Shown piece after piece: positions 1 through 64,000 of a stretch of 64,000 bases of DNA. The position numbers and the translations under genes were made by a program. The first letter of the stretch is position 1. Each line of letters begins with the position of its first letter. Source of the DNA: Catenuloplanes atrovinosus (lineage in GTDB: Bacteria > Actinomycetota > Actinomycetes > Mycobacteriales > Micromonosporaceae); contig NZ_JAVDYB010000001.1 of the NCBI RefSeq assembly GCF_031458235.1, positions 5,318,001 to 5,382,000 of the forward strand. The letters run 5' to 3'. The notes beneath the pieces are model-generated. The model searched no databases. It saw only the letters and a program-made list of their open reading frames with translations, and was not told the DNA's origin.

Positions 1-1368
1 GCGACCGGCCGGGTGATGTCGTTCGAGGACGGCACCCGCGGCCTCTCCTCCCAACTGGTCTCGAAGGGCCCGGACAGCCCACCGGTCGAGGCGTGGATGC
101 GCGCGCACTACGACGGTGGCCTGGTACTGATGGACGACTACCGGCGGCCGATCGGCCCGGTGGAGAGCGGCGTGCCGATGAGCCGCTTCATCGGCGTGGG
201 CAACAAGCCGTACTGGGCGGAGAGCCTGGACAATCCGGGACGGTGGGCGACCTGGATCATCCTCCAGCAGGGCGAGACGGACGCGGTGTGGCGCGGCTTC
301 ACGCCACAGAGCCGCACGATCCTGGAGGACCACTTCGTCGAGGTCTACCGCAGCGGGTCGATCCACGTCTATAAGCGGCGGCCTGCCGGGGACGGGTTCG
401 TGGTCAAGCGCGGCCAGCACCTGTACCTCGGTGACCAGCGGTGGAACGCGGTCGGCGTGAACAGCTACGACCTGCTCGAGCAGACGCCCGCCACGATCGA
501 GACCCGGCTGCACGCGCTGGCGAACGACGGCCACAACACGGTACGCACATGGTGCTTCGACGCCGACGGCGGTGTCACGACGGAGACGCTGGCCACGCTG
601 GATCACGTGGTGCGGACCGCGCACGGGCGGGGCCTGCGGATCATCTGCACGCTGGCCAACTTCTACGACGACTTCGGGGGGCCGGCGCACTTCGCGCCGA
701 CTGGCGACTTCTACTCGTCGGAGGCGGCGCGGACGGTGTACCGCGACCAGGTGCTCCGAATCCTGGAGCACCGGGGCGCGGACGGCACCCGGCTTGCCGA
801 CTCGCCCGCGATCCTGGCCTGGGACCTGATGAACGAGCCCCGGCCGTACTCGGGCACGCCGGACGGCGCGGTGGCGCGGTGGACCGAGACCATGGCCGGG
901 TTCATCGGCAGCCTGGACCAGCGGCACCTGGTCACGGTGGGAAGCGAGGGGTTCATGGGCGGCTACCCGCACGATCCCACGCTCGCCGGGCGGCCGGGCG
1001 CGGACTTCGGCACGCTCTGTTCCGTACCGTCGATCACGCTCTGCTCCGTCCACCTGTTCCCGAAGTACCTGTCGTCGCCCGCGGACGTGGGTGAGCGGGC
1101 GCAGGCGTGGCGCGCCGAGGCGGACCGGCTGCGCAAGCCGGTCATCATGGAGGAGGTCGGCTTCTCACTGTCGGACGGCGGCGACGAATTCGCGCGCGCC
1201 GCGTTCTACGCCGAGACGGCGAAGGCGGTCGGCTACAACGACCTCGACGGGGCGCTGCTCTGGAACCTCGGCGCGGACGCGGATCGCACGTTCACGCTCA
1301 GCTACGCCGACGCGGCGTCGCGTGAGGTTCTGACGAACTGGGCGGAGACGATCCCGGCGGCGGAGTGA
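1..1368 (+). CDS. C-terminal part of a glycosyltransferase-GH5 glycosidase fusion (5' truncated by window)
   Basis: The frame is open from base 1 with no start-codon context, so the true start lies upstream of the window. The first ~130 residues (motifs RFIGVGNKPYW and WIILQQGETDAVW) resemble the soluble C-terminal tail of actinobacterial GT39-like multi-spanning glycosyltransferases. From about nt 390 a (beta/alpha)8 GH5-like glycosidase follows. It has a VNSYD start, LAWDLMNEP carrying the presumed acid/base Glu (nt ~810-840), and VIMEEVGFS carrying the presumed nucleophile Glu (nt ~1141-1170). GH5 enzymes of this type cleave beta-mannan or beta-glucan; the substrate here is unknown. A membrane glycosyltransferase joined to an extracytoplasmic glycosidase would fit cell-surface glycan work, which is inference. 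Alternatively this is a free-standing GH5 protein starting at the GTG at 13, but the N-terminal segment argues against that. Confidence 0.8.
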   Translation, partial: ATGRVMSFEDGTRGLSSQLVSKGPDSPPVEAWMRAHYDGGLVLMDDYRRPIGPVESGVPMSRFIGVGNKPYWAESLDNPGRWATWIILQQGETDAVWRGFTPQSRTILEDHFVEVYRSGSIHVYKRRPAGDGFVVKRGQHLYLGDQRWNAVGVNSYDLLEQTPATIETRLHALANDGHNTVRTWCFDADGGVTTETLATLDHVVRTAHGRGLRIICTLANFYDDFGGPAHFAPTGDFYSSEAARTVYRDQVLRILEHRGADGTRLADSPAILAWDLMNEPRPYSGTPDGAVARWTETMAGFIGSLDQRHLVTVGSEGFMGGYPHDPTLAGRPGADFGTLCSVPSITLCSVHLFPKYLSSPADVGERAQAWRAEADRLRKPVIMEEVGFSLSDGGDEFARAAFYAETAKAVGYNDLDGALLWNLGADADRTFTLSYADAASREVLTNWAETIPAAE

Positions 1369-1432
1369 AGATCATGTAGCCGCCGGGCGGGCACACCGGG
1401 ACGGGTGACGACACGGTAACGTCGAGGGATAA

Positions 1433-1449
1433 TCCCTCGGCCCGCGGAT
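1433..1449. terminator. Small hairpin between GH5 fusion and pepP
   Basis: A perfect 7-bp inverted repeat (CGAGGGA / TCCCTCG) with a 3-nt TAA loop lies 65 bp after the stop codon of the GH5 fusion and 45 bp before the next start. It has no T-tract. It could be a weak terminator or part of the leader of the next gene. Confidence 0.3.
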
Positions 1450-1493
1450 CACCCCTCCCGCGCGCCGGCACTCATCCCCGGGAGGCAGGACCC

Positions 1494-2954
1494 ATGGCCG
1501 AGAAAGAGGCCCCGAAGACGGAGTCGCACGACCCCGACTTCCCCGAGGCGCTGCTGCAGTTCATGCGCTCCGGCTGGCGGGACGACTCGCTCACGGTCGC
1601 GCGGGTGACCGAGGCCGACCGTTACGCGGCCCGACGCGCCCGGCTGTCCGCCGCGTTCCCCGGCGAGACGCTGGTCATCCCCACCGGCCAGGAGAAGGTC
1701 CGGGCCAACGACACCGATCACCCGTTCCGGCCCGGCAGCGACTTCGCGTACCTGACCGGCGACCACGACCCGGACGGCGTGCTGATCATGCGCCCGTCCG
1801 GCGACGGCCACGACGCGGTCCTCTACACCCGGCCGCGCTCCTCCCGCGAGACCGACGAGTTCTTCCGCAGCCGCGACGGCGAGCTGTGGGTCGGCCGCCG
1901 CCACACGCTGGCGGAGAAGTCCACGCTGCTCGGCATCGAGACCGCGGCGCTGCGCGACTCCGAGGCCGCGCTCGCCGGCTGCGCGCCGGCCCGCACCCGC
2001 GTGCTGCGCCGCATCGACCCGCGCGTCGACGCCGCCGTCCGGCCGTACGATCCGGAGAAGGCCGGCGCCCGCGACCGCGAACTGGCCTGGACGATCTCCG
2101 AACTCAAGCTGGTCAAGGACGAGTGGGAGATCGCCCAGCTGCAGGCCGCGATCGACGCCACCGTCCGCGGCTTCGAGGACGCGGTCCGCGTCATCCCCGC
2201 CGACCGCGGCGTCTCCGAGCGGCTCATCGAGGGCGTCTTCGGCCTGCGCGCCCGCCACGACGGCAACGACGTCGGCTACGGCTCCATCGTCGGCGCCGGC
2301 GCGCACGCCACGATCCTGCACTGGGTCCGCAACAACGGCGTCACCACGCCCGGCGAGCTGCTGCTGATGGACATGGGCGTCGAGGGCAACCACCTCTACA
2401 CCGCCGACGTCACCCGTACCATCCCGGTCAACGGCACGTTCTCCCCGCTCCAGCGCCAGGTCTACGACATCGTGCACGCCTCCCAGCAGGCCGGCATCGA
2501 CCTGATCAAGCCCGGCGTGAAGTTCAAGGACGTCCACGAGACCTGCATGCGCGTGCTCGCCGAGGGCCTCTCCGACCTCGGCGTGCTCCCGGCGAGCGTG
2601 GACGAGGCCATGGACCCCTCCTCCACCGTCTACCGCCGCTGGACCCTGCACGGCTTCGGCCACATGCTCGGCATCGACGTCCACGACTGCTCGCACGCCC
2701 GCAAGGAGGCCTACCGCGACGGCGAACTCGGCGAGAACTTCGTCCTCACCGTCGAGCCCGGCCTCTACTTCCAGCCGGAGGACGACCTGGTCCCCGACGA
2801 ACTGCGCGGCATCGGCATCCGCATCGAGGACGACGTCCTCGTCACCCCGGAGGGCGCCGTCAACCTCTCCGCCGGCCTGCCCCGCAGCTCGGCCGAGGTG
2901 GAGACGTGGCTCGCCGCCCAGCGCGAGGCGGGCCCCCGCCTCCCCGGCGCCTGA
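1494..2954 (+). CDS. pepP: Xaa-Pro aminopeptidase (M24B family)
   Basis: Predicted cytosolic dinuclear-metal peptidase that removes an N-terminal residue preceding proline. The 486-residue protein has an N-terminal creatinase/prolidase domain (FAYLTGDHDPDGVLI) and a C-terminal pita-bread domain. Metal-ligand motifs are visible in order: LLMDMGVEG, YTADVTRTI, HGFGHMLGIDVHD, TVEPGLYF and GIRIEDDVLVT, supplying the two Asp, His and two Glu ligands. Length is normal for actinobacterial PepP. The ATG is preceded by GGGAGGCAGGACCC, a good ribosome-binding site. A strong hairpin follows the gene, so it looks monocistronic. Confidence 0.93.
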   Translation: MAEKEAPKTESHDPDFPEALLQFMRSGWRDDSLTVARVTEADRYAARRARLSAAFPGETLVIPTGQEKVRANDTDHPFRPGSDFAYLTGDHDPDGVLIMRPSGDGHDAVLYTRPRSSRETDEFFRSRDGELWVGRRHTLAEKSTLLGIETAALRDSEAALAGCAPARTRVLRRIDPRVDAAVRPYDPEKAGARDRELAWTISELKLVKDEWEIAQLQAAIDATVRGFEDAVRVIPADRGVSERLIEGVFGLRARHDGNDVGYGSIVGAGAHATILHWVRNNGVTTPGELLLMDMGVEGNHLYTADVTRTIPVNGTFSPLQRQVYDIVHASQQAGIDLIKPGVKFKDVHETCMRVLAEGLSDLGVLPASVDEAMDPSSTVYRRWTLHGFGHMLGIDVHDCSHARKEAYRDGELGENFVLTVEPGLYFQPEDDLVPDELRGIGIRIEDDVLVTPEGAVNLSAGLPRSSAEVETWLAAQREAGPRLPGA

Positions 2955-2967
2955 CCCGGCCCGCTTC

Positions 2968-3000
2968 GTGGGTACGTCACGGTTCACGTGACGTACCCAC
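2968..3000 (+). terminator. Hairpin terminator after pepP
   Basis: A perfect 14-bp stem (GTGGGTACGTCACG / CGTGACGTACCCAC) with a 5-nt loop starts 13 bp after the pepP stop. There is no long T-tract, as is common for actinobacterial terminators. Its position between pepP and the oppositely oriented regulator gene would let it work for either side. Confidence 0.75.
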
Positions 3001-3010
3001 AGGCCTTTCT

Positions 3011-3060
3011 CTGCCCGCTTCCGGCGGGCCGAGTCCCGCACGCTCCCGCGGGCACCGGTC
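3011..3060 (+). repeat. Dispersed PHAPAG-type repeat, copy 1
   Basis: Non-coding segment of the form CCCGCTTCCGG...CCCGCACGCTCCCGCGGGC. The same ~45-bp pattern recurs in five other places here: + strand near 5592, 5672 and 29440, and inverted near 6195 and 29696. Its right half folds as CCCGC-loop-GCGGG. It lies between the pepP terminator and the 3' end of the ArsR-type gene. Confidence 0.6.
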
Positions 3061-3168
3061 GTCGCAGCGCTCCTCCCTGCACGATCCGAGGCCCACCCCA
3101 CCGCCGCACGCCCGGCGCGACCCGCGCCAAACCCACCAGGATCGGTTCGTCGGCGCGCCGATCCGGGA

Positions 3169-4089
3169 TCAGCCGGAGACCCCGCCGGTAAGCAGTGCGT
3201 AGGCCAGTGACGTCACCGAATGGTGGGCGGCGTTGCCCCGGCGGCTCGTCGTGAGCAGCCCGGCGGCGCGCAGGACGGCCAGATGCTGCGAGGCGGACGG
3301 GGTGCTGATGCCGGCCCGGCGCGCGAGATCCGTGGTGGTGCCGGGTGCGTCCGCGGCGGCACGCAGCACCGCCGCGCGGGAGCGGCCGAGCAGCGCCGCC
3401 AGCGAGTCCTCCCCCGCCGGGCCGCCGGGTGCCGCGGAGCCGGGCTGGGGCGATGCGACGGGGTAGGCGATGAACAGCGCCGCCGGGTCGGTGCCGACCC
3501 AGGGTCGGACGGCCGCCACCGACGGTACGAAGGTGACCCCGGCGCCGTTGGGCCGCAGGTCCACGTCGTGGTCGGCGTCGACGACGAGCACCGGATTGTG
3601 CCAGCGGACGCGGGGGTGGATCGTGCCGAAGAGGCCCTCCACACCGGACAGGGCCAGCGAGCGCGCCTTGGCCCGCACGTCGCGCTGGACGTCCGCGCTG
3701 GCGTCGGAGCAGGCGGGGGCGGTGTGGCGGTCGTGCTCGCGGCGTACCGCGTCGATCAAGCGGTGAAACGCGGCGCGCTCGCCCGCGGCGAGGCTGTGGT
3801 GCCAGGCGTTCAGCGCGCCCCCGGTGAACGCGACGAGTTCGCGGCGGATCCGGGACCGGCCGGTGTCGGCCAGCCGGGACAGCGACGCGTCCAGCGGCTC
3901 CGGCGCGGGACCGTCCGGCAGCGGGGCCAGGAAGTCCGGGTACGCGCCTGCGTGCGCCAGATCCCGCAGCTCGCGGCCCGGGCGGGTGGCGCGGGCGGCG
4001 ACGGTGGCGAAGACCTCGTGCAGCGGCAGCGGCGCCGGGAGCAGCCGGGTGCGCGCGAGGTCGTCGGGGCCGAGCCAGATGCGGATCAT
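3169..4089 (-). CDS. ArsR-family winged-helix transcriptional regulator
   Basis: 306-residue cytoplasmic regulator. The C-terminal ~70 residues form an ArsR-type winged helix: AVLRAAADAPGTTTDLARR, then the recognition helix ISTPSASQHLAVLRAAGLL, then a wing (TTSRRGNAAHHSVT). The first ~230 residues match no domain I can name; this long N-terminal extension is common in actinobacterial ArsR-like proteins and may bind a ligand. No ArsR metal-binding Cys motif is seen, so metal sensing is unlikely. The ATG at 4089 faces the CBM protein gene across a 173-bp divergent promoter region. Targets are unknown; autoregulation or control of the divergent gene is possible. Confidence 0.85.
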   Translation of the reverse strand: MIRIWLGPDDLARTRLLPAPLPLHEVFATVAARATRPGRELRDLAHAGAYPDFLAPLPDGPAPEPLDASLSRLADTGRSRIRRELVAFTGGALNAWHHSLAAGERAAFHRLIDAVRREHDRHTAPACSDASADVQRDVRAKARSLALSGVEGLFGTIHPRVRWHNPVLVVDADHDVDLRPNGAGVTFVPSVAAVRPWVGTDPAALFIAYPVASPQPGSAAPGGPAGEDSLAALLGRSRAAVLRAAADAPGTTTDLARRAGISTPSASQHLAVLRAAGLLTTSRRGNAAHHSVTSLAYALLTGGVSG

Positions 4090-4262
4090 CCGCGTGCCGT
4101 GGTCGCCATGCCGACGAGACGCCGCGGCCGGCCGGATACGTTGTCACCCCTGGCGATCGAGGGCGATACATAGCATCCTCGACGAGGGTCATCGCGGTCG
4201 TCGCGCGGCCCGGGCGGCACAGTACGATCATCGGCGCCGCGGGACAAGGGAGAGTCACAGCG

Positions 4263-5585
4263 ATGCCGAGTCGCGATTCGGGCCGGGACAACGAGCCTGA
4301 AATACCTGGTGGTCGACCGACGGACGGTTCCGCTCCCCAGCCGGGGACGCCACCGGCCGGCCGGATCGACCACGAGGCCACGATCGTCATGCCTCTGGTG
4401 AAGCCTCGCACCGCCCCGGACGCCGGCACCACGCCCGCCGCGACCCCGCCGGGTCCCGCCGCCCGCGACGACGCGGCCACGCAGGCGCTCCCGACGCTCG
4501 ACCCGCAACCCGCCGACGCCCCCACGGCCCGCGACCCGGAGCCGGCCCGCCGGGACGCGGCCACCCAGGCGCTCCCCGCGCTGGATCCGAAGCCCGCCGC
4601 CACGGACGCCCCGGCACCGGGCATCGCCGCCCCGTTGAGCGAGGACACCGTCATCCTGCCCGCGCTCCGCGGCCGCACCACCAAGCAGGAGCGCGAGCGC
4701 CCGCCCACGAACATCCAGCCACCCGCCGAGCCGGAGACCGAGCCGGCCGCGGCCCCGCCCGTGCCCGCGCAGCCCGAAGATCCTGAAACGCCGCACCGCC
4801 GGGGCCCGTCCCGCGCCATGATCGGCGTGGTGATCGCGGTCGTGCTGGTGCTCGCGGCCGCGTGGTTGCTGGTCAGCCTGCCCGGCGTGCCCGGCGGCGC
4901 GGACTGGGCCGGCAGCGGCGACCGCAAGTGGCCGCCGGACGCGCCCAGCGTCACGCCCACCACGGAACAGCAGGTCAGCGCGCCACCGCCGAGCGCGCCG
5001 TTCGTGTCGCCCGCGCCCGGTCAGAGCACGGACAACGGCCTGGTCGTCCCGCCGCCGAGCCCGGCCGCGCAGCGGCCGGCCGCCGCCACCCCCAACCCCG
5101 GTACCTCACCCAGCCGCGACCCCGCGCCCAGCACCGGCGGCGCCGCGAGCCCATCGGCGCCGGCCGGGCCGCTGGACGGCGAGGCCGGCACCGCGCCCAG
5201 CCAGATCGAGGCGGAGAGCTTCGCCTGGCAGTGGGGCGTGACGGCGGCGGCACTCGACGGCGCCTCCGGCGGGCGCGGCGTCTCCGCCGTCAGCAACGGC
5301 GACTGGCTGCGCTTCGACTCACTCAACTTTGGCAACGGCGCCCGCACGCTCACGGTCCGGATCGCCAACGGCTCCGGCTCCGGCGGCCGCATCGAACTCC
5401 GCTACGACAGCCCGTGGTCCTCCCCCGCCGCGTCCGTCGCCGTCGACAACACCGGCGGCTGGGCCCAATGGCGCACCCGCAGCGTCTCCTGCACCCCCAC
5501 CACCGGCACCCGCACCGTCTTCATCTCCTTCGTCAGCCGCTCCTCCACCGATTTCGTCTACCTCGACTGGGTCTCGTTCGCTTAG
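4263..5585 (+). CDS. Membrane-anchored protein with C-terminal CBM6-like carbohydrate-binding domain
   Basis: 440 residues in three parts. Residues 1-185 are a Pro/Ala/Glu-rich, probably disordered cytoplasmic region with an internal repeat (DAATQALP twice) and several TIVMP/TVILP-like stretches that could be phosphothreonine sites. A single transmembrane helix (about 186-206, IGVVIAVVLVLAAAWLLVSL) follows, then a Pro/Ser/Ala-rich linker to about residue 312. The last ~127 residues look like a CBM6/35 beta-sandwich: QIEAESF at the start, NGDWLRF in the middle, FVYLDWVSF at the end. No catalytic domain is present, so it probably holds a surface or extracellular glycan outside the membrane. GGGAGAG sits 8 nt before the ATG. 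The family call rests on motif resemblance. Confidence 0.75.
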   Translation: MPSRDSGRDNEPEIPGGRPTDGSAPQPGTPPAGRIDHEATIVMPLVKPRTAPDAGTTPAATPPGPAARDDAATQALPTLDPQPADAPTARDPEPARRDAATQALPALDPKPAATDAPAPGIAAPLSEDTVILPALRGRTTKQERERPPTNIQPPAEPETEPAAAPPVPAQPEDPETPHRRGPSRAMIGVVIAVVLVLAAAWLLVSLPGVPGGADWAGSGDRKWPPDAPSVTPTTEQQVSAPPPSAPFVSPAPGQSTDNGLVVPPPSPAAQRPAAATPNPGTSPSRDPAPSTGGAASPSAPAGPLDGEAGTAPSQIEAESFAWQWGVTAAALDGASGGRGVSAVSNGDWLRFDSLNFGNGARTLTVRIANGSGSGGRIELRYDSPWSSPAASVAVDNTGGWAQWRTRSVSCTPTTGTRTVFISFVSRSSTDFVYLDWVSFA

Positions 5586-5591
5586 CACCGG

Positions 5592-5640
5592 CTTTCCCGC
5601 TCCCGGCCCGGTGCGGCCCGCATGCTCCCGCGGGCACCGC
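5592..5640 (+). repeat. Dispersed PHAPAG-type repeat, copy 2
   Basis: Begins TTTCCCGCTCCCGGCC and ends with CCCGCATGCTCCCGCGGGC. The second half forms CCCGC-loop-GCGGG. It starts 6 bp after the CBM-protein stop codon, so it may also act as that gene's terminator. Confidence 0.65.
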
Positions 5641-5671
5641 GCCAACTCCGGGGACGACCCCGGACCCCGAC

Positions 5672-5718
5672 CTTCCCACTCCCAGCCCGGTACAGCCCGC
5701 ATGCTCCCGAGGGCCGAC
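5672..5718 (+). repeat. Dispersed PHAPAG-type repeat, copy 3
   Basis: Diverged direct copy 80 bp after copy 2 (CTTCCCACTCCCAGCCC, then CCCGCATGCTCCCGAGGGC). Spacing and order of the two conserved blocks match the other copies, so it derives from the same element. Confidence 0.6.
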
Positions 5719-5905
5719 CTCCGGCTCCCCTCCGGCTCCGCTGGCGCTCCGCTCCGGTCCGCCGGTCGGAGGCGGTATCCGTGTGGTCACCACGACCCGC
5801 GACCACCATCGTGGTCACGCCGCGCCACGCGACGGACGACCGGCTCTCGCCGCACCGGACGGCGCACACGCCGCGCGGCGCGCCGGACCACAACGCGACC
5901 ACCGC

Positions 5906-6001
5906 CACGGCCGCGGAGCCGCACGGCCGCGGAGCCGCACGGCCGCGGAGCCGCACGGCCGCGGAGCCGCACGGCCGCGGAGCCGCACGGCGGCGAGGAC
6001 G
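5906..6001. repeat. 16-bp tandem repeat array, 5 perfect copies plus one degenerate
   Basis: The unit CACGGCCGCGGAGCCG is repeated exactly at 5906, 5922, 5938, 5954 and 5970; a degenerate sixth copy (CACGGCGGCGAGGACG) runs from 5986 to 6001. Units are directly abutting with no spacers, so this is a minisatellite and not a CRISPR. Each unit contains the palindrome CCGCGG. Confidence 0.9.
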
Positions 6002-6194
6002 CACGGCGCGGAAGCGCCACGCGATCGCCGCTGCCGTCTGGACCGGCACGGCGAAGGCCACGCGACCACCACCACCGCCGCGTGCGGAGGCGCGGCCGGT
6101 GGCCGGGCTGGCCGGGAGTGGCGGGTTGTGGTGAGCGGTTGCGGAACCGGCTCCGATGCGGCGGCGGAGCGAAGGCGGAGCCGGCGCGAGGTTG

Positions 6195-6240
6195 GCCCGC
6201 GGGAGCGTGCGGGGCGCGACCACGCCGGAAGCGGGAATAT
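6195..6240 (-). repeat. Dispersed PHAPAG-type repeat, copy 4 (inverted)
   Basis: On the + strand it reads GCCCGCGGGAGCGTGCGGG, then CCACGCCGGAAGCGGGAA: the reverse complement of copies 2 and 3. Together they bracket ~480 bp containing the tandem array. Confidence 0.6.
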
Positions 6241-6440
6241 CGGGGTCGCGGTTGTCCGGTGTCCGCGGGGAGGCCGGATCGGAAGCGCGGAGAGAGGCGG
6301 GGGCAAACGGCCCTTGGGCAGGGCGGATGTGGGAATATCAAGGGGCGGAGAGGGAAGCCCCAAACCCTCATAAACACCCCGCACCGGCCGATGGGACGCC
6401 GAAGACCCAGTTCAGCGGAGATCGGACCCGGGCGGCGGCG

Positions 6441-8471
6441 ATGGCAGCGCGTGAGGCGAAGGACAGGCACACGGGCATCCGGAGGCGGGATGCGGCGCCG
6501 CGTGACGGGCGGTCGGCGGGGCGGCAGCTGACGTTCTACTTCACGGTGCTGGTGGTGCTGCTGGCGCTGACCGCGGTGGCGCGCGCGGTGGTGATGGAGT
6601 ACGCGACCCGGCAGATGACCGAGGTGGCGAACCGCTGGTATCCGGCCGGCGTGGCGAACGCGTCGGTGCTGCAGTCGCTGAGCGACGTGCAGTCGGGGAT
6701 CCGGGCGTACCAGCTGACCGGCGACACGGCGTTCCTGGACGCGTACTCGGCCGGTACGGCGGGGTTCCTCGCGGCCGTGGACGAGCTGCGCCCGCTGCGC
6801 GACTCGGATCCGGATCTCGGCACGCTGCTGGACCGGCAGGAGACGCTCGGCACCCGGTGGTGGCAGACGTACGCGGAGCCGGTCGCGAACGGGCGGGACA
6901 TCGACCCGGCGGAGGCGGCGTCCGCGTTCGCGCCGATCCCGGCCGCGAACGCGGAGGCCCGGGCGCGGATCGACGTGAACGCGGCCGCGTCGATGGCCGC
7001 GGCGAAGGACCTGATCCGGCTGGTGAACGCGGTCTCCGCGCTGATCACGCTGGTCACCGTGGCGGTCACGCTGTACCTGGCGTACCGCGCGGTCGGCGAC
7101 ATCATCCGGCCGCTGCGCGCGCTGACCATCACGCTGCGCCGGCTGAACCGGGGGGACTTCCACGAGCGCGCGCCGGTGTTCGGGCCGGCCGAGGTGCAGA
7201 ACGCGGCGACCGGGGTGAACGCGCTCGCGGTCGAGAACCAGCGGCTGCGCGTACGCCAGGAGCACGAGGGCCACATGCGCGAGGTGGCCCGGACGATCGG
7301 CGTGGCGGTCCGCGCGCACCTGGACATCGACACCGTGCTTCAGGAACTGGTCGACAAGCTCGGCCCGGTGATCGGCGCGGACCGGGTGTACGTGCAGCTC
7401 TCCGGCCTGGCCGGCGGGCTGCGCCTCAAGCAGTGGCACGCGCCCGGCCTGGTGCCGCTGCCGCCGAGCCTGCTCACCCAGGCGCCGGGCCGGATCGACG
7501 CGGCCATGTCGGAGCAGGACCCGGACGCACCGCCCGGCATCCACGTCCGGCAGGGCCGGATTCTGATGGAGGTCGGCGGCGAGGACGGCGCGTCCGGCAC
7601 GGTCACCATGGCGTTCCCGCGCGAGTACGAGGTCCCGGAAGGTGAGCTGGGCCTGCTGGCGCTGGTCCGCGAGGACATCGAGCGCGCGCTGCACCACGCC
7701 TCGATCTATGCGGAGCAGAGCCGGCTGCTGGCCGAGGTCAAGGCCCTGGACGAGCACAAGGAACGTTTCCTCGCCGACGTCACCCGGGAGATCCGCAACC
7801 CGCTGAGCAGCATTCAGGGCTACCTGGAGCTGATCGACGAGTCACCCGCCGAGATGCCCGCGCCCGCCCGCAAGATGATCGGCGTGATCGACCGCAACGC
7901 GCACCGGCTGCGCGCGCTGGTCGACGACATGGTCACGCTCTCCTCGATCCGCCCGCGGATGGCCAGGGCGAAGGGCCGCCCGATCCCGATCGCGGACGTG
8001 GTGACCGCGGTGGCGGACGAGTTCCGCCCGCGGTTCGAGGCGCAGGAGGTCACGTTCACGGTCGACTGCCGTGCCGCCGAGGCCGAGGTCGGCGGCGACG
8101 CGGAACTGTTCGCCCACGCGCTGCGCAACCTGCTGGACAACGCCGCCAAGTTCACCTCGAAGCCCGGCACCGCCACGCTCCGCTGCACCATCCCGCCCCG
8201 CAAGGTCGGCGACGCCGGCACCTCCGTGATCACGGTCAGCGACACCGGCATCGGCATCCCCTCCGAGGAGGTCGACCGCGTCTTCGGCGAGTTCTACCGC
8301 GCCTCGAACGCGGTCCGCGCCGCCGTCGAGGGCCCCGGTCTGGGCCTCAGCCTGGTCAAGGAGATCATCGAGGCGCACTCGGGCCGCATCAAGATCACCT
8401 CGGAGCTCAGCCGCGGCACCCAGGTCACCGCCGAACTCCCCCTGCTCCGCGCCGCCCCGACAACCGCCTGA
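6441..8471 (+). CDS. Sensor histidine kinase-like protein with Arg at the phospho-acceptor position
   Basis: 676 residues from the ATG at 6441. A transmembrane helix (~30-51) precedes an extracytoplasmic CHASE3-like helical domain, and a second helix (~194-216) leads to HAMP (~217-268). A GAF-like domain (~290-430), a HisKA-like helix and an HATPase_c domain (~545-676) follow. The H-box reads DVTREIRNPLSS, with Arg449 (codon CGG) where kinases have His. The ATP-binding part is complete: N-box (NLLDNAAKF), G1 (DTGIGIP), F-box (GEFYR), G2 (GPGLGLSLVKE). It therefore probably binds ATP but cannot autophosphorylate in the usual way. No response regulator is adjacent. The start is uncertain because the frame stays open upstream to 6156 and no clear SD is seen; upstream sequence looks non-coding. 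Confidence 0.85.
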   Translation: MAAREAKDRHTGIRRRDAAPRDGRSAGRQLTFYFTVLVVLLALTAVARAVVMEYATRQMTEVANRWYPAGVANASVLQSLSDVQSGIRAYQLTGDTAFLDAYSAGTAGFLAAVDELRPLRDSDPDLGTLLDRQETLGTRWWQTYAEPVANGRDIDPAEAASAFAPIPAANAEARARIDVNAAASMAAAKDLIRLVNAVSALITLVTVAVTLYLAYRAVGDIIRPLRALTITLRRLNRGDFHERAPVFGPAEVQNAATGVNALAVENQRLRVRQEHEGHMREVARTIGVAVRAHLDIDTVLQELVDKLGPVIGADRVYVQLSGLAGGLRLKQWHAPGLVPLPPSLLTQAPGRIDAAMSEQDPDAPPGIHVRQGRILMEVGGEDGASGTVTMAFPREYEVPEGELGLLALVREDIERALHHASIYAEQSRLLAEVKALDEHKERFLADVTREIRNPLSSIQGYLELIDESPAEMPAPARKMIGVIDRNAHRLRALVDDMVTLSSIRPRMARAKGRPIPIADVVTAVADEFRPRFEAQEVTFTVDCRAAEAEVGGDAELFAHALRNLLDNAAKFTSKPGTATLRCTIPPRKVGDAGTSVITVSDTGIGIPSEEVDRVFGEFYRASNAVRAAVEGPGLGLSLVKEIIEAHSGRIKITSELSRGTQVTAELPLLRAAPTTA

Positions 8472-8481
8472 AACCCCTCAC

Positions 8482-9051
8482 CTAGCGCTTGAGCACCAGT
8501 GAGTCGGTGGGAATCTCCATCGGGAACGGTTCGGCCGAGGTGAGCGTCCCGCCCGGCTTGGCCGTGGCGTATTCGACGTAGTGGTCACCGTGCCGCCGGA
8601 ACAGCCACATGGTGATCTGGGCCGGATCGGCCGCGTCCGGCTCGACGAGCAGGTACCACTCGATGCGCGCAGCCGCGTAGAGCTGCATCTTCGTGACCCG
8701 GTCGCTGATGGCGTTGCTCGGTGACGTGATCTCGCAAACGAGCACCACGTCAGCCGCCTCGGTGACTGTGGCCTCGAACGAGGCGTCGGCCACCACGACA
8801 TCTGGAATCACGATCCGGTCGGTGGCGAGACGAACGTTCGTCGCCTCCATCGGGATCAGGCCCGCCTCCATGACAGCGGGAAAGACGGCCCTGACCAACA
8901 TCATCGAAATGATCTGGTGCGCGTTCCTCGGTGCCGGACTCACCAGCAGCATCCCGTCGATCAACTCGATGCGGTTGTCAGTCTCGCCTAGTGCGAAGTA
9001 CTCGTCCTCGGTCCAGGGGAACGGATGGGGATCGAACGCGGACACACTCAT
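8482..9051 (-). CDS. Uma2-family (DUF820) PD-(D/E)XK nuclease-like protein
   Basis: 189 residues. Uma2 proteins are abundant in actinobacteria and cyanobacteria and have a restriction-endonuclease-like fold of unknown role. Visible core: PWTEDEYFAL and IELIDGMLLV near the N terminus, IVIPDVVVA carrying the Asp, then VVLVCEITSPSNAISDR with the Glu and a following VTKMQLYAAARIEWYLLV that ends the fold. The ATG at 9051 is chosen because AGGAGG lies 11 nt before it; the in-frame GTG at 9063 would overlap that SD. The gene converges on the sensor-kinase-like gene with only 10 bp between stops. No partner gene is apparent. Confidence 0.85.
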   Translation of the reverse strand: MSVSAFDPHPFPWTEDEYFALGETDNRIELIDGMLLVSPAPRNAHQIISMMLVRAVFPAVMEAGLIPMEATNVRLATDRIVIPDVVVADASFEATVTEAADVVLVCEITSPSNAISDRVTKMQLYAAARIEWYLLVEPDAADPAQITMWLFRRHGDHYVEYATAKPGGTLTSAEPFPMEIPTDSLVLKR

Positions 9052-9140
9052 CGGCGGACTCACCTCCTAACGGCACAGGATGCTGCCACACAGTGTCACA
9101 TGATCGCCGTCCCATCCGCACGATCGGTCACGCTCGGATG

Positions 9141-9168
9141 GGTGAGCGGGTCCGGGGACCCGCTCACC
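9141..9168 (-). terminator. Terminator of the amylopullulanase gene
   Basis: A perfect 13-bp stem (GGTGAGCGGGTCC / GGACCCGCTCACC) with a minimal loop lies 4 bp beyond the stop codon of the minus-strand amylopullulanase gene. Confidence 0.8.
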
Positions 9169-9171
9169 TGC

Positions 9172-12100
9172 TCAGGACTGGACGAAGACCGCGACCGTGC
9201 GGGGTGGGACGGTGAAGGTGCCGGTGGTGGCGTCGAACGATGCGGTGCGGAGGGTCTCGTCGGCGGAGGTGCGGAGGACGGGGTGGAGCGAGACCGCGGC
9301 GCCCGTCAGGGACGGGACGGTCTGGGTCGCGGTCGTGGGAGTGGCGTTGAAGACCACGGTGATCGAGCGCCACCGCGGGTCCGGGCCGGACAGCAGCATG
9401 GTGATCACGCCGGGGGTCTCGGCCGGGCCGGAGAGCGGGAACGACAGGTGCTCCTGGACCGCGGCCGCGGTGCCGAGCGAGAACAGCGGCGACGACCGCC
9501 GGATCTCCAGCAGTTCCCGGTAGCGCGCGTCCGCCAGGTTGATCGCGTCGCAGCCCGGCACCAGCGCCGGATCGGCCAGCAGCGGGCGCGCGTAATCCCA
9601 TTTGTCCGCGTTGTCGGGAGCGGGTGGCAGACCCCGGCCGAAGCCGTTGCCCGCGGCGCAGTCCCAGGAGATCTCGTTGAACCAGTCGCCGGAGTTGAAC
9701 GAGTTCCGGTCCAGCGACTTCGACCGCAGCCGCTCCGACCCGGCCGTCACGAAGCCGACGCCCTGGCCGAGCACCACCGTGGCCAGGCCGAGCGTCTGCA
9801 TCCGCGCCCGGTCCACGGCCGGCGTGGACCGCGGCAGCTTGAACGCGAGCGCGTCGTACAGGATCTCGTTGTCGTGCGCGTCCACATAGGTGATCGCCTC
9901 GCCCGGTGCGGCCGTGTAGCCGGTCGGCGAACCGTTGTACGGAATCTCCGCGCCCGCCTGCGACACCCCGGTCGACGACGCCACGAACCGATATGACGCG
10001 AGATTTCCGGACAGACCAACCTTGATCTGGTCCTGGCGCAGCAGCAGCGCGGCCCGCTGGTCGGCCGCCGAGCCGTTCACCGGGTCGCCGTTGGGGTCGG
10101 TGAACAGCCCGGACGCGAAGCCCTGCACGCGCGGGTTCGCGTCGAACGGCCCGCCGCCGCGGACCGCGTCCCGCAGCCGGTCGTTGAACGTGCCCACGCC
10201 GGTGCCGGCCATGTTCGCCTGGGTCGCCTGCACGAACCGCGCGTCGCCGGCCACCTCGCCGAAGTTCCAGCCCTCGCCGTACAGGTAGATGCCCTTGCCG
10301 TCGACGCCGTCGCGCTCCACCGTGAGCGCGTCGAGCGCGGACCGTACCGCCATGATGTTGGCCTTGGGGTGGTGCCCCATCAGGTCGAAGCGGAATCCGT
10401 CCACCTTGTACTGCCGGGCCCAGGTGACCATGGAGTCGACCACCAGCTTGCCCATCATCGCGTGCTCCGGCGCGGTGTTGGAGCAGCACGTCGAGTTCGC
10501 CACGGTGCCGTCCGCGAGCAGCCGGTGGTAGTAGCCGGGCACGATCTGGTCGAGCACCGAGTGCGGGTGCACGCCGTGCGCGGCCGTGTGGTTGTAGACC
10601 ACGTCCAGCACCACGCGCAGCCCGTCCCGGTTGAGCGCGGACACCATGGAGCGGAACTCGGCCGTCCGCGCCGCGCCGTCCGGGTTCACGGCGTAGCCGC
10701 CCTCCGGCACCGTGTAGTGCAGCGGGTCGTACCCCCAGTTGTAGCCGTCGGTGTCCGCGACCTCGGCCACGCAGGCCTGCTGCCGGTCCGAGTCCGGGGG
10801 CAGCGACGCCAGGTCGCAGGCGGGCCGCGCCTGGTCGGCGCGCCGCTCCGGGGTGGTGGCGAAATCGAAGGACGGCAGCAGGTGTACGTGGGTGACGCCG
10901 GCCGCGGCCAGTTCGCGCAGGTGCGTCGCGCCGGCGGACGCCCGCGAGGCGAACGCGAGATAGGTGCCGCGTTCGGCCTCGGGCACGGTGCCGTCCGCGA
11001 TGCTGAAGTCCCGTACCGACAGCTCCTGGATCTGGATCCTCGACGCGGGCACCGCGGCCGGTTTCGCCGCGGCGAGCGCGTCCCAGCCGGGCGGCGCCAG
11101 CGCCGGATCGTCCAGGTCGACGAGCTGGCTGTGCGTGGAGTCCGCGGCCAGCGCGACCGAGTAGGGGTCGGTGACCGACGCGGTGACCACCTCGCGCGCG
11201 GCCGGCTGCCACGCGGTCACCTCGAACCGGTAGAACCTGCCGGCGGCCGACCGGTCGAGCCCGGCCGACCACACGCCGGTCCGGTCGTCCCGGCGCATGT
11301 CCACGATGGACGGCGCGGCGGACGGCGTGTCGAAGAGCTGGAGCCGCACGGTACGCGCGGTCGGCGCCCAGACCGACACCGACGGCGTGCCGTCCGGCGC
11401 GAACACCGGCCCGAGCCGGGCCCGCACCGCGTCCGGGTAGACGTCGTCGAGCACGCCCGGCAGCTGCACGGCCGTGGCCGCCAGCAGCCGCCCGGTGTGG
11501 TCCCGCTCGGTGACCACCACCTGCCCGCGCAGGATGTCCGTGACCCGCGCGCTCGCCGGCACCTCCAGCGCGCCGTACGCCCACAGGTGCGGGAACCGCT
11601 GCCGCTGCGCGTCGGTGAGCCCGTTGCGCCGCGCGGTCAGCGGCACGACCGAGTGGTCCCCGGTCAGCTCGCCGTTCGCCACACCGATCCCGCCGGACGG
11701 CGACCAGGCCAGCGCGTACGCCTTGCCGTCGGCCGGGCGGCCCTCGCCGGACGTGGGCGTGGCCAGCCGCGCCCAGGCGACCGTGGACCGGTCCAGCCAC
11801 TGCGCCTCGGCCGTGCCGAGGTCGACGTCCGGGCTGAGCGTGCTGGTGCCGGCCGGGAGCAGCCGCCCGGCGACGCCGGCCTGGAGCCACACCTCCCGCC
11901 CGGCGGAGGCGAACTCGAGCCGCTGATCCTCCGGCAGGTCCTTCACGTCACCCCGATGCACGATGTAGTTCAGTCCGGCCGCGCCGGGCGCCAGCGGCAC
12001 CTCGAAGACCGCGCCGTACGCGTCCTGCCGCACCGGCATCAGGGGCGCGTCCCAGGTGGTCGGCGTGGCCGCGCCGTCCCAGACGTGCAGCCCCCAGCCG

Positions 12101-14670
12101 TCGTAGTCGCCGGCCGGCCGCCGATAGTGGATGATCGCGGTGCCCTGGTCCGGCACCGGGTCCGGCTCCCCGGTCGCGGCCTGCCGGGTGGGATAGAGCG
12201 TGGGGTCGCCCTGGCGGACCCACACCTCGCCGGTCGCGGTCACGTCCACGGTGCGGTCCACGGCCGGGTCCTTGGTCCCGGACGGGTCGACGACCAGGAA
12301 CCCGACGCTCCGCGCGCCCGGCTTCAGCTTCACCCAGGCGAACCGGCCGTACGAGTCCTCGCCCGCGAACGGCTGCCCGGCCGGCCAGGTGGTGGCCCAC
12401 GCCGGGTCGATGTCACCCCAGGGGTAGAGGTTCCAGCCGTCGTAGTCGCCGGCCGGGCGCTGGTAGTGGACGACGAGCCAGTCCCGGCTCGCGGCCTGTG
12501 GTGGAGTCTCGACGGTGGCGGTCGCGGTGGCGGAGGCGGTGCGCCCCTTGCTGTCTCGCACCACTGCCTTGTAATCGATCGAGGCGCCGGCGGGCAAGCC
12601 CTGCGGGTCGTGGCGGACCCGGTACGGCGCGCGCGTCGCGGTCCCGAGCAGTTCCCACCGACCGCCCGGCCGCCGCGCCGCCACGGTGACGGTCGCGGCC
12701 GGGTCGCCGCCGAGCACGGTCGCCTCCACGCCGTCGTCGGTGGCGCTCAGCCGCAGTCCCGGCCGGTCCGGCGGCGCCGGCACGCGGGCGGCGGCCCGCA
12801 GCGCGATCGCGGACATGGCCGGCACCGTGACGGTGACCCGCCGGTCCGCACCGGAGGTGACGGCCGCGCCGCCGCCGTAGATCGGCGAGAAGCGGGTGGA
12901 CGGCGAGAACGTGTCGATGGTGACGGTCTGCGCGGTGGCCGCGTTGTTGACCGCGATCAGGTGCTCCACCCGCTCGTCGGCCAGCAGCCGGGACGCCGCG
13001 AACACGCCCGGCCCGCCGGCCGCGTGCCGGGTGGTCTGGGTGCCGTCGGCCAGCGCCGGGTAGCGCTCGCGCAGCGCGCCCAGCGCCGCGATGGTGCGGT
13101 AGATCGGGTGCCGGGTGTCGTAGTTGTCGGTCGCGTGCGTGCGCGCGGTGCCGATCAGGTCGTCGTCCAGGTAGTCGGCGGTGCGGCTGGCGAACATGTC
13201 CTGCCGCGCGTCCTTGTCGCCGCCCGGGCCGGTGAAGCCCTGCTCGTCCCCGGAGTAGATCACCGGCTGGCCGCGGGTGAGGAACATCAGCTCGTGCGCG
13301 AGCTGCGCCTTCCTGAGCCGCTCCTGGTCGGAGCCGCCGGAGGCCGCGATGAACGACCCGATCCGGCCCATGTCGTGGTTGCCGAGGAAGGTGGGCAGGC
13401 GGCCCGCGTCCGTGTCCCGCGAGGTGTAGAGGTCGTCCGCGGCGTACACGTCGGCCAGCCCGCGCGCGGTGCCGGTGCCGGTCACGAAGCCCTGCGCCGC
13501 GGCCTGGAACGGGAAGTCGAGCGTGGCCGGGAGCCCGCCGCGCCGTACGTACCCGGAGGTGATCTCCGGATCGGCGCTGTAGACCTCGCCGAACATGAAG
13601 AAGTCGTCGCCGCCGGCCCGCGCGATCCCCTGGCTGAACCGCGGCCAGAAGTCCATGTTGACGTGCTTGACCGTGTCCATCCGGTAGCCGTCGACGCCCA
13701 GCTCGCGAATCCAGTCCGCGTAGATGTCGGTCATGCCGTCGACCACCTCGGGCCGCTCGGTCCACAGGTCGTCCAGGCCGAAGAAGTCGCCGTACTCGCT
13801 GTTCTCGCCGGTGAACGTCGAATCGCCCCGGTTGTGGTACATCGCCGGATCGTTCAGCCAGCGCGGCACCTTCACGGTCGCGTCCGACGGCTTCCGGAAC
13901 ACCGGCGTGTACGGCCCGGCGTCCTTGGTGACGCGCGGGAACGGCCGCGTGCCGTCCGCGTGGTTGCGGTCCTCGAACGCGTTCCCGGCCGCGTCGACGT
14001 ACGGCGACGCCGTCTTGGGGACGTAGCCGTACTGGTTCTCCGCGTACGCGATCACGTCCGCCGTGTGGTTGGTGATGATGTCGAGGTAGATCTTGATGCC
14101 CCGCCGGTGCGCGGCGTCGACCAGCCTCCTCAGGTCCTCGTTCGACCCGAAGTGCGGGTCCAGCCGGGTGAAGTCGGTGATCCAGTAGCCGTGGTAGCCC
14201 GCGCTCACGTCCGCGCCCGAGCCCTGCACCGGCTGGTTCTTGAAGACCGGCGCCAGCCAGATCGCGGTGGTGCCCAGCCCCTGGATGTAGTCCAGCTTCT
14301 CGATCACGCCGCGCACGTCGCCGCCGTGGTAGAAACCCTTGTCCGCCGGGTCGTGCCCGGTGCTCAGCCGGTCGCCGGGCAGCCCGCCGCGATCGTTGCG
14401 CGGGTCGCCGTTCGCGAATCGGTCCGGCAGCACGAAGTAGAACTGCTCCGCCTCCCGCTCCCGGTCCCGGGCGGCGGCGCCCTGCACGGCCAGCGCACCG
14501 TCGGACGGCTCGGCGCTCCAGGCCACGCCGCCGGTCTCGGTCCGCAAGGGTTGCGCGGCCGGTCCGGGCGAGGCCACCACCGCGCCGAGCGGCAGCGCCA
14601 CCGTCACGGCCACGGCCGCGACCAGCTTCTTGACGATCATCAGACGGTACGGGAGAGCCACGGAATCCAT
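9172..14670 (-). CDS. pulA: Secreted bifunctional alpha-amylase / pullulanase (GH13-GH13 fusion)
   Basis: 1832 residues. A signal peptide ([19 protein letters not shown]) leads an alpha-amylase GH13 domain with [28 protein letters not shown] and FLGNHD; the triad is Asp332, Glu362 and Asp433. Two CBM41-like modules follow (each starts near [12 protein letters not shown] or [12 protein letters not shown]), then an N2-type and a CBM48-like domain. The pullulanase GH13 domain carries [17 protein letters not shown] (Asp1429), YGEGWNF (Glu1466) and YVDAHDN (Asp1600). It should hydrolyse alpha-1,4 and alpha-1,6 bonds of starch, pullulan or glycogen outside the cell; Streptomyces has similar ~1800-residue proteins. 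The ATG at 14670 follows GAGGAAGGCCGTCG; the frame stays open to 14883 but that part lacks coding character. A cluster of TTGCA/TGCAA elements upstream suggests control by a LacI-type maltose regulator. Confidence 0.93.
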
Positions 14671-14710
14671 CGACGGCCTTCCTCGGGATCGGTGTGGCCG
14701 CACGTTAACC

Positions 14711-14774
14711 CTTGCTGCAAAGCCATGCAAGAGTTTGCAATTGATTCGCAAGCTTGCGGCCGGCCTTGCGCAAG
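14711..14774. promoter_or_regulatory. Cluster of CTTGC/GCAAG operator-like sites upstream of the amylopullulanase gene
   Basis: Within 64 bp are a perfect 12-bp palindrome CGCAAGCTTGCG (14747-14758), a perfect 10-bp palindrome CTTGCGCAAG (14765-14774), and CTTGC/GCAAG half-sites at 14711-14731 (CTTGC...GCAAG) and TTTGCAA at 14734-14740. Streptomyces maltose and amylase promoters controlled by MalR/Reg1 carry CTTGCA-type repeats, so a LacI-family maltodextrin repressor is the likely binder. No such regulator gene is in the window. Confidence 0.6.
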
Positions 14775-14833
14775 CCCGGCGGCCGTCGATCCCGGCGCCC
14801 TGCGTGATCGGTGTGTCGGGCCGTTTGGTGACC

Positions 14834-15247
14834 ATGCTGGCAGGAAACTCTGGAGATGTGAGCGCCACGACTGATCTGGACACGTTGAGTGACTTCTTCG
14901 ACCGCTATGGCGCCGCGCTGACCGCCGGTGACCTCACCGGGATCGCCGGGTGCTACGCCCTGCCGGGCATGGTGGTCTCCGGCTCGTACAGCTTCACGTT
15001 CGCCTCGCCGACCGCGGTCGCGCTGAGCTTCCTCGGCGCGGCGCCGGAGTACCTGGAACGCGAGCTGGTCGCCGCGCACGCGCAGATCCGCGACGTGCAG
15101 CGCCTCGCGGAGGGGCTGGCGATGGTGGCGGTGGACTGGGAGTTCCTGGACAGCCACGGCGCCGCCGTACCGGGGCAGAGTTTTCGCTATCTGCTCCGGG
15201 CGACCGCGCACGGCCCGGAGATCTGCACGGTCATCTGCACCGGCTGA
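14834..15247 (+). CDS. NTF2/SnoaL-like fold protein of unknown function
   Basis: About 137 residues. The first helix (DTLSDFFDRYGAALTAGDLTGIAGCYALPG) and the later strands (VAVDWEFLD, SFRYLLRAT, EICTVICT) match the cone-shaped NTF2/SnoaL-like fold used by polyketide cyclases, dehydratases and many uncharacterised proteins. No catalytic residues can be assigned. Start choice is open: ATG at 14834, or GTG at 14858, which has AGGAAA 11 nt upstream. It diverges from the amylopullulanase gene and sits upstream of aconitase; neither neighbour suggests a function. Confidence 0.65.
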   Translation: MLAGNSGDVSATTDLDTLSDFFDRYGAALTAGDLTGIAGCYALPGMVVSGSYSFTFASPTAVALSFLGAAPEYLERELVAAHAQIRDVQRLAEGLAMVAVDWEFLDSHGAAVPGQSFRYLLRATAHGPEICTVICTG

Positions 15248-15492
15248 GGCCGCCCGCCACGGGTCGCCGGTTCCCTGTATGCTTCTAGCAAGACGGACGT
15301 ACGGTTTTTGGGCTGGGCTTCGGAGCACCGGAGCGGATGGTTAGCCCGACCTAACCGACACGAACGGGTAACACGTACGAAAGACTGTTTGAGGACTACT
15401 CACGGTCAGCCCGTTTTCCGGGAGCCAGCACGCCGAGCGGCGAGTGGCCCCGGGGGCCGAGGGACCGCAGGGACAGCGGGAAGGAGTACGAC
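15248..15492. promoter_or_regulatory. Aconitase leader/promoter region
   Basis: 245 bp with no gene. It includes an AT-richer core (GTACGGTTTTTGGGCT at 15300-15315) and two ACGTACG elements, GACGTACGG at 15297-15305 and CACGTACGA at 15372-15380. The same core occurs as the palindrome CCGTACGTACGG in front of acnR. These are candidate AcnR sites; the 9-mer GACGTACGG also occurs once inside the amylopullulanase gene, so specificity is unproven. Confidence 0.35.
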
Positions 15493-18267
<2,775 letters not shown>

Positions 18268-18284
18268 CCCACCACTACACCGCC

Positions 18285-18321
18285 GTCGGGCGGCCGTCCT
18301 TTCCCAGGGCGGCCGCCCGAC
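18285..18321 (+). terminator. Aconitase terminator
   Basis: A perfect 12-bp stem (GTCGGGCGGCCG / CGGCCGCCCGAC) with a 13-nt loop containing CTTT, 17 bp after the acnA stop. Confidence 0.85.
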
Positions 18322-18490
18322 GCGTTCCAAGAGCCGACATTCATGTTCCCGCTCTCGCGGGCGCCGAGCCCATCGTGGTTCCGGCCGCCCCTCGATGGGC
18401 TGTCACCGCGGTCCGGCGCCGGGCGACGACGTCACTCCCGCGGCACCGATTCCGGCGCTGGTCGCCGGAACCGCTGCCGGCTGCTTCTGA

Positions 18491-18946
18491 TCAGCGGCCG
18501 GTCATCGTCCTCACCGGCACCCCGGGCAATGCGCGCACCGGTTGTTCCACCGCCTCGATCCGGTACACCGGCGGATCGGTGAAGTCCTCGACCTCGTCGA
18601 TCATCGCCCGAGTGTGCTCACCGTCCGGCCCGGCCAGCCAATAGGCACCGGGAAGCACCTCTCGCCAGGGGTGGACGACGACCTCCCGGAGATGCCTCGC
18701 GAGGAATACCGCCGTCTCGGGCTCGGTCGGCTCCGGGGATACCGACAACCCGAAGTCGATCTCCAGGCTCCAGCTCACGTCGCCGGCGAGCGACGCGTGG
18801 GTGGCGAGCACCGCGGCGTCCCAGTCGCGCTCGGCGGCGCCCTCAGGCGCCACGTCAACCGCCTCGGGCGGCACACCGAGCAGTGCGCCCAGCGCCGCAG
18901 CGATCCGCTGCGGCTCCGGCTCGCCGGCGATCATCACGGTGAACAC
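18491..18946 (-). CDS. Immunity-like protein, paralogue of the upstream gene's N-terminal half
   Basis: 151 residues from the GTG at 18946, which lies 4 nt after the stop of the preceding minus-strand gene. The whole protein aligns with residues 1-150 of that neighbour. Shared blocks are V.I.GEP near the start, then AAL..L.G.PP.AVD, AERDW.A.VL.T and a closing V..LPG..VR. The pair arose by tandem duplication. It has no signal peptide or membrane segment and no domain I can name. As the third gene behind a toxin-like gene it may be a second immunity protein or a decoy. A longer open frame up to 19192 is not used because it overlaps the neighbour out of frame and is Pro/Arg-rich. Confidence 0.6.
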   Translation of the reverse strand: MFTVMIAGEPEPQRIAAALGALLGVPPEAVDVAPEGAAERDWDAAVLATHASLAGDVSWSLEIDFGLSVSPEPTEPETAVFLARHLREVVVHPWREVLPGAYWLAGPDGEHTRAMIDEVEDFTDPPVYRIEAVEQPVRALPGVPVRTMTGR

Positions 18947-18950
18947 GCGA

Positions 18951-19811
18951 TCAGCGGCCGGGCTGCCGGTCCCAGGGGAGCGGGCGGGGGACGTGACGCC
19001 ACCACCAGTGGTCCGGCGGGGCGTCGGCCGCGTCGCCGGGAAGGGCGGCGGCGAGCGCGGCGCCGCCGTCGTCGTGGGTGAGGCGGCGGAAGGCGTCGTC
19101 GATGCCGGACAGCGCGGCGGACAGCACGGCGCGGGCGTCCGGCGGCGCCTCGGCCACGGAGACCGCGAGGCGATCGCGGGTCTCCAGGTCACCCCGGTAG
19201 AAGTCGGCCGGGTACCAGCCGTCCGGTGGCCAGCCGAGCTCGAGCCGGGCGACCAGCGCCTCCCACGCGGCCAGCCGGTTGACGGCGTGCCACAGCCGTT
19301 CGTCGCCGAGCTGCTCCCCGACCCGGTCCGCGACCGGGGAGGGCATGACGTGCGTGCGGATCACGTCCGGCAGCGGCCGGACCGACGCGCCGGGAAGCTC
19401 GGCCACCGGATACTCCACCGCGCCGACTCGGACGACCGGCGGCTCGCCGCCATCCTCGCCGTCGAGCCGCGCCCGGATCCGGTTACCGGTCGGCGTGGCC
19501 ACCCAGAAGGCGCTCGGCAGATCCTCCTCGGCCGGGTAGATCACGGGAGTCCGCAGTGCGCGGGCGAGCCAGGCAGCCGCCTCACGTTCGGACGGTGCGG
19601 TGACGGACTCCGCCAGGTAGATGTCGAGTGCCTCGCGCACGTCGCCGGTCCGCGCCGCGGTCGTCACCAGGACCGGAGCGGCCCAGTCACGCTCCTCGGC
19701 GTCCTCGTCGGCGATGTCCACGGCCGCCGGCGGCAACCCGGTCAGGTCGGCCAGCGCGGCGGCGAGCCCGGCGTGATCCGGCTCCCCGACGATCAGCACG
19801 TTGTAGGTCAC
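18951..19811 (-). CDS. Two-domain putative immunity protein
   Basis: 286 residues. Residues 1-150 (VLIVGEPDHAG start, AEERDWAAPVLVTT) are duplicated in the next gene. Residues ~150-286 form a separate helical domain: WHAVNRLAAWEALVARLE, GWYPADFYRGDLETRDRL, LSGIDDAFRRLTHDDGG, and a Trp-rich end (DHWWWRHVPRPLP). That pattern resembles small proteins often found next to polymorphic-toxin genes in actinobacteria; this is from memory and not searched. The GTG start overlaps the stop of the toxin-like gene by 4 nt (GTGA), so the two are translationally coupled, as expected for toxin-immunity pairs. Function is inferred from context. Confidence 0.6.
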   Translation of the reverse strand: MTYNVLIVGEPDHAGLAAALADLTGLPPAAVDIADEDAEERDWAAPVLVTTAARTGDVREALDIYLAESVTAPSEREAAAWLARALRTPVIYPAEEDLPSAFWVATPTGNRIRARLDGEDGGEPPVVRVGAVEYPVAELPGASVRPLPDVIRTHVMPSPVADRVGEQLGDERLWHAVNRLAAWEALVARLELGWPPDGWYPADFYRGDLETRDRLAVSVAEAPPDARAVLSAALSGIDDAFRRLTHDDGGAALAAALPGDAADAPPDHWWWRHVPRPLPWDRQPGR

Positions 19812-20491
19812 GGCTTCCAGGTCCCGTCATAGATCTGCTTGGCCTTGTCTACCAGCTCGGGGTTGTTCACGAACCGCGGGGCGTGCGAGAGCTGCGGCGC
19901 CCTCGACAGGTCGCCCTCCGCCCGCACCCACTGCTGAAGGGCCGCGTATTCGTTGCGGTCCAGCTTCTCCATGCCGACGCCCTCGACGGGGAAGGCGCGG
20001 CCGGTGTCCTCGATGCGGTACGTGCGCCCGTTGATCGTGTACAGCCCGGTCTTCTCGTCCCACGTCGCCCGGCCGTCCGCGATGCCCTGGACGTCCTCCC
20101 GGCCCGCGCCCTCGTACCCACGCAGGTACACCGTGTTGTCGCCCTTGATCTCGCCGCTCTTCGCGCCGCTGATCGAGTGCCGGTCGTGCGGCGGCAGTAG
20201 CGCGTCGACGCCACCCGGCAGTCCGCGCACCCCGTCCGCCACCGGCCACGGTGGCCCGCTCGACGCGTCCGGTGTGGTGCCGCGACCGGCGTCCGGTGTG
20301 GTGCCGCCATCCGCGGCCGGCGTTCCGGACCGCCCGGGGCGGCCGGCGACCGCCTCCGCGTGCGTCTCGGCCTGGGCGGCGTCGACGGATCTGCTGCCGC
20401 CGCCCCGGCCGCCGCGTGTGGGGCCGTCGCCGCCGTCCGGTGGGTCGTTCGGCCCACGTGGGGTGCCGCCACCGCCGGGATTCCTCGCCAC
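19808..20491 (-). CDS. Putative polymorphic-toxin C-terminal protein
   Basis: 227 residues. The first ~95 are Gly/Pro/Asp-rich and contain a short direct repeat (GTTPDA twice). The rest is a compact domain with RHSISGAKSG, NTVYLRGYEG, INGRTYRIEDTGRAFPVEG and MEKLDRNEYAALQQWVRAEGD. A related NGRTY...GR.FPV.G pattern sits at the C termini of some actinobacterial secreted toxins, as I recall. No WXG100, LXG, RHS or signal sequence is present, so it would be an orphan toxin module or need a separate carrier. The GTG at 20491 follows GGAGG by 4 nt. Two immunity-like genes are coupled downstream. No catalytic residues are recognised. Confidence 0.5.
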   Translation of the reverse strand: MARNPGGGGTPRGPNDPPDGGDGPTRGGRGGGSRSVDAAQAETHAEAVAGRPGRSGTPAADGGTTPDAGRGTTPDASSGPPWPVADGVRGLPGGVDALLPPHDRHSISGAKSGEIKGDNTVYLRGYEGAGREDVQGIADGRATWDEKTGLYTINGRTYRIEDTGRAFPVEGVGMEKLDRNEYAALQQWVRAEGDLSRAPQLSHAPRFVNNPELVDKAKQIYDGTWKP

Positions 20492-20570
20492 AGTGCCTCC
20501 GCCGTCCCGGGAACGGCGTCGACTGTACCGGCCATGATCCAGGGCGCCGGGATGCGGCCGGACACGGACC

Positions 20571-20623
20571 ATGATCGAGTGTCCCGCGAGTCGTCAGGCC
20601 GACTCGCGGGACACCTCGATCAT
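20571..20623 (-). terminator. Long hairpin terminator of the RIO kinase-DUF2630 unit
   Basis: The stem pairs ATGATCGAG-TGTCCCGCGAGTC with GACTCGCGGGACACCTCGATCAT: 22 bp with one bulged base and an 8-nt loop. It lies 15 bp beyond the DUF2630 stop and before the toxin-like gene, separating the two transcription units. Confidence 0.85.
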
Positions 20624-20637
20624 GCGATTGACCGCGT

Positions 20638-20883
20638 TTACTGCAGGTAGTTCTCGACCTCCTGCTTCGAGTGGGCCTCCTGCGCGTCCGGGTCCTGCCC
20701 GAACTCGCGGGCGGCCCGGCGGCGGCGCAGCAGGTCCCAGCACTGGTCGAGGGACTCCTCGACGGCGCGGAGGCGGTCGTGCTCCTCACCGGCGGTGATC
20801 TCACCGGCGGCGAGCTGCTCGCGGAGCTTGTGCTCCTCGTCGACCAGGCTGTTGATCTGACTCAGGATCGTGGTGTCTTCCAT
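20638..20883 (-). CDS. DUF2630 family protein
   Basis: 81-residue, highly charged, almost all-helical protein (ILSQINSLVDEEHKLREQL, LRAVEESLDQCWDLLRRRRA) typical of DUF2630, an actinobacterial family of unknown function. It begins 9 bp after the RIO kinase gene and ends at a strong hairpin, so the two are co-transcribed. Confidence 0.85.
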   Translation of the reverse strand: MEDTTILSQINSLVDEEHKLREQLAAGEITAGEEHDRLRAVEESLDQCWDLLRRRRAAREFGQDPDAQEAHSKQEVENYLQ

Positions 20884-20892
20884 GTGTCGTTT

Positions 20893-21798
20893 CTACCGCA
20901 GGTTCGCCTCGGCGAGCAGCGTGGTGATCAACGGCTCCGGATCGGCGAGTTCCGCGGGCAGGCCGCGGGACGCGAACCAGGCCGCGACCACCCGCACGTC
21001 GCGGGCCAGGAAGTCGCGGCCCTGCGGGTTGGCGATCACGTCCACGATCTGCGGCAGGTCGATCAGGACCAGCCGGCCGTCGTGCACCAGGATGTTGTAG
21101 GGCGACAGGTCGCCGTGCGCGAGCCCGCACCGGGCCAGCACGGTCAGCGCCTCGACCGCTTGCCGCCACAGGTCCAGCAGCGCGTCCGGGTCGGGGCGGG
21201 CCTGGGCCAGGCGCGGTGCGGCCCGGCCGTCGTCGTCGCCGAGGAACTCCAGCATCAGTTCGGTGCCGAGCAACTGCACCGGGTACGGCACGTGGATGCC
21301 GCCCATGGTCCGGCCGATGTGCCAGAGCCGGGACAGCGCGGCGAACTCCGCGGCCGCCCACTGACCGGCGATCACCTGGCGGCCGAAGCTGGTGCGGTTC
21401 TCCATCGCGCGCATCTCGCGGGAGCGGCGCACCCGGCGTCCCTCCAGGTAGCCGGCGTCGCGGTGGAACAGGCGGTGGTCGGCGTCCCGGTAGCGCTTGA
21501 CGGCGAGCAGCACGGACCGGTCCGTGCCGGGGACGCCGCGGCGTACCAGATGGACGTCGGCTTCTTTTCCGGTCTTGAGGATGCCGAGCTCGTCGTCGAC
21601 GGCGGCGTGCTCGGTGACCACCCACTCGGGGATCGGATCGGGGCCGTGCTCGGCCGCCTCCCAGGTGGACCAGCGGTCGCCCTCGTCGGGCTGGTCGGGC
21701 TCGGCGACCGCCTGCCGGCGGGCGCCGCGGAACTTCAGATCGTGGGGCTCGTCGTCGTCGAACCGGCGACGGCCGCGCGGACGGGAACTATCGAACAC
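20893..21798 (-). CDS. RIO-type serine/threonine protein kinase
   Basis: 301-residue cytosolic atypical kinase. RIO hallmarks are present: the GILKTGKEADVHLV ATP-binding loop replacing a Gly-rich P-loop, VKRYRD with the Lys, HGDLSPYNILV as catalytic loop (Asp, Asn), and LIDLPQ as the metal-binding segment. Archaeal and eukaryotic RIO kinases act in small-subunit ribosome maturation; the bacterial role is unknown. The first ~60 residues are charged and variable. The GTG start at 21798 has GAGGAGA 7-8 nt upstream. A short open frame with a stronger SD overlaps this start in another frame, which could affect translation. Confidence 0.88.
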   Translation of the reverse strand: MFDSSRPRGRRRFDDDEPHDLKFRGARRQAVAEPDQPDEGDRWSTWEAAEHGPDPIPEWVVTEHAAVDDELGILKTGKEADVHLVRRGVPGTDRSVLLAVKRYRDADHRLFHRDAGYLEGRRVRRSREMRAMENRTSFGRQVIAGQWAAAEFAALSRLWHIGRTMGGIHVPYPVQLLGTELMLEFLGDDDGRAAPRLAQARPDPDALLDLWRQAVEALTVLARCGLAHGDLSPYNILVHDGRLVLIDLPQIVDVIANPQGRDFLARDVRVVAAWFASRGLPAELADPEPLITTLLAEANLR

Positions 21799-21863
21799 TT
21801 CAGCGTCTCCTCGGACGAGAAAAGGAAGGAAGGCATGGCGAAGCTCGTGACCATGACAGCCAT
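21735..21863 (-). CDS. Possible 42-codon leader ORF overlapping the RIO kinase start
   Basis: ATG at 21863 follows AAGGAGGAGG by 8 nt, the strongest ribosome-binding site in this part of the window. The frame runs 42 codons (starting MAVMVTSFAMPSFLFSSEE) and stops inside the RIO kinase gene in a different frame. It could be a leader peptide coupling translation to the kinase. Its codon pattern after the overlap is imposed by the kinase frame, so conservation of only the first ~20 codons would be informative. Confidence 0.35.
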   Translation of the reverse strand: MAVMVTSFAMPSFLFSSEETLKCSIVPVRAAVAGSTTTSPTI

Positions 21864-21954
21864 TACTCGCACCTCCTCCTTGTCTCGCCGAGCGCGGAAG
21901 CGCCGGTCTGTCGCGCGACCACTATCGCGAACCCGGCCGGGCCGCGCAAGCGAT

Positions 21955-22617
21955 TTACGGATGCACCACCCGGCCGCCCGCGAGCACCGCGGACAGGCCC
22001 TGGATCAGCGACCCGGCGGACGTGGTCGGCTCGAACCGCGACTCCATCCACTGCCGCCCCCGGTGCAGCCACACGCTGGGCAGGCCCATCGCGGCGGCGG
22101 CGCCGATGTCCGCCTCCGGGCTGTCGCCGACGATCCAGGCGCCGCGCAGGTGCATGCGCACGCGCTCGGCCGCCAGCGTGAAGATCCGGGGGTTCGGCTT
22201 ACTGACGCCGGCGGCCTCGGAGATCACCCAGTCCGCGACGTAGTGGTCCAGGCCGGTGCGGCGGATGATGCTCTCCTGCCGGTACGCCGGGCCGTTGCTC
22301 ACCACCACCGGCATCCAGCCGGCGTCGTCCGCGATCCGCAGGGCGCACGCCACCAGCGGGTCCAGCCGGGTGTGCTCGACCAGCCCAAGGTCGAGCTCGT
22401 CCACCAGGTCCACGGCGGAGGCGCGCAGCCGGTACCGCGCCTGGATCGAGTCGGCCAGGTCCCACCGCGAGGTCAGGCCGTCCGCGTCGATCGAGACCAG
22501 CCACTCCAGATCCTCCGGCGGCGCGCCTATCTCGGCGAGGAATTTCGCACCCCAGGCACGGAACGCCGCCTCTCGGTCGAGGAGGGTGTTGTCGAGCGCC
22601 AGCAACATGAGGGGCAC
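21955..22617 (-). CDS. HAD-superfamily hydrolase-like protein lacking the nucleophilic Asp
   Basis: 220 residues with HAD architecture: motif I near the start, a helical cap, motif II VVVSNGP, motif III Lys in GVSKPNPRIF, and motif IV IVGDSPEADI. HAD motif I is normally DxDxT; here it reads ALDNT, so Ala7 replaces the Asp nucleophile while the second Asp (Asp9) is kept. Without that Asp the usual phospho-aspartate chemistry should fail, so it may be a binding or regulatory protein. The GTG at 22617 is used; ATG at 22608 is an alternative that does not change motif I. It lies upstream of the RIO kinase gene, ~90 bp from its leader ORF. Confidence 0.8.
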   Translation of the reverse strand: MPLMLLALDNTLLDREAAFRAWGAKFLAEIGAPPEDLEWLVSIDADGLTSRWDLADSIQARYRLRASAVDLVDELDLGLVEHTRLDPLVACALRIADDAGWMPVVVSNGPAYRQESIIRRTGLDHYVADWVISEAAGVSKPNPRIFTLAAERVRMHLRGAWIVGDSPEADIGAAAAMGLPSVWLHRGRQWMESRFEPTTSAGSLIQGLSAVLAGGRVVHP

Positions 22618-22692
22618 TCGCGCACACTAGTTGAGCAGCCTGGGAGCCGACCAGTCCCACCATGTAAACAAGACGTATAAAGCAAGTCCGGG

Positions 22693-23121
22693 CTAGCGAC
22701 GACGGGTGAACGTCCGGCCCGCGACCTGCACGATCAATACCTCGGCGGTACGCCGGACGGCCGGAAACCGGCGTGGCCGGGGCTCGCTCCCGCCGTCGTA
22801 GACCCAGGCCGCCTCGCGCCGGGCCAGCTCCTCCTCGGCCGCCGGGCCCCGCGTGCCGCACGCGCGGGCGAAGTCCCAGCCGTCGCGCAGCCCGCCCGCG
22901 GTCGGCCGCCGCGCCGCCCAGGCCGCGAACGCGCCGGTCCAGCCGGTCCCGTAGCCGGCGGCCAGCATCGGCCAGTGCCGGGCCGCCACCCCGGCCCGCT
23001 TGCGCAGCAGCGCCTGCCGGGCCACGCCGACCAGCCGCGCGTCGAACCCGTCCGGGATCGGCGCGCCGCCGGTCAGCGCCGCCACCAGCGCCTCCTGCCG
23101 CGCCGCCAGGTCCCCGCTCAC
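22693..23121 (-). CDS. Small SCO6045-like partner of the DUF692 oxidase
   Basis: 142 residues, Ala/Arg-rich and helical, with ARQEALVAALTGGAPIPDGF at the start and AGYGTGWTGAFAAWAARRP in the middle. The beginning resembles the DNA-binding-like/partner domain (DUF2063-type) that accompanies DUF692 proteins; the closest family I recall is the SCO6045-like C-terminal domain of Streptomyces. The GTG start overlaps the stop of the DUF692 gene by 4 nt (GTGA), so the two are translationally coupled. It probably presents substrate to, or stabilises, the oxidase (inference from other MNIO systems). No catalytic residues or membrane segments are seen. Confidence 0.6.
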   Translation of the reverse strand: MSGDLAARQEALVAALTGGAPIPDGFDARLVGVARQALLRKRAGVAARHWPMLAAGYGTGWTGAFAAWAARRPTAGGLRDGWDFARACGTRGPAAEEELARREAAWVYDGGSEPRPRRFPAVRRTAEVLIVQVAGRTFTRRR

Positions 23122-23945
23122 CTGGTCGGGTCCGGGTAGCCGGCCGCGGCCGCGATGGCGGACAGCTCCGCGGTGAGCTCCGCCGCCGGCGGGTAGTGGC
23201 CGTCGCGCTCCAGCATCAGCGCCGGTGGCCGGCAGCGCGCGGTCAGCTCGCCGATCAGGTCGAGCACCGGCTGCGGCGTCGCGGCCGTGTGCGTGTCGTG
23301 GTAGATCCCGTCCAGGTCGTCGCCGCCGGCCACGTGGCAGTACGCGATCCGCTCCAGCGGCAGCCGGTCCAGCAGGTCCACCGGGTCGGTGCCGCGGTTG
23401 CGCGCGTTCGCGTACACGTTCGCGACGTCCAGCAGCAGCAGCGCGCCGGACCGCTCGACGATCTCGGTGATGAACTCCGCCTCGGACAGCTCCTCGTCCG
23501 GCCAGTCGAAGATCGCCGCGATCGGCTCCAGCGCGATCGGCACCGACACGGCCGCGCGCACCCGCCTGACGTTGGCCACCACCGCGTCGACCGCCTCCCG
23601 GGTGCGCGGCAGCGGCAGCAGGTGGCCCGCCTCCACGCCCCCGGCCCGGACGAACGCGATGTGCTCGCTGACCAGCGGCGCGTCCAGCGCCTCGGCCGCG
23701 GCCGCGAACTGCGCGACCCGGTCCGGCTCGACCGGGGTGGCGCCGCCCAGCGACAGCCGGACGCCGTGCGGCACCACGGTCACCCCGCGCTCCCGCAGCT
23801 CGGCCAGGCCGGGCGGGAGCGGGCCGGTGACCGGCACGGTCTCCGCGATCACCTCGGTGAACCGGAGGCCGGGCAGCCCGCCGACGTACCCGGCGATCTC
23901 CGGGCGCCAGCCGATGCCGACACCGTGGAAGGCCGGGACGGTCAT
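23118..23945 (-). CDS. DUF692 / multinuclear non-heme iron oxidase (MNIO, MbnB/TglH-like)
   Basis: 275-residue TIM-barrel protein. Family motifs: a GVGIGWRPEI start, VVPHGVRLSLGG, LVSEHIAFV, ALEPIA, LLLDVANVYANARNRG, YCHVAGGDD and YHDTHTA. These carry the His, Glu, Asp and Asn residues that bind two or three irons in MbnB and TglH. Characterised MNIOs oxidise cysteine side chains in ribosomally made peptides, giving oxazolone/thioamide, beta-carbon excision or thiooxazole. No short precursor peptide is seen here. The ATG at 23945 overlaps by 4 nt the stop of a membrane protein whose last residues are a Gly tail with two Cys, which is the obvious candidate substrate. Confidence 0.88.
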   Translation of the reverse strand: MTVPAFHGVGIGWRPEIAGYVGGLPGLRFTEVIAETVPVTGPLPPGLAELRERGVTVVPHGVRLSLGGATPVEPDRVAQFAAAAEALDAPLVSEHIAFVRAGGVEAGHLLPLPRTREAVDAVVANVRRVRAAVSVPIALEPIAAIFDWPDEELSEAEFITEIVERSGALLLLDVANVYANARNRGTDPVDLLDRLPLERIAYCHVAGGDDLDGIYHDTHTAATPQPVLDLIGELTARCRPPALMLERDGHYPPAAELTAELSAIAAAAGYPDPTR

Positions 23946-24889
23946 CCGCCGCAGCCTCCGCCACCGCCGCAGCCGCCACCACCGCCGCCGTCGGAGCCAC
24001 CGCCGCCGCCGTCCGAGCCGCCCCAGGACGAGCCGGCATCGCCGGACCACCCGCCGCCGGACGCGGCCGACGCGGTCTGCCGCTGGATCTCCGCCTCGGC
24101 CGCGAACGCGGCGTCGTACGTGTAGAGCGACGCGGTGCCCCAGAGCGCCACGCCCATCGCCAGGCCGGTCGCGCCGTAGGTGCCCCAGGCCGGCGACTGT
24201 GCCGGCGACAGGTACTGGTAGCGCGTCCGCAGCCCCTCCAGCACCCGCCGGCCGGCCCGGGTCATCCACGGCGTACGGCCGCGCAGGACCAGCGTGGTGA
24301 TGCCGAGCGCGATCACGATCAGCACCAGGTACCCGACCGGCGCGCCGTTGACCAGGCCGGACACGATGCGCACCGCGCCCAGTGCGACCAGCGCGGCGAG
24401 CAGCCACGTGCTGCCGCGGTAGGCGCGGCGGTCCTCCTCGGTGAGCGCGAGCCCGAGCCGTTCCAGCTCGGACCGCAGCCGGTCCAGCTCGTTGGTCACG
24501 CCCGGCTCGGTCTTCACCGCGCGCACCGACCGGGTGCTCCGCAGGCCGTGGTAGACGGCGGCGTCCAGGGCCGGCGCGCCCGGCGGGAGCGGCGCGGACG
24601 GCGTCGTGATCCGGCCCGGGCTGATGTCGATCACACCGGCCGCGCGCAGCGCCGCGACCGAGGAGTAGACGGCGAGTTCGGGCCCGCCGGTGAGGTAGGC
24701 GGCCTGCTGCGAGGTGAGCCGGTCCGCGCCGGGGAGCTGCCGGCCGGCGGCCAGCCCGCTGCGGCGGACCAGGACGATGACGAGTGCGACGACGGCCGCA
24801 CCGAGGTACAGCGCGAGGAAGGTCGGGCCCGGGATTCCCCAGGTGGCGCCCGATGCCGATTGCGCGATCATGTCGTCATTGTGCGCCAC
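23942..24889 (-). CDS. TIGR04222-like membrane protein with Gly/Cys-rich C-terminal tail
   Basis: 315 residues from the GTG at 24889 (ATG at 24871 is also possible; no clear SD). Transmembrane helices are predicted near residues 23-41, 165-185, 190-210 and possibly 240-262. The segment between the first and second (RLTSQQAAYLTGGPELAVYS, then AAVYHGLRS) fits the actinobacterial TIGR04222 family. After the last helix comes a low-complexity tail of about 40 residues, Ser/Gly/Trp then nearly pure Gly, ending CGGGGGCGG with Cys307 and Cys313. This gene heads a coupled unit with the DUF692 oxidase and its partner. A membrane-tethered, Cys-modified tail is the working idea; function is otherwise unknown. 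Confidence 0.8.
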   Translation of the reverse strand: MAHNDDMIAQSASGATWGIPGPTFLALYLGAAVVALVIVLVRRSGLAAGRQLPGADRLTSQQAAYLTGGPELAVYSSVAALRAAGVIDISPGRITTPSAPLPPGAPALDAAVYHGLRSTRSVRAVKTEPGVTNELDRLRSELERLGLALTEEDRRAYRGSTWLLAALVALGAVRIVSGLVNGAPVGYLVLIVIALGITTLVLRGRTPWMTRAGRRVLEGLRTRYQYLSPAQSPAWGTYGATGLAMGVALWGTASLYTYDAAFAAEAEIQRQTASAASGGGWSGDAGSSWGGSDGGGGGSDGGGGGGCGGGGGCGG

Positions 24890-24925
24890 CGCCGCCAGCG
24901 CGGGACTCCCCGGAACGGGCCATGA

Positions 24926-25498
24926 TCAGGGACGGCGGACCGCTTCCTCCACCACGTCCAGCACCCGGCTCAGCGAACCGGCCGGGCGGCCCATCGCCAG
25001 GTGCAGCACCAGCCCGTCGTAGGCCAGCTCCAGGAACTCGGCCAGCACGTCCAGCGGCACGTCGTCGCGCAGCTTCCCGGCGTCGCGCAGCCGGCCGAGC
25101 CGGGTGCGGGTGGCCTCCTCGATCGCGGCCTGCCGCTGCGCCCACCGGGACGCGAAGTCCGGGTCCGTGCGCAGCCGCCGCGAGACCTCCAGCTGGCTGC
25201 CCAGCCAGCCCGCCGTGTCCGGCGACCCGGCGCGCGCCAGCAGGTCGCGCATCACCTGGACCAGGCCGTTCTCCGCGACCGTGCTGACCATGGCGGCGGC
25301 GTCGTCCTCCGCGACCGCGAGGAACAGCGAGTCCTTGTCCCGGAAGTGGTGGAAGATCGCGCCGCGGGACAGGCCGGTGGCCTCCTCCAGGCGACGCACG
25401 GTGGCGCCCTCGTACCCGTGCCGGGCGAAGCAGGCTCGCGCGGCCGAGAGTATCTCCTGGCGGCGCGCGTCGAGCTGGTCCTGGCTTACCCTTGGCAC
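24926..25498 (-). CDS. acnR: TetR-family regulator of aconitase (AcnR)
   Basis: 190 residues. The N-terminal helix-turn-helix (HGYEGATVRRLEEATGLSRG then AIFHHFRDKDSLFLA) and the C-terminal domain (ENGLVQVMRDLL, SRRLRTDPDFASRW) closely match Corynebacterium glutamicum AcnR, a 188-residue repressor of acn that senses citrate and Mg2+. In mycobacteria acnR lies right after acn; here it is ~6.7 kb away. The GTG at 25498 gives family length; the frame stays open to 25582 but this would overlap the palindrome. No SD precedes the GTG, so the transcript could be leaderless. The palindrome CCGTACGTACGG lies 39 bp upstream, between this gene and the divergent SDR gene. Confidence 0.88.
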   Translation of the reverse strand: MPRVSQDQLDARRQEILSAARACFARHGYEGATVRRLEEATGLSRGAIFHHFRDKDSLFLAVAEDDAAAMVSTVAENGLVQVMRDLLARAGSPDTAGWLGSQLEVSRRLRTDPDFASRWAQRQAAIEEATRTRLGRLRDAGKLRDDVPLDVLAEFLELAYDGLVLHLAMGRPAGSLSRVLDVVEEAVRRP

Positions 25499-25536
25499 GC
25501 GAACGATCGTGTCACGCTGCGCAGTAATTCTGCAAT

Positions 25537-25548
25537 CCGTACGTACGG
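25537..25548. promoter_or_regulatory. Palindrome in the acnR/SDR divergent promoter region
   Basis: Perfect 12-bp palindrome CCGTACGTACGG in the 82-bp gap between acnR and the SDR gene. The half-site ACGTACG also occurs twice in front of acnA. TetR proteins bind such palindromes and usually regulate themselves, so this is a candidate AcnR operator. Confidence 0.45.
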
Positions 25549-25580
25549 CTTGTAACTCGCGCGTGCGTAGGATGTCACGC

Positions 25581-26342
25581 ATGGATCTGGGTCTGGACGG
25601 TCGTGTCTACGTACTCACCGGCGCCTCCCGCGGCCTGGGCTTCGCCACCGCGTCCGCGCTGGTCGCGGAGGGCGCACGCGTGGTGATCTCCGCGCGGGAC
25701 GCGGACGCGGTCGCCGATGCCGTGGACCGGCTGGGTGGCGATGATCACGCGCACGGCGTGGCCGCCGACCTCGCCGACCCGGACACGGCGCGGCGCCTGG
25801 TCGACGCGGCCACCGCCCGGTTCGGCCGGATCGACGGCGCGCTGATCTCGGTCGGCGGCCCGCCGCACGGCTCGACGCTCCAGGTGACGGACGAGCAGTG
25901 GCGCCAGTCGTTCGAGAGCGTGTTCCTGGGCGCGGTGCGCACGGCCCGGGTGATCGCCGCCGCGCTCTCCGAGGGCGGCGCCCTCGCGCTGGTCGCGTCC
26001 AGCTCCGCGAAGTCGCCGATCGTCGACCTCGGCATCTCCAACGGGCTGCGCCCCGGCCTGTCCATGGTGGCCAAGGAGCTGGCCGACGAGCTCGGCCCGC
26101 GCGGCATCCGCGTGCTGAGCCTGCTGCCCGGCCGGGTCCTCACCGGCCGGCTGCACGAGCTGTTCGAGGCCACCGGCGACGCGGAGCGGGCCGCCGCCGA
26201 CGCCGCCGCGCGAATCCCGCTGCGCCGCGTCGGCGAGCCCGCGGAGTTCGCGCGCGTCGCCGCGTTCGTGCTCTCCCCCGCCGCGAGCTACCTGACCGGC
26301 GTCGCGCTGCCCGTCGACGGCGGCGCCATGCGTACCCTCTGA
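25581..26342 (+). CDS. SDR-family oxidoreductase with substituted catalytic Tyr/Lys
   Basis: 253-residue Rossmann-fold protein. Cofactor motif TGASRGLG (residues ~13-20) and the usual ending with VALPVDGG are present, and a Ser cluster (Ser140-142) sits at the catalytic Ser position. Where classical SDRs have YxxxK there is S153-N-G-L-R157, so Tyr becomes Ser and Lys becomes Arg. NAD(P)(H) binding is likely but the usual proton relay is absent; activity may be altered or lost. The ATG at 25581 has AGGA 8 nt upstream; an in-frame ATG at 25572 is less well placed. It overlaps the Mug gene by 1 nt and diverges from acnR. Confidence 0.85.
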   Translation: MDLGLDGRVYVLTGASRGLGFATASALVAEGARVVISARDADAVADAVDRLGGDDHAHGVAADLADPDTARRLVDAATARFGRIDGALISVGGPPHGSTLQVTDEQWRQSFESVFLGAVRTARVIAAALSEGGALALVASSSAKSPIVDLGISNGLRPGLSMVAKELADELGPRGIRVLSLLPGRVLTGRLHELFEATGDAERAAADAAARIPLRRVGEPAEFARVAAFVLSPAASYLTGVALPVDGGAMRTL

Positions 26343-26884
26343 TGCCCTTCACCAGGGCGGAGCTGGAGGCCGCGGCCGACAACGTCATCCCGGACGTGAT
26401 CGCGCCCGGGCTGCGCGTGCTGTTCTGCGGCATCAACCCCGGGCTCTACTCGGCCGCGACCGGTCACCACTTCGCGCGGCCCGGCAACCGGTTCTGGCCG
26501 GCGCTGCACGGCGCCGGCTTCACGCCCCGGCTGTTCACCCCCGCGGAGCAGGACCAGCTTCCGGGGTACGGACTGGGGATCACGAACATCGTGCCGCGTG
26601 CCTCGGCCCGCGCGGACGAGCTGACCCCGGCGGAGCTGTCGGCCGGCGGCGCCGCGCTGAGCGCGAAGGTCGCGGAGTACCGGCCGGCGTGGCTGGCCGT
26701 GCTGGGCATCGGCGCCTACCGGGCCGCGTTCGCCCGCCCGAAGGCCGCGATCGGCCCGCAGCCGGACCGGCTGGGCGCGTCCGGCGTCTGGATCCTGCCG
26801 AACCCGAGCGGGCTCAACGCGTCCTACCAGCTGCCACGGCTGATCGAGGAGTTCGCGCGCCTGGCCGCCGCCGCGCGGGGATAG
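26342..26884 (+). CDS. mug: Mismatch-specific G/U(T) DNA glycosylase
   Basis: 180-residue member of the Mug/TDG branch of the uracil-DNA glycosylases. Motif 1 GINPGLYSAATGHHFARPGN holds the Asn of the active site and the FW that follows; motif 2 WILPNPSGLNASYQLP holds the NPSGLN loop that inserts into the helix. It excises uracil or thymine mispaired with guanine. The ATG overlaps the SDR stop (TGATG), indicating co-translation. A MarR-type gene follows after 10 bp. Confidence 0.93.
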   Translation: MPFTRAELEAAADNVIPDVIAPGLRVLFCGINPGLYSAATGHHFARPGNRFWPALHGAGFTPRLFTPAEQDQLPGYGLGITNIVPRASARADELTPAELSAGGAALSAKVAEYRPAWLAVLGIGAYRAAFARPKAAIGPQPDRLGASGVWILPNPSGLNASYQLPRLIEEFARLAAAARG

Positions 26885-26894
26885 CCTGTTCCGC

Positions 26895-27374
26895 ATGTCC
26901 CGCTCCGGTGCCGACCTCGCGCTCCTCCTGCTCGGCGGGTTCCGCACGCTCGCCGACGCCGCCACCGCCGAGCTGGCCCGGCGCGGCTTCGAGGACTACC
27001 GCCCGGTGCACGACTTCGCCATGCGCGCGATCGTGGCCGGCGCCGACAGCGCGTCCGAGCTGGGCCGCCACCTCTCCGTCACGAAGCAGTCCGCCGCCAA
27101 GACCATCGGCGTGCTGCAGGATCGGGGCTACGTCACCCGCGAGCCCGACCCGACCGACGCCCGCCGCAAGCGGCTGCGGGTCACGCCGCTCGGCTTCGAG
27201 GTCATGCAGACCGGCGAGGCCATCTTCGACCGCCTCCGCGCCGACTGGGCCGCCCGGGTCGGCGCCACCGAGCTGGAGTCCCTGGAGAAGCACCTCGCCA
27301 CCCTGGTCGGCACCGTCCCCACCCGCTTCGACGCCCCCGGCTGGCTCTCCCGCGACCTCCCCGACTCCGCCTGA
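26895..27374 (+). CDS. MarR-family transcriptional regulator
   Basis: 159 residues with the MarR winged helix: SELGRHLSVTKQSAAKTIGV as the helix-turn-helix and a wing with REPDPTDARRKRLRVT. Helices at either end (ALLLLGGFRTLADAA, ELESLEKHLATLVG) would form the dimer interface. It lies 10 bp downstream of mug, probably in the same unit, and converges on the ABC exporter gene with a 23-bp gap. No operator was recognised. Confidence 0.9.
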   Translation: MSRSGADLALLLLGGFRTLADAATAELARRGFEDYRPVHDFAMRAIVAGADSASELGRHLSVTKQSAAKTIGVLQDRGYVTREPDPTDARRKRLRVTPLGFEVMQTGEAIFDRLRADWAARVGATELESLEKHLATLVGTVPTRFDAPGWLSRDLPDSA

Positions 27375-27397
27375 CGCCCGCCCGCGGGGCCACGACG

Positions 27398-29299
27398 TCA
27401 CCGGGCCGTGGCGAACTGGGTCCGGTAGAGGTCGGCGTAGAGGCCGTCCGCGGCGAGGAGGGAGTCGTGGGTGCCGCGCTCGACGATGCGGCCGTGGTCC
27501 ATGACGAGGATCTGGTCGGCCGCGCGGATCGTGGACAGGCGGTGCGCGATGACCAGCGCGGTACGGCCGGAGAGCGCGGCGGTCAGCGCGGACTGGACCG
27601 CGGCCTCGCTCTCCGAGTCGAGGTGGGCGGTGGCCTCGTCGAGCACCACGATCGCCGGGGCCTTGAGCAGCAGGCGCGCGATGGCGATGCGCTGCTTCTC
27701 GCCGCCGGAGAAGCGGTAGCCGCGCTCCCCCACCACGGTGTCCAGCCCGTCCGGCAGCTCGCGGACCACGTCGCCGACCTGGGCCGCGTCCAGCGCCGCC
27801 CACAGCTCGTCGTCGGTGGCGGTACGGCGGGCGTAGCGCAGGTTCTCCGCGATCGTCTCGTGGAACAGGTGCGCGTCCTGGGTGACCACGCCGACCGTGT
27901 CCCGCAGCGAGGCGAGCCGGGCGTCGCGGACGTCGACGCCGCCGACGGTGACCGCGCCGGACGTGACGTCGTAGACGCGGGACAGCAGCATGGCCGTGGT
28001 CGACTTGCCGGCGCCGGACGGGCCGACCAGCGCGACCATGGTGCCCGGCTCGACCGTGAACGACACGTCGCGCAGCACCGGCTCGCCCGCGGTACGGTCC
28101 AGCGCGGCCACGTCCTCCAGCGAGGCCAGCGACGTCTCGGCCGCGGTCGGGTACCGGAACGTGACGTCGTCGAAGACGATCCGGGCGTGCTCGCGGGGAA
28201 GGCCGACCGCGCCGGGGCGCTCCGCGATCGCGGGCGTCAGGTCCAGGACCTCGAAGACCCGCTCGAACGACACGAGCGCGCTCATCACGTCGACCCGCAC
28301 GTTGGACAGCGCGGTGAGCGGCCCGTAGAGGCGGGTGAGCAGCAGCGCGAGCGTGACCACCGTGCCCGCGCTGACCGCGCCGCGCACGGCCAGCCAGCCG
28401 CCGAGGCCGTAGGTGAGCGCCTGCGCCAGCGACGCCACCAGCAGCATCGCCACGAAGAAGGTGCGCGAGTAGATCGCCTGCCGGACGCCGATGTCCCGTA
28501 CCCGCCGGGCCTTGACCTCGAACTTGGCCGCCTCGTCGGCGGGCGAGCCGAACAGCTTGACCAGCAGCGCGCCCGCGACGCCGAACCGCTCGACCATGGT
28601 GGCCTGCATCGACGCGGACAGCTCGTACGACTCGCGGGTGATCTCGGCGAGACGGCGCCCGACCCGGCGCGCCGGCAGGATGAACAGCGGCAGCATGACC
28701 AGCGAGAGCAGCGTGATCTGCCAGGACAGCGTGAACATGACGCCCGCGGTCAGCGCCAGCTGGATGGCGTTGCTGACCACGCCGGAGAGCGTGGACGTGA
28801 ACGCCTGCTGCGCGCCAATCACGTCGTTGTTGAGCCGGCTGACCAGCGCGCCGGTCTGCGTGCGGGTGAAGAACGCCAGCGGCTGCCGCTGCACGTGGTC
28901 GAAGACGCGGGTGCGCAGGTCCAGGATGATGCTCTCGCCGACGCGCGCGGAGTACCAGCGCTGGCCGAGCGAGAGCAGCGAGTCCGCGAGCGCGATGCCG
29001 GCGATCGCCAGCGCGATCCAGACGATCGTGCGGGCCGCCTCGGGACCACCCCGGGTGATCTCGTTGACCACGTCGCCCGCCAGCACGGGCGTGGCCACGC
29101 CGAGCACCGCCGAGATCACCACGGCCACCAGGAAGATCCCGATATCCCGCCGGTACGGGTACGCGAAACGCACCACCCGCCGGGTGACCCTCCAGTCGAC
29201 CTTGCGCCCTTCGAGTTTCTTCTCATTGTTGAGCGCGCGCAGCGTCGACCAGCCGCCCATGCTCCCTGGCCCGCCCGGCATTCCCCGCATGTTGTTCAT
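27398..29299 (-). CDS. ABC transporter, fused permease and ATPase (MsbA/LmrA type)
   Basis: 633-residue half-transporter that should homodimerise in the inner membrane. A short Gly/Met-rich N terminus (GMPGGPGSMGG) precedes six transmembrane helices (about residues 55-350, starting IGIFLVAVVISAVLGVATPV). The nucleotide-binding domain has Walker A VGPSGAGKSTT (~425), signature RFSGGEKQR (~530), Walker B AIVVLDEATAHLD and switch His in VIAHRLST. It is an exporter of lipids or drugs by family; the substrate is unknown. The adjacent convergent MarR-type gene is a possible regulator. Confidence 0.93.
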   Translation of the reverse strand: MNNMRGMPGGPGSMGGWSTLRALNNEKKLEGRKVDWRVTRRVVRFAYPYRRDIGIFLVAVVISAVLGVATPVLAGDVVNEITRGGPEAARTIVWIALAIAGIALADSLLSLGQRWYSARVGESIILDLRTRVFDHVQRQPLAFFTRTQTGALVSRLNNDVIGAQQAFTSTLSGVVSNAIQLALTAGVMFTLSWQITLLSLVMLPLFILPARRVGRRLAEITRESYELSASMQATMVERFGVAGALLVKLFGSPADEAAKFEVKARRVRDIGVRQAIYSRTFFVAMLLVASLAQALTYGLGGWLAVRGAVSAGTVVTLALLLTRLYGPLTALSNVRVDVMSALVSFERVFEVLDLTPAIAERPGAVGLPREHARIVFDDVTFRYPTAAETSLASLEDVAALDRTAGEPVLRDVSFTVEPGTMVALVGPSGAGKSTTAMLLSRVYDVTSGAVTVGGVDVRDARLASLRDTVGVVTQDAHLFHETIAENLRYARRTATDDELWAALDAAQVGDVVRELPDGLDTVVGERGYRFSGGEKQRIAIARLLLKAPAIVVLDEATAHLDSESEAAVQSALTAALSGRTALVIAHRLSTIRAADQILVMDHGRIVERGTHDSLLAADGLYADLYRTQFATAR

Positions 29300-29439
29300 C
29301 TCGCCGGCAACCCTAACCCCTGCCCCACCCCGAACCCGCAGGCCGCGGCCCCGGCGCCGGGCGCACGCGGCGGATCGTCACCGGCCCGCGCCGACTGGGC
29401 CGGACCCGCCGCGACAATCGGCGGATCCAGGAGCCGATC

Positions 29440-29495
29440 TTCCCGCTTCCGGTCTGGTCGCGGCCCGCATGCTCCCGCGGGCGAACCTCGCCCGG
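29440..29495 (+). repeat. Dispersed PHAPAG-type repeat, copy 5
   Basis: Starts TCCCGCTTCCGGTCTGG and continues CCCGCATGCTCCCGCGGGC, the best-conserved form. Faces copy 6. Confidence 0.65.
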
Positions 29496-29695
29496 GCTCC
29501 GCTCCGCCCGCGGCGCCGGAGCCGCTCCCGGCGTGGCCGGAGATCGCGCGGGAGCAGCCGGCCGCGCCGCCTGCCGAAGGTCGATGGCGGCGCCGCCGGG
29601 CGCCGAGATGCCGGGATCGCGGCGGGTGCGGGAGCCGCGTGGGGTGTGCCGCGGCCAGGTGCGGGACCGGCAGGGACGAGCGCCGGCGACGACCG

Positions 29696-29744
29696 GTGCC
29701 CGCGGGAGCTTGCGGGCCACACCACGCCGGAAGCGGGAAGACAG
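29696..29744 (-). repeat. Dispersed PHAPAG-type repeat, copy 6 (inverted)
   Basis: On the + strand it reads GCCCGCGGGAGCTTGCGGGC, then CACGCCGGAAGCGGGAA: reverse complement of the consensus. It is 27 bp beyond the stop of the minus-strand enoyl-CoA hydratase gene and may serve as its terminator. Confidence 0.65.
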
Positions 29745-29770
29745 GGTCCGGGGTCTTCGTCGTGAGGGCG

Positions 29771-30526
29771 CTAGTCGCCGGTGCCGAAGAGGGTCTTGGC
29801 GCGCCGCACCTGGGCCTCGCGTTCGGCGCGGTCGGCGTCGGGGTAGGTGCGGTCGGCGGCGGTGGCGAGCAGGGCCTTGATCTCGATGACGGCGTCGCGG
29901 TTGCCGGAGAGGACGGCGGCGACCAGGTCGGCGGTGGCGGAGGGAAGGTCGGCGGCGGGGACGACCAGGTTGGCGAGGCCCATGGTGGCGGCCTCGTCGG
30001 CGGCGACGCGGCGGCCGGTCACGCACAGTTCGAGCGCGCGGGCGTAGCCGATGAGCTCGACGAGGCGTTTGGTGCCGCCGAGGTCGGGGACGAGCCCGAG
30101 CGTGACCTCGGCCATGGCGAGCTTCGCGTCGTCGGCGAGGATGCGCAGGTCGCAGCCGAGCGCGAGCTGGAAGCCGGCGCCGATCGCGTAGCCCTGGACG
30201 GCCGCGATGGTGATCAGATCCGGTCGGCGCAGCCAGGTGAACGCCTCCTGGAAGCCCAGGATGCGGTCGGCGGCGCGGTCGTCGGGGAGCGCGGCGAGGT
30301 CGGTGAAGTCGCCGCCGCCGAGCACGGCGCGGTCGAGGCCGGCGGAAAAGGCGCGCCCCTCGCCCCGCACGACAACGACGCGGACGTCGCCGGTGAGTTC
30401 CCCGGCGAAATTGCGAAGCGCCCGCCACATATCCGGAGTCTGTGCATTGAGCACGTCGGGCCGGCACAACGTCACCGTCGCGACCGGCCCGTCGCATTCA
30501 AGTCGCACGCCACTATCTGAATTCAT
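29771..30526 (-). CDS. Enoyl-CoA hydratase/isomerase family protein
   Basis: 251-residue crotonase-fold protein. Oxyanion-hole segments are visible: GEGRAFSAGLDRAVL and VQGYAIGAGFQLALGCDLR. AMAEVTLGLVPDLGGTKRL holds a Glu at the usual catalytic position (Glu144 in rat mitochondrial hydratase). It could hydrate or isomerise enoyl-CoA thioesters in beta-oxidation or side-chain catabolism; the exact substrate cannot be told. It stands alone between a repeat-rich gap and the small HTH gene. Confidence 0.88.
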   Translation of the reverse strand: MNSDSGVRLECDGPVATVTLCRPDVLNAQTPDMWRALRNFAGELTGDVRVVVVRGEGRAFSAGLDRAVLGGGDFTDLAALPDDRAADRILGFQEAFTWLRRPDLITIAAVQGYAIGAGFQLALGCDLRILADDAKLAMAEVTLGLVPDLGGTKRLVELIGYARALELCVTGRRVAADEAATMGLANLVVPAADLPSATADLVAAVLSGNRDAVIEIKALLATAADRTYPDADRAEREAQVRRAKTLFGTGD

Positions 30527-30572
30527 CGGGGGGATCCCGGACGCGCGTACTGTTTGCCGGCGATTACCGGCC

Positions 30573-30800
30573 TCACGCCTTCTTGCGACGCCGCGCGCCG
30601 CCGCGCTGGCGCAGTTGCACGCCGCTTTCGGTCAGAACCCGGTGCACGAAACCGTAGGAACGGCCCGTCGAGGCGGCCAAGGCGCGGATACTTTCCCCTG
30701 AGGTATACCGCTTTACGAGGTCCTTGGCGAGCGTCTGACGCTCCTGCCCGACAATTCGACGACCTTTCTCAGTGCTGGTGGCTGTGCCAGTGGCTGCCAT
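30573..30800 (-). CDS. Small conserved actinobacterial helix-turn-helix protein
   Basis: 75 residues with a basic C terminus (RQRGGARRRKKA). The core (LAKDLVKRYTSGESIRALAA then STGRSYGFVHRVL) is a helix-turn-helix resembling the recognition part of resolvase-like domains. Near-identical short proteins are, as I recall, conserved across Streptomyces and relatives, which would suggest a housekeeping DNA-binding role, but I cannot name a function. ATG at 30800. The 370 bp upstream have no gene. Confidence 0.75.
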   Translation of the reverse strand: MAATGTATSTEKGRRIVGQERQTLAKDLVKRYTSGESIRALAASTGRSYGFVHRVLTESGVQLRQRGGARRRKKA

Positions 30801-31171
30801 GTTGAATCCTCACGTCCCAGACTGTGCGGTTCGAGTGCGGTCCCACCTATTAGACCGCCTCGAACGATCATGCGCCAGACACCATTCGTTCGCCAACCGA
30901 CACGCATGCCACTGTCGGGCCGTGCTCACGGCGGCCGAGTCGCTTCGTGGGCCGGCTCGTTACCCGCCTATCGGCTTGTACCTGCGCATTCTTGGCGCCG
31001 CCTGCGCGGTGCGGCATCGTCGGCCGTACATCGCGGGCGGTACGGAGTGTGCCAAGATTTTCACACTCCCGTGTCGCCGCCGACAAGAGAAGCCGTCAAT
31101 ACCTACCGTCACTGAAATTTTCGGCGCCAATTCCACACGCGGGATCAGAGAAACGTGGGATTAGCTGCGGC
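30801..31171. other. Intergenic region between the ABC-F gene and the HTH gene
   Basis: 371 bp with no convincing gene, somewhat richer in A/T than its surroundings (for example TCACTGAAATTTTCGGCGCC at 31109-31128). It has an 8-bp perfect hairpin GGAGTGTG / CACACTCC with loop CCAAGATTTT at 31044-31069. The hairpin may terminate the ABC-F transcript; the rest is the promoter region of the small HTH gene and could hide a small RNA. Confidence 0.45.
31044..31069 (-). terminator. Possible terminator of the ABC-F gene
   Basis: Hairpin with a perfect 8-bp stem (GGAGTGTG / CACACTCC), about 100 bp past the ABC-F stop on the minus strand. No T-tract follows it. Confidence 0.35.
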
Positions 31172-32770
<1,599 letters not shown>

Positions 32771-32952
32771 GCGGTGTGACTCGCTCTCGATGAGACCCGG
32801 GCCGGACGATCCCCGGCACAGAGAGAAGCTCCGCACGCGGCGGAGCACCAACCTTCAGTGTACCGATCGCGCGACGGCCCCTCCGCCGGATTGATTTCCA
32901 AGATCAACGGGTACGTGGGAGGGACCCCGCATCGACGAGTTGGAGCCGTCAG

Positions 32953-33876
32953 ATGGAGCTCAACGAGAACGCACGGATCGACACCGACCAGATCACCGAC
33001 CGGCGCGGCAGCGGCGGCGGCGGTGGCGGGCTGTCGGGCATCCCGATCCCGATCGGCGGCGGCAAGGGCGCGTGGATCGGCCTGGCGGTCTTCCTGCTGG
33101 TGTCGCTGCTCGGCGGCGGGCTCGGCCTGAACGCGATGAACGGCGACGGTTCCGGCGCCGGCTCCGGCTCCGGCGAGTCGCTGGCCCAGGAGTGCGGCGC
33201 GGACGACCGGCTCCAGCAGCTGGAGTGCCGCAACGCGCTCTACGTCAACTCGATCCAGGACTACTGGAAGGACGCGCTGCCGCAGCACTTCGGCGAGCAG
33301 TACGCGGAGTCGGACACCGTCTTCTTCAGCCAGGCCGTGAGCACGGGCTGCGGCAACGCGGACTCCGGCGTCGGCCCGTTCTACTGCCCGGCCGACGACC
33401 TGGTGTACATCGACCTCACGTTCTACCGGCAGCTCGCGGACCAGCTCGGCGCGCCGGGCGAGTTCGCGCAGCCGTACGTGCTGGCCCACGAGTACGGCCA
33501 CCACGTGCAGGACCTGCTCGGCACCGAGGCGCAGATGCGCCGGGCGCAGGAGCGCGACCCGGGCGCGGCGAACCAGCTATCCGTGGCGCTGGAGCTGCAG
33601 GCCGACTGCTACGCCGGCGCCTGGGCGAAGAACGCGACCGGCACCGACGACGAGAGCGGCCAGAAGATCTTCACCAGCATCACCCAGCAGGACATCCAGG
33701 AGGGCCTGGACACCGCGGCCGCGATCGGTGACGACACGCTCCAGCAGCGGTCCGGCAACCCGGTCGACGAGGAGGCGTTCACCCACGGCTCCTCCGCGGA
33801 CCGGCAGAAATGGTTCCGCACCGGCTACGACAGCGGCGACCCGAAGTCCTGCGACACGTTCGGCGGCACGCTCTGA
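32953..33876 (+). CDS. Neutral zinc metallopeptidase (YpfJ-like, membrane anchored)
   Basis: 307 residues: short cytosolic N terminus with a Gly run (residues 20-26), one transmembrane helix (~40-59, WIGLAVFLLVSLLGGGLGL), then an extracytoplasmic peptidase domain. The zinc site is H179-E-Y-G-H183 in VLAHEYGHHVQDLLG, and ELQADCYAGAW probably supplies the third ligand. Cys pairs (ECGADD, ECRN, STGCGN, FYCP, KSCDTF) suggest disulfides. Substrate unknown. GGAG lies 7 nt before the ATG. The stop is 10 bp from that of the convergent acVLRF1 gene. Confidence 0.9.
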   Translation: MELNENARIDTDQITDRRGSGGGGGGLSGIPIPIGGGKGAWIGLAVFLLVSLLGGGLGLNAMNGDGSGAGSGSGESLAQECGADDRLQQLECRNALYVNSIQDYWKDALPQHFGEQYAESDTVFFSQAVSTGCGNADSGVGPFYCPADDLVYIDLTFYRQLADQLGAPGEFAQPYVLAHEYGHHVQDLLGTEAQMRRAQERDPGAANQLSVALELQADCYAGAWAKNATGTDDESGQKIFTSITQQDIQEGLDTAAAIGDDTLQQRSGNPVDEEAFTHGSSADRQKWFRTGYDSGDPKSCDTFGGTL

Positions 33877-33886
33877 GCCTCGCCGG

Positions 33887-34537
33887 TCAGGGCGGCGGAT
33901 CGTGCACGACGACGGTGACGGCCCGGGCCTCGGGCAGCGCGTCCGACAGGACCGCCTGACGGGGCTCGGGCACGTCCAGGAACCGTTCCGCGCGCAGCTC
34001 CAGCAGCGGCGCGAGGCGGCGGTCGGCCAGGATCGCGTCCACGGCGGCCCGGTCGCCGCCGGTGACCAGCGTGGTCAGCTCCCGCGCGCGGGGCAGCAGC
34101 AGGCGGACCGCGATGTCGGCGGCGCCGCCGGCCGCGGCCTTGGCCTGGTTGTCCCGCCGCCGGGCGAAGCGCTGCTGCGACCAGCCGCCGGCCGCGGTCC
34201 GCGACTGCACGTAGCTGCGGTCGACCTTCGACTCGCGCAGGTCGTCGCCGACCGCGTAGCCGACCGCGACCGCCGATCTCCGCGCCAGCAGCAGGCCGAG
34301 CGGGCGGGGTGCGACCGCGGCGGCGAGGAACGCGTCCGGGTCCGCGGTGAGCGGCGCGCCCGGCGGCGGGTGCAGTTCCGCGACCGCGCCGTCCGGGGCC
34401 TCCAGGCGTACCGCGTACCCCCGCATGGTCCGGTGGGGTCGCCCGTGCCGGGCCGTGAAGTTGTCGAGCCAGCGGGTCAGGCGGCCGGGGACCACCTCGA
34501 CCTGGCGGCCGCCGCCCGCGGCGGGTCGCGCACGCAT
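33887..34537 (-). CDS. acVLRF1-type peptidyl-tRNA hydrolase / release factor-like protein
   Basis: 216 residues. The central segment GGWSQQRFARRRDNQ matches the catalytic loop of VLRF1/Vms1 proteins, whose Gln acts like that of the eRF1 GGQ motif to free nascent chains from tRNA on stalled large subunits; the actinobacterial branch is called acVLRF1. Other visible parts are RWLDNFTARHGRP at the N terminus and TLVTGGDRAAVDAILADRR near the end. ATG at 34537 (GTG at 34543 possible). It lies 17 bp downstream of the sigma-factor gene, so both probably share a transcript. Role in ribosome rescue is by family. Confidence 0.85.
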   Translation of the reverse strand: MRARPAAGGGRQVEVVPGRLTRWLDNFTARHGRPHRTMRGYAVRLEAPDGAVAELHPPPGAPLTADPDAFLAAAVAPRPLGLLLARRSAVAVGYAVGDDLRESKVDRSYVQSRTAAGGWSQQRFARRRDNQAKAAAGGAADIAVRLLLPRARELTTLVTGGDRAAVDAILADRRLAPLLELRAERFLDVPEPRQAVLSDALPEARAVTVVVHDPPP

Positions 34538-34554
34538 GCCCACAGCGTAGTGCG

Positions 34555-35190
34555 CTAGTCGGTCTCCTCCAGCAGCAGCGCGCGGTGGTCGCCGAGCAGC
34601 CGGCGCAGCCGCTCCAGGCAGCGCTTGCTCTGCGACTTCACCACCGTGGTGGAGACGCCCATCACCTCGGCGACCGTCTCCACGCTGTGGTCCTCCCAGT
34701 AGCGCAGCACCACGATCGCGCGGTCCCGCTCGGGCAGCGTGCCGAGCGCCTCCAGCAGCGTCATCCGCAGCTCCGGACCGGCCTCCGGGGCCGGTGAGTC
34801 CAGCTGGTCGCCGGACGCGATGCCGATGAACTCGCGGTTGCCCTTGCGCCGGTGGTCGAAGAGGGCGTTCATCAGGACCTTGTGGCTGTACGCTTCCACG
34901 TTGACGGTGCCGTGCAGGCGCTTCCAGGACACGTACATCTTGGTGAGCGTTATCTGGGTGAGGTCCTGCGCCAGGTGCCAGTCGCGGCACATCAGGAACG
35001 CGGTACGCCGCAGCCGCTCCGCCATCGCCTGGGCGAACTCGACGTACTCGTCCTCCTGGTCCTGGCGGGCGGCGCGCGCCCGCCCGGTGCGCAGCAGGCG
35101 CCGCGTGCCGGACTCCGACGGCGGCTGGGGCGGGGCGGAGGGGGCCACGGCCGGCGCCGCCAGGGCGTAGTTGCCGGGAACGGTGGTCAC
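34555..35190 (-). CDS. SigE-family ECF RNA polymerase sigma factor
   Basis: 211 residues. After a Pro-rich start, sigma region 2 runs through FAQAMAERLRRTAFLMCRDW and AQDLTQITLTKMYVSWKRL, and region 4 through LPERDRAIVVLRYWEDHSVE and VAEVMGVSTTVVKSQSKRC. This matches the SigE family of actinobacterial ECF-like sigma factors. The GTG follows directly after the TGA of the upstream membrane-protein gene, with GGAGG in the overlap, so translation is coupled. The neighbour is a likely anti-sigma-type regulator. Confidence 0.92.
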   Translation of the reverse strand: MTTVPGNYALAAPAVAPSAPPQPPSESGTRRLLRTGRARAARQDQEDEYVEFAQAMAERLRRTAFLMCRDWHLAQDLTQITLTKMYVSWKRLHGTVNVEAYSHKVLMNALFDHRRKGNREFIGIASGDQLDSPAPEAGPELRMTLLEALGTLPERDRAIVVLRYWEDHSVETVAEVMGVSTTVVKSQSKRCLERLRRLLGDHRALLLEETD

Positions 35191-36147
35191 TCAGCCTCCA
35201 ACAATCGGGGTCAGCTTCTCGAAGGTGCGATCGCCCGTCTTGACCACCTCAAGCGGCACCCGCGTGCTCCATACCGGGTTCACCACCACGGTCACCGCTT
35301 CCTGGAGCGACAGCGCGACCTCGCCGGGCGGGTGCTCCCGGCCGTTGAACATGAGGCAGTCCGCGAGCTGGAGCCGCACCTGCACGCCGTCCGCCCGATA
35401 CAGCGAGACGACCTGCCGGCGCGTGCAATCGTCGGCACTGTCCTCCACCACCAGCAGGCCGGTGCCGGTCAGGTAGGCGCAGGACATCGCGTCCTGGCAG
35501 ATCTTCTCGTCGAAGCCGTCCGTCACCGGCTCGGTCGCGCCGACGTAGAGGCGCAGCATGCCGAAGCCGAGGCCCCGGTCGAGGTAGAGCTGGACGTAGG
35601 CGCCGCCGTCCTCGGCGTCGAGGATCGGCTGGTAGGCCCACCCGCCGGTCCGGCCCTCCGGAACCAGCTCGGTGAGCAGTTGGAGCACGGCCCCGGCGGT
35701 GGCCGGCGCGAGGTCCGCCTGGCTCGGGCTCACCGGCGGGACGGACAGGTCGAGGTCGTCCAGGAGGCCGGGGCACTCCGCCGCCGTGGCCGGGCGGGAC
35801 TCGCTGGGCTCCCCGCCGTCGTCGCTGGTGGCGGGGCTCGCGCTGGGCGGGACGCACCGGTACGACGGCGCGACCGACGGCACCGGGTCGGACGGCGCGG
35901 CCACGTTCATCGCCGGCGTGGGAGTCTCGGTGGGCGTCCCGGATGGGGTGGACGGCGAGCCCAGCGCGAACAGCCCGACGACGGCGAGCACGGCGGCCGC
36001 GGTGCCGCCGCCGGCACCGGCGAACCACCGGCGCCGGCGGCGGACGCGTCGCCCCGAGTCGACGGACACCCGCACCACGTCTCCGAGTGGTGGCGGCGTC
36101 TCGCCTGCGAGCTCCTCCTCGAGGAGCCGGCGTAGTTCATGAGTCAC
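35191..36147 (-). CDS. Membrane protein, putative anti-sigma partner of the adjacent SigE-family factor
   Basis: 318 residues. A cytosolic N terminus (LRRLLEEELAGETPPPLGDV then a basic RRVRRRRRW stretch) leads to one transmembrane helix (~42-63). A Pro/Ser/Thr-rich linker and an extracytoplasmic domain with about six Cys follow (YRCVPP, AECPG, KICQDAMSCAY, DDCTRR, ADCLMF). This layout is common for genes paired with SigE-family sigma factors, where the N terminus holds the sigma factor until a signal is sensed outside; no zinc HxxxCxxC anti-sigma motif is present. Unusually it precedes the sigma gene instead of following it. Role inferred from context. Confidence 0.7.
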   Translation of the reverse strand: MTHELRRLLEEELAGETPPPLGDVVRVSVDSGRRVRRRRRWFAGAGGGTAAAVLAVVGLFALGSPSTPSGTPTETPTPAMNVAAPSDPVPSVAPSYRCVPPSASPATSDDGGEPSESRPATAAECPGLLDDLDLSVPPVSPSQADLAPATAGAVLQLLTELVPEGRTGGWAYQPILDAEDGGAYVQLYLDRGLGFGMLRLYVGATEPVTDGFDEKICQDAMSCAYLTGTGLLVVEDSADDCTRRQVVSLYRADGVQVRLQLADCLMFNGREHPPGEVALSLQEAVTVVVNPVWSTRVPLEVVKTGDRTFEKLTPIVGG

Positions 36148-36240
36148 AGCGGTGTTCCCTCTTCCGGGCCGACGCCATGAAGACGCGGCTCGAGCCGGTC
36201 AGGTGACACCCTGGGCCACGCGAATTTGTGAATCGGTTGG

Positions 36241-37698
36241 TCAGCGGGTGCTCGTGAACCGATGACCCGGGTGCAGGATCAGACGATCGGGGCGGATCAC
36301 CAGGGTACGGCCCGAGCCCACCCACCCGGCCAGCGTCCCGGTTCCGTCCTCGACGTCGGTGCCGACCGCGACGACCGGCGCGTCCAGCCCGGCCGCCAGC
36401 CGCTCCGCCGCCGGGGTCCGCCGCGCCGTCAGCACCGCGAAGCCGGGGCCGAGCACGTCGTCGAGCAGCACGTCGCGTCCCCGGTGGCGCACCCGGGGCT
36501 GCGGCAGGAACCGGCCGGTCGGCGGCGTGCTCCACCACGGGCGCAGCGTGCTCGGGCCGATCAGCGGCGCGATGCCGCGGAGCCCGGCCGCGGTGAAGCC
36601 GGGTACCCGGACCGCGGCCGCGAGCACGCCCCGGCGTACCGCCGCGGCCCGGTCCTGCCCGCCGGTCATCGCGGCGCCGAGCAGCCGGGCCGCCTGGATC
36701 AGGCGCAGCGCGGGCCGGCGGCGCTCCGCCTGGTACGTGTCGAGCAGCGCCTCGCCGGCCCGCCCGGTGAGCACCAGCTCCAGCTTCCACGCCAGGTTCG
36801 CGGCGTCGCGCAGGCCGGCGCCCAGGCCCTGCCCGATGAACGGCGGCGTCTCGTGGGCGGCGTCGCCGAGCAGGAAGACCCGTCCGTACCGCCAGCGGTC
36901 CGCGATCCGGGCCCGGAACCGGTAGGCGACCCGCCGCCGGATCTCCACGCGCGCGCCCCCGGTCCACGGCGCGAGCAGCGCCTCCAGGTCCGGGCTGTCG
37001 GCCGTCTCGCCGGGCAGCAGCCGGAACTCCCAGCGGTACCGGTCCGGGCCGACCTGCATGAACGTGGCCGCGCGGCGCGGGTCGCTGACCTGGTGGACGC
37101 CGCCCCAGTGGCCGAGGTCGTCCGCGGTGACCGCGTCCACGACCAGCCAGTCCTCGCTGTAGCCGAGGTCGGTGCTGCGCGCGCCGACGAGCGTGCGGAC
37201 CGTGGAGTTGGCGCCGTCGCAGCCGAGCACGGCGGCGGTACGCAGCCGGTACGTCCCGGTGTCCGCGCGCAGCGTGGCGTGCGTGCCGTCCGGGTCCAGC
37301 GCGGTCAGCTCGGTGCCGGCGCGCAGCTCCGCGTGCGGCAGCCGGGCCAGGCGCTCGCGCAGCAGCGCGTCCAGCGCCGGCTGGTCGAACATGTTCGCCT
37401 GCGGCCAGCCGTGCAGCCCGACCAGGCTGTCCCGGCGGAACTCGGCCAGCGTCCGCAGCCGCGCGTCGACGATCCGGAGGCCGAGCGCGGGACGGCTGAT
37501 CGCGCGGAAGGCCTCGGCCACGCCGGCCCGCTGGAGGATGCGGTGGCCCTCGTCGTCCAGGTGCACGGCGCGCGGCAGCGGGTACGGCTCGCGATGCCGC
37601 TCGGCCACGATCACGCGCACGCCCCGCTGCGCGAGCAGGATCGCGGCCGTCAGCCCCGTCGGGCCCGCGCCCACCACCAGCACCGGATCGGCCGTCAC
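36241..37698 (-). CDS. FAD-dependent aromatic monooxygenase (PHBH/MhpA-like)
   Basis: 485-residue class A flavoprotein hydroxylase. FAD motif VVGAGPTGLTAAILLA at the N terminus, the DG motif in GCDGANSTVR, and the GD motif VFLLGDAAHETPPFIGQGLG are all in place. A C-terminal thioredoxin-like domain follows (~380-485). Such enzymes hydroxylate phenolic compounds or polyketide intermediates with NAD(P)H and O2. The LysE-type exporter gene ends 34 bp upstream, suggesting a two-gene unit; no polyketide genes are nearby. Substrate unknown. Confidence 0.9.
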   Translation of the reverse strand: MTADPVLVVGAGPTGLTAAILLAQRGVRVIVAERHREPYPLPRAVHLDDEGHRILQRAGVAEAFRAISRPALGLRIVDARLRTLAEFRRDSLVGLHGWPQANMFDQPALDALLRERLARLPHAELRAGTELTALDPDGTHATLRADTGTYRLRTAAVLGCDGANSTVRTLVGARSTDLGYSEDWLVVDAVTADDLGHWGGVHQVSDPRRAATFMQVGPDRYRWEFRLLPGETADSPDLEALLAPWTGGARVEIRRRVAYRFRARIADRWRYGRVFLLGDAAHETPPFIGQGLGAGLRDAANLAWKLELVLTGRAGEALLDTYQAERRRPALRLIQAARLLGAAMTGGQDRAAAVRRGVLAAAVRVPGFTAAGLRGIAPLIGPSTLRPWWSTPPTGRFLPQPRVRHRGRDVLLDDVLGPGFAVLTARRTPAAERLAAGLDAPVVAVGTDVEDGTGTLAGWVGSGRTLVIRPDRLILHPGHRFTSTR

Positions 37699-37732
37699 TG
37701 CCCCATCAGACCCGATCCGCGCGGCGCGCGCA

Positions 37733-38359
37733 TCACGTGGTGAGCGTGTGCGCGGCCAGGGCGGTGATCAGCAGGGCGGAGACCAGTGCGGTGACCAGCC
37801 GGCCGCGGCGCCCGGTGAGCAGGCGGCCGACCAGCGAGCCGCCGGCCGCGATCAGCAGTTGCCAGCTCGCCGAGGCCAGGAACGCGCCGAGCACGAACGC
37901 CGCCGCCGCGGCCGGCGTGAGGTCGCCGGAGGCCTGCCGGGCCAGCACCAGCGCGGCGAAGTAGACCACGGTCATCGGGTTCAGCAGGGTCAGCGCGAGA
38001 ATCCCGCCGTACGCCCGGATCGGCGTGGTCAGCCCGCTGCCGGTCGCCACGGCCACGGCCGGTGACCGGTGGTGGCGGATCGCGGTCAGCGCGGTGTGCC
38101 CCGCGAGTCCGATCAGGACCGCCGCGGCGATCCAGCGCAGCGGCGCCGCGATCGGCGCGATCACCCCGGCCAGCGCCGCGCCCCCGGTGACGGCCACGGC
38201 CGCGTAGAGCCCGTCCGCCGTGGCCACGCCGAGCGCCGCCGCCGCGCCGACGCGCAGCGACGTGCGGGCGGTGAGGCCCGCGATCAGGATCGCGATGGCG
38301 CCGACCGGCACGGCCACGCCGTAGCCGGCGATCGCGCCGGCCAGGAACGCCGCGCTCAT
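37733..38359 (-). CDS. LysE-family exporter
   Basis: 208 residues, six predicted transmembrane helices. It starts AGAIAGYGVAVPVGAIAILI, the Gly/Pro-containing first helix of LysE/RhtB proteins, and has ALTLLNPMTVVYFAALV in the middle, the NP motif of the family. It should export an amino acid or related small metabolite. It is probably co-transcribed with the FAD monooxygenase, so it may export a hydroxylated product (inference). Confidence 0.88.
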   Translation of the reverse strand: MSAAFLAGAIAGYGVAVPVGAIAILIAGLTARTSLRVGAAAALGVATADGLYAAVAVTGGAALAGVIAPIAAPLRWIAAAVLIGLAGHTALTAIRHHRSPAVAVATGSGLTTPIRAYGGILALTLLNPMTVVYFAALVLARQASGDLTPAAAAAFVLGAFLASASWQLLIAAGGSLVGRLLTGRRGRLVTALVSALLITALAAHTLTT

Positions 38360-38517
38360 CGTCGCGGGCGGCGGGCCGGGGCGGGCACGGCACCGCGCTG
38401 CTGCCGCCCGGCCCGGACGGCCGTCGCGACAGTGGTGCGGTTCCGCTTCGTCCCGGTCATGCGGCCATGGTGCGCGCCGCCGTCCGTCGCCCGCCACCGG
38501 TTTTCCGGTGCGGCGCG

Positions 38518-39261
38518 TCAGGTGAGGTAAGCCTCCAGCAGCGTGCGCAGCCCTTCCGCGTCGGCCACGTTCGTGTGCGGGGTGATCGAAGGGTGCGCGA
38601 TCGGCTCCGGCGCGACCAGGATGGTGGCGCCGACGCCCGCGCGACGGCCGCAGAGCACGTCGCGGTCGAGCTTGTCGCCGGCGAACCAGCTGTGCGCCAG
38701 GTCGACGCCGAGGCGGTCCGCCGCGTGCTTGAGGATGGCCGGGTTGGGCTTGCGGACGCCGACCTCGTCGCTGTAGATCTCCGCGCCGAACGCGCCGTCC
38801 AGCGGCGACTGCGCGATGATCTCGCGGAACGCGGCGCCGCAGAGCGTGTTGCTGACCACCGCGACCGGCAGGCCGGCGTCGACCGCGGTGCGGACCAGCT
38901 CGACGATGCCGGGCAGCAGCGTCCAGTCGTTGTTGTCGATCAGCCAGCAGCGGCTGAGCACCTCGGCGCTGTCCCGGACCGCGGCGCGGGCCGGCGCGGG
39001 CCAGTCCGCGGCCACGTACTCGGTCCAGAACTCCTGCTGGGAGAGTTCCGGCGGCGCGGACGGGCGGGCCATGGCGTTGCGCCACTCGCGATATGCCGCG
39101 CGGCCGGCGGCGTGGTCGGCGCGGATGCGGTCGACGGGCACGGACGGCCCGGCGATGCGCGCGAGGACCTCGATGAACGCGTCCTCGCGGCCGGGGCGGG
39201 CCTCCGAGCGGCCGATCACCCCGTGGAAGTCGAGCAGCAACGCCCGTGGCCTGATCAACAC
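38518..39261 (-). CDS. HAD-superfamily hydrolase with His replacing the second Asp of motif I
   Basis: 247 residues. Motif I is LLLDFHGVIG: Asp11 (nucleophile) is present but the general acid/base Asp is His13. Motif II VAVVSNT, motif III Lys in VRKPNPAIL and motif IV WFAGDKLDRD are normal. The residues between (FWTEYVAADW, IDNNDWTLLP) form a helical cap. A His here could still permit chemistry at altered pH or shift specificity. GTG at 39261 has AGGA 8 nt upstream. Substrate unknown. The gap to the LysE gene is 158 bp. Confidence 0.8.
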   Translation of the reverse strand: MLIRPRALLLDFHGVIGRSEARPGREDAFIEVLARIAGPSVPVDRIRADHAAGRAAYREWRNAMARPSAPPELSQQEFWTEYVAADWPAPARAAVRDSAEVLSRCWLIDNNDWTLLPGIVELVRTAVDAGLPVAVVSNTLCGAAFREIIAQSPLDGAFGAEIYSDEVGVRKPNPAILKHAADRLGVDLAHSWFAGDKLDRDVLCGRRAGVGATILVAPEPIAHPSITPHTNVADAEGLRTLLEAYLT

Positions 39262-39303
39262 GGATGTGATCCTGACATGTGCGCGCCAGTAGGTCCAAAG
39301 GGG

Positions 39304-39330
39304 CCGGTGCCCGGGCGAGCCGGACACCGG
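39304..39330 (-). terminator. Terminator of the suf operon
   Basis: Stem CCGGTGCCCGG / CCGGACACCGG (11 bp, one mismatch) with a 5-nt loop, 10 bp after the sufT stop on the minus strand. Confidence 0.65.
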
Positions 39331-39340
39331 CGGTACGGCA

Positions 39341-39781
39341 TCAGACGTTGAATCCAAGCGACCGAAGCTGGTCGCGGCCCTCGTCGGTGATCTTGTCCGG
39401 GCCCCACGGCGGCAACCACACCCAGTTGATCCGCACGTCGCTGACCAGGCCGCCGTCCGGGCCGCTGAGCAGCGCGGTACGGGTCTGGTCCTCGATCACG
39501 TCGGTCAGCGGGCAGGCCGCGGAGGTGAGCGTCATGTCGAGCGTGGCCACCTTCTCCGCGTCGACGTACACGCCGTAGATCAGGCCGAGGTCGACGACGT
39601 TGATGCCGAGCTCGGGGTCGACGACGTCCTTCATCGCCTCCTCGATGTCGGCGACCAGCTTCGGGTCGACGGTCGCCGCCGCGGTCTCCCCGGCGGACTC
39701 CGGGGCGGGCTCCGCCTCGGGCTCCGTGCGGGACGACTGCGGGACGGTGGCGTCGTAGATGGAGGACGGAGTATCAGTCAT
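39341..39781 (-). CDS. sufT: SufT-like DUF59 Fe-S assembly factor
   Basis: 146 residues. About 45 acidic, Pro/Ser-rich residues precede the DUF59 domain (EAMKDVVDPELGINVVDLGL, LTSAACPLTDVIED with the conserved Cys, INWVWLPPWGPDKIT). SufT proteins help Fe-S cluster maturation or delivery to clients such as aconitase when demand is high. ATG at 39781 has GAGAGG 7 nt before it, 11 bp after the sufU stop; it is the last gene of the suf operon. Confidence 0.9.
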   Translation of the reverse strand: MTDTPSSIYDATVPQSSRTEPEAEPAPESAGETAAATVDPKLVADIEEAMKDVVDPELGINVVDLGLIYGVYVDAEKVATLDMTLTSAACPLTDVIEDQTRTALLSGPDGGLVSDVRINWVWLPPWGPDKITDEGRDQLRSLGFNV

Positions 39782-39792
39782 GACAGAACCTC

Positions 39793-40248
39793 TCACGCGG
39801 CGGGCGACGTCGCGGCCACGCCGGCCCGCGCCGCCGCGTCCTTGAACGCCATCCAGGGCAGCAGCGCGCACTTCACGCGCGCCGGGTACTTCGCGACGCC
39901 GGCGAACGCGACGCCGTCACCGAGCAGTTCCTCGTCGGGCTCGACCGCGCCGCGCCCGCCCATCAGCTCCGCGAACGCGGCGTGCACCCGGAACGCCTGG
40001 TCGGCGCGGGCACCGCTGAGCAGTTCGTGGAGCACGCTGGCCGAGGCCTGGCTGATCGAGCAGCCCTGCCCGTCGTACGAGATGTCGGAGAGCACCCCGT
40101 CGGAGTCCACCGCGACGCGGATGGTGACCTCGTCCCCGCACGTCGGGTTCACGTGGTGCGCCTCCCCGCCGAAGGGGTCACGCAGCCCGCGCCCGTGCGG
40201 GTGCTTGTAGTGGTCCAGGATGATCTCCTGGTAGAGCCCGTCAAGCAT
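39793..40248 (-). CDS. sufU: SufU zinc-dependent sulfur-transfer protein
   Basis: 151 residues with the IscU-like fold. Its conserved Cys lie in NPTCGDE, DGQGCSIS and RVKCALLPW, and Asp in the first motif completes the zinc site. SufU accepts persulfide sulfur from SufS and passes it to the SufBCD scaffold. It starts 12 bp after the sufS stop. Confidence 0.95.
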   Translation of the reverse strand: MLDGLYQEIILDHYKHPHGRGLRDPFGGEAHHVNPTCGDEVTIRVAVDSDGVLSDISYDGQGCSISQASASVLHELLSGARADQAFRVHAAFAELMGGRGAVEPDEELLGDGVAFAGVAKYPARVKCALLPWMAFKDAAARAGVAATSPAA

Positions 40249-40260
40249 CGCTCGCGCCCC

Positions 40261-41553
40261 TCAGCCGAATATCTTCCGCACCTGGTCGAGCCCGCGCACG
40301 AGGGCATCGACCTCTTCGGTGGTGGTGTACAGGTAGAACGACGCTCGGGTCATCGCCGGAACGCCGAATCGGGCGCAGACCGGCCGCGCGCAGTGGTGCC
40401 CGACGCGCACCTCCACGCCCAGCGAGTCCAGCACCTGGCCGACGTCGTGCGGGTGCACGCCGTCGAGTCCGAAGGAGAGCGTGCCGCCGCGGCCGACCGG
40501 CACCTCCGGCCCGAAGATCCGGAGCCCGTCCACGGACCGGAGCGCGTCCAGCGCGTACGCCGTGAGCTCCTTCTCGTGCCAGGCGATGGCCTCCATGCCG
40601 ATGCCGGTGAGGTAGTCCACGGCCGCGCCGAGGCCCACCACCTCCACGATCGGCGGCGTGCCGGCCTCGAACCGGGCGGGCGGCGGCGCGTACGTGGACC
40701 CGCTCATCGACACGGTCTCGATCATCGACCCGCCACCCAGGAACGGCGGCATGGCGGTGAGCAGCTCGTACCGGCCCCACAGCACGCCGACGCCGGTCGG
40801 GCCGCACATCTTGTGGCCGGTGAACGCGATGAAGTCCGCGTTCAGATCGCGCACGTCGACCGGGATGTGCGGCGCGGCCTGGGACGCGTCCAGCAGCACC
40901 AGCGCGCCGACCTCGCGCGCCCGGGCGGTGATCGCGGAGGTCGGGTTGATCGTGCCGAGGGTGTTGGAGACCAGCGCGTACGACACGATCTTGGTGCGCT
41001 CGTTGACCAGCTCGTCCAGCGCGTCGAGCTGAAGCCGGCCCTGGTCGGTGATGGAGAACCAGCGCAGCGTGGCGCCGGTGCGCTCGCAGAGCAGCTGCCA
41101 CGGCACGATGTTGGAGTGGTGCTCCATCTCGGAGATGACGATCTCGTCGCCGGGACCGATCCGGAAGCGCGGGTCGGTGGCGCGCTCGGAGAACGAGTAC
41201 GCCACCAGGTTGATCGACTCGGTGGCGTTCTTGGTGAACACCACCTCGTCGACGCTCGGCGCGTTGATGAAGCCCGCGACCTTCGCGCGGGCCCCCTCGT
41301 ACGCCTCGGTCGCCTCGGTGCCGACCGTGTGGACCGAGCGGGACACGTTGCCGTTGTGCCGCTCCAGGTGCGCCTGCATGACCTCGAGCACCTGGCGCGG
41401 TTTCTGCGACGTGTTGCCGCTGTCCAGGTAGACCATGCGGTGCCCGTTGACCTCGCGGTCGAGGATCGGGAAGTCGGCGCGGACCTTCTCCACGTCGAAC
41501 CGGGGCTTGTCCTCGTACTGAGGCATGCCCTGCGGAATCGCGGCGGTCGACAT
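40261..41553 (-). CDS. sufS: SufS cysteine desulfurase
   Basis: 430-residue PLP enzyme that converts cysteine to alanine and an enzyme-bound persulfide. The PLP Lys is Lys248 in FIAFTGHKMCGPTG, and the persulfide Cys is Cys388 in RVGHHCARPVC. The residues MEHHSNIVPWQLL carry the His that stacks on PLP. Starts 16 bp after sufC. Confidence 0.96.
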   Translation of the reverse strand: MSTAAIPQGMPQYEDKPRFDVEKVRADFPILDREVNGHRMVYLDSGNTSQKPRQVLEVMQAHLERHNGNVSRSVHTVGTEATEAYEGARAKVAGFINAPSVDEVVFTKNATESINLVAYSFSERATDPRFRIGPGDEIVISEMEHHSNIVPWQLLCERTGATLRWFSITDQGRLQLDALDELVNERTKIVSYALVSNTLGTINPTSAITARAREVGALVLLDASQAAPHIPVDVRDLNADFIAFTGHKMCGPTGVGVLWGRYELLTAMPPFLGGGSMIETVSMSGSTYAPPPARFEAGTPPIVEVVGLGAAVDYLTGIGMEAIAWHEKELTAYALDALRSVDGLRIFGPEVPVGRGGTLSFGLDGVHPHDVGQVLDSLGVEVRVGHHCARPVCARFGVPAMTRASFYLYTTTEEVDALVRGLDQVRKIFG

Positions 41554-41569
41554 CAGGCTCCTTCTAGGT

Positions 41570-42343
41570 TCAGATCGCGGCCGCGCCGGCGCCGGCCTGG
41601 TACCGCTCGTAGCCGGACTCCTCGAGCTTCTCGGCCAGCTCCGAGCCGCCCTCCTCGACGATCTTGCCGTTGACGAAGACGTGCACGAAGTCCGGCTTGA
41701 TGTAGCGCAGAATCCGGGTGTAGTGGGTGATCAGCAGCAGGCCGGTGTCGCCGGTCTCGCGGACCCGGTTGACGCCCTCGGAGACCACGCGCAGCGCGTC
41801 CACGTCGAGGCCGGAGTCGGTCTCGTCGAGGATGGCGATCTTCGGCTTGAGCAGCTCCAGCTGGACGATCTCGTGGCGCTTCTTCTCACCGCCGGAGAAA
41901 CCCTCGTTCACGTTGCGCTGGGCGAACGCCGGGTCCATCTGAAGGCGCTCCATGGCGCCGCGCAGCTCGCCGGCCCAGGTGCGCAGCTTCGGCGCCTCGC
42001 CGTCGATCGCGGTCTTCGCGGTGCGCAGGAAGTTCGCCACGGACACGCCGGGAACCTCGACCGGGTACTGCATGGCGAGGAACAGGCCGGCGCGGGCCCG
42101 CTCGTCCACGGTCATCTCCAGGACGTCGTTGCCGTCCAGCGTCACCGTGCCGCCGGTGATCTCGTACCGCGGGTGGCCGGCCAGCGAGTAGGCCAGCGTG
42201 GACTTGCCGGAGCCGTTGGGGCCCATGATGGCGTGCGTCTCGCCCGACCTCACGGTCAGGTCGACGCCGCGCAGGATCGGCTTGAGCTCGCCCTCGGGCA
42301 GCTTGACCGACACCTGCAGGTCGCGGATCTCGAGGGTGCTCAC
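41570..42343 (-). CDS. sufC: SufC Fe-S assembly ATPase
   Basis: 257-residue ABC-type ATPase without transmembrane part; it powers the SufBCD scaffold. Walker A GPNGSGKSTL, signature FSGGEKKR, Walker B IAILDETDSGLD and the switch His in LLLITHYTR are visible. The GTG start overlaps the Rieske-ferredoxin stop by 4 nt. Confidence 0.96.
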   Translation of the reverse strand: MSTLEIRDLQVSVKLPEGELKPILRGVDLTVRSGETHAIMGPNGSGKSTLAYSLAGHPRYEITGGTVTLDGNDVLEMTVDERARAGLFLAMQYPVEVPGVSVANFLRTAKTAIDGEAPKLRTWAGELRGAMERLQMDPAFAQRNVNEGFSGGEKKRHEIVQLELLKPKIAILDETDSGLDVDALRVVSEGVNRVRETGDTGLLLITHYTRILRYIKPDFVHVFVNGKIVEEGGSELAEKLEESGYERYQAGAGAAAI

Positions 42344-42675
42344 AGCGTTACTCCATTACTCGGATTCAGGTCGACGTAGATGTCCCCGTCCCGGATCTCG
42401 ACGGGGAAGACGGCCACCGGCTCGGTGGCGGGCAGACCGGTCGGCTCACCGGTGCGCAGATCGAAGCGCGAGCCGTGCAGCCAGCACTCGAGCGTGCAGC
42501 CGTCCACCTCGCCCTCGGAGAGCGGGATGGTGGCGTGCGAGCACTCGTCGTGGACGGCGTGGAACTCGTCGTCGTCGGTGTGCACGACCGCGAGCGGGAC
42601 GCCCTCCACCTCCACCGCCATCGCCGTTCCCTTGGCGAGGTCGGCGGCGGCCGCCACCCGTACCGTTGCGGGCAT
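42340..42675 (-). CDS. Rieske [2Fe-2S] ferredoxin in the suf operon
   Basis: 111 residues. Cluster ligands are Cys-x-His in DECSHATIPL and Cys-x-x-His in ECWLHGSRF, spaced as in NirD-like and dioxygenase-type Rieske ferredoxins. It begins directly at the sufD stop and overlaps sufC by 4 nt, so it is fully integrated in the operon. It may supply electrons for cluster assembly; this position is common in actinobacteria. Confidence 0.93.
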   Translation of the reverse strand: MPATVRVAAAADLAKGTAMAVEVEGVPLAVVHTDDDEFHAVHDECSHATIPLSEGEVDGCTLECWLHGSRFDLRTGEPTGLPATEPVAVFPVEIRDGDIYVDLNPSNGVTL

Positions 42676-43809
42676 CTAGGCCCCTGTCCGCGCGAGCCGG
42701 GCCTCGATGGCGTCGCCGAGCCGCTCACGCAGCTCCTCCACCGGAATCTTGGTCAGGATCTCGGCGAAGAAGCCGCGGACGACCAGCTTGCGGGCCTCGC
42801 CCTCGGGGATGCCGCGCGCCATCAGGTAGAACAGCTGCTCGTCGTCGAAGCGGCCGGTCGCGCTCGCGTGGCCGGCACCGGCGATCTCGCCCGTCTCGAT
42901 CTCCAGGTTCGGTACCGAGTCGGCGCGCGCGCCGTCCGTCAGCACCAGGTTCCGGTTGATCTCGTACGTGTCCGTGCCGGTCGCGTCCGCCTGGATCAGC
43001 ACGTCGCCGACCCAGACCGTGTGCGAGGACGCGCCCTGCAGCGCGCCGCGGTAGCCGACGTAGCTGCGGCAGTCCGGCACGTTGTGGTCGACGAGCTGCC
43101 GGTGCTCCTGGTGCTGCCCGTTGTCCGCGAAGTACAGCCCGTACAGCTCGGCGTCGCCGCCGCGCTCGGTGTACTCCACGCTGGTGAACTGGCGGACCAG
43201 GTCGCCGCCGAGCGTCACCTGGGTGTGCACCACCTTGGCGTCCCGGCCGAGGCGGATCTTGATGTGCTGCGCCTGCACCGCGTCCGGCGCCCAGTCCGCG
43301 ACGGTCACCAGGTTCAGCCGGGCGCCGTCCGCGATCACGACCTCGAGGTTGTCGGCCAGCGTGACCGAGCCCTCCTGCCAGAGCACCAGCGCGGCCTCGG
43401 CGAACCGGCCGACGGTGATCTGGGTGCGGGCCGCGTGCAGCCCCTCCACGCCGGTGCCGGTGATCGTCACGACCGCCGGCTCCTTGATCACCGTGTCCTT
43501 GGCGACCTCGATGAGCGTGACGTCGGTGGCCGCGCCGTAGCCGAGCGCGCTGATCCGGTCGAACGGGGTCAGCACCTTCCCGGCCTCGGCGGCGGCCACG
43601 ACGCGCAGCGAGACGCCGTCGGTGTCGGCCAGCGCCACGGTGACGCCGCCGCTGGTGGCCTCGACCGCGCTCTCCAGCCCGCGGAGGCGCTTGAGCGGGG
43701 TGAACCGCCAGTCCTCCTCCAGGCCGGTCAGCGCCGGGAAGTCCGCGACATCGTACGAGCGCAGCGCCTGGGACTTGGTCTTCGGCGGCGCTATGGCTTC
43801 AGCAGTCAT
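42676..43809 (-). CDS. sufD: SufD Fe-S scaffold subunit
   Basis: 377-residue beta-helix protein forming the SufBC2D scaffold. The C-terminal part has GRFDDEQLFYLMARGIPEGE and VVRGFFAEI, the usual SufB/SufD ending. It sits 39 bp after sufB and ends where the Rieske gene starts. Confidence 0.95.
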   Translation of the reverse strand: MTAEAIAPPKTKSQALRSYDVADFPALTGLEEDWRFTPLKRLRGLESAVEATSGGVTVALADTDGVSLRVVAAAEAGKVLTPFDRISALGYGAATDVTLIEVAKDTVIKEPAVVTITGTGVEGLHAARTQITVGRFAEAALVLWQEGSVTLADNLEVVIADGARLNLVTVADWAPDAVQAQHIKIRLGRDAKVVHTQVTLGGDLVRQFTSVEYTERGGDAELYGLYFADNGQHQEHRQLVDHNVPDCRSYVGYRGALQGASSHTVWVGDVLIQADATGTDTYEINRNLVLTDGARADSVPNLEIETGEIAGAGHASATGRFDDEQLFYLMARGIPEGEARKLVVRGFFAEILTKIPVEELRERLGDAIEARLARTGA

Positions 43810-43848
43810 CTCGTCCTAGCTCTGTGATCTTCTCGTGCAGCGCCGGAA

Positions 43849-45279
43849 CTAACCGACGGCGCCTTCCATCTGCAGCTCGATCAGGCGGTTGAGCTCCAGC
43901 GCGTACTCCATCGGAAGCTCCTTGGCGATCGGCTCGATGAACCCGCGCACGATCATCGCCATCGCCTCGTCCTCGGTCAGGCCGCGGCTCATCAGGTAGA
44001 ACAGCTGGTCGTCGCTGATCTTCGACACCGTGGCCTCGTGCCCCATGGAGACGTCGTCCTCGCGGATGTCGACGTAGGGGTACGTGTCCGACCGGGAGAT
44101 CGTGTCGACCAGCAGCGCGTCGCACTTCACGGTCGACTTCGACTGGTTCGACCCCTCCAGGACCTGGATCAGCCCACGGTACGAGGTGCGGCCGCCGCCC
44201 CGGGCGATCGACTTCGACACGATGGTGGACGACGTGTTCGGCGCGGCGTGCACCATCTTGGCGCCCGCGTCCTGGTGCTGGCCCTCGCCGGCCATGGCCA
44301 CGGAGAGCACCTCGCCCTTGGCGTGCGGGCCGGTCATGTAGACCGCCGGGTACTTCATGGTGACCTTGGAGCCGAGGTTGCCGTCGATCCACTCCATGGT
44401 CGCGCCCTCGTGGCACACCGCGCGCTTGGTGACCAGGTTGTAGACGTTGTTCGACCAGTTCTGGATGGTCGTGTAGCGCACCCGCGCGTTCTTCTTCACG
44501 ATGATCTCGACGACCGCGGAGTGCAGCGAGTCGGACGAGTAGATCGGTGCGGTGCAGCCCTCGACGTAGTGCACGTACGAGCCCTCGTCCGCGATGATCA
44601 GCGTCCGCTCGAACTGGCCCATGTTCTCCGTGTTGATCCGGAAGTAGGCCTGCAGCGGGATCTCCACGTGCACGCCCTTCGGCACGTAGATGAACGAGCC
44701 GCCGGACCAGGTCGCGGTGTTCAGCGCGGCGAACTTGTTGTCGCCGACCGGGATGACCGTCCCGAAGTACTCCTTGAACAGCTCCTCGTGCTCCTTGAGC
44801 GCGGAGTCGGTGTCCACGAAGATGACGCCCTGCTCCTCGAGGTCCTCGCGGATGGCGTGGTAGACGACCTCGGACTCGTACTGCGCGGCGACGCCCGCGA
44901 CGAGGCGCTGCTTCTCCGCCTCCGGGATGCCGAGCTTGTCGTACGTGTTCTTGATGTCCTCCGGAAGCTCCTCCCAGCTCTGGGCCTGCTTCTCGGTGGA
45001 ACGCACGAAGTACTTGATGTTGTCGAAGTCGATGCCGGTCAGGTCCGCGCCCCAGGACGGCATCGGCTTGCGGCCGAACAGGCGCAGGCCCTTCAGCCGC
45101 AGGTCGAGCATCCACTCGGGCTCGTTCTTCTTCGCGGAGATGTCCCGCACGACAGCCTCGGACAAGCCTCGCTGCGCCGCGGCGCCGGCCACGTCCGAGT
45201 CAGCCCAGCCGTACTCGTACTTCCCGAGCGCGGCGAGGTGCTCCTCCTGGCTGATCGGCTGCACGATCTGGTCCGTCAT
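43849..45279 (-). CDS. sufB: SufB Fe-S scaffold subunit
   Basis: 476-residue scaffold subunit on which clusters form. The beta-helix core has [20 protein letters not shown], and the C terminus has [20 protein letters not shown]. Length is typical and no intein is present, unlike some mycobacterial SufB proteins. The ATG overlaps the sufR stop by 4 nt (ATGA), so the operon is coupled from its first gene. Confidence 0.97.
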
Positions 45280-46028
45280 CGATCTGTCCTCACGGTGGAG
45301 TTCTTCTTCGTGGTGTTCTTACCTGCGTGCCCGGCGGTGGCCGGGATATGCGTGGTGCAGACCCCGTCGCCGTGGGCGATGGTGGCCAGACGTTGCACGT
45401 GGGTGCCGATCAGGCGCGAGATGACCGCCGTCTCCGCCTCGCAGAGCTGGGGGAACTCGGCGGCCACGTGCGCCACCGGGCAGTGGTGCTGACACAGCTG
45501 CCCGCCGGTCGCGATCGTGGTCGCGTTCGCAGCGTAGCCCTCCGCGGTCAGCACGGCCGCGAGCGCCTCCGCCCGCGCGAGCGGATCGTCGCCCGCGCCC
45601 TCCATCGCCTCCCGGCAGCGCTGCTCCAGCGCGGAGACCTGTGCCTCGGCGAATTCGGTGACCGCCCGCTCGCCGCTGTGCGCCGCGATGAAGCGCAGCG
45701 CGGCGGAGGCGATGTTGTCGTACGCGTGGGTGCCGCACCGCAGCCGCGCGGCGTCCGTCAGCACGAAGACCTTGGCCGGCCGGCCCCGCCCGCGCGGGGC
45801 ACCGGACGGGTGGTCGCGTGTGGTCACGTCGCCGTCCGCGAGCAGCGCGTCCAGGTGGCGGCGGATGCCGGCGGCGCTCAGCCCGAGCGCGCGGCCCAGC
45901 TCGGCCGCGGTGGCGCCGCCGCGCTCCAGCAGCAGCTGAGTGATCTTGTCCCGGGTGCGCCCGTCCTGCGCGCCGGTGGCCGCGTCGGCCTCCGTCACGC
46001 TCTCGGACAGCAGCTCCAGGTTTTTCAC
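45276..46028 (-). CDS. sufR: SufR, Fe-S-sensing repressor of the suf operon
   Basis: 250 residues from the GTG at 46028. N-terminal winged helix ([20 protein letters not shown]) and C-terminal Cys-rich region with [18 protein letters not shown] and DGVCTTH, giving the spaced Cys set that binds a [4Fe-4S] cluster in mycobacterial and Streptomyces SufR. With the cluster it represses suf; cluster loss derepresses. The GTG at 46028 lies inside an inverted repeat that is a likely self-operator and has no SD, so the mRNA is probably leaderless. A GTG 36 nt upstream (46064) would add a Val/Arg-rich stretch and is not preferred. Confidence 0.9.
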
Positions 46029-46039
46029 TACGACAGTGT
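46025..46039. promoter_or_regulatory. Candidate SufR operator overlapping the sufR start codon
   Basis: On the minus strand it reads ACACT-GTCGT-AGTGA; perfect CACT/AGTG arms separated by 5 nt. Mycobacterial SufR binds a similar ACACT-N5-TGTGA element in front of its own gene. The right arm contains the proposed GTG start. Confidence 0.55.
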
Positions 46040-46133
46040 TACGTATTTCCCTCGGCACCCGCAAACCACCCCTCCGGTGACTCTTGCCACCGGGGTGAAT
46101 CGCCGTCTACGACGCTGCGTAGGATTGCCTACC

Positions 46134-47060
46134 GTGAGTCGATCCTCCGTGCTGACGCCCGCTCCGCCCGCCACCGGCCCGGCCCGGGTCCGGAACATGG
46201 ACCCCTGGCTGCGCGGGTTCGGCCTGGCGTCGCTGGTGGCGAACGTCGGGATCGTGGTCACCGGCGGCGCGGTGCGGCTCACCAAGTCCGGCCTGGGCTG
46301 CCCCACCTGGCCCCGCTGCACGGACGAGTCCTACACCACCACGCCCGAGATGGGCGTCCACGGCGTCATCGAGTTCGGCAACCGGCTGCTCACGTTCGTG
46401 GTCATCGCCATCGCGATCGCCGCGCTGATCGCCGCCTGGCTGGAGCGCCCCCGCCGCCGTCGCCTGGTCACGCTGGGCCTCGTCACGCTGCTCGGCATCC
46501 CGCTACAGGGCGTGATCGGCGGCATCACGGTGCTGACCGACCTCAACCCGTGGGTGGTCGGCCTGCACTTCATGGGCTCGATCTTCGTCATCACCACGGC
46601 GTACCTCTTCTGGCGGCGCGTGGTCGACACCCCCGTCACCACCACGCCGCCGCGCCCGCTGCGCCAGCTCGCCTGGATCACCACGCTCACCGGCCTCGCC
46701 GTGGTCGTCGCCGGCGTCATCGTCACCGGCTCCGGCCCGCACTCCGGCGACGGCGGCGCCAAGCGCAACCACCTCGACCCGGAGACCGTCTCCCAGATCC
46801 ACGCCGACCTGGTCTTCCTGCTGATCGGCCTCTCCGTCGCCCTCTACTTCGCCGCGAAGATCGCCGGAGCCCCCACCCGGCCCGCGATCATCCTGATCGC
46901 GGTGGAGCTCTCGCAGAGCGTGATCGGCTTCGTCCAGTACTTCACCCACCTGCCGGTCCTGCTGGTCGGCGCCCACATGCTCGGCGCCTGCCTGGTCTGG
47001 ATCGCCACCCTCCACGCCCTGCACGCCACCCGCCGCCCGGAGCCCACCGTCCCGGCGTAG
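46134..47060 (+). CDS. ctaA: Heme A synthase (COX15/CtaA)
   Basis: 308 residues, eight predicted transmembrane helices, oxidising heme O to heme A for cytochrome aa3 oxidase. GLGCPTWPRC in the first extracytoplasmic loop contains the conserved Cys pair. Heme-ligand His candidates are in GVHGVIEFGNRLL, VGLHFMGS, SQIHADLVF and GAHMLGACL. The GTG at 46134 has AGGA 9 nt upstream. It diverges from sufR across 105 bp, the usual actinobacterial arrangement, and converges on the subtilase gene with a 7-bp gap. Confidence 0.93.
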   Translation: MSRSSVLTPAPPATGPARVRNMDPWLRGFGLASLVANVGIVVTGGAVRLTKSGLGCPTWPRCTDESYTTTPEMGVHGVIEFGNRLLTFVVIAIAIAALIAAWLERPRRRRLVTLGLVTLLGIPLQGVIGGITVLTDLNPWVVGLHFMGSIFVITTAYLFWRRVVDTPVTTTPPRPLRQLAWITTLTGLAVVVAGVIVTGSGPHSGDGGAKRNHLDPETVSQIHADLVFLLIGLSVALYFAAKIAGAPTRPAIILIAVELSQSVIGFVQYFTHLPVLLVGAHMLGACLVWIATLHALHATRRPEPTVPA

Positions 47061-47067
47061 CCGGTGC

Positions 47068-50000
47068 TCAGGCCGTGCGGTACGCCCTGATCACGGTCTG
47101 GACGACGCCGTTGCCGGCCGTGTCGGAGGCGGTCGCGCGCAGGGAGACGTAGCCGGGGGCCGGCGGGTGGTCGAGCGTGACCGCGCCGGCCGTCACCGGC
47201 GCCGGGGTCCAGGTGGTGCCGTCGTCGTAGGAGACCTCGACCGTGAGGCGGGCGTTGGCGGTGGCGGCGGAGCCGGGCTGGGCGTGCACGCTGACCGGCA
47301 CCGTGACGCGGCGGCCGGCCGGGGCGGCGTTGGCGGTGTCGACCGGCGGGGCGAACCGCACCGTGGACAGCGGCATGCGGGTCAGCGTGTCCGTGTGGGC
47401 GGAGCCGAACGTCCAGGCGACGTGCACGTCGGTGGAGAGCACGGCGGGGCCGCCGCGGGACGCGGCCACCTCCAGGCGGTACGCGGACGGCTCGGGCGGC
47501 AGCGTGAACTCGGCGGTGGTGCCGTCGGCGGAGGCGAGCGGCGCGCCGTCCCGGGTGACCGTGACCGTGCCGGTGGCCAGCGCGGAGTAGCCGGCCCGGC
47601 CGGCGGCGTCGCCGTAGAGCGGGGCCAGCGCGTGCAGCGTGTCGCCCTCGCGGGTGACCCACTGGTGGTCGTACGGCGGGGACTCGACCGAGGGGGCGAA
47701 CACGCCGCGGCTCCAGTTCTCCGCGGACACGCCGGCCCGGTAGCTCAGCGAGGGCGCGACCGTGCTGGTGACGGCCACGTCCACGCCGTCGACGGAGGCG
47801 ATCTCGTCGAGCGAGCGGAACCAGGACGCGCCGCCGTCGGTGTTGTAGAACTCGGTGCGGGTGAACGGCAGCGCGAACGGCAGCGGGTGCGCGAAGCCGC
47901 CCATGATCGTGCCGGGCAGCACCGGCCAGGCGCTCTTGCGCCCGGTCACGGCCGTGCTCTCGCGCGCGTGGTCGGCGCGCACGGTGGCCAGTTGCTGCGG
48001 CGTCACGGTGCGGTCGAAGCCGGTCATCATGGTGCCGCGCCGGAGCCAGCCGAGCTGGTAGACGTACGGGCTGTCGGAGGCGCCGGGCGCGGTCCAGGTG
48101 GAGCTGACCCGCGCGACGAAGCCGGGCTGCGCCGCGGCGGGGCCGACCGCGCCCGCGTAGAAGCCGTCCACCGAGCCGCCGAACGTGCCGACCTCGACGG
48201 TGCGGTCCGGCGTGACCAGCGTGGTGGCCAGCTCGCCGAACACCGAGACCGCGTCCGCGGCCGGCACCCGGACCGAGACCGGCGCGGCCTGCCGCGCGTC
48301 CAGCGTGACGCGGAGCGGGCCGGAGACCGTCAGCGCGGGCTGGGCCAGCAGGGTCGCGCCGTAGACGCCGTCCGGGCCGGGGCCGACGAGCGCGCCCATC
48401 AGCGCGTACGACCCGGCGGGCACCCGGACCGTGGCGACGCCGTCCGGGGCGGCCGGCAGCGACGCCACCACGGTGCCGTCCGCGCGGGCCAGCAGCGTGC
48501 GGTAGTCGGGCAGCGGCGCGCCGTCCCGCCCGACGTGCGCGACGGTCACGTCGTAGCTCTCCGTCTCTCGGTCCAGCACGATCGGCGTGGCCAGCTCGCC
48601 CGACGCGGTCAGCCGCCCGCTGATCAGCCCGGTGGCGCCGCCGGTCCGGGTGTCGACGGTGACCGTGGCGGTGGCGACGCCGCCCGCGGGGACGGTCAGC
48701 GTGGCGGGGTCGACCCGGGCCATGCCGGCCGGGAAGCCGGACACGGCGAGATCGAGGCCGAGATCCGAGGAGCCGGTGTTCCGGTACGTGACGGTGCGCG
48801 TGATCAGCGGGTCGTCCTCGTGCGGCCACGCGGCCCGCCCGAGGTTGAGCACCGCCGGCTCGGGGACGACCGCCTGCCGTACGGCGCGGGCCACGTCCAC
48901 CCGCCCGGCGCCCTGGGCGACGACCGGCACGTCCGGCAGCGGCGTGGCGCTGCCGACCAGCAGCCCGCGCAGCGCGCCGGACGGCAGGCCCGGATGCCGC
49001 TGGGCCAGCAGCGCGGCGGCGCCGGAGACGTGCGGCGCCGCCATCGAGGTGCCGGACATCGCCACGGTGCCGCCGGTGCCGGCCCGCGCGGCCGTGATGT
49101 CCACGCCCGGCGCCACCAGTTCGGGCTTGAGCGCGCCGTCGCCGGGCCGCGGGCCACGGGCGGAGAACGACGCCGGCCGGTCGGACCCGTCCACCGCGCC
49201 GACGGCCAGCGCCGCGTCCGCCGTGGCCGGCGAGTTGACCGCGGCGTCCAGCGGCGTGTTGCCGGCCGCCACCACGAACAGCGTGCCGGTGAGCTTGCCG
49301 ATCGCGGCCTCCAGCGGGTCGGTGCCCGGCGTGTCCGGGCCGCCGAGGCTGAGGTTCGCCACGGTGGCGCCCCGCGCGGCGGCCCACTCCATGCCGGCCA
49401 GGATCCACGACTCGGCGCAGCCGCCGTCCACGCAGACCTTGGCGTCCAGCAGCGACGCGCCGGGCGCGACCGCGGCCACGGTGGACGCGACGTGCGTGCC
49501 GTGGCCGGTGTGGTCCCGCGCGTCCTCCGCGCCCTCGGTGAGGTTCGCCCGGCCGGTGACGCGGCCGGTCAGCGCGGGGTGGGCGTCGTCGACGCCGCTG
49601 TCCAGCACCGCGACCGTGGCGCCGGCGCCGTCGTAGCCGGCCTCCCAGGCGGCGGGCGCGCCGATCTGCGGCACGCTCCGCGTGAGCGTGGGCTGCCGGA
49701 CGCCGTCGAGCCAGAGCGTGCCGAGTCCGGCGGCGAGCGTGCGGTGCGGCGTGACCATCGCGGTCCAGAACTCGGACCGGCGCGACCGGTCCGCGCTGAG
49801 CAGCACCGCGTCGACGCCGGTCAGGTCGTCGCGGACGGTGGCGCCGGGCACGGAGAGGCCGGGGAACGGCCGGTTCTCCCCGCCGCCGTCGTAGCTGGCG
49901 ATCAGCGGCAGGTCCGCGCGCCGGTCGTCGTAGCCGAACTCGATCAGGGTGCTGACCTGGAACAGCCTGGGGTCGAGCCGGCCGGTGCGGACCAGCGGGA

Positions 50001-50277
50001 GCGCGTCGGCCGGCGTCACGGTGAGCCGCCCGCCGTCCCGGTCGGTCAGGAAGATCGTGCCGGACCGGCCGGGCCCCGGCAGCACCGAGACCTTGTCGCC
50101 GGCCGTGACCGTGACCCGGTCGCCGGTGATCAGCGTGACCGTGTGCGTCTCGGCCGACGCCACGCCGGGCGTCTCCGCGCCGGTCTCGGCCGCGGCGACG
50201 GGTGCCTGCCGGAGCGCGCCGGCGAGCGCGGCGAGCAGCAGCGGCAGGACGAGGAGGCGGCGGAGAGAAGCGCTCAT
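47068..50277 (-). CDS. Secreted subtilisin-like serine protease (S8), multidomain
   Basis: 1069 residues. A signal peptide (LLVLPLLLAALAGALRQAPVA) precedes an I9-like propeptide region; the S8 domain has the triad Asp226 (VAVLDSGVD), His259 (GHGTHVAST) and Ser411 (SGTSMAAPHV). The remaining ~600 residues look like several beta-sandwich domains (for example TYRNTGSSDLGLDLAV and YSALATGTVTVTRDG), which could be fibronectin-like or PPC-type. No sortase motif or C-terminal anchor is seen, so it is probably released. Function is general extracellular proteolysis; specificity unknown. Converges on ctaA. Confidence 0.93.
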   Translation of the reverse strand: MSASLRRLLVLPLLLAALAGALRQAPVAAAETGAETPGVASAETHTVTLITGDRVTVTAGDKVSVLPGPGRSGTIFLTDRDGGRLTVTPADALPLVRTGRLDPRLFQVSTLIEFGYDDRRADLPLIASYDGGGENRPFPGLSVPGATVRDDLTGVDAVLLSADRSRRSEFWTAMVTPHRTLAAGLGTLWLDGVRQPTLTRSVPQIGAPAAWEAGYDGAGATVAVLDSGVDDAHPALTGRVTGRANLTEGAEDARDHTGHGTHVASTVAAVAPGASLLDAKVCVDGGCAESWILAGMEWAAARGATVANLSLGGPDTPGTDPLEAAIGKLTGTLFVVAAGNTPLDAAVNSPATADAALAVGAVDGSDRPASFSARGPRPGDGALKPELVAPGVDITAARAGTGGTVAMSGTSMAAPHVSGAAALLAQRHPGLPSGALRGLLVGSATPLPDVPVVAQGAGRVDVARAVRQAVVPEPAVLNLGRAAWPHEDDPLITRTVTYRNTGSSDLGLDLAVSGFPAGMARVDPATLTVPAGGVATATVTVDTRTGGATGLISGRLTASGELATPIVLDRETESYDVTVAHVGRDGAPLPDYRTLLARADGTVVASLPAAPDGVATVRVPAGSYALMGALVGPGPDGVYGATLLAQPALTVSGPLRVTLDARQAAPVSVRVPAADAVSVFGELATTLVTPDRTVEVGTFGGSVDGFYAGAVGPAAAQPGFVARVSSTWTAPGASDSPYVYQLGWLRRGTMMTGFDRTVTPQQLATVRADHARESTAVTGRKSAWPVLPGTIMGGFAHPLPFALPFTRTEFYNTDGGASWFRSLDEIASVDGVDVAVTSTVAPSLSYRAGVSAENWSRGVFAPSVESPPYDHQWVTREGDTLHALAPLYGDAAGRAGYSALATGTVTVTRDGAPLASADGTTAEFTLPPEPSAYRLEVAASRGGPAVLSTDVHVAWTFGSAHTDTLTRMPLSTVRFAPPVDTANAAPAGRRVTVPVSVHAQPGSAATANARLTVEVSYDDGTTWTPAPVTAGAVTLDHPPAPGYVSLRATASDTAGNGVVQTVIRAYRTA

Positions 50278-50334
50278 TCATCGACAACAACACATGAAGC
50301 GCGGCAAAAGCAACATTCATAAGCGTCAATAAAT

Positions 50335-50368
50335 CGGGTACGGCGGGCGCGCGCTCCCGCCGTACCCG
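50335..50368 (-). terminator. Terminator of the ATP-grasp gene
   Basis: Perfect 13-bp stem CGGGTACGGCGGG / CCCGCCGTACCCG with an 8-nt loop, 8 bp beyond the stop of the ATP-grasp gene. On the minus strand it is followed by an A/T-rich ATTTATTGACG. Confidence 0.85.
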
Positions 50369-50376
50369 CTGTCGCT

Positions 50377-51303
50377 CTAACGGGTGAGATGTGCGGCGAC
50401 CGCCGCGGCGAAGCGGGCCGGCGCGTCCGGGTCGAAGCCGAAGAAGAGGGACGGCTCGGTCAGCTCCAGCTCCACCACCACCGGGTCGCCCCCGGGGCCG
50501 GGGAGCAGGTCGACGCGGGCGTAGAGCAGGCGCTCGGTGCCGCCGGGGATGGCGGCCAGCGCGCACTCGGCCACGGCCCGCTGCGCCTCCGTGGCGGTCC
50601 GCGGGTCGATCCGCTCCTGCCGGTAGAGCCCTTCCACGCCGGTGTCCGGGCCGGTCAGCATGGCGCCCTTGCGGATCGCGTGACTGTACGTGAGCGTCCC
50701 GGTGGCCGGGTCGGTGAAGTAGAGCAGCGCGGTCTCGCCGTCGGTGTCCACCGCGGACAGATAGGGCTGCACCATCACCAGTCTCGCGGCGGCCAGCAGC
50801 CGCTCCACGTGCAGCTCGGCCAGCTCGCGGTGCTCCGGATCGCCGAGGTCGTAGCGGCCGGCGTCCACGCTGCCCGCGCCGACCGCGGGCTTGACCACCC
50901 ACTCGCCGGCCTCCGGCGGCGTCCAGACGTCGCCGCCGCCGATCCACCGCGTCTCGGTGACCGGCACGCCGGCCGCGGCGAGGTCGCGCAGGTAGGTCTT
51001 CTCCGTGTTCCAGACCACCACGTCGGCCGGGTTGAGCAGGCGCGGGACGGACGCGATCCAGGCCAGGAAGTCGGCGCGGCGCTCCGTGTAGTCCCAGGGC
51101 GAGCGGAGCACGACCAGGTCGTAGGCGCTCCAGTCGGCGGCGGGATCGGTCCAGACGACCGGTTCCGCCGTGATCCCGGCGGTCGCGAGCGGCGCGAGGA
51201 TCAGGCGGTCGTCCGGTTCCAGGTCGGGCAGCGAGGCCGCGGTAACGACAGCGACCCGGGACTGTGCCCGGGTCGCGGTGTCGTCGAAGGGTCGGGTTGT
51301 CAC
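50377..51303 (-). CDS. ATP-grasp domain protein of unknown substrate
   Basis: 308 residues. The fold is shown by the preATP-grasp part (LILAPLATAGITAEPVVW, LVVLRSPWDYTERRADFL), the ATP-binding part (EWVVKPAVGAGSVDAGRY, MVQPYLSAVDTDGETAL) and the end (YARVDLLPG then VVVELELTEPSLFF with the metal-binding acidic pair). This is the RimK/glutathione synthetase-like group that joins a carboxylate to an amine or thiol, but no partner gene reveals the product. GTG start at 51303. A hairpin terminator follows. Confidence 0.85.
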   Translation of the reverse strand: MTTRPFDDTATRAQSRVAVVTAASLPDLEPDDRLILAPLATAGITAEPVVWTDPAADWSAYDLVVLRSPWDYTERRADFLAWIASVPRLLNPADVVVWNTEKTYLRDLAAAGVPVTETRWIGGGDVWTPPEAGEWVVKPAVGAGSVDAGRYDLGDPEHRELAELHVERLLAAARLVMVQPYLSAVDTDGETALLYFTDPATGTLTYSHAIRKGAMLTGPDTGVEGLYRQERIDPRTATEAQRAVAECALAAIPGGTERLLYARVDLLPGPGGDPVVVELELTEPSLFFGFDPDAPARFAAAVAAHLTR

Positions 51304-51362
51304 ATCACGATGGTGCTAGAGGGTGGTGCGGTTCTGTTCTGCGGGGTGCTGCGCGGAAGACG

Positions 51363-51689
51363 TCAACGTGCCATCGCGCGGCGGCCCATGGACCGCCAGA
51401 GGTCGTTGCTGGGGCGCATCTGCTCCATCAGCTCGCGCTCCCACTCGTTCTCCACCGCGACGCCGGCCTTCTCGCAGGCCTGCCGTGCCGTCTTGGTGTC
51501 GGAGGCGAACTGGTCCGCCCACTCACCGTCCTCACCGACGAGGACGATGCGGGCGCCGCGCTTGCCGACGTACTCGACGACCGCCTTCGCACCGCCGTGC
51601 CCTGCGGCGAAAGTGCGGATGCTGCCGACCAGACCGGCCGGCTGCGACTTCTCGTCGATCGTCAGCGTCGTATCGGAACCTTCTGCCAT
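51363..51689 (-). CDS. Conserved hypothetical protein, small, acidic
   Basis: 108 residues with a mixed helix-strand pattern (TLTIDEKSQPAGLVGSIRTF, KAVVEYVGKRGARIVLVGED, ETEWERELMEQM-like end). I recognise no named domain. Its pattern of charged helices suggests a soluble cytosolic protein. It lies between the ATP-grasp gene (start 59 bp further) and the 300-bp gap after ctaB. Confidence 0.65.
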   Translation of the reverse strand: MAEGSDTTLTIDEKSQPAGLVGSIRTFAAGHGGAKAVVEYVGKRGARIVLVGEDGEWADQFASDTKTARQACEKAGVAVENEWERELMEQMRPSNDLWRSMGRRAMAR

Positions 51690-51996
51690 GCGGGGAAGCG
51701 TAGGCAGACAGAAGGTGAAACACAGGGGTTACATCGGTTTTTTGTGATGCCCCTAACGAGGCGTTTCAACGTGATCACCGTCCGTTTCACCCAGCTTTAA
51801 CCGAAATATCGGCACAAAAATTGGGTGCAAACCGGGCGTTCGGCATGCCCCTGGCGGGGTAGCACTAAGCGACGACGATTTTCGGGCGTTTCACGCGCAC
51901 AATGGTCCGTAAGGGACAGCCGGGTATCAACCTTTCGACCGACTCGGCCGAGGTCAGCACGCCGGAGACCCGTTCTCGAACCGTTACCCGGCGCGA
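51690..51996. other. Gap between ctaB and the small hypothetical gene
   Basis: 307 bp with no gene. It is noticeably richer in A/T than its surroundings in 51720-51830 (for example CGAAATATCGGCACAAAAAT at 51802-51821), which suits a promoter for the small gene at 51689. A short CCCC/GGGG hairpin near 51847-51858 may end the ctaB transcript. Confidence 0.45.
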
Positions 51997-52962
51997 TCAG
52001 ACCAGCGCGTCGATCGCGACCGTGAGGAACACGATCGTCAGGTACGTCGTGGACCAGTGGAACAGCCGCATCGGCCGGACCGGCTCGCCCTTGGCGGCCC
52101 GCCGCGCCAGCAGGTGCGACTCCAGCACGAACAGCCCGCCCACGATCGCGGTCGGCACGCCGTAGATCCAGGTCAGCCCGAACGGCCAGGCCGCCAGCGA
52201 GGAGATCAGCGTCAGCCAGGCGAACCCGACGATCTCCAGGTTGACCCGGCGGACCGAGGCCACCACCGGCAGCATCGGGATGCCGGCCCGCGCGTAGTCG
52301 TCCTTGTACTTGATGGCGAGCGCGTAGAAGTGCGGCATCTGCCAGAAGAAGACCACGGCGAACAGCGCCCACGCGGCCGGCGACAGCGAGCCGGTGACCG
52401 CGGCCCAGCCGATCAGCACCGGGGCCGCGCCGCAGACGCCGCCCCAGAACGTGTTCCACGCGGTGACCCGCTTCAGCCAGAGCGTGTAGATCACGTCGTA
52501 GTAGACGATCGAGCCCAGCGTCATGGCGGTGGCCAGCCAGTTCGTGGCCAGCGCCATGATCACGACGCTCAGCACGGCCAGCGTGAGCCCGAAGTACAGC
52601 GCGTGGCGCGGCGAGACCGAGTGGGCCGGCAGCGGGCGCCGCTTGGTGCGCCGCATGACCTGGTCGATGTCCCGGTCGATGTAGCAGTTCAGCGCGCTCG
52701 CCCCGCCGGCCGCCAGCGAGCCGCCGGCCAGCACCGCGGCCATCAGCCAGAGTGACGGCAGGCCGTTTGCGGCCAGCATCATCGTGGGTACGGTCGTGAC
52801 GAGAAGCAGTTCGACGATGCGCGGCTTGGTGAGCGCGACGTACGCCTTGATCACATCCAGGGCGCGCGGCGTCGATCCGGTCGGGCGCTTCACCGGCCGG
52901 GTCCTCGGCGCGCCGGCCTTGGGCGCGGCGTCCAGACCCGGGCGTTCGGTGAGTGTGCTCAC
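51997..52962 (-). CDS. ctaB: Heme O synthase (protoheme IX farnesyltransferase)
   Basis: 321 residues, membrane prenyltransferase that adds a farnesyl group to heme B, the step before CtaA. Motifs: [20 protein letters not shown] is the first Asp-rich prenyl-diphosphate site, and [20 protein letters not shown] the second. Seven or more transmembrane helices. It faces away from tkt across 321 bp. GTG start at 52962. Confidence 0.95.
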
Positions 52963-53283
52963 GGATTGTCACCTTCCGGCATCGGCGATGAAGCGACCCA
53001 GGCACGCGGCCGCAACGGGGCGGCAGGGCACCTCGGGCAGCGCGGCCGACCAAGGTCACGCGCCACAGGCGACAGCCTATCGGCACCGGAAACGCCGCTC
53101 CGGCAGACCCGGGCAGGATGCACGGCGTCACACCGGCGGACGCCGATGATCATGCGTGTGTCCGCTCACAGCTTAGGTTGTTCGCGCGTTCCGCGGGCGA
53201 GTGTTCAACAGCGCTCGCTAGGGTCGGACACTGGAGTACTCGAAGAACTCAATTCGCCGGTCACACCCGAGGAGCACACCGAC
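52963..53283. promoter_or_regulatory. Divergent ctaB/tkt promoter region
   Basis: 321 bp without a gene. The segment nearest tkt includes TTAGGTTGTTCGCGCGTTCC (53173-53192) and TAGGGT at 53219-53224; these resemble -35 and -10 boxes only loosely. No known riboswitch or palindromic operator was recognised. Confidence 0.4.
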
Positions 53284-55422
53284 GTGGCTGCCACCCAATC
53301 CGAGGACAGCACCCTGAGCTGGTCCGATCTCGACCGTAAGGCGGTCGACACCGTCCGCGTCCTGGCCATGGACGCCGTGGAGAAGTCCGGCAACGGCCAC
53401 CCCGGCACCGCCATGAGCCTCGCCCCCGCGGCGTACCTGCTCTTCAACAAGGTCATGACGCACAACCCCACCAACTCGGCCTGGCCCGGCCGCGACCGGT
53501 TCGTGCTGTCCGCCGGCCACTCCAGCCTCACGCTCTACATCCAGCTCTACCTCTCCGGGTACGGGCTGGGCCTGGACGACCTCAAGTCGCTGCGCCAGTG
53601 GGGCTCCCTCACCCCGGGCCACCCGGAGCAGGGGCACACCGACGGCGTCGAGACCACCACCGGCCCGCTCGGCCAGGGCATCGGCAACGCGGTCGGCTTC
53701 GCGATCGCGGCCCGCCGGGAGCGCGGCCTGTTCGACCCGGAGACGCCGGACGGCGAGTCGATCTTCGACCACAACGTGTGGGCGATCGCCTCGGACGGCG
53801 ACATCGAGGAGGGCATCAGCCACGAGGCCAGCGCCATCGCCGGCCACCAGAAGCTGGGCAACCTCACGCTGATCTGGGACGACAACGAGATCTCGATCGA
53901 GGACGACACCAAGATCGCGAAGTCCGAGGACGTGGCGGCGCGCTACGCGGCGTACGGCTGGCACGTGCAGGTCGTCGACTGGCGCAAGTCCTACGACGAG
54001 GGCGGCGACTACGCCGAGGACGTCGAGGCGCTGCACGCGGCGCTGGTCGCGGCGAAGGCCACCACGGACAAGCCGTCGTTCATCGCGCTGCGCACCGTGA
54101 TCGGCTACCCGGCGCCGAAGAAGCAGAACACCGGCAAGATCCACGGTTCGGCGCTCGGCAAGGACGAGGTCGCCGCGACCAAGCAGGTGCTCGGCTTCGA
54201 CCCGGCGCAGGACTTCCAGGTGGACGACAAGGTCCTCCAGCACGCCCGCGAGGTCGTCGAGCGCGGCCGTGCCGCCGAGGCCGCCTGGCAGGAGAAGTTC
54301 GACGCCTGGGCCGCGGCGAACCCGGAGCGCAAGGCGCTGTGGGACCGGATGGCCAAGCGTGAGCTGCCGGCCGGCTGGGACGCCGCGCTGCCGGTGTTCG
54401 AGCCCAGCGAGAAGGGCATCGCCACCCGCGCCGCCTCCGGCAAGGTGCTGAACGCGCTGGCCCCGGTGCTGCCGGAGCTGTGGGGCGGCTCGGCCGACCT
54501 GGCCGAGTCGAACAACACCACCATGGAGGGCGAGCCGTCCTTCATCCCGGAGGAGTACGCCACCAAGGCGTTCCCCGGCCACAAGTACGGCCGCACGCTG
54601 CACTTCGGCATCCGTGAGCACGGCATGGGCGCGATCATGAACGGCATCGCGCTGCACGGCGGCACCCGCGTCTACGGCGGCACGTTCGCCGTGTTCAGCG
54701 ACTACATGCGCCCGTCGGTGCGGCTCGCCGCGCTGATGAAGCTGCCGGTCACCTACGTGTGGACGCACGACTCGATCGGCCTCGGCGAGGACGGCCCCAC
54801 GCACCAGCCGATCGAGCACCTGACCGCGCTGCGCGCCATCCCCGGCCTCGACGTGGTCCGCCCGGCCGACGCGAACGAGACCGCCCAGGCGTGGAAGGCG
54901 GCGCTGGAACACACCGACCGGCCGACCGCGCTGATCCTCTCCCGGCAGAACCTGCCGACCGTGGACCGGTCCACGCACGCCTCCGCGGAGAACGTCGCGA
55001 AGGGCGCGTACACGCTGATCGACGCCGCGAACGGGCAGCCGTCCGTGATCATCCTGGCGTCCGGCTCCGAGGTGCAGATCGCGCTGGCCGCGCGGGAGCG
55101 CCTGGAGGCCGAGGGCACCCCGACCCGCGTGGTGTCGGTGCCCTGCCAGGAGTGGTTCGACGCGCAGGACCAGGCGTACCGCGAGAAGGTGCTGCCGTCC
55201 TCGGTGAAGGCGCGGGTCAGCGTCGAGGCCGGCATCGCGCTGTCCTGGCGGCACCTGATCGGCGACGCCGGCGAGTCGGTCAGCATTGAACACTACGGGG
55301 CCTCCGCGCCGTACCAGGTGCTGTTCGAGCAGTTCGGATTCACCGCCGACAACGTGGTGGCGAAGGCGCACGCGTCGCTCGCCAAGGTGGGCACCATCAC
55401 CGGCAGCAAAACGGGTAACTGA
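53284..55422 (+). CDS. tkt: Transketolase
   Basis: 712-residue thiamine-diphosphate enzyme moving two-carbon units among pentose-phosphate sugars. Visible: [20 protein letters not shown] at the start, the ThDP-binding stretch [17 protein letters not shown], and [20 protein letters not shown] with the catalytic Glu. The GTG at 53284 has GAGGAG 9 nt upstream; the frame is open further upstream but lacks coding character. First gene of the tkt-tal-pgi-zwf-opcA operon. Confidence 0.97.
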
Positions 55423-55454
55423 GCTACAGAAGACTGAGTGAGGGTGTGATTCCG

Positions 55455-56591
55455 ATGACCGATCGGCTCAAGGAGCTGTCCGACGCCGGCGTGGCGGTGT
55501 GGCTGGACGACCTGTCCCGCGTGCGCCTGGCGACCGGCACGCTGGACCAGCTCCGCACGGAGAAGCACGTGGTGGGCGTGACCACCAACCCGACCATCTT
55601 CGCGAAGGCGCTCTCCGACGCGGACGCGTACGACGAGCAGCTGCGCGAGCTGGCCGACCGCGGCGTCACCGTGGAGGAGGCCACCCGCGCGCTGACCACC
55701 TACGACGTGCGCTGGGCCGCCGACGTGATGCGCCCGGCGTACGACGCGTCGGAGGGCCAGGACGGCCGCGTCTCCATCGAGGTCGACCCGCGCCTGGCGC
55801 ACGAGACCTCGAAGACGGTCGCGGAGGCCAAGGCGCTCTGGTGGCTGGTCGACCGGGAGAACCTGCTCATCAAGATCCCGGCGACGCTGGCCGGCCTGCC
55901 GGCGATCACCGCCACGCTGGCCGCGGGCATCAGCGTGAACGTCACGCTGATCTTCTCGCTGGAGCGGTACGGCAAGGTGATCGACGCGTTCCTGGACGGT
56001 CTGGAGCAGGCCAAGGCGAACGGCCACGACCTCTCCAAGATCGCCTCGGTCGCGTCGTTCTTCGTCTCCCGGGTGGACACCGAGGTCGACAAGCGGCTCG
56101 ACAAGATCGGCTCCGACGAGGCCAAGGCGCTGAAGGGCAAGTCGGCGATCGCCAACGCCCAGCTGGCGTACAAGCTCTACGAGGAGAAGTTCGGCGGCGA
56201 GCGCTGGGCCGCGCTCAAGGCGGCCGGCGCGAAGCCGCAGCGTCCGCTCTGGGCGTCCACCGGCACCAAGAGCGCCGAGTTCAAGGACACCATCTACGTC
56301 GAGGAGCTGATCGCGCCCGGCGTCGTCAACACGATGCCGGAGTCGGTCATCACCGCGTACGCGGACCACGGCGAGACCCGCGGCGACACCGTCACCGGGC
56401 AGTACGCGGCCGCGCAGCAGGTGTTCGACGGGCTGGCCGCGGTCGGCATCGACTTCGACGACGTGGTCGAGGTGCTGGAGACCGAGGGCGTGCAGAAGTT
56501 CGAGGCCTCCTGGGGCGAACTGCTCGAGGGCCTGGCCAAGTCGCTCGACGCGGCCAAGAAGGGCGCGTCGAGCCCCAGCGACGCGGCCTGA
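55455..56591 (+). CDS. tal: Transaldolase
   Basis: 378 residues, TIM-barrel enzyme moving a dihydroxyacetone unit through a Schiff-base Lys; [11 protein letters not shown] holds that Lys. [13 protein letters not shown] is the signature of the N-terminal strand, and [20 protein letters not shown] lies near the end. The length is that of actinobacterial and cyanobacterial transaldolases. The ATG at 55455 has GAGGG 10 nt upstream; the GTG at 55446 would be too close to it. 32 bp after tkt. Confidence 0.96.
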
Positions 56592-56592
56592 C

Positions 56593-58215
56593 ATGTCCGA
56601 CCTGCTCAGTGGTGGAGCCGAGGCGGCGGCCGGGCTGGCCGTCCACGGCGCGCGCGCCATCGACGAGCAGTCACCGGCGTCCACCCGGCGGGCGCTGGTC
56701 GCCGACGGTGTGCCCGGCCTGCTGGCCCGCAAGGACCCCACGCTGTGGGGGCCCGGCGCGGAGCCGCGGGCCGCGGCGCACCTCGGCTGGCTCGACACGT
56801 TCCACCGGTCCCGCGAGCTGCTCCCCCAGCTCGCGGAGCTGACCGCGGAGCTGGCCGACCTGGACCACGTGGTGCTCTGCGGCGTGGGCGGCCCGGCGCT
56901 GGCCGCGGAGGCCATCGCGGCCACGCTCGGCCGGCCGCTCACCGTGCTGGACACCACCGATCCGGGGCGGATCCGGGCCGCGCTCGCCGACCGGCTGGAC
57001 ACCACCGTGGTGGTCGTCGCGGACGGGCCCGGCGACACGGTCGAGGCGGACGCGCTGCGCCGGGCGTACCATCGCGCGTTCCTCGATCTGGGACGGACTC
57101 CGGAGGAGGCCGGCCGGCACTTCGTGATCGTCACCGACCCGGGCTCGCCGCTGGTGGACACCGGGCTGGAGATGGGCGCGTTCGTCATCGTGGCGGATCC
57201 GGCGGCCGGCGGGCGGTTCGGCGCGTTGACCGCGTTCGGCCTGGTCCCGGCCGCGCTTGCCGGCGTGGACGTGGCCGAGCTGCTTGATCAGGCGGAGGAG
57301 TTCGCCGGCTCGCTCGGCGGCGACCGGGACAATCCGGCGCTGGCCCTCGGCGCCGCGATCGGCGCGGCCGCGACCGCGGGGTACACCGCGGTCGCGCTGG
57401 TGCCGGACGGCAGCGGGCTGGACGGGCTCGGCCCGTGGATCGAGCAGTTGCTGGCGGAGTCGCTCGGCAAGGACGGCATGGGCCTGCTGCCGGTGGTGAC
57501 CGAGTCGCCGTCGTCGCCCGGCGCGACCGGGCTCGGCGTGCTGACCGTGGCGTACGGCGGGTCGCTGGGCGCGGGCGCGGTGCCGGGCGGCGGCATCGGC
57601 GCGCAGCTGGCGGTGAACGGGCCGCTCGGTGCGCAGTTCCTCGCCTGGCAGTTCGCGACCGCGCTGACCGCGCGCGTGCTGGGCGTCGACCCGTTCAGCC
57701 GCCCGGACGTGGCCTCGGCCGTCGCGCACACGGCCCGTGTCCTCGACGGACCGGACGTGGCCGGCGCGCCCAGTCACCTGGACGGCGCCGTCGAGATCCA
57801 CGGCGCCGGCTCGCTGGCCGACGCGCTCCGCACCGCCCTGGACGCCGGCGACCATCTCGCGGTCATGGCCTATCTGGACCGTGACGCGGACGCCGAGATC
57901 ACCCGGCTGCGGTCCATTCTGGCCGACCGGTCCGGCAAGCCGGTCACGTTCGGCTGGGGGCCGCGGCTGCTGCACGCCGCCGGGCAGTTCCACAAGGGTG
58001 GGCCGCGCACCGGCGGTTACCTCCAGATCACCGGCGCGATCGCCGATGACCTGGGGATTCCCGGCAGGCCCTACACGTTCGGGCGGCTTCAGGCCGCGCA
58101 GGCCGCCGGTGACCGGGCCGCGCTGGCCGAGCGGGACCGGCCGCTGATCCGACTGCACCTCACCGACCGCACGGCCGGAATCAACCAACTCGTAACGGCC
58201 GCGCAGGCGCTGTAA
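56593..58215 (+). CDS. pgi: Glucose-6-phosphate isomerase
   Basis: 540 residues. Interconverts glucose-6-phosphate and fructose-6-phosphate, feeding sugar to zwf. The SIS domains are recognisable by VVLCGVGGPALAAEAIAATL and TVVVVADGPGDTVE. The sequence is of the diverged actinobacterial type and lacks the classical PGI signature patterns, so assignment leans on the operon; phosphoglucose isomerase-like is a safe alternative. It starts 1 bp after the tal stop. Confidence 0.85.
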   Translation: MSDLLSGGAEAAAGLAVHGARAIDEQSPASTRRALVADGVPGLLARKDPTLWGPGAEPRAAAHLGWLDTFHRSRELLPQLAELTAELADLDHVVLCGVGGPALAAEAIAATLGRPLTVLDTTDPGRIRAALADRLDTTVVVVADGPGDTVEADALRRAYHRAFLDLGRTPEEAGRHFVIVTDPGSPLVDTGLEMGAFVIVADPAAGGRFGALTAFGLVPAALAGVDVAELLDQAEEFAGSLGGDRDNPALALGAAIGAAATAGYTAVALVPDGSGLDGLGPWIEQLLAESLGKDGMGLLPVVTESPSSPGATGLGVLTVAYGGSLGAGAVPGGGIGAQLAVNGPLGAQFLAWQFATALTARVLGVDPFSRPDVASAVAHTARVLDGPDVAGAPSHLDGAVEIHGAGSLADALRTALDAGDHLAVMAYLDRDADAEITRLRSILADRSGKPVTFGWGPRLLHAAGQFHKGGPRTGGYLQITGAIADDLGIPGRPYTFGRLQAAQAAGDRAALAERDRPLIRLHLTDRTAGINQLVTAAQAL

Positions 58216-58252
58216 CCCTGCTCTGCCTGGCAAAAACTGGGAGGATGGCGGC

Positions 58253-59770
58253 GTGAGAAATCCGCTGCGCGACCCACAGGATCGCCGGCTGCCGAGAATC
58301 CCGGAGCCGTGCGCTCTGGTGATCTTCGGCGTCACCGGCGACCTGTCCCGTAAGAAGCTGATCCCCGCGGTCTACGACCTGGCCAACCGCGGCCTGCTCC
58401 CGCCCGGTTTCGTGGTGCTCGGCTTCGCCCGGCGCGACTGGGGCGACGGTGACTTCGAGTCGCTGGCGTACGAGGCGGCGAAGAAGGGTGCCCGCACGCC
58501 GTGGCGGGAGGACGTCTGGGCCCGCCTCGCGGAGAACATCAAGTTCGTGGCCGGCTCGTTCGACGACGACGCCGCGTTCGACACGCTGGCGACCTCGCTG
58601 GACGAGCTGCGCGCCACGCACGGCATCGCGGGCAACGCCGCGTTCTACTTCTCGATCCCGCCGGTCGCGTTTCCCATCGTGCTCAAGCAGCTGGCCCGCA
58701 CCGGCATGGCCGACAACGGCAAGTCCGGCGGCTGGCGGCGGGTGGTCGTGGAGAAGCCGTTCGGCTACGACCTGGCGACCGCCAAGGAGCTCAACAGCCT
58801 GGTCGACTCCGTCTTCACCGCGGACGACGTGTTCCGCATCGACCACTACCTCGGCAAGGAGACCGTCCAGAACATCCTGGCGCTCCGCTTCGCCAACTCG
58901 CTGTTCGAGCCGGTGTGGAACTCGAAGTACGTGGACCACGTGCAGATCACCATGGCCGAGGACGTCGGCATCGGCACCCGCGCCGGCTTCTACGACGGCG
59001 CCGGCGCCGCGCGTGACGTGCTGCAGAACCACCTGCTCCAGCTGCTGGCGATGTTCGCGATGGAGGAGCCGACCAGCTTCGACCCGACCGAGATCCGGGC
59101 CGAGAAGCTGAAGGTGCTCAAGGCGATCAGCGTGCCGAAGGACATCGCGGCCGACACCGTCCGCGGGCAGTATCTGCAGGGCTGGGTGGCCGGCGAGCGC
59201 GCCCCCGGTTACCTGGAGGAGAAGAACATCCCGGCCGAGTCGAAGACCGAGACGTACGTCGCGGTCAAGCTCGCCATCCAGAACCGGCGCTGGGCCGGCG
59301 TGCCGTTCTACGTGCGCTGCGGCAAGCGGCTGCCGCGCCGGGTCACCGAGATCGCGATCGTCTTCAAGAAGGCGCCGCACCTGCCGTTCGACCCGGCCGA
59401 CGTGGAGATGCTCGGCCACAATCAGCTGGTCGTGCGGGTGCAGCCGGACGAGGGCATGGTGCTCAAGTTCGGGTCCAAGGTGCCGGGCACCACGATGGAG
59501 GTCCGCGACATCGCGATGGACTTCCAGTACGGCGAGGCGTTCACCGAGTCCAGCCCGGAGGCGTACGAGCGGCTGGTGCTGGACGTGCTGGTCGGCGACC
59601 GGACGCTGTTCCCGGACGCGGCCGAGGTGGAGCAGAGCTGGAAGGTGATCGACCCGCTCGAGGAGGCGTGGGCGGGCACCACGCCGGAACCGTACCGGGC
59701 CGGCGAGTGGGGACCGCGCGCCGCCGACGAGATGCTGGCCCGCGAGGGCCGAAGCTGGAGGCGGGCATGA
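58253..59770 (+). CDS. zwf: Glucose-6-phosphate 1-dehydrogenase
   Basis: 505 residues, first enzyme of the oxidative pentose-phosphate path, making NADPH. IFGVTGDLSRKKLIPA is the cofactor-binding loop, and RIDHYLGKETVQN has the catalytic His and substrate Lys. GTG start at 58253 has GGGAGG 8 nt upstream. Its stop overlaps the opcA start (ATGA), a coupling expected because OpcA is needed for its activity. Confidence 0.97.
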   Translation: MRNPLRDPQDRRLPRIPEPCALVIFGVTGDLSRKKLIPAVYDLANRGLLPPGFVVLGFARRDWGDGDFESLAYEAAKKGARTPWREDVWARLAENIKFVAGSFDDDAAFDTLATSLDELRATHGIAGNAAFYFSIPPVAFPIVLKQLARTGMADNGKSGGWRRVVVEKPFGYDLATAKELNSLVDSVFTADDVFRIDHYLGKETVQNILALRFANSLFEPVWNSKYVDHVQITMAEDVGIGTRAGFYDGAGAARDVLQNHLLQLLAMFAMEEPTSFDPTEIRAEKLKVLKAISVPKDIAADTVRGQYLQGWVAGERAPGYLEEKNIPAESKTETYVAVKLAIQNRRWAGVPFYVRCGKRLPRRVTEIAIVFKKAPHLPFDPADVEMLGHNQLVVRVQPDEGMVLKFGSKVPGTTMEVRDIAMDFQYGEAFTESSPEAYERLVLDVLVGDRTLFPDAAEVEQSWKVIDPLEEAWAGTTPEPYRAGEWGPRAADEMLAREGRSWRRA

Positions 59771-60747
59771 TCGGCCTGTGGGACACGACCGGCAACGAGG
59801 TCGTGAAGGCGCTGGCCGCGGAGCGGCGCAGCGCGGGCGGCGTGGCCAGCGGCCTCGCGCTCACGCTGATCGCGATCGTGGACGAGAAGCGCGTCCGGGA
59901 GGCGGAGGCCGCGGCCACCATCGCGGCGTCCGCGCACCCGTGCCGCCTGCTCATCGTGGTCCGGTCCGACGTGGAGAGCCAGCGCAGCCGGCTGGACGCG
60001 GAGATCGTGGTCGGCGGCCGGCTGGGCCCGGCCGAGGCCGCCGTGATGCGCATGTACGGCCGGCTCGCGCTGCACGCCGAGTCCGTGGTCATGCCGCTGC
60101 TCGCGCCGGACGTCCCGGTGGTCACCTGGTGGCACAGCGAGCCGCCGGAGCAGATCGCCAACGACTTCCTGGGCGTGGTCGCGGATCGGCGGATCACCGA
60201 CTCCGCGCAGGCGAGCGACCCGGTCGCCGCGCTCAAGCAGCGGGCCAAGGACTACGCGCCCGGCGACACCGACCTGACCTGGACCCGGATCACGCTCTGG
60301 CGCACGCTCGTGGCCAGCGCGTTCGACACCACGTCCGAGCAGGTCGTCGGCGCCACCATCGTCGCGCCGGAGAAGGACCCGACCGCCGCGCTGATGGGCG
60401 GCTGGCTCACCGCCCGGCTCGGCATCGCGCCGGTCCACGAGCCGACCACCGAGCACCCGCGCATGCGCTCGGTCGAGCTGCAGTGCGCCAACGGTGACTG
60501 CATCAAGGTCACCCGCGACGAGAACACGGCGCTGTTCAGCCGTACCGGCCAGGCCGACCGCGAGATGCCGCTGGTCCGCCGCCCGGTCGGCGACGAACTC
60601 GCCGAGGAGTTGCGCCGGCTCGACCCGGACCAGGTCTACTCCGAGGCGCTCGGCGCGCTCGCCGGCCTGCCGCACCTGGAGAACCGCCCGGCGCACCGCG
60701 TGCACGTCTGGAAGGACCCGGCACTCGCCCGCTCCGCGGCGAGCTGA
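59767..60747 (+). CDS. opcA: OpcA, glucose-6-phosphate dehydrogenase assembly protein
   Basis: 326 residues. OpcA activates or assembles Zwf in cyanobacteria and actinobacteria. Visible features: LWDTTGNEVVKALAAERRSA at the start, HPCRLLIVVRSD, and LPDVPVVTWWHSEPP-like motif (PDVPVVTWWHSEPPEQ). The ATG overlaps the zwf stop by 4 nt. It is the last gene before a strong terminator. Confidence 0.95.
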   Translation: MIGLWDTTGNEVVKALAAERRSAGGVASGLALTLIAIVDEKRVREAEAAATIAASAHPCRLLIVVRSDVESQRSRLDAEIVVGGRLGPAEAAVMRMYGRLALHAESVVMPLLAPDVPVVTWWHSEPPEQIANDFLGVVADRRITDSAQASDPVAALKQRAKDYAPGDTDLTWTRITLWRTLVASAFDTTSEQVVGATIVAPEKDPTAALMGGWLTARLGIAPVHEPTTEHPRMRSVELQCANGDCIKVTRDENTALFSRTGQADREMPLVRRPVGDELAEELRRLDPDQVYSEALGALAGLPHLENRPAHRVHVWKDPALARSAAS

Positions 60748-60765
60748 TCTCCGGTCGCCTTCCCC

Positions 60766-60801
60766 GGTCCGCTCGCGATCCGCGTCGCGAGCGGACCTTT
60801 T
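60766..60801 (+). terminator. Intrinsic terminator after opcA
   Basis: Perfect 13-bp stem GGTCCGCTCGCGA / TCGCGAGCGGACC with a 6-nt loop, followed directly by TTTT. The only classical T-tailed terminator seen in the window. It separates pgl from the tkt-opcA operon. Confidence 0.92.
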
Positions 60802-60892
60802 CAAATCATCATCGGGTACGCCGCTGTCAGTGCCCCGGCCCGCCCGGGATCCATCGGCGAGCCCGTCCGGCTAGTTTGCGAGGTGTTTCCCG

Positions 60893-61618
60893 ATGACCGA
60901 CCCGACCGTGATCGTCCACGCGGACGCGGACATCCAGACGCAGGCCGTCGCCGCGCGCCTGATCGTCAAGATCATCGACGCGCAGGCCGCGCGCGGCACC
61001 GCCGACATCGTCCTCACCGGCGGCCGCGGCGCCGCCAAGATCTACCGGGCGATCGCGTCCTCCCCCGCCGCCACCGCCATCGACTGGTCCCGCGTCGACC
61101 TGTGGTGGGGCGACGAGCGCTTCCTCCCGCTCGGCCACGCCGACCGCAACGAGACCCAGGCCCGCGAGGCGCTGCTCGACGCGCTCCCGCTCGACCCGAA
61201 GCGCATCCACCCGATGCCGCCGTCCGACGGCCCCGACGGCGACGACGCCCGGGCCGCCGCCGCCCGCTACGCCGCCGAGTGGACCGCCGCCACCCCGCAC
61301 ATCGACGTGATCCTGCTCGGCGTCGGCGAGGACGGGCACGTCGCGTCGCTCTTCCCCGGGCACCCGGGACTGGCCGAGACCGGTGTCGCCGCCGGCGTCC
61401 ACGACAGCCCCAAGCCGCCACCCACCCGCGTCACGCTCACCCTCCCCACGATCAACACCGCCGACGAGGTCTGGCTGATCGTCACCGGCGCCGACAAGGC
61501 CGAGCCGGTCGCCGCCGCGCTGGGCGGCGGGTCGGACCTGCCGTGCGCGCGCGTGCGGGGCACGTCCCGCACGCTGTGGCTGATCGACCGCGCGGCCGCA
61601 GCCGGAATCGGTCGATAG
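60893..61618 (+). CDS. pgl: 6-Phosphogluconolactonase
   Basis: 241 residues, hydrolyses the zwf product to 6-phosphogluconate. It has the DevB/SOL domain: VLTGGRGAAKIYRA, VDLWWGDERFLPLGHADRNE and ILLGVGEDGHVASLFPGHPG. It lies 91 bp after the opcA terminator with its own GAGGTGTTTCCCG leader, so expression may differ from zwf. Confidence 0.95.
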   Translation: MTDPTVIVHADADIQTQAVAARLIVKIIDAQAARGTADIVLTGGRGAAKIYRAIASSPAATAIDWSRVDLWWGDERFLPLGHADRNETQAREALLDALPLDPKRIHPMPPSDGPDGDDARAAAARYAAEWTAATPHIDVILLGVGEDGHVASLFPGHPGLAETGVAAGVHDSPKPPPTRVTLTLPTINTADEVWLIVTGADKAEPVAAALGGGSDLPCARVRGTSRTLWLIDRAAAAGIGR

Positions 61619-61663
61619 ATCAGCGGATGTCCCGGCGCTGGTCGTCGCGCCTACGCTGCGCGC

Positions 61664-62323
61664 ATGACCAGCGCCGAACCCTCCCTGCTGCTGGCCGTCG
61701 GCTCGCTCATCCTCGGCCTGGCGGCCTCGGTCTGCTGGACGCTCACCCGGTACCTGATCACCGCCGCGCACGAGGGCAGCCACGCGCTGTTCAATTCGGC
61801 CACCGGCGGTCGCATCGTCGACCTGCGACTGCACCGCCAGGGCGGCGGCCACGTGGACACGCTGGCCGGCAGCCTCTTCCTCACCGCGGTGTCCGGCTAC
61901 CTCGGGCCGTCGCTCTTCGGCCTGGTCGGCGCGACCATGCTGGCACACGGCATCACCCCGGACGCGGTGCTCTGGACGTGCCTCGTCCTCCTGATCATCA
62001 TCCTCGTCCAGGTGAAGAACCCCTTCGGCTTCTTCATCGTCGGCCTCTACGGCACGCTGTTCTTCCTCCTCGCCCGCTACGGCTCGCCCGGGGTCCGCGC
62101 GCTGGGGGCGTACACGCTGATCTGGTTCCTGCTCCTCGGCGGCGTGATCCACACCGCGCTCGGCAACCTGCGCGCGGGCGACTCCGTCAACCTGCGCAAG
62201 GCCACCTACATCCCGGTCGGGTTCTGGGGCGCGTTCTGGTGGCTGGCGACGCTGGCAGCGCTGATCTACGGCGGTGGCGTCCTGTTCGGAATCATCGATC
62301 CGGTCTTCCGGCGCGAGCCCTGA
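61664..62323 (+). CDS. M50-like membrane metalloprotease
   Basis: 219 residues, six or so transmembrane helices. Zinc motif H36-E-G-S-H40 in ITAAHEGSHALFNS matches the HExxH of the M50B-like group (site-2 protease relatives). LAGSLFLTAVSGYLGPSLFG and LGNLRAGDSVNLRKATYIP are further conserved-looking parts; the latter may supply the Asp ligand. It would cleave within or near the membrane; no substrate such as an anti-sigma factor is adjacent. Overlaps the convergent HerA-like gene by 32 bp. Confidence 0.88.
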   Translation: MTSAEPSLLLAVGSLILGLAASVCWTLTRYLITAAHEGSHALFNSATGGRIVDLRLHRQGGGHVDTLAGSLFLTAVSGYLGPSLFGLVGATMLAHGITPDAVLWTCLVLLIIILVQVKNPFGFFIVGLYGTLFFLLARYGSPGVRALGAYTLIWFLLLGGVIHTALGNLRAGDSVNLRKATYIPVGFWGAFWWLATLAALIYGGGVLFGIIDPVFRREP

Positions 62324-64000
62324 GCACCACCTCTTCCGTCGACAGCGGGCTCGCCGGGTGGTGGGTGAGGCAGAGCGGCGTGCGCAGCTTGCGAGGTGGG
62401 GCGCCCTCCGCCGCCAGGTAGAACTCGCCGCTGGTCAGCCGCGCGATGTCGGGCACGTCGCCGCCCTTGGCCTTGGCCATCTCGCGGGCGGTGTCCATCT
62501 GGATCGGGCTGTTCAGCCGCCCGTAGAGCTGCGTGGCCGAGTTGCCGGGGATCTGGTTGTGCAGGCCCTTCGGCGACTGCGTCGCGAAGATCAGGCCGAG
62601 GCCGTACTTGCGGGCCTGGGAGACCAGCGCGAGCGTGCTGCGCGTGCAGGGCGTCATGCCGCTGGACGGCGCCAGGTTCTGCGCCTCATCCATGATCAGT
62701 AGCCCACCGAGCGGCCGGTCACCGGCCGGGTTCCGCTTGATCCAGGCGAACAGCGCCATCTGCAACTGGTTGACGAAGCTCTGCCGCATCTCGTCGCCGC
62801 CCAGCCCGACCATGCTGATCACCGACACCCGCGCGCGCTTGCCCGGCGCCGGCGTGAGCAGCATGCCCGGGTCCATCGCGGTACCGGCGCCGCCGAACAG
62901 CGGGTCGTTGTACTTCGCGGCGGTCAGCGACTGGGCCAGCCCGTTCGCGATCTTCGCCGCGTCGTCCAGCTCGATGATGTCCTCCGGGAAGTCGGACAGC
63001 GTGTCGATCAGACCCTGGAGGCGGTTGCCGCCCTGCCGCCCGTAGTGCTCGATCGCCCGGCGCAGCACCGCGAGCTGCAGGTTCGCCTTCACCCCGCGCC
63101 CGCTCAGCGCCCGCGGCTCCAGCGACGCGACCGCGGACTCGACCGCCTCGTTGAACTCGTCCGGGTCGTCCCGCACGCCCGTGAAGTCCGGCAGCGCCTG
63201 GAACACCAGCGGGCGCCCGGCGTCGCGCCGCGGCGTCCAGACCACCACGTCCGTGTGGGCCAGGTAGTCGGCCGCCTTCGCCGCGTCGCCGGTGCCCCAC
63301 GCGGCGGGCTCCTCCGGCCACGCGTCGCCCAGCCGGGCCAGGTCGTTGTTCAGGTCCAGCACGATCGAGGACACGCCCCGCAGGGCGCACTCCTCCACGA
63401 TCCGCCGGATCAGCACGGTCTTCCCGGAACCCGAGCCCGCGAAGATCGTCATGTGCTTCCGCAGCGCCTCCAGCCGCAGCGACACGGCGGTTCCGGACCC
63501 GTACCCGTGCCCGATCACGAACTCCGCGGAACCCGCGGCGGCGTCCGGAACCGACTGCCGCGGAATCCGGCCGACCGCCGGCGCGGAGCGCTGATCCGCA
63601 CCGCCGGCGTCCTCCTGCGGGGCGGTGCCGGTCGCGGACCGGCCGGGATTCCACGGCGGCGCCGGGGCCGGGTCGCCGAACATCGTGGCCCGCTCGTTCG
63701 CCGGACCGGTGCGGTCGGCGAACACGGCGGCGCGGTCACCCGCCGCGGCGGCCCGGTCGCCGGACGCGGGTGGCGGGCCGTCGAACGCGGTCGCGCGGTT
63801 GGCGGGCGGCGCCGGCCGCCCCGCCGGCACGGCGACGCGCTCCGGCAGCCAGGCGTCCGCGTCGGCGAGCGCGGCCTGGAACACCGCGACGCTGCGGGTC
63901 GGGCGGCGGGCGGCCAGCCAGGCCCGCAACCCGGCGGACGGGTCCTGGAACATCATCCGCAGCGCGAACAGGATGCGCAGGTCCTCGTCGTCCAGCGGCA
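62292..64000 (-). CDS. HerA-like ATPase / ATP-binding protein (5' truncated by window)
   Basis: The frame is open to the window end, so the first part is missing; 569 codons are visible. A linker of ~120 residues carries a degenerate repeat (RATAFDG, RAAAAGD, RAAVFAD, RATMFGD). The ATPase core follows: GHGYGSGTAVSLRLEALRKH, Walker A FAGSGSGKTVLIRR, LNNDLARLG, Walker B LLIMDEAQNLAP, a sensor-like FATQSPKGL and RLTSGEFYLAAEG at the end. This is the HerA/FtsK-related DUF853 group that pumps DNA or protein. A defence role is possible because HerA ATPases pair with nucleases, but its upstream neighbour is outside the window. Confidence 0.85.
   Translation of the reverse strand, partial: PLDDEDLRILFALRMMFQDPSAGLRAWLAARRPTRSVAVFQAALADADAWLPERVAVPAGRPAPPANRATAFDGPPPASGDRAAAAGDRAAVFADRTGPANERATMFGDPAPAPPWNPGRSATGTAPQEDAGGADQRSAPAVGRIPRQSVPDAAAGSAEFVIGHGYGSGTAVSLRLEALRKHMTIFAGSGSGKTVLIRRIVEECALRGVSSIVLDLNNDLARLGDAWPEEPAAWGTGDAAKAADYLAHTDVVVWTPRRDAGRPLVFQALPDFTGVRDDPDEFNEAVESAVASLEPRALSGRGVKANLQLAVLRRAIEHYGRQGGNRLQGLIDTLSDFPEDIIELDDAAKIANGLAQSLTAAKYNDPLFGGAGTAMDPGMLLTPAPGKRARVSVISMVGLGGDEMRQSFVNQLQMALFAWIKRNPAGDRPLGGLLIMDEAQNLAPSSGMTPCTRSTLALVSQARKYGLGLIFATQSPKGLHNQIPGNSATQLYGRLNSPIQMDTAREMAKAKGGDVPDIARLTSGEFYLAAEGAPPRKLRTPLCLTHHPASPLSTEEVVLRARAGRPDR

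Follow-up and report, generated by a model that had tools for sequence, protein, structure and literature searches.

A TIGR04222 membrane protein with a conserved Gly/Cys tail as a candidate MNIO substrate in Catenuloplanes atrovinosus

The window, a 64,000-nucleotide stretch of the Catenuloplanes atrovinosus genome (NZ_JAVDYB010000001.1, positions 5,318,001 to 5,382,000), contains three coupled genes on the minus strand. These encode a TIGR04222 membrane protein (P0001, 23942–24889, 315 residues from a GTG start, with an in-frame ATG at codon 7 as an alternative start), an MNIO (DUF692) oxidase (P0002, 23118–23945, 275 residues), and a partner protein resembling those of PME-type 2 (P0003, 22693–23121, 142 residues). 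As the initial annotation had it, stop and start codons overlap by 4 nt at both junctions, with ATGA (23945–23942) joining the TIGR04222 gene to the MNIO gene and GTGA (23121–23118) joining the latter to the partner gene. Its remark that the locus has no short precursor also stood: no short precursor with a cleaved leader, the criterion for a RiPP, is evident in the coupled unit. A TetR-type regulator gene (24926–25582, minus strand) ends 36 nt upstream of the TIGR04222 gene. Among the 80 loci compared, the 48 with a TetR gene, in other Micromonosporaceae, all had it on the MNIO strand, and in this family it probably belongs to the unit as its first gene.

P0002 matched PF05114, the MNIO family of MbnB, TglH, and ChrH, with 265 bits, against a cut-off of 25. 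Nine residues, which we take to be the metal ligands from general knowledge of the MNIO family (H60, H95, E140, D173, N176, H204, D217, H219, and E246), were invariant in 35 sequences, in keeping with the earlier description of a DUF692/MNIO enzyme with intact metal-ligand motifs. The nearest named MNIO relatives were from Paractinoplanes and other Micromonosporaceae, and a relative of known structure was found in the PDB (8hci/8hi7/8hi8, E = 1.8e-27). BufB was the best-scoring MNIO equivalog, at 177.1 bits, which is below the cut-off of 310 for a bufferin assignment. The source genome, 8.9 Mb in one contig, encodes one MNIO and one strong TIGR04222 protein; a second, weak TIGR04222-like match (24.5 bits) was found elsewhere in it.

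The partner, P0003, matched no Pfam or NCBIfam family. It was modelled by AlphaFold2 with high confidence (pLDDT 95.9) as five helices and a three-stranded sheet. A homologue directly followed the MNIO gene in all 80 named loci, the position expected of a PME-type 2 partner. In the genome samples the partner was separate for 120 MNIO frames, fused for 46 and missing for 11, the last mostly at locus ends or in other MNIO clades (counts include overlapping loci). The partner is thus nearly universal beside MNIO, whether separate or fused. In the fusions, which fell in two families (f19 and f20, the latter probably Streptomyces-like), the partner was joined to the MNIO C-terminus by ~35–60 residues in one open frame. 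Such fusions, which were not found in the main text of PMC12452194, represent a natural single-chain enzyme. Kinship of P0003 to DUF2063 or MbnC was only hinted at. DUF2063 was the top Pfam family in a remote homology search, yet through only 2 of 65 members (best E = 0.016), and a Foldseek comparison with MbnC (7dz9_C) gave E = 1.1 and a probability of 0.38. Alignment with three actinomycete DUF2063 proteins by hhalign, from shallow alignments, gave a probability of 0.4%. The partner profile had no match among PDB sequences, and DUF2063 had none in the source genome. A bufferin-type MNIO with a DUF2063 partner was seen in only 3 of 297 sampled genomes of the class, with one more weak DUF2063 match. 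Rhodococcus qingshengii carries MNIO and partner genes with no TIGR04222 gene detected by the local profile.

P0001 matched NCBIfam TIGR04222 over residues 27–255 (153.7 bits, cut-off 43). Its AlphaFold2 model contains helices at 21–48, 151–180, and 186–204, and a weaker one at 235–258. Helix 21–48 is followed by two small helix-and-strand units, winged-helix-like by secondary structure. Comparison of the model with the PDB by Foldseek produced no meaningful match, and no experimental work on TIGR04222 proteins was found in the open-licence literature. Hydropathy analysis clearly supported three transmembrane helices. The fourth was doubtful, scoring 0.95 in the window protein and less than 1.6 in 47 of 62 homologues. 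The Cys-tailed proteins of Streptomyces-type genomes mostly had three helices and no hydrophobic stretch ahead of the tail. Three helices, together with the positive charge found after helices 1 and 3, would place the tail in the cytosol, the expected location of the MNIO. Four would place it outside, and the main text of PMC12452194 puts it in the periplasm, whereas hydropathy here allows either side. The doubt over the fourth helix means that the tail may lie in the cytosol and not, as published, in the periplasm.

The Gly/Ser tail of P0001 (23945–24088, minus strand) ends in CGGGGGCGG and was predicted to be disordered, with pLDDT below 50 for residues 278–307 and 309–315. Both cysteines described in the initial annotation, Cys307 (codon 23971–23969) and Cys313 (codon 23953–23951), are present, and their columns were at least 90% conserved in 62 aligned homologues, so that they rank with the most conserved positions in the family. 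The same annotation had set the tail cysteines of homologues beside DUF692 genes as the point on which its proposal could fail. They were retained: among 112 distinct tails with an MNIO gene downstream, 111 carried Cys, usually 3–5. Arg and Val, like Cys, are one base change from Gly codons; in the last 35 residues of these tails, Cys occurred 441 times, Arg 17 times, and Val 14 times. Given this excess and the conservation of the columns, the tail cysteines are not a product of chance. Their setting was also regular. The preceding residue was Gly or Ser in 450 of 461 cases and the following residue Gly in 402 of 461; spacing was mostly 5–7 residues, with a mode of 6, and 84 of the 112 tails ended in CGG. 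An exception was a Virgisporangium homologue beside an MNIO gene, in which the Gly/Cys tail was lost and an acidic tail with a single Cys was found instead. The substrate region of Microcin B17, a YcaO-type azole peptide made by enzymes different from MNIO, resembles the tail in being rich in Gly, Ser, and Cys. This likeness is compositional only, and the match of the tail to 6grh was weak and composition-driven. On a 33.5-kb plasmid of Tsukamurella tyrosinosolvens, a TIGR04222 gene consisting of two copies joined together, with the tail GGGSCGGASCGGDGGGGCGGCGGCGGCGGCGG, occurs together with an MNIO gene whose partner is short and probably truncated.

The co-occurrence with DUF692 that the initial annotation had proposed as a check on TIGR04222 neighbourhoods was borne out. 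Across 151 genomes of Micromonosporaceae, 109 MNIO matches were found, 86 of them no more than 3 kb from a listed TIGR04222 match; several of the others were at contig ends. Among the matches listed, 92 of the 151 genomes had both, making this a very common actinomycete gene set, and the linkage of TIGR04222 to MNIO and partner held across many genera. Tail cysteines followed the oxidase. At least two were present in 141 of 199 TIGR04222 proteins, and all 141 came from genomes with MNIO; none of the nine proteins from MNIO-less genomes had as many. Several proteins in MNIO-less genomes kept Gly/Asp tails without Cys, and where no MNIO gene was adjacent, many TIGR04222 genes encoded neither a Gly tail nor Cys. 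A breakdown of Cys content by presence of MNIO was not found in the main text of PMC12452194. Tandem TIGR04222 genes ahead of a single MNIO gene were seen in several Micromonosporaceae genomes. Cys-tailed paralogues without an adjacent MNIO gene also occurred, all of them in genomes with MNIO elsewhere; these lone paralogues are possible trans substrates.

A scan that was blind to gene context gave a consistent picture. A 30-bp DNA motif for CGGGGGCGG plus stop was searched for in the 151 genomes, with the reversed pattern as control. The motif was found in 30 genomes, once in each, and in all 30 it lay at the stop of a TIGR04222 gene beside MNIO, with variation at third codon positions among the matches; the control gave 1 match. 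With a looser pattern in the source genome, only the window tail was convincing, and the six other matches look like chance, as the control gave as many. Across 375 class members, the co-occurrence table for MNIO and TIGR04222 (74/25/17/259) gave a Fisher p of 1e-39, with kinship ignored. Tests of independent pairs on the domain tree favoured association but were not significant and were underpowered. The association rests on few independent changes, and the counts are not independent of ancestry. In addition, about 15 Streptomyces-type genomes have a Cys-less TIGR04222 gene, with no Cys tail within several kb, next to a gene for an MNIO–partner fusion that retains every putative ligand. Either MNIO acts on a different substrate there, or these genomes encode a copy with a Cys tail at another place. 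These genomes and the Virgisporangium case limit generality without contradicting the window locus.

The tail of the TIGR04222 protein is best read as a candidate MNIO substrate, and we consider this reading fairly probable. Comparative evidence, namely the conservation of Cys and the linkage to MNIO, supports the proposal of the initial annotation. The idea itself is not new, as PMC12452194 (July 2025) proposed that MNIO acts on some TIGR04222 proteins, those whose C-terminal tails are rich in Cys, and described PME-type 2 partners. According to the same paper, Cys near the C-terminus is lacking in more than a quarter of TIGR04222 proteins, and MNIO in a third of the genomes with TIGR04222. 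The locus is another case of these recently proposed, putative TIGR04222–MNIO clusters, which include a Micromonospora example, and shares with them the gene set and the PME-type 2 partner. The frequency of the partner differs: the paper detected one in at least 10% of such clusters, many seemingly being without one, whereas nearly every MNIO has one here.

Under this reading, the three genes would constitute a unit for protein modification. In the cytosol, the MNIO would dock with its partner, a putative PME-type 2 helper that may be DUF2063-like, and the two would oxidise those cysteines of the flexible tail at the C-terminus that stand in a Ser/Gly-Cys-Gly setting. Because P0002 is closest to the bufferin maturases, Cys-derived thiooxazoles would be the likeliest product, and binding of a metal, such as copper, at the membrane the likeliest use; both are extrapolated from the resemblance to BufB. 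As in the bufferins (BufA/BufB/BufC), an MNIO and a partner would act on Cys. The bufferins, however, are small Sec-secreted precursors with a DUF2063 partner, whereas the candidate substrate here is a polytopic membrane protein of three or four helices without a signal peptide, and P0003 is not recognised as DUF2063. A more detailed version, which we put forward tentatively, is that the tail stays attached, probably in the cytosol, where MNIO and partner would build a chain of Cys-derived heterocycles, giving a membrane-anchored, metal-binding brush, with the paralogues as substrates in trans. Modification of the tail, if it occurs, would mean that MNIO chemistry reaches beyond small peptides and covers polytopic membrane proteins as well.

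Other explanations were weighed against modification of the tail. The oxidase might act on another target, with the tail cysteines unmodified, binding metal or forming disulfides, and merely co-regulated. The Streptomyces-type MNIO–partner genes beside Cys-less TIGR04222 genes and the Rhodococcus locus fit such an arrangement. Yet the coupled unit has no evident short precursor with Cys, Cys tails go along with the presence of MNIO, and paralogues that carry a Cys tail without a neighbouring MNIO gene are confined to genomes with MNIO, so that we regard another target as rather unlikely. Still less likely, in our estimation, is that the tail is modified while attached and then cut off as a free peptide, the membrane domain serving as leader and exporter. 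Known MNIO products are peptides, and the disordered tail would face outward if the membrane is crossed by the weak helix 235–258, but the unit is without a protease gene, and no cleavage motif common to all sequences was seen between the domain and its tail in the 62-homologue alignment.

A further reading explains the Gly-rich end as a by-product, arising because the overlapping MNIO gene needs a ribosome-binding site and a start codon there. GGAGG does occur within the last codons, and the stop shares bases with the start codon of MNIO. The Cys codons, however, contribute nothing to a ribosome-binding site, and Cys tails persist both in lone paralogues and in Streptomyces-type genomes where MNIO lies upstream. 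These tails largely refute the by-product reading, which was rejected as highly improbable.

The four-gene block from TetR to partner seems to have been inverted as a unit in the genus of the window. In other Micromonosporaceae the neighbouring HAD gene lay on the strand opposite MNIO (41 of 41). In the window it shared the MNIO strand, as it did in three congeners out of the four sampled; the locus of the remaining one ends before the HAD gene. In the window (21955–26342), the block is inverted relative to both its HAD and its SDR neighbours when compared with other Micromonosporaceae.
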